From contig JACQVL010000138.1 in NCBI GenBank assembly GCA_016209865.1, forward strand, positions 1 through 14,166: a DNA stretch of 14,166 nucleotides, given 5' to 3'. This stretch comes from Candidatus Latescibacterota bacterium (lineage in GTDB: Bacteria; JAAXHH01; JACQVL01). Every line of letters begins with the position of its first letter. Positions within the stretch are counted from its first letter, which is position 1. Positions 1 through 14,166 of the stretch are shown piece by piece. The notes under the pieces were generated by a model. That model was not told where the DNA came from. It did no database searches and was given only the letters and a program-made list of their open reading frames with translations. The translations under genes and the position numbers were made by a program.

Positions 1-561
1 ATACCGGCACCACCGTTCGATGGCCGATGCGTACCGGAACACCACGTAGCCGCCGATGGTGAACGAACAGAGCGCCAGGGCGATCGGCCATAACGTCGGG
101 AACAGGCTCATCGGTGTCGCGTTGTCCGTCGCGCCGTGGTCTCCCCAGAATGCCACGACGATCAACACGCTCACCAGGACGACGATGTTGGTGACGAATT
201 CCCCGGCCAGCAGGACACTGGCATGGCCCCACGAGATATGCTCGCGCACGAGGCCGTACAGACGAGCCGGGTCGCCGCCGAGACGGGATGGGGTGACCGT
301 ACACGCGAAGTCCCCGATTAAGGTGATCTTCCCGGATGCCCCCAGGGACAGGCGCTGCTGGATCGCCGAGGCCATCGTCGTCTGCCGGACGGCGCGGCAC
401 AAGACCTCCCCGGCGACGATGAGCACGGTCAGCAGCACACACCGCCAGAAGGAATTCCCGACCGCCGACCAGGTGGCGACATCGATCGTCATGCCGACGG
501 TGACTGCACAGAGGCTCAGGCTGAGGAACAGGGAGGTGACCAGGATGAGCGCGCTACGCAT
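1..561 (-). CDS. Flippase-like integral membrane protein (LPG synthase TM / YbhN / UPF0104 family), C-terminus cut by window
   Basis: The open frame runs 187 codons from the ATG at 561 to base 1 with no stop, so the gene continues beyond the window. Hydrophobic segments lie at about residues 3-24, 39-58, 114-139 and 154-177. Between the second and third is the motif TPSRLGGDPAR (90-100), which resembles the conserved PxGxGGEPxR stretch of the lysylphosphatidylglycerol-synthase transmembrane family. Known members act in the cytoplasmic membrane and are linked to lipid flipping or aminoacyl-lipid synthesis; many sit beside glycosyltransferases, as here. No strong ribosome binding site precedes the ATG, and the inverted repeat at 577-682 begins only 15 bases upstream, so the leader overlaps it. 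The frame stays open upstream through GTG codons, so an earlier start is possible. The family call is good; the substrate is unknown. Confidence 0.72.
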   Translation of the reverse strand, partial: MRSALILVTSLFLSLSLCAVTVGMTIDVATWSAVGNSFWRCVLLTVLIVAGEVLCRAVRQTTMASAIQQRLSLGASGKITLIGDFACTVTPSRLGGDPARLYGLVREHISWGHASVLLAGEFVTNIVVLVSVLIVVAFWGDHGATDNATPMSLFPTLWPIALALCSFTIGGYVVFRYASAIERWCRY

Positions 562-576
562 CAGGCTGCTTTCAAC

Positions 577-682
577 CTGATTCACCACAAAGACACGAAG
601 AACACGAAGAAGACAAATCATGCTATTTTCTCTTTGTGCTCTTTGTGTCTTTGTGGTGATGATGGTTCACTCTGCAAGACTC
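577..682. repeat. Long inverted repeat, copy 1 of family A
   Basis: The two arms start CACCACAAAGACACGAAG (near 583) and end CTTTGTGTCTTTGTGGTG (near 659), with an A/T-rich loop around 617-630. Both arms have a roughly 9-base periodicity. It differs from copy 2 (5523-5628) at 6 of 106 aligned positions with no gaps, and the match extends past the hairpin through ACTCTGCAAGACTC. It fills the gap between the deacetylase-like gene and the flippase-like gene and touches the former's stop codon. There are no coding signs and no flanking target duplication that I can see. Confidence 0.9.
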
Positions 683-1422
683 TACCTCACCGGGGCTTCG
701 AGCAGGTCCTGGTAGGCGACGAACCGGCGCGTCCGGCGCGTCCGGTCGAGAATGGACAGCAGCCGGGCGGTAATCATCGGCCGGACGATGTCGCCGGGAT
801 GGATGGCGATGCGGACGACCGGGTCCTGGTCGACCAGACGGGCCAGGGCGACGCAGTACAGAGTCGAGATGGCGGCGGCCGTCCAGGTTCGCGGGCTGAA
901 GCAGACGGCGGGTGCCCGGATCGTCCGGTCCGTCGTCAGGTCGGTGAACCCGCCTAAGGAAGTCAGGTAACGAAACCCCATCTGCTGCACCGCCCTCACG
1001 ACCTCCTCGTTGTGCATCCAGGCGGGCGAGACGAACCCGCACGGGGTAAACCCGAGCGACGTGAACATCTCAAGCCCCTGCGTGAGCCGGTCGACCGCTT
1101 CCTGGTAACTCAGGGTATAGAATTCCCCTTCTTTGCTGTACACGTGCCGGAGCAGTTTCTGGTACACTGTCCCGGCCGACGGGGTGGGGTCACTGTGGTA
1201 CAACCCGTGGAGGACGATCTCATGCCCGTCCGCTTCGAGCTGGTGAAGCCAGTCGACGAACCGGGGATGCGACCGGAGGTCCCATCCGCGATGGAAATCG
1301 GGGATGACGAGCATCGAGGTCCGGGTCACCCCTGACTCAGCGAGCATGACCATGATCCGCCGGAGTCTGTCCTCATGGGCGGGGGTGACATCATGGACGG
1401 AGACGACGGCAAGGCGGGGCAT
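682..1422 (-). CDS. DUF2334 / polysaccharide-deacetylase-like protein
   Basis: This 246-residue protein looks like a NodB-type (beta/alpha)7 deacetylase of the DUF2334 group. It starts with the strand and motif SVHDV (8-12), where D11 would be the catalytic base. A probable metal-binding LHGLYH (H72 and H76) follows, then a loop VSPAW (131-135) and a late AIHPGD (206-211, H208). These match the order of motifs 1 to 5 in the CE4 superfamily, in which a metal-bound water removes N- or O-acetyl groups from sugars. There is no signal peptide, so it probably acts in the cytoplasm on a lipid-linked or nucleotide-linked sugar. It lies downstream of two glycosyltransferase genes in the same direction, supporting a role in modifying their product. 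The ATG at 1422 has no clear Shine-Dalgarno sequence. The fold is fairly sure; the substrate is inferred. Confidence 0.8.
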   Translation of the reverse strand: MPRLAVVSVHDVTPAHEDRLRRIMVMLAESGVTRTSMLVIPDFHRGWDLRSHPRFVDWLHQLEADGHEIVLHGLYHSDPTPSAGTVYQKLLRHVYSKEGEFYTLSYQEAVDRLTQGLEMFTSLGFTPCGFVSPAWMHNEEVVRAVQQMGFRYLTSLGGFTDLTTDRTIRAPAVCFSPRTWTAAAISTLYCVALARLVDQDPVVRIAIHPGDIVRPMITARLLSILDRTRRTRRFVAYQDLLEAPVR

Positions 1423-1435
1423 AAGATCAGGGAAG

Positions 1436-1528
1436 AGTTAAAAGTGAAGAGTGAAGAGTGATAAACACTCTATACTACTGGCTTTCTTTGCCTTTCACTC
1501 TTAACTCTTCACTCATCACTCTTCACTG
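1436..1528. repeat. Inverted blocks of 7-base tandem repeats
   Basis: The left block holds four heptamers (AGTTAAA, AGTGAAG twice, AGTGATA; 1436-1463). The right block holds five on the opposite strand (TTCACTC, TTAACTC, TTCACTC, ATCACTC, TTCACTG; 1494-1528). The blocks are near reverse complements, so the whole can fold back around an A/T-rich centre. The right block forms the last codons and stop of the glycosyltransferase gene that ends at 1509. Confidence 0.85.
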
Positions 1529-2669
1529 CCTCCTCATAGGCTCTTATCAGGTCTTCCAGCACCGTGTTCCAGTCGAACCGTTCCTCGGCGTTCAGGCGTG
1601 CCGCCCGTCTCATCGCGGCCTGGTCACGCGCCGCAGTCTGCGCAATCGTCACGGCCAGATCGGTCGCATCAGACGGTCGGGCGAGCGCCCCGGCCTCGGC
1701 GGGGACGTGATTGGCGATCGCCCCACCCCTCACCCCCACGACGGGCAGGCCGCTCGCTTGCGCTTCTAAGACAGTCAGTCCGAACGGTTCCTGGGGACTC
1801 GGCGTGATGAACAGGTCGGATGACGCATACACCGTGGCGAGACGCTCCCGGTTCGTCTCATACCCGGCGTACAGAATAGTCGGATGGGTCCGGGCATGCG
1901 TTTCGACATCCGGACGGCATGGCCCGTCCCCGACGACGAGCAAGCGGTACCGTTCCTGCGGCAGCCGGACGAACCCATCCAGTAGCGTACTGATCCCCTT
2001 CTCCGTCGCCAACCGTCCGACGTACAACAACAGGGTGTGGTCGGCCTGCAGGCCGAGTCGTTGCTTGAAATCGGGATCACGTCGTGCCGGGTGGAACAAG
2101 TGGAGATCGACTCCCAGGGAGACCCGGCGGACGCGCCGGATGCCGTGAGCGGTGAGCGTCTCGACGAGGTGAGGCGAGGCCGCCAACGTGAGCGTGCACC
2201 CGTTGTACAATGCTCGTGCGTACCACCAGGCCAGCCGTTCCGCTCCGACAGAGAGCGTCTCGCCGAGCGGCCTGGTGAACTCCCGGACGTACGTGCCGGG
2301 GAAGTCCGCATGGTAAAACCCGATCACCGCCGGCTTCCACGTGAGACCAGACAGCGCAAGCCAGGTCACCCAGGGGACGAGGTACGGGCTGCCGATTTCC
2401 ACGATGTCCGGTCGCTCCCGTTCGAGCACCGCACGCACTTTCCACGGGTTGAAGAGAAACCGGTAGGGCGCGTACGAAGGGATGAGCGGGCCCTTGATCA
2501 GGTAAGTCCGTGACTGCCCGGAGTCGATGACCTGATCCTCACTACCCGGCACGATGAGGACATGCTCCCATCCCTTCCGTTCCATCAGGTACCGGGCTTT
2601 GGCGGTAATGTAGGTCTTCACCCCTCCGCTCGTCTCGGCGTAGAACTTCGTAATATCGCAGATTTTCAC
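1509..2669 (-). CDS. GT4-family glycosyltransferase
   Basis: This 386-residue enzyme has the two-Rossmann-fold (GT-B) plan of family GT4, retaining transferases that use nucleotide sugars. The N-domain has the acceptor-side glycine loop GGV (15-17) and H120 in GFYHADFPG. The C-domain has YVGRLATEKG (216-225), with the R and K that contact donor phosphates. The EX7E donor motif is E294 to E302 in EPFGLTVLEA, followed by SGLPVVGVRGG. It most resembles mannosyl- or glucosyltransferases of the PimB type, but the donor cannot be read from the sequence. The start is GTG at 2669, because the N-terminal strand MKICDI is needed for the fold; the ribosome site (AAGGA) is distant and weak. The last five residues, VKSDE, and the TGA stop are encoded inside a heptamer repeat. 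It lies between another GT4 and the deacetylase-like gene. Confidence 0.9.
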   Translation of the reverse strand: MKICDITKFYAETSGGVKTYITAKARYLMERKGWEHVLIVPGSEDQVIDSGQSRTYLIKGPLIPSYAPYRFLFNPWKVRAVLERERPDIVEIGSPYLVPWVTWLALSGLTWKPAVIGFYHADFPGTYVREFTRPLGETLSVGAERLAWWYARALYNGCTLTLAASPHLVETLTAHGIRRVRRVSLGVDLHLFHPARRDPDFKQRLGLQADHTLLLYVGRLATEKGISTLLDGFVRLPQERYRLLVVGDGPCRPDVETHARTHPTILYAGYETNRERLATVYASSDLFITPSPQEPFGLTVLEAQASGLPVVGVRGGAIANHVPAEAGALARPSDATDLAVTIAQTAARDQAAMRRAARLNAEERFDWNTVLEDLIRAYEEAVKSDE

Positions 2670-2687
2670 CCTATCTCACTTTTCCTT

Positions 2688-2749
2688 GTCACTCGTCACT
2701 GCTGTTCACCCTTTTCGCCTTTTCCCCTTTTGTCCTTTTCCCCTTCTCT
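2688..2749. repeat. 7-base and 8-base tandem repeats in spacer
   Basis: Two heptamers, GTCACTC and GTCACTG (2688-2701), are followed by five octamers of the form CCTTTTNN (2710-2749; the last unit is degenerate, CCTTCTCT). The spacer between the two glycosyltransferase genes is almost entirely made of these units. The block is pyrimidine-rich on the plus strand, so any transcript of the flanking minus-strand genes reads it as purine-rich. It ends one base before the stop codon of the PHP-glycosyltransferase gene. Confidence 0.8.
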
Positions 2750-2750
2750 T

Positions 2751-5150
2751 CTACCCATACATCTCCCACATCCGCTCGAACGCCGCCTGCACCCCGCGCG
2801 TCTCGATGTACCGCCGGGCCGCCTCCCCCATCCGGCGCCGGGCGTCCGGGTCCGTCAGGATGGTCTGAATCGCCCGGGCGAACGCCTCCGGGTCTCGTCC
2901 ATCCGCCACCAGCCCGGTCTGGCCAGGCAGGACGTTCTCCGGCGCCCCGCCCCGGTCGGCGACGACGACGGGCAGGCCGGACGCCTGCGCCTCTAACACG
3001 ACATTCCCGAACGTCTCGATCAGGCTGGGGAACACGAACACGTCCGACGACGCGTAGACGGTGGCCAGGTCCTCCCCGTCGAGGTACCCGGTGAACCACA
3101 CCGGATAGCCCTGGAGCCGCTGTTCCAGTTCCGCCCGGTACGGCCCATCCCCGACGATGACTAAGCCGAGGCGCTGAGAGTCAGAGGACAGCCGTTTGAA
3201 GCTCTCGGCCAGGACGTTCAGGTTCTTTTCTTTCGAGAGACGGCCGACGTACAGGAGCTTCGTCCCCGCATCCACCCCGAATCGCGCCCAGATGCGTTCG
3301 TCCCGCTTGGCCGGATGGAACACCGTCGTGTCGATGCCGCGCGGCATCGTCGCCAGTTTCTTCTGGTCGAACCCGTGCGCCGCCAGATCGTCCCGAGAGG
3401 CCATCGACGAGACGAAGATCCGGTCGGTCCTCCCGTAGAACCACCGCAGGTAGCCCCACGCGAGGTTTTCCACGGACGCGTCTTCCGTGATCGCCCGGAC
3501 CTGCTCGGGCAGGTTCGAGTGGTAGACGCCCACGGATGGGAGGTCGAGGAGCTTGCTCGTCAGGAGGCCGACCAGACCGACCGGGCCGGGAGTCGAGAGC
3601 TGGTAGACCGTGAACCCGGCCTGTTCGCAGTAGTACAGGACTTCCATGAGCGGCGGGACGTAGAGGATCACCTCCGGGTACTCCGGGATGGGCAGGTCGG
3701 CGATCGCCCGGAAGTTCATGATGCCGTCTTTGTACCCGGTCGGACGGTCAGAGCAGGTGATGAGCACCATCTCCCGGCCGAGGCGCTGCGCGATGTCGAC
3801 CATCCGGGTCACGCTCTTGCCGACCCCGCCCGTCCATCCCGTCGCCCTCGGCTCGTAGACGGTGTCGCAGAACACGGCAACCTTGTGGACCGCGCGGACG
3901 GCCGGGTCGTCCAGGCCGAAGTGCCGTTCGATGCGGTCGAGGAATTCCTGGTCGCTGTGCTGATGCCGGAACGCTAAGTAATACGGCGCTAAGAAGAAGT
4001 GGGCAGACGCCAGAATACCTAAGGTGTTGAACATCCGGGGCACGTCGAACTCATTCAGGCTGTCGAACAGCTTCCGGGTGGTTTCTCCAAGGATGTCGTT
4101 AAACACCTCGTTGGCGAACGCGAACATCTGCTGACCGAACGCTTCCTGCTGACTGCGGGTGATGACCTGGAACAGGCTCAGGTCGCGGTGTTTGGCGAGC
4201 GCCGTCGTGATGCGGTCGCCGAGGATGGCGGTCAGGTCGAACTCACGGGCGGTCGTTTGTGCCTCATCCGCTGAAGGAGCCGGCTGATTCTGGGCGCCGG
4301 ACGTCAGGCTCTGGAAGAAGGAGATGTAGACGTTGCCGGGCATCGCCGACGGCCTCTCTTTGAAATACCGGTAGGCGACCGCGTAGACGGAGTGCGCCAG
4401 GGAGAGCGAAGTCCCCGGTTCCCCGCACACCTGTCCTTCCCCTTGCATGATCGCGGCCAGGAATTCTTTGTACGTCGGCGTCCCGGCGCAGGCGGTGTAC
4501 CCCCGTGCGATGAACAGGCCCGCGTGATCGTCCGAGTTGCCGACGAACCCTTTGACGTGAGGGTCAGGTCCCACCGGCTCGATTCCGTGCTTGTCGGCGA
4601 GCTGGGCGATCAACTCCGGGGTGAGCTGGCTGACGACCTTCTCGATGACTCGTCGCTGGGCGGCGATGCGTGAGCCATTCTGGAGTTCCAGCGTCTTAAA
4701 CAGGAGCAAGAGCTTCTCGAAATTGTCCGGGCTGAGCTGGTAATCGCCCGCGAACAGGGGATGGGCTAAATAGTGGGGAATCTGCTCCTGGTTCAGGAAC
4801 CGCACGACATCTAAAATATTGTCCCGGATACGCACGATCTCCCCGTGATGCGCTTCGGTGATATTCAGGGCGACGACGTCGATGACGCTCTTGTCGTTGG
4901 GAAAGTGTGTGCTGATCTCTTCGCTCACGAACGCCCCGTCCAGATGGGCGATCTCCAGCGCCCCGTCGATCACGTCGTGATCGGTGATCGTCACGAAATC
5001 CATCCCGCGGAACCGGGCGAGGTCGTACACTTGCTTGGGCGACGTGTAACACTGCGCCGCTTTCATTTTCTGGAAGAACCATTGCTGCTGGAATTCGCGC
5101 GAATACGAGGAGTGGACGTGCAGGTCCGCACAGTATCGGCCGTCGATCAT
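2751..5150 (-). CDS. Fusion of a PHP-type metal hydrolase and a GT4 glycosyltransferase
   Basis: The product is 799 residues. Residues 1 to about 240 form a PHP domain with its metal-ligand motifs in order: ADLHVHSSYS (H11, H13), TITDHD (D57, H58), SEE (76-78), HYLAHPL (H126, H130) and GNSDDHAG (D207, D208, H209). PHP proteins are phosphoesterases or hydrolases with a polynuclear metal site. Residues about 240-420 are a mainly helical linker. Residues about 423-799 are a GT4 transferase with GWTGGVGKS (438-446), H544, YVGRLSKEK (634-642), and the EX7E pair E712 and E720. I place the start at the ATG at 5150: GGAGA lies 10 bases upstream and the PHP domain begins at once. A farther start at 5267 would overlap the preceding gene by 85 bases. 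The PHP half might hydrolyse a phosphorylated precursor or product of the transferase half; that is inference. Confidence 0.9.
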   Translation of the reverse strand: MIDGRYCADLHVHSSYSREFQQQWFFQKMKAAQCYTSPKQVYDLARFRGMDFVTITDHDVIDGALEIAHLDGAFVSEEISTHFPNDKSVIDVVALNITEAHHGEIVRIRDNILDVVRFLNQEQIPHYLAHPLFAGDYQLSPDNFEKLLLLFKTLELQNGSRIAAQRRVIEKVVSQLTPELIAQLADKHGIEPVGPDPHVKGFVGNSDDHAGLFIARGYTACAGTPTYKEFLAAIMQGEGQVCGEPGTSLSLAHSVYAVAYRYFKERPSAMPGNVYISFFQSLTSGAQNQPAPSADEAQTTAREFDLTAILGDRITTALAKHRDLSLFQVITRSQQEAFGQQMFAFANEVFNDILGETTRKLFDSLNEFDVPRMFNTLGILASAHFFLAPYYLAFRHQHSDQEFLDRIERHFGLDDPAVRAVHKVAVFCDTVYEPRATGWTGGVGKSVTRMVDIAQRLGREMVLITCSDRPTGYKDGIMNFRAIADLPIPEYPEVILYVPPLMEVLYYCEQAGFTVYQLSTPGPVGLVGLLTSKLLDLPSVGVYHSNLPEQVRAITEDASVENLAWGYLRWFYGRTDRIFVSSMASRDDLAAHGFDQKKLATMPRGIDTTVFHPAKRDERIWARFGVDAGTKLLYVGRLSKEKNLNVLAESFKRLSSDSQRLGLVIVGDGPYRAELEQRLQGYPVWFTGYLDGEDLATVYASSDVFVFPSLIETFGNVVLEAQASGLPVVVADRGGAPENVLPGQTGLVADGRDPEAFARAIQTILTDPDARRRMGEAARRYIETRGVQAAFERMWEMYG

Positions 5151-5182
5151 GACAGGATGGTCTCCATGTCTCGTTGAGAGGA

Positions 5183-5500
5183 CTACAACCGCAGGTCTTC
5201 CAGGGGACGCATCACGTTCCGCAGGTGGGCCTCCCGGGACACCCGGTAGGTCGTCGCGTTGTGACACGCCAGACAGATGCGCGCGAAACGGTCGTGGAGC
5301 TTCGTCGGGTCATCAGCGAATTCAACGACGGTGACGAGATGCCCGGTCTTGCCGCAGGCCGGACACGGCTCGACCCCGTAATACCGGTTGCCCTGACACT
5401 TGTCCGGGTCGAATGAGAGGGCGTACAAGTCGTCGATGAGCAGATCGTACAGGCTGGGGGATTCCGAAGAGGGTTGCTGCTGCATCGTCTCTTCAGCCAT
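5183..5500 (-). CDS. Small zinc-ribbon protein of unknown function
   Basis: This 105-residue protein starts at the ATG at 5500, with a strong AGGAGG ribosome site at 5512-5517, 11 bases away. The first 30 residues are acidic and Gln/Ser-rich. A four-cysteine zinc ribbon follows: CPACG (C46, C49) and CLACH (C76, C79, with H80 beside it), plus a lone C35. The C-terminal 25 residues are basic to mixed and may be helical. I do not recognise a named family. Such ribbons often bind nucleic acid or act as protein-protein adaptors. The gene ends 32 bases before the PHP-glycosyltransferase gene on the same strand, so the two are probably cotranscribed and could be functionally linked. Confidence 0.75.
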   Translation of the reverse strand: MAEETMQQQPSSESPSLYDLLIDDLYALSFDPDKCQGNRYYGVEPCPACGKTGHLVTVVEFADDPTKLHDRFARICLACHNATTYRVSREAHLRNVMRPLEDLRL

Positions 5501-5522
5501 GAGCGGTCGTTCCTCCTTCAAT

Positions 5523-5628
5523 CTGATTCACCACAAAGACACGAAGAACACGAAGCAGAAAAATCCTGCTATTTTTTCTTTGTGCTCTTTGTGCCTTTGT
5601 GGTGATGATGGTTTACTCTGCAAGACTC
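5523..5628. repeat. Long inverted repeat, copy 2 of family A
   Basis: It has the same architecture and orientation as copy 1 (577-682), with 6 mismatches in 106 positions. It lies between the zinc-ribbon gene and the substrate-binding protein gene. Its right end, GGTTTACTCTGCAAGACTC, overlaps the last codons of the latter. The left arm starts 22 bases upstream of the zinc-ribbon ATG and just beyond its ribosome site, so any promoter for that gene would lie in or beyond the repeat. Confidence 0.9.
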
Positions 5629-7193
5629 CACTTGTACGCGTTGCGCGTGAAATGGTACCAGCTATCGACGGTCATCCCATCCCGGAGGCCGCGCACGTTC
5701 TTCTGAGCAACGAACACATAGTCGGGATAGACGAGCGGGATGAACACCGCGTCGTCGCGCAGGATGGTCAGCAACTCACGGTAGACCGCCTTGCGCTGCG
5801 CGGGCTCTGCGATCGTGCGGCCCCGTTCGAGCAGCCGATCCACGTCCGGGCTGGTGTATTTCATGTAGTTCTGGCTGCCCTTCAAGGAGAATTTTTTCGA
5901 CAGGTTCATGTCGGGATCCAACAGTCCGCTCCATCCGCCGATGATCGTGTCATGCGTCGTCCCCATGTCGTCCCCGATCTGCTGGTACCGGGTATTGTCC
6001 ACTAAGTCGAGGTCGACCGGAATCCCGACTTCGGCGAGTTGGCGTTTGATGAGGTCCCCGGAGAGCCGGCGGAAGATTTCATCCTTCCAGATGCCGATCC
6101 GGTACTCAAACCGCTGGCCGTCTTTCTGAAGTATCCCATCCGGACCGGGCTTCCATCCCGCTTCGGCGAGCAGGGCCTTCGCTCGTGCCACATCCCGGCC
6201 GGGCTTGAACAGGGAGGGGTCGTACACCGGCGAGCCGGGCGGGACCGGAAGGTACGCCGCCTGTCCCGCGCCCATCAGGGCTTCTTTCACGATCACCTCC
6301 CGGTCGATCGCGTGACTGATCGCCTGCCGCACCCGCCTATCCTGGATGAACGACCGGCGGAGGTTCTGCGGCATCCCGCGCCATGCGCCACTGGGAAAGC
6401 GGTACACGGCCAGGTCGGGGTTCTGCTTCAGCATCGCGATGTGCTGCGGCTTGACCTGCGTGATGTGGAACGCGCCCGCCGCCGCCATCCTGGCCCGCTC
6501 ATCATCGTCCGGGACGATGCGCAGGAGGATGCGTTTGATGGGGGTTGGATTGGCGCTCAGATGAAAACGCGCATTCCGCTCGAACACCCATTCCCGGTCA
6601 CTCACTTTCTGGATCAACGTGTACGGCCCCGTCCCCACGGGATTCTTCTCGAACGCCTCCCCGTTGATGTCCTGCCCGTCGAGGATGTGCCGGGGAAGAA
6701 TCGGGGGATCGCTCAACTTCGACAGGAACGACGAACTGGGCGCGCTCAGGATGACGATGAACGTGTCCGGAGCTTTTGCCGCGTACGTCTTCACCATGCT
6801 CAAATCGGCGTCGTACGCGGTCTTCGTGTTCGGGGCGAAGATCATATCGAACGTAAATCGAACATCCTCCGGGGTGAACGGGACGCCGTCATGCCAGACC
6901 ACGTTCCGCCGCAGGACGAACGTGTACGTCAGTCCGTCCGGCGACACGGTGTAGCGTTCGACGAGGTCGGGCAAGAGCTGTCCCTGCTCATCGATCTGGA
7001 ACAGCCGGCTCAGGATCAGACAGCTCACCTCGCTCCAGTCGTTTTTCTCCAACAGTGGATTGAGGCCGCGTGGAACCAACCCGCCGCCGTAAACCAGCTC
7101 ATCCTTCACGGGCGCCTGCCTCCACGACACACTCAAGCTACTCATCACCCCCGCGATCAGCAGCCCAACCAGCCACCTCACTCGCCTTCTCAT
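5613..7193 (-). CDS. Periplasmic ABC-transporter solute-binding protein, family 5 (oligopeptide/nickel type)
   Basis: This 526-residue protein starts at the ATG at 7193, four bases after an AGAGGGGG ribosome site. Residues 1-24 are a signal peptide: arginines (RRR), then a hydrophobic core WLVGLLIAGVMSSLS. There is no cysteine lipobox, so the mature protein should be soluble in the periplasm. Family-5 landmarks follow: PDLVERYTVSPDGLTYTF, the WHDG and PFTPEDVRFTFD stretch, NPVGTGPY, DRRVRQAISHAIDRE, and a late block around YRELLTILRDDAVFIPL. Such proteins capture peptides, nickel chelates or opines and hand them to a membrane permease. No permease or ATPase gene lies in this window, so its transporter partners are elsewhere. 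The last four codons (S-L-A-E) and the stop come from the repeat at 5523-5628. The family call is firm; the ligand is unknown. Confidence 0.92.
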   Translation of the reverse strand: MRRRVRWLVGLLIAGVMSSLSVSWRQAPVKDELVYGGGLVPRGLNPLLEKNDWSEVSCLILSRLFQIDEQGQLLPDLVERYTVSPDGLTYTFVLRRNVVWHDGVPFTPEDVRFTFDMIFAPNTKTAYDADLSMVKTYAAKAPDTFIVILSAPSSSFLSKLSDPPILPRHILDGQDINGEAFEKNPVGTGPYTLIQKVSDREWVFERNARFHLSANPTPIKRILLRIVPDDDERARMAAAGAFHITQVKPQHIAMLKQNPDLAVYRFPSGAWRGMPQNLRRSFIQDRRVRQAISHAIDREVIVKEALMGAGQAAYLPVPPGSPVYDPSLFKPGRDVARAKALLAEAGWKPGPDGILQKDGQRFEYRIGIWKDEIFRRLSGDLIKRQLAEVGIPVDLDLVDNTRYQQIGDDMGTTHDTIIGGWSGLLDPDMNLSKKFSLKGSQNYMKYTSPDVDRLLERGRTIAEPAQRKAVYRELLTILRDDAVFIPLVYPDYVFVAQKNVRGLRDGMTVDSWYHFTRNAYKWSLAE

Positions 7194-7213
7194 CAAGCCC
7201 CCTCTTTTATCTC

Positions 7214-7241
7214 GTCACTTGTCACTTGTCACTCTTCACTG
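7214..7241. repeat. 7-base tandem repeat, four units
   Basis: The units are GTCACTT, GTCACTT, GTCACTC and TTCACTG in unbroken register. The block shares the string CACTCTTCACTGCCT with the right end of the heptamer block at 1494-1528. It lies between the proposed minus-strand promoter and the ATG of the substrate-binding protein gene, so it would be in that mRNA's leader. Confidence 0.8.
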
Positions 7242-7256
7242 CCTTTCCAGCCCTAT

Positions 7257-7285
7257 ACCCTACGTTAAATCACTCGATTTGTCAA
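7257..7285 (-). promoter_or_regulatory. Candidate sigma-70 promoter for the minus-strand arm
   Basis: On the minus strand, a perfect TTGACA (-35; 7285 to 7280) is followed after 17 bases by TAGGGT (-10; 7262 to 7257), which keeps the T, A and final T of the consensus. It would drive the substrate-binding protein gene starting at 7193. The -10 is poor, so this is weaker evidence than the plus-strand promoter it mirrors. Confidence 0.5.
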
Positions 7286-7311
7286 CTCAGAAAACGTTTT
7301 TCGTGTTGACA
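7280..7311. promoter_or_regulatory. 32-base near-palindrome, candidate shared operator
   Basis: TGTCAAC (7280-7286) and GTTGACA (7305-7311) are perfect inverted arms. AAAACGTTTT (7291-7300) is a perfect palindrome with exactly the same centre (between 7295 and 7296). In all, 13 of 16 base pairs are symmetric. Each outer arm contains a TTGACA -35 box, one per strand, so a protein bound here would cover both divergent promoters. The regulator is unknown and not encoded in the window as far as I can tell. Confidence 0.65.
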
Positions 7312-7334
7312 GGGAGACAGCCTCACCCTATCCT
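7306..7334 (+). promoter_or_regulatory. Sigma-70 promoter for the PspC-domain gene
   Basis: TTGACA (7306-7311) is a perfect -35. After exactly 17 bases comes TATCCT (7329-7334), 4 of 6 matches to the -10. Initiation would fall near 7341, giving a leader of about 30 bases to the ATG at 7373. The -35 box lies in the right arm of the palindrome at 7280-7311. Confidence 0.72.
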
Positions 7335-7372
7335 TGAGACGTGACACTGTCCAGAGAATGGGAGGAATGTCG

Positions 7373-7582
7373 ATGAAACGACTGTACCGCTCGACACAAG
7401 ACAAGAAGATTGCAGGTATTTGTGGGGGATTGGGTGAGTACTTTGACCTCGACCCGACCCTCGTCCGTTTCCTGCTCGTCCTGGCCATCTTCATCACGGG
7501 GGGGTTGGTCATTCCGGCCTACCTCATCGGCATCTGGATCATTCCCAACGATTCAGAGAGAACCGAGGATGAATCGATCTAA
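7373..7582 (+). CDS. PspC-domain small membrane protein
   Basis: This 69-residue protein matches the PspC domain. It has the N-terminal signature KRLYRSTQDKKIAGICGGLG (2-21), then EYFDLDPTLVRF (22-33), then a hydrophobic stretch of about residues 32-57 and a short acidic tail. In the phage-shock system PspC is an inner-membrane partner that senses envelope stress; stand-alone short PspC proteins like this one are common and their roles are less clear. The start is the ATG at 7373, six bases after GGGAGGA. An ATG six bases earlier is too close to that site. The rhodanese gene follows 36 bases later, as in E. coli, where a rhodanese (PspE) belongs to the phage-shock operon. That parallel is suggestive only, because the rhodanese here is a different, two-domain type. 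Confidence 0.9.
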   Translation: MKRLYRSTQDKKIAGICGGLGEYFDLDPTLVRFLLVLAIFITGGLVIPAYLIGIWIIPNDSERTEDESI

Positions 7583-7618
7583 GCAGACGAGCAGACGACC
7601 TGACGAAGTGAGGCGCGT

Positions 7619-8464
7619 ATGAGCCAGCCCGAACCGGCATCTTCCGTTTCTTCGTTCCTGATCGAGCCCCTGGCACTGCTCGAACAACGGGAGACGCTGA
7701 ACCCTCTCGTCATCGACACGCGGCCGCCGGAGCCGTACGCCGCTGGTCATCTCCCCGGCGCGATCAACTGTAGTACGTACGACCAGTTCGTGAAGAGCAC
7801 CAGTCCGCTCGGCCTCAGTCGATTCCAACGGGAGATCGCTCAACTCTACGGCGCCGCGGGCGTCACGCCGTCCAGACCGGTCGTCGTGTACGAGGACCAG
7901 ACCGGGATGCGGGCGGCGCGTGAATTATGGATGCTGCAGTACCTCGGCCATCCGGACGTGCGCCTGCTCCACGGCGGGCTGAACGCCTGGCAGGAGGCGG
8001 GCGGGCCGGTCGAGACGGATGTCCCGACCGTGAAGCCTGGGACGTTCACGGTCACTTCACGTCCCGACCTCGTCATCGGGGTCAACGAGATTCTCGCCCG
8101 GTGCGAGTCCTCGGACACGACGATCTTGGACGTGCGCGCCCGGGACGAGTACACTGGCGACGGCGGGCCATCGTGCTGCGTCCGGCGGGGACGTATCCCC
8201 GGCGCGGTCTGGCTGGAATGGACGGAGTTTTTGAACGGCGAGACCGGACGGTTGAAACCGCCGGATGAAATCCTCCGGGTGTTGCGGGACCACGGGATCG
8301 ACCCGGCCCGCGAGATCGTGACGTACTGTCACCGCGGAGCGCGTTCGGCTAACGCGCACCTGGCCCTGCGGACCGCCGGATGCGCGAACGTGCGGAATTT
8401 CATCGGCTCCTGGCATGAGTGGGCCGCCCGCTCCGACCTGCCGATCGAGAGCGGCGGAGTGTGA
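7619..8464 (+). CDS. Two-domain rhodanese (thiosulfate / 3-mercaptopyruvate sulfurtransferase)
   Basis: This 281-residue protein has tandem rhodanese domains. The N-domain (about 15-130) carries VIDTRPPEPYAAGHLPGA (31-48) and HGGLNAW (118-124), but its active-loop position reads YEDQTGMRA (91-99) with no cysteine, so it is inactive, as usual. The C-domain (about 150-275) carries LDVRARDEYTG (170-180), RGRIPGAVWLEW (190-201) and the active loop CHRGARS, with C237 as the sulfur carrier. The enzyme moves sulfane sulfur from thiosulfate or mercaptopyruvate to cyanide, thiols or acceptor proteins. The CHRGARS loop differs from the CGSGVTA loop of mercaptopyruvate enzymes, so thiosulfate is somewhat more likely. 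The ATG follows a GTGAGG site by six bases. It probably shares the PspC gene's promoter. Confidence 0.92.
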   Translation: MSQPEPASSVSSFLIEPLALLEQRETLNPLVIDTRPPEPYAAGHLPGAINCSTYDQFVKSTSPLGLSRFQREIAQLYGAAGVTPSRPVVVYEDQTGMRAARELWMLQYLGHPDVRLLHGGLNAWQEAGGPVETDVPTVKPGTFTVTSRPDLVIGVNEILARCESSDTTILDVRARDEYTGDGGPSCCVRRGRIPGAVWLEWTEFLNGETGRLKPPDEILRVLRDHGIDPAREIVTYCHRGARSANAHLALRTAGCANVRNFIGSWHEWAARSDLPIESGGV

Positions 8465-8468
8465 GGAC

Positions 8469-8496
8469 GGTGGTCGGTGGTCAGTGATCGGTGGTC
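8469..8496. repeat. 7-base tandem repeat, four units
   Basis: GGTGGTC occurs at 8469-8475, 8476-8482 and 8490-8496, with AGTGATC (two changes) at 8483-8489. It starts four bases after the rhodanese stop codon. Nothing coding is apparent. It is the same unit length as the heptamer blocks at 1436-1528 and 7214-7241, though the sequence differs. Confidence 0.8.
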
Positions 8497-8525
8497 GGTT
8501 AGAAACGACCTCAACGGATTTTCGG

Positions 8526-8554
8526 TTGACGAGAGGGGTGCCGTGCTGTACATT
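8526..8554 (+). promoter_or_regulatory. Sigma-70 promoter upstream of the Uma2 gene
   Basis: TTGACG (8526-8531, 5 of 6) and TACATT (8549-8554, 4 of 6) are separated by exactly 17 bases, followed by A/T-rich TAAAAAG. Initiation near 8561 would give a leader of about 37 bases before the ATG at 8598. miaB could also be read from here. Confidence 0.65.
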
Positions 8555-8597
8555 AAAAAGCTGCCGGCGAGATGAGAGATTGCTGTGAGGTTCTCGT

Positions 8598-9149
8598 ATG
8601 ATTACGAAAACCCGTACTACCATCGAAGACCTCTATCACGTGCCTGAAAACGGCAAGGCTGAGATTGTCAATGGAGAACTCGTCCTGATGTCCCCGACAG
8701 GTGGTAGACCAGGTCGCGCAAGCGGGAAGGTTTATCGTAGTCTGGACGATTATGAACGCCGCACGGGCAGAGGCTATGCGTTTGGGGATAATGTTGGGTT
8801 CATCGTCGACTTGCCGAACCGTCAATCTTTCAGCCCCGATGCAGCCTTTTATACAGGCCAGATTGAAGGGATGAAGTTTCTCAAAGGGGCGCCGATCTTC
8901 GCCGTCGAAATCAGAAGCGAAAACGATTATGGCCCGGCTGCTGAGAAGGAGATCGCTGCCAAACGAGCCGACTACTTCGCGGCTGGAACTCTTGTGGTCT
9001 GGGATGTGGATTTGCTTGGGATAGATGTCATCAAAGTTTACCGTACAAATGATCCGAATAGCCCAACTATTCATCGCCGTGGCGAAATGGCTGAAGCGGA
9101 ACCAGCCTTGCCTGGCTGGCGAATGCCGGTGGATGATTTGTTTACCTGA
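8598..9149 (+). CDS. Uma2-family (DUF820) PD-(D/E)XK endonuclease-like protein
   Basis: This 183-residue protein fits the Uma2 family, a restriction-endonuclease-like fold of uncertain cellular role that is abundant in cyanobacteria and some other phyla, often in many copies. It shows AEIVNGELVLMSPTG (21-35), the metal-binding D81 in SFSPDAAFY, E104 in FAVEIRS, and K122 with Y126 in AKRADYFAAGTLVVWDVD. These are the expected positions of the D, E and K of the active site, so it looks intact. The ATG follows GTGAGG by seven bases and has its own promoter. GC is clearly lower than the neighbours: two sampled 60-base stretches give 53% and 47%, against 68% in a stretch of miaB. This points to recent transfer. 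The DNA target and whether it cuts in vivo are unknown. Confidence 0.87.
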   Translation: MITKTRTTIEDLYHVPENGKAEIVNGELVLMSPTGGRPGRASGKVYRSLDDYERRTGRGYAFGDNVGFIVDLPNRQSFSPDAAFYTGQIEGMKFLKGAPIFAVEIRSENDYGPAAEKEIAAKRADYFAAGTLVVWDVDLLGIDVIKVYRTNDPNSPTIHRRGEMAEAEPALPGWRMPVDDLFT

Positions 9150-9180
9150 CCCCACCGTTTCCTATACCTGAATTCGATCA

Positions 9181-10515
9181 ATGAATTTCCCAATCCGCAA
9201 TCGGTCTCAGGCGCTGTACGTCGAGACGTACGGCTGTCAGATGAACAAGTCCGACTCGGAGCTGATCGTCGGCCTGCTGACGCGCGACGGCTACCGGCTG
9301 GTCGATGACGTGAGCCGGGCGGACGTCATCTTAGTCAACACTTGCGCCATCCGGGAGCACGCGGAGACGCGCGTCCTCGGCCGCATGGCGGAGTTGAACC
9401 ATCTGAAAGCGTCCAACCCCGACCTCATCCTCGGCCTCTGCGGGTGCATGTCGCAGCACCTCGGCGAGAACATCCTGGACAAAGCGCCGTACATCGACCT
9501 GGTCGTCGGGCCGGACGGATACCGCCGGCTGCCGGAGATGATCCGCTCGCTCGACCAGAACCGGGAACCGGCCCTCAGCCTGGCCCTCGACAAGACGGAG
9601 CACTACCTCGCCCTCGACCCGGTCCGCGAGCCGGGCGTCAACGCCTGGGTGACGATCATGCGGGGGTGCGACAAATTCTGCACGTTCTGCATCGTCCCCT
9701 ACGTCCGTGGACGGGAGCGGAGCACCCCGCATCAGGAGATCCTCCGTCAGGTCGAACGTCTGGCCGCCGAAGGCTACCGGGAAGTGACCCTGCTCGGCCA
9801 GACGGTCAACGCCTACCAGGATGGGGCGATTGATTTTGCCGGTCTCTTGCAGATGGTCGCGGACGTTGACGGGATCGAGCGTGTCCGGTTCACCGCGCCG
9901 CACCCCAGCCACTTCTCCGACCGGCTGATCGATGTCATGGCGGATCACCCACGGGTCTGCAAACATGCCCATTTGCCGCTCCAGTCAGGCTCAACCCGCA
10001 TCCTGCGGGCGATGCGGCGGGACTACACCGCCGAGGAGTACGTAGCGCTCGTCTCGAACCTCCGGACGCGCATCCCCGGCCTGGCGCTGACGACGGACAT
10101 CATCGTCGGGTTCTGCGGAGAGTCGGAGGAGGACTTTCAGGCGACGTACGACCTGATGGCCGCCGTCCGGTTTGATTCCGCGTTCATGTTCAAATACTCC
10201 CCGCGGGAGGGCACGGCGGCGTACCGGAAGCTGGCGGACGACGTGCCGGAGGGCGAGAAGAGCCGCCGGCTGACCGCCATCATCGACCGGCAGAAGGCAA
10301 TCTCAGAGGAACGCAACCGGGCGTACATCGGCCGGATGGTGGAGGTGCTCGTCGAGGGCGAATCCAAACGGGACGCCGATCATCTGTTCGGCAAGACGGA
10401 CACGTTCAAGACGGTCGTGTTCCCGAAGACGGCGGGCGTGCGGGCGCAGACGCTCGTGCCCGTTCACATCGACCGGGCGACCGCGTTCACGTTGTTCGGG
10501 ACGAGCAGGCGTTGA
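9181..10515 (+). CDS. miaB: tRNA-2-methylthio-N6-dimethylallyladenosine synthase MiaB
   Basis: This 444-residue radical-SAM methylthiotransferase adds the 2-methylthio group to N6-isopentenyl-A37 of tRNAs that read codons starting with U. The N-terminal UPF0004 domain has ETYGCQMN (C19), NTCAIREHAE (C55) and LCGCM (C89), which bind the auxiliary 4Fe-4S cluster. The radical-SAM domain has C163-x3-C167-x2-C170 in RGCDKFCTFCIVPYVRGRE. The C-terminal region from about 380 is the TRAM domain that binds tRNA. VNTCAIRE and the length support MiaB over MtaB or RimO. An in-frame TGA at 9169 limits the start to the ATG at 9181, but no Shine-Dalgarno sequence precedes it. That fits readthrough from the Uma2 gene 31 bases upstream or a weak leader. 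No other tRNA-modification gene is nearby. Confidence 0.96.
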   Translation: MNFPIRNRSQALYVETYGCQMNKSDSELIVGLLTRDGYRLVDDVSRADVILVNTCAIREHAETRVLGRMAELNHLKASNPDLILGLCGCMSQHLGENILDKAPYIDLVVGPDGYRRLPEMIRSLDQNREPALSLALDKTEHYLALDPVREPGVNAWVTIMRGCDKFCTFCIVPYVRGRERSTPHQEILRQVERLAAEGYREVTLLGQTVNAYQDGAIDFAGLLQMVADVDGIERVRFTAPHPSHFSDRLIDVMADHPRVCKHAHLPLQSGSTRILRAMRRDYTAEEYVALVSNLRTRIPGLALTTDIIVGFCGESEEDFQATYDLMAAVRFDSAFMFKYSPREGTAAYRKLADDVPEGEKSRRLTAIIDRQKAISEERNRAYIGRMVEVLVEGESKRDADHLFGKTDTFKTVVFPKTAGVRAQTLVPVHIDRATAFTLFGTSRR

Positions 10516-10581
10516 GCCTGCTGGCAGTGTTTCCATCGTGTACCATCCATCATTCATCTCACTTCGTGAAAGGAGTCAAGC

Positions 10582-11229
10582 ATGGCGGCAAAGCCTACGA
10601 AGAAATCGGCCCCCTCGAAACCTCATGCAACCGGCAAAGTCAGGGCCGGGGATGTGACGCAGCGCGTCGGTGTCGAACAGATCGCGTCCCGTGGAGTCAA
10701 CGTTCCCCGGTTGCTCGACAAGCTGATCGACGCGGCTGGGGCGGAGTTCACGACGTACTACTACTACACGCTCCTGCGGATGTACTTAGCCGGTCATGAG
10801 GACTACAAGGAGATCTGCGAGGACGCCCGGCTGGAGGATCGTGCGCATTTCGAGTTGATTACGCCGCGCATCTATGAATTGGGCGGGTCGATCCCCCGAG
10901 ACATCCGCACGTTCGCGGATCGTGCGGGCTGCCCGGATGCGTACCTGCCGGACAACCCGACGCCGACGAACATCCTGACGGTGTTGCTGGAGGCGGAGCG
11001 GTGCGCGATCCGGACGTGGAGCGAAGTCTGCGACCTGACGTTCGGGAAGGACCCGCGCACGTACGACATGGCGGCGCGGATTCTGAACGAGGAAGTCGAG
11101 CATGAGGCATGGTTCATCGAGTTGCTGAGCGCGGAGCGCGACGGCGCCGTCCGTCCGTCCGGCCACTTCCGCCGCGGGTCCCCTGGGGAAGCGCCGTACA
11201 GCAAGAACGCCGGCTTCTACAACCCGTAG
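10582..11229 (+). CDS. Dps-like ferritin-fold protein (DPSL type)
   Basis: This 215-residue protein has a four-helix ferritin-like fold. Probable metal ligands, in order, are E55 ([14 protein letters not shown]), E85 and H89 ([12 protein letters not shown]), E137 or E139 ([12 protein letters not shown]), and the [12 protein letters not shown] stretch (167-178) with E171, E173 and H174. The pattern, with RIYELGG after the second helix, fits the Dps-like proteins known from archaea and some bacteria better than classic Dps. Such cages oxidise iron with peroxide and store it, protecting DNA. The lysine-rich N-terminal tail (residues 4-20) could bind DNA. Cysteines C117, C141 and C150 recall the cysteine pair near the metal centre of DPSL proteins, but equivalence is not shown. 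AAGGAG lies six bases before the ATG. The ferredoxin gene begins two bases after the stop. Confidence 0.85.
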
Positions 11230-11231
11230 CT

Positions 11232-11567
11232 GTGGCAGAGTACGACGTTACCCTCATCACGCCAGATGGAGAGACTTTCCATCTGCGAGTTGATGAACCG
11301 GACTACCTGCTCGACGCGGCCCGACGTGCGGGGATTACGCTGCCTTCGATGTGCCTGCAAGGGTGGTGTCTGACCTGCGCGAGCCGGATCGTCGAGGGCC
11401 AGGTAGACCAGTCAGAAGCAGTGCGGTTCTACGAGGAGGACGAGGCCGCGGGCTTTGTCCTCCTCTGTAGCGCCCATCCACGGTCGAATCTCACGATTCT
11501 CACCCATCAGCGGGTCGCCATGCGAGACCACCGTCTGGCTCACGACCTGCCCGCTCCACGGGGCTGA
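11232..11567 (+). CDS. Plant-type [2Fe-2S] ferredoxin
   Basis: This 111-residue protein has the classical cluster motif C41-x4-C46-x2-C49-x29-C79 (CLQGWCLTC and LLCSAH). It opens with YDVTLITPDGETFHLRV, the usual first beta-hairpin of plant and cyanobacterial ferredoxins, and has the LLDAARRAGITLP helix before the cluster loop. It carries single electrons in the cytoplasm. It has a 32-residue tail after the last cysteine (THQRVAMRDHRLAHDLPAPRG at the end), longer than in photosynthetic ferredoxins. The start is GTG at 11232, two bases after the ferritin stop and without its own ribosome site, so translation is probably coupled to the ferritin. That suggests it may reduce stored ferric iron for release, as Bfd does for bacterioferritin. 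Bfd is an unrelated ferredoxin, so this would be a convergent arrangement. Confidence 0.93.
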   Translation: MAEYDVTLITPDGETFHLRVDEPDYLLDAARRAGITLPSMCLQGWCLTCASRIVEGQVDQSEAVRFYEEDEAAGFVLLCSAHPRSNLTILTHQRVAMRDHRLAHDLPAPRG

Positions 11568-11581
11568 CCCTGGGGGCGACC

Positions 11582-12019
11582 GTGGCCGATTTCGATGTCT
11601 CCGCTCTTGTCCAGGGGACAGGGTTTCCCGGCAGCGGTCTCCTCTGCGCGCGCGCCCTGCCCTTCCTGGCCGTCGCGCCCGACCTGGCCGGCCCCGTCAT
11701 CCCCAAAGGCCGGCTCGGTCATCACGACCAGGCCATCTCACGGAACGGCCGTGTCCTCATCCTCAGCGACACCGCGATGAGTGAATTCCCCGGTCTGCTG
11801 TCTCTGTGTACCCTGCAGACCTGGCGGAAGACGATCTTGCCCGGCAGCCCTCCTGAGGTCTGGGGCATCATCCTGCGCGTCCTCACCCGGTTCTCGCAGA
11901 CGCTCCCTGACTATCCACGGATGGAGCGGACGGCCGTGACCCGCGCGCACGACCCGCACGCATGGCTGAGCCTCGACCTCGGAGCACGGGCGTTTCTGGT
12001 GTTCGAGAGAAGGGGGTGA
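11582..12019 (+). CDS. Hypothetical protein of unknown family
   Basis: This 145-residue frame starts with GTG at 11582, preceded by GGGGGC five bases away, and ends five bases before the alcohol dehydrogenase ATG. Third codon positions are strongly G/C, like the neighbours, so it is very likely a true gene. I do not recognise it. Visible features are a small glycine- and leucine-rich N-half (GTGFPGSGLLCARALPFLAV), one RNGRVLILSDTAMSEFPGLL stretch that could be a beta-strand followed by a helix, a basic-aromatic middle (TWRK, VWGIILRVLTRF), and two cysteines, C22 and C76. There is no signal peptide or clear membrane span. Its place between a ferredoxin and a dehydrogenase, with gaps of 14 and 5 bases, suggests a shared operon and perhaps a redox-linked job. 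Confidence 0.7.
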   Translation: MADFDVSALVQGTGFPGSGLLCARALPFLAVAPDLAGPVIPKGRLGHHDQAISRNGRVLILSDTAMSEFPGLLSLCTLQTWRKTILPGSPPEVWGIILRVLTRFSQTLPDYPRMERTAVTRAHDPHAWLSLDLGARAFLVFERRG

Positions 12020-12024
12020 TTCCC

Positions 12025-13149
12025 ATGTCACGAATCGGTCATGCGGCAATCCTTGACCAGGTCAAGGGAACGTTCACCGTCAGTGAAGCGCCCGTGCCCG
12101 ACCCGAAACCTGGCGAGGTGCTCGTCCGGCAGACGATGTGCGGGGTGTGCGGGACGGACGTGCACATGTACCACGGCCATTTTCCGGGGACACGGTTCCC
12201 GATCGTGTTGGGACACGAAATCTTGGGTCAGGTCGAACGCCTCGGCGACGGCGTCTCCACCGACTCGATGGGCGAGCCGGTGGCGGAAGGGGACACGATC
12301 GCCATTATTCCCGGCGTCAACTGCGGGTTGTGTTATTTCTGCGCGGTCATGAAAGAGCCGGGACTCTGCACGCGGGGCACGGCGTATGGCTTTCGGCCGT
12401 CCATAGACCAGCGGCCGCATTTTCAGGGGGGATTCTCGCAGTACGTCCTCGTGAACCATCCCCGGTCGACCTTCCTCAAGATGCACGTCACCCCGGAGAT
12501 CGGAGTCCTGCTCGAACCGTTCACCGTCGGTCTCCATTTCGCCGACCGGGCGAACATCCGCATCGGGGCGACGGTCGTCATCCAGGGGGCCGGGGCGATC
12601 GGCATCTTCAGCTTAGCCGCCGCGCGCGAAGCGGGCGCGCACAAGACGATCGTCGTCGGCGCTCCCGCGTCCCGGCTCGATTTAGCAAAAGCGTTCGGCG
12701 CGGACGTGACGATCAACATCGAAGACATCACCGACCCCGCCGAACGGATCAAGCTGGTGCAGTCCGAAACACCAGGCGGGTATGGGGCGGACGTCGTCTT
12801 CGAGTGCACGGGCGTTCCCAAAGCCATCCCGGAGGGGCTGGAGATGCTCCGCCGGGGCGGGACGTACGTCGAGGGCGGCCATTTCACGAACGCGGGGGAT
12901 ATCACCCTCAACCCGTTCGCTGATTTCGTCCGGAAGCACATCACCTTGGTCGGCGTCTGGGGGAGTTCGATCTCCCACTTCGTCCGCGGCCGGCCGATCC
13001 TCGAATCCGGCCGGTACCCCTTCGAGCAGATGGTCTCCCACCGGCTGCCCCTTGATCGCCTCGGAGAGGCGGTCAACGCCATCTCGACGAACTACCGCCT
13101 GGACGGCGTCGAAGTGCGGAAGATCGCAGTCGTGGCGAATGAGAGTTAA
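12025..13149 (+). CDS. Zinc-dependent medium-chain alcohol dehydrogenase (MDR family)
   Basis: This 374-residue NAD(P)-dependent dehydrogenase has both zinc sites. The catalytic zinc ligands are C42 in CGVCGTD and H64-E65 in LGHEILG. The structural site is C100-x2-C103-x2-C106-x8-C115. The Rossmann motif is GAGAIG (188-193) in VVIQGAGAIGIFSLA, followed by GADVVFECTG. The length and the structural site match sorbitol/threonine/glutathione-independent formaldehyde-type dehydrogenases; the substrate cannot be fixed. The start is the ATG at 12025, about eight bases after a GGGGG run (AAGGGGGTGA). An earlier in-frame start at 11962 would overlap the preceding gene. It closes the compact ferritin-ferredoxin-unknown run and is followed by the inverted repeat at 13153 and then a sugar-isomerase-like gene, which hints at polyol or sugar metabolism. 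Confidence 0.92.
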   Translation: MSRIGHAAILDQVKGTFTVSEAPVPDPKPGEVLVRQTMCGVCGTDVHMYHGHFPGTRFPIVLGHEILGQVERLGDGVSTDSMGEPVAEGDTIAIIPGVNCGLCYFCAVMKEPGLCTRGTAYGFRPSIDQRPHFQGGFSQYVLVNHPRSTFLKMHVTPEIGVLLEPFTVGLHFADRANIRIGATVVIQGAGAIGIFSLAAAREAGAHKTIVVGAPASRLDLAKAFGADVTINIEDITDPAERIKLVQSETPGGYGADVVFECTGVPKAIPEGLEMLRRGGTYVEGGHFTNAGDITLNPFADFVRKHITLVGVWGSSISHFVRGRPILESGRYPFEQMVSHRLPLDRLGEAVNAISTNYRLDGVEVRKIAVVANES

Positions 13150-13152
13150 TCG

Positions 13153-13243
13153 TTTTCACCACAAAGACACAAAGGACACCAAGAAAGAGTATCAAATCAT
13201 TGTGATTTTCTTTGTGCTCTTTGTGTCTTTGTGGTGAGAAAAT
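13153..13243. repeat. Long inverted repeat, copy 3 of family A (diverged)
   Basis: The arms are TTTTCACCACAAAGACAC (from 13153) and GTGTCTTTGTGGTGAGAAAA (to 13242), around an A/T-rich centre. The right arm CTTTGTGCTCTTTGTGTC is identical to that in copy 1 (577-682) and in the same orientation. The left arm and centre have drifted, and the ACTCTGCAAGACTC flank of copies 1 and 2 is absent. It starts three bases after the dehydrogenase stop and could act as an RNA hairpin separating it from the next gene. Confidence 0.88.
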
Positions 13244-13267
13244 GTTTTAAATTCTCAGGAGGCCTCC

Positions 13268-14026
13268 ATGCCCTTCAAGTTCGCGTACAGCAGCCTGTGG
13301 TGGCAGACGCCCGACCTGGAAGTCGTCCTGCGACAGATGAAAGAAGCCGGATGGGCGGGATGGGAGGTCCGCCAGTCGCTCGACTGGTTAGGCTCGGCGA
13401 AGCGGGTCAAGACGATCTCCGACCGGGCCGGCGTGCCCGTCGCCGTGGTGTGCGGGACGGGCATCGCGCTCGACGGCAACACGGAGATGAAAGAGCGCAA
13501 CAAACGGCGGATCGACTTCGCCGCCGAGGTCGGCGCGGACACGTTCATGTTCATGGGCGCGGGCCGGCCGCGTGGCCGGCCGACGAGCGACGCGGAGATC
13601 AACGCCCTGGCGGAGCTGTCGGACGAATTCGCGGAGTACGCCGCCCAGTATCGCCTGGACGTTTGCTATCACATCCACACGAGCACGACGATCGACTCGC
13701 GCGAGGAATGGGAAAAACTGATGCGGGCGATGAAGAAATCCCAGCTTTGCATCGACGTGTCCCATTCAGCGTTCTGGGGGTATGACCCTGCGCGAGCCAT
13801 CCGTGACTTCCGCGACCGGCTCGTCTACGTCCACCTGCAGGACTACAAGGGGTATCGGTTTGTCGAGTTAGGCGAGGGTGGGTTGCTCGATTTTGCGGCG
13901 GTGATGCGGACGCTGGAGGAGATCGGCTACAATCGGTGGATCACGGTGTGTCCCAGCTCGACCGACCTCCCGGACGACGAGAAGATGCGGCGCGACCGGG
14001 CGTATTTGCGGAGGTTGGGGTATTAG
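13268..14026 (+). CDS. Sugar phosphate isomerase/epimerase-like TIM-barrel protein
   Basis: This 252-residue protein fits the xylose-isomerase-like TIM-barrel family (AP endonuclease 2 superfamily). Landmarks are E33 in GWEVRQS, YHIHTST (H135, H137), IDVSHSAFWGYDP (D163, H166) and YVHLQDYKG (H189, D192). The YHIH signature resembles IolE, the inosose dehydratase group, more than epimerases, which have a glutamate there. The usual fourth metal ligand, a glutamate at the end of the last strand (WxxVE), is replaced by C228 in RWITVCPSSTD. The protein may therefore bind metal differently or have an altered activity. The ATG at 13268 follows AGGAGG by five bases, so it is translated independently. 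It lies after the alcohol dehydrogenase, which would suit a sugar or inositol catabolic pair. Confidence 0.85.
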   Translation: MPFKFAYSSLWWQTPDLEVVLRQMKEAGWAGWEVRQSLDWLGSAKRVKTISDRAGVPVAVVCGTGIALDGNTEMKERNKRRIDFAAEVGADTFMFMGAGRPRGRPTSDAEINALAELSDEFAEYAAQYRLDVCYHIHTSTTIDSREEWEKLMRAMKKSQLCIDVSHSAFWGYDPARAIRDFRDRLVYVHLQDYKGYRFVELGEGGLLDFAAVMRTLEEIGYNRWITVCPSSTDLPDDEKMRRDRAYLRRLGY

Positions 14027-14113
14027 CTTCTCCAAGACAATGGAGATTGCTGAAGCTATAGTTTTTCAGATAATGTTTTGGACTACGCCTCCTGCCCTCA
14101 CACCTCACCTCAT

Positions 14114-14166
14114 CCCCCGCTCCCCCTTCCCCTCTCCGCAAGCGGAGAGGGGAAGGGGGCTGGGGG
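14114..14166. repeat. GC-rich perfect hairpin repeat, cut by window end
   Basis: CCCCCTTCCCCTCTCCGC (14122-14139) is followed after AA by its exact reverse complement (14142-14159). A second outer pairing, CCCCC (14114-14118) with GGGGG (14162-14166), extends it past a small internal bulge. The run starts 87 bases after the isomerase stop. No uridine run follows within the window, so I call it a repeat and not a terminator. Confidence 0.85.

Follow-up and report, generated by a model that had tools for sequence, protein, structure and literature searches.

A near-palindrome between divergent genes of a Candidatus Latescibacterota genome is probably a pair of back-to-back sigma-70-type promoters

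Introduction

The 14,166-nt stretch of Candidatus Latescibacterota DNA analysed here (contig JACQVL010000138.1, hereafter the window) contains a 32-base near-palindrome in the gap between two divergent gene groups. Is this site the operator of a dimeric regulator, or is it what two promoters look like when they stand back to back? The first-pass annotation had seen two opposed sigma-70 promoters and, over them, the binding site of a dimeric protein that would switch both at once and link envelope stress to glycan building. We compared the site with the rest of its genome, with the genomes of its order and with an orthologous locus.

Results

The divergent gene arrangement

The genes that flank the site are listed below.

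5613..7196, minus strand: ABC-type solute-binding protein of family 5 (SBP_bac_5; PF00496, 7e-76), with the ATG likely at 7193
7373..7582, plus strand: small PspC-domain membrane protein of 69 aa (PF04024, 1.3e-22), with GGAGG 7 nt before the ATG at 7373
7619..8464, plus strand: two-domain rhodanese (sulfurtransferase; PF00581, 3e-37)

The layout is divergent, as had been described, with SBP_bac_5 on the minus strand and PspC followed by rhodanese on the plus strand. For pspC, the best placed start is 7373, the one preceded by GGAGG. A gap of 36 nt separates pspC from the rhodanese gene, which is probably co-transcribed with it. Neither the Rfam nor the tRNA scan of the window returned a match. 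Farther along, rhodanese and miaB adjoin on the same strand (7619-10515), as they also do in the relative G013 (locus L049), and a Uma2-like gene follows rhodanese in the window and apparently in the relative G011 too. On the minus strand, an 838-aa protein is encoded at 2751-5267; its C-terminal half is a family-4 glycosyltransferase, and its N-terminal half, for which no Pfam match was found, opens with a PHP-phosphoesterase-like motif, YCADLHVHSSYS, recognised by eye.

Several repeats were noticed in the window. One of them lies close to the site:

7205..7250, no strand assigned: one copy of a (TGACAAG/TGACGAG)n repeat that is dispersed in the genome, located in what is predicted to be the mRNA leader of the solute-binding-protein gene (genome search and alignment)

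This 7-base unit, often found after GGCAGTGACGAG, gave more than 40 matches across the genome (L002-L008 besides the window copy). A near-perfect long inverted repeat, CCCCCTTCCCCTCTCCGC-AAGCGGAGAGGGGAAGGGGG, lies between genes at the window end (14122-14160) and scored 15 of 16 pairs in the 32-base test. The stretches at about 5550-5580 and about 13160-13230 are dispersed-repeat-like, with short ORFs HHKDTKNTKQKN / HHKDTKDTKKEY typical of CACCACAAAGACACNAAG repeats.

The near-palindrome and the two promoters

The elements of the site are as follows.

7280..7311, no strand assigned: 32-base imperfect palindrome (13/16), AAAACGTTTT between two outward TTGACA
7306..7311, plus strand: -35 hexamer TTGACA of the rightward promoter (sequence scan), recurring in G011
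7329..7334, plus strand: -10 hexamer TATCCT after a 17-nt spacer, predicted transcription start near 7341; the same TTGACA-N17-TATCCT is found in the ortholog
7280..7285, minus strand: -35 hexamer TTGACA of the leftward promoter, with an outward TTGACA also in G011
7257..7262, minus strand: weak -10 hexamer TAGGGT after a 17-nt spacer, predicted start near 7250

The description given by the first-pass annotation was accurate in its letters. Recounting the 32-mer TGTCAACTCAGAAAACGTTTTTCGTGTTGACA gave 13 of 16 complementary pairs, the mismatches falling at pairs 6, 7 and 9 when counted outward from the middle. The whole palindrome and its core AAAACGTTTT (7291-7300) have one and the same centre, 7295/7296, and each arm holds one perfect TTGACA, on the plus strand at 7306-7311 and on the minus strand at 7285-7280. 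A -10-like hexamer of the A..T type follows each -35 after 17 bases. The plus-strand promoter (7306-7334) matches at 10 of 12 positions and was returned by the promoter scan; the minus-strand TTGACA-N17-TAGGGT, whose -10 at 7262-7257 matches TATAAT at 3 of 6 positions with A2 and T6 kept, was not among the promoters reported by that scan. Outward -35/-10 sets, spaced by 17 nt and so within the 16-18 nt of sigma-70-type promoters, are therefore present on both strands, the minus-strand -10 being weak.

Six of the 13 palindrome pairs are the two TTGACA hexamers themselves. Since two TTGACA that face outward are reverse complements of each other, the outer arms of the palindrome arise by nature from such a promoter pair. 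In a simulation with the dinucleotide content of the window, 0.11 even palindromes of at least 13/16 were expected per window (P about 0.10), and a match of this quality is unusual, not rare, in a window of this composition.

Outward pairs across the genome and the order

The pattern searches were controlled with reversed patterns, and this genome is 83% complete. With up to 2 mismatches, TTGACA-N17-TATCCT was found 243 times in this genome versus 63 times for the reversed control, indicating that it is the general promoter form of the genome. Outward TGTCAA-N5..35-TTGACA occurred 18 times versus 2 for the reversed pattern, an enrichment of about 9-fold, and the inward arrangement only 3 times. 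Over the 16 genomes of the order, outward pairs numbered 6-24 per genome versus 0-7 in the control. The flanks of the 18 pairs were also informative: of the 36, 25 had nAnnnT at a spacing of exactly 17 nt, versus 0-6 (about 2) at each of the other offsets (8-39). By crude ORF picking, most of the 18 pairs have ORFs reading away on either side. Their spacings run 8, 12, 15, 16, 16, 20, 20, 21 and so on up to 35, and the 20-nt spacing of the window site is nothing special among them.

The orthologous locus

Within the order/phylum set of 16 genomes, the solute-binding-protein gene was present in two. The second copy lies in G011:C315 (VGJU01000315.1), from a MAG titled Candidatus Zixiibacteriota. 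A scan of the genome collection with the solute-binding protein returned only this same ortholog and one distant Clostridium match, and the viral contigs gave no match. In G011:C315, the solute-binding protein is 58% and the rhodanese 55% identical to those of the window, and the two genes are again divergent; no pspC is present between promoter and rhodanese. The gap keeps TTGACA-N17-TATCCT at L045 1510-1538, where 0.01 was expected in the locus, and on its minus strand a TTGACA at 1456-1451 faces outward, with TATAAA after a 16-nt spacer (TTGACA-N16-TATAAA, 1456-1429). The homology of this promoter gap is based on synteny and the shared hexamers. The distance from -35 to -35 is 53 nt, versus 20 nt in the window, and AAAACGTTTT was not found between the -35s. 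The ortholog thus keeps both -35 hexamers and the -10 of the plus strand, and not the palindrome, as independent promoters predict, unlike an operator. In G013, the rhodanese ortholog has a same-strand gene upstream, and the divergent promoter pair was not found there.

The proposal of two opposed sigma-70-type promoters therefore stands, given that they fit the promoter type of the genome and recur in the solute-binding-protein/rhodanese gap of this ortholog.

Operator, single promoter or stress switch

A palindrome serving as operator, on which a dimeric regulator covers both -35s and represses or activates the two promoters together, was weighed against these data. The symmetry is concentric, and the 20 inner bases alone pair at 7 of 10 positions (p about 0.006 versus a shuffle of the same bases), a level reached by only 1 of 52 mismatched halves. 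The core is palindromic with a central CG, as is usual in certain repressor families, LacI among them. However, this p value is the best of the 18 outward-pair sites examined in this genome, and one such site among 18 has a chance probability of about 0.1. Spacer symmetry is also no property of these sites: in 39 outward pairs drawn from this genome and from G013, it was 0.32 within own halves and 0.30 between halves of different sites (permutation P 0.19), and 0.31 without the window's site (P 0.34). Moreover, AAAACGTTTT occurs once in the whole genome (3.75 Mb) and so defines no regulon, although a regulator with a single target would need no copies. For GAAAACGTTTT, 0-10 occurrences per genome were counted in the order on both strands. 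No second exact TGTCAAC-N18-GTTGACA was found in this genome; the two single-mismatch matches have unrelated centres, and when as many as 3 mismatches were allowed, 131 places per strand matched, versus 59 in the control. Both the core and the 20-nt spacing are absent from the G011 ortholog. The first-pass annotation had staked its regulator on conservation of the symmetric positions, and in the gap of this one ortholog only the -35 hexamers among them are kept. No regulator gene was seen among the neighbouring proteins scanned. The operator was accordingly rejected as the main explanation, its core, spacing and symmetry being unconserved, its core single in the genome and a regulator gene missing nearby; we consider it improbable, and a dedicated dimeric regulator is presumably absent. 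For a local operator used only at this site the chance is similarly small, and it is slim for a lineage-specific, single-target dimeric regulator that binds the 32-mer, masks both -35s and couples expression of the solute-binding protein to that of pspC-rhodanese.

The weak minus-strand -10 raises another possibility, that the leftward TTGACA matches by chance, which would leave the rightward promoter as the only real one and give the solute-binding-protein gene a different start. TAGGGT matches at 3 of 6 positions and went unreported by the promoter scan, and one TTGACA per strand by chance is not impossible. On the other hand, the roughly 9-fold excess of outward pairs, which generally carry a -10 at 17 nt on each side, and the outward TTGACA towards the solute-binding-protein gene in the G011 ortholog make this reading unlikely. 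The proposed switch joining envelope stress (PspC) to glycan building fared worst. It draws on the names of the flanking genes only, yet the immediate minus-strand gene encodes a solute-binding protein and is no glycan gene, the ortholog is without pspC, the pspC-like genes of order relatives sit elsewhere without this locus, and the symmetry is not conserved. pspC is thus no fixed member of the locus, and such a switch is most improbable.

Discussion

Taken together, the site very probably consists of two ordinary housekeeping promoters of the sigma-70 type, independent of each other and standing back to back in the gap between divergent genes (probability about 0.87). It lies between SBP_bac_5 on the minus strand and pspC-rhodanese on the plus strand, matches the promoter type of its own genome and is conserved at the orthologous locus, as judged from one ortholog. 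The RNA polymerase holoenzyme that carries the main sigma factor would bind in either direction in the standard mode. The rightward TTGACA-N17-TATCCT would transcribe pspC and rhodanese, and the leftward, weaker TTGACA-N17-TAGGGT would transcribe the family-5 solute-binding protein and perhaps genes beyond it. Both promoters are predicted to be active; the -10 elements place the putative starts near 7341 (plus) and 7250 (minus), so that the leaders would measure about 32 and 57 nt. With about 90 nt between these predicted starts, two polymerases may share a little of the DNA that they contact upstream, and the two promoters may interfere with each other to some degree. An A/T-rich core, centred by chance between the -35s, would complete the palindromic look.

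The window site is an ordinary feature, as back-to-back pairs are found many times in this genome. Any perfect outward -35 pair automatically mimics a palindromic operator. For this little-studied lineage, a strict TTGACA-N17-TAnnnT promoter and many close divergent pairs are useful to know in annotation.

Three known arrangements may be compared with the site. Operators of LacI/TetR-type dimeric repressors are inverted repeats between divergent promoters, and the window likewise has an inverted repeat between two promoters; unlike them, its site is unconserved, its core is without a second copy and no regulator gene was found nearby. In the bidirectional promoters of E. coli, as outlined in PMC12825309 (citing Warman et al. 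2021), a single -10 element is shared, and transcription begins within it or to either side. That type resembles the window site in its near-symmetric DNA and in transcription both ways, which is predicted for the window site, whereas the -10s of the window (7257-7262 and 7329-7334) are about 66 nt apart with the -35 sides inward. Since the -10s are separate and only the -35 sides face inward, the window site is not of the shared -10 type. The closest likeness is to divergent back-to-back sigma-70 pairs, which place two outward -35/-10 sets between divergent genes, as the window does with its two sets. Nothing essential separates the site from them; its -35s are both perfect and by chance enclose a symmetric A/T-rich core.
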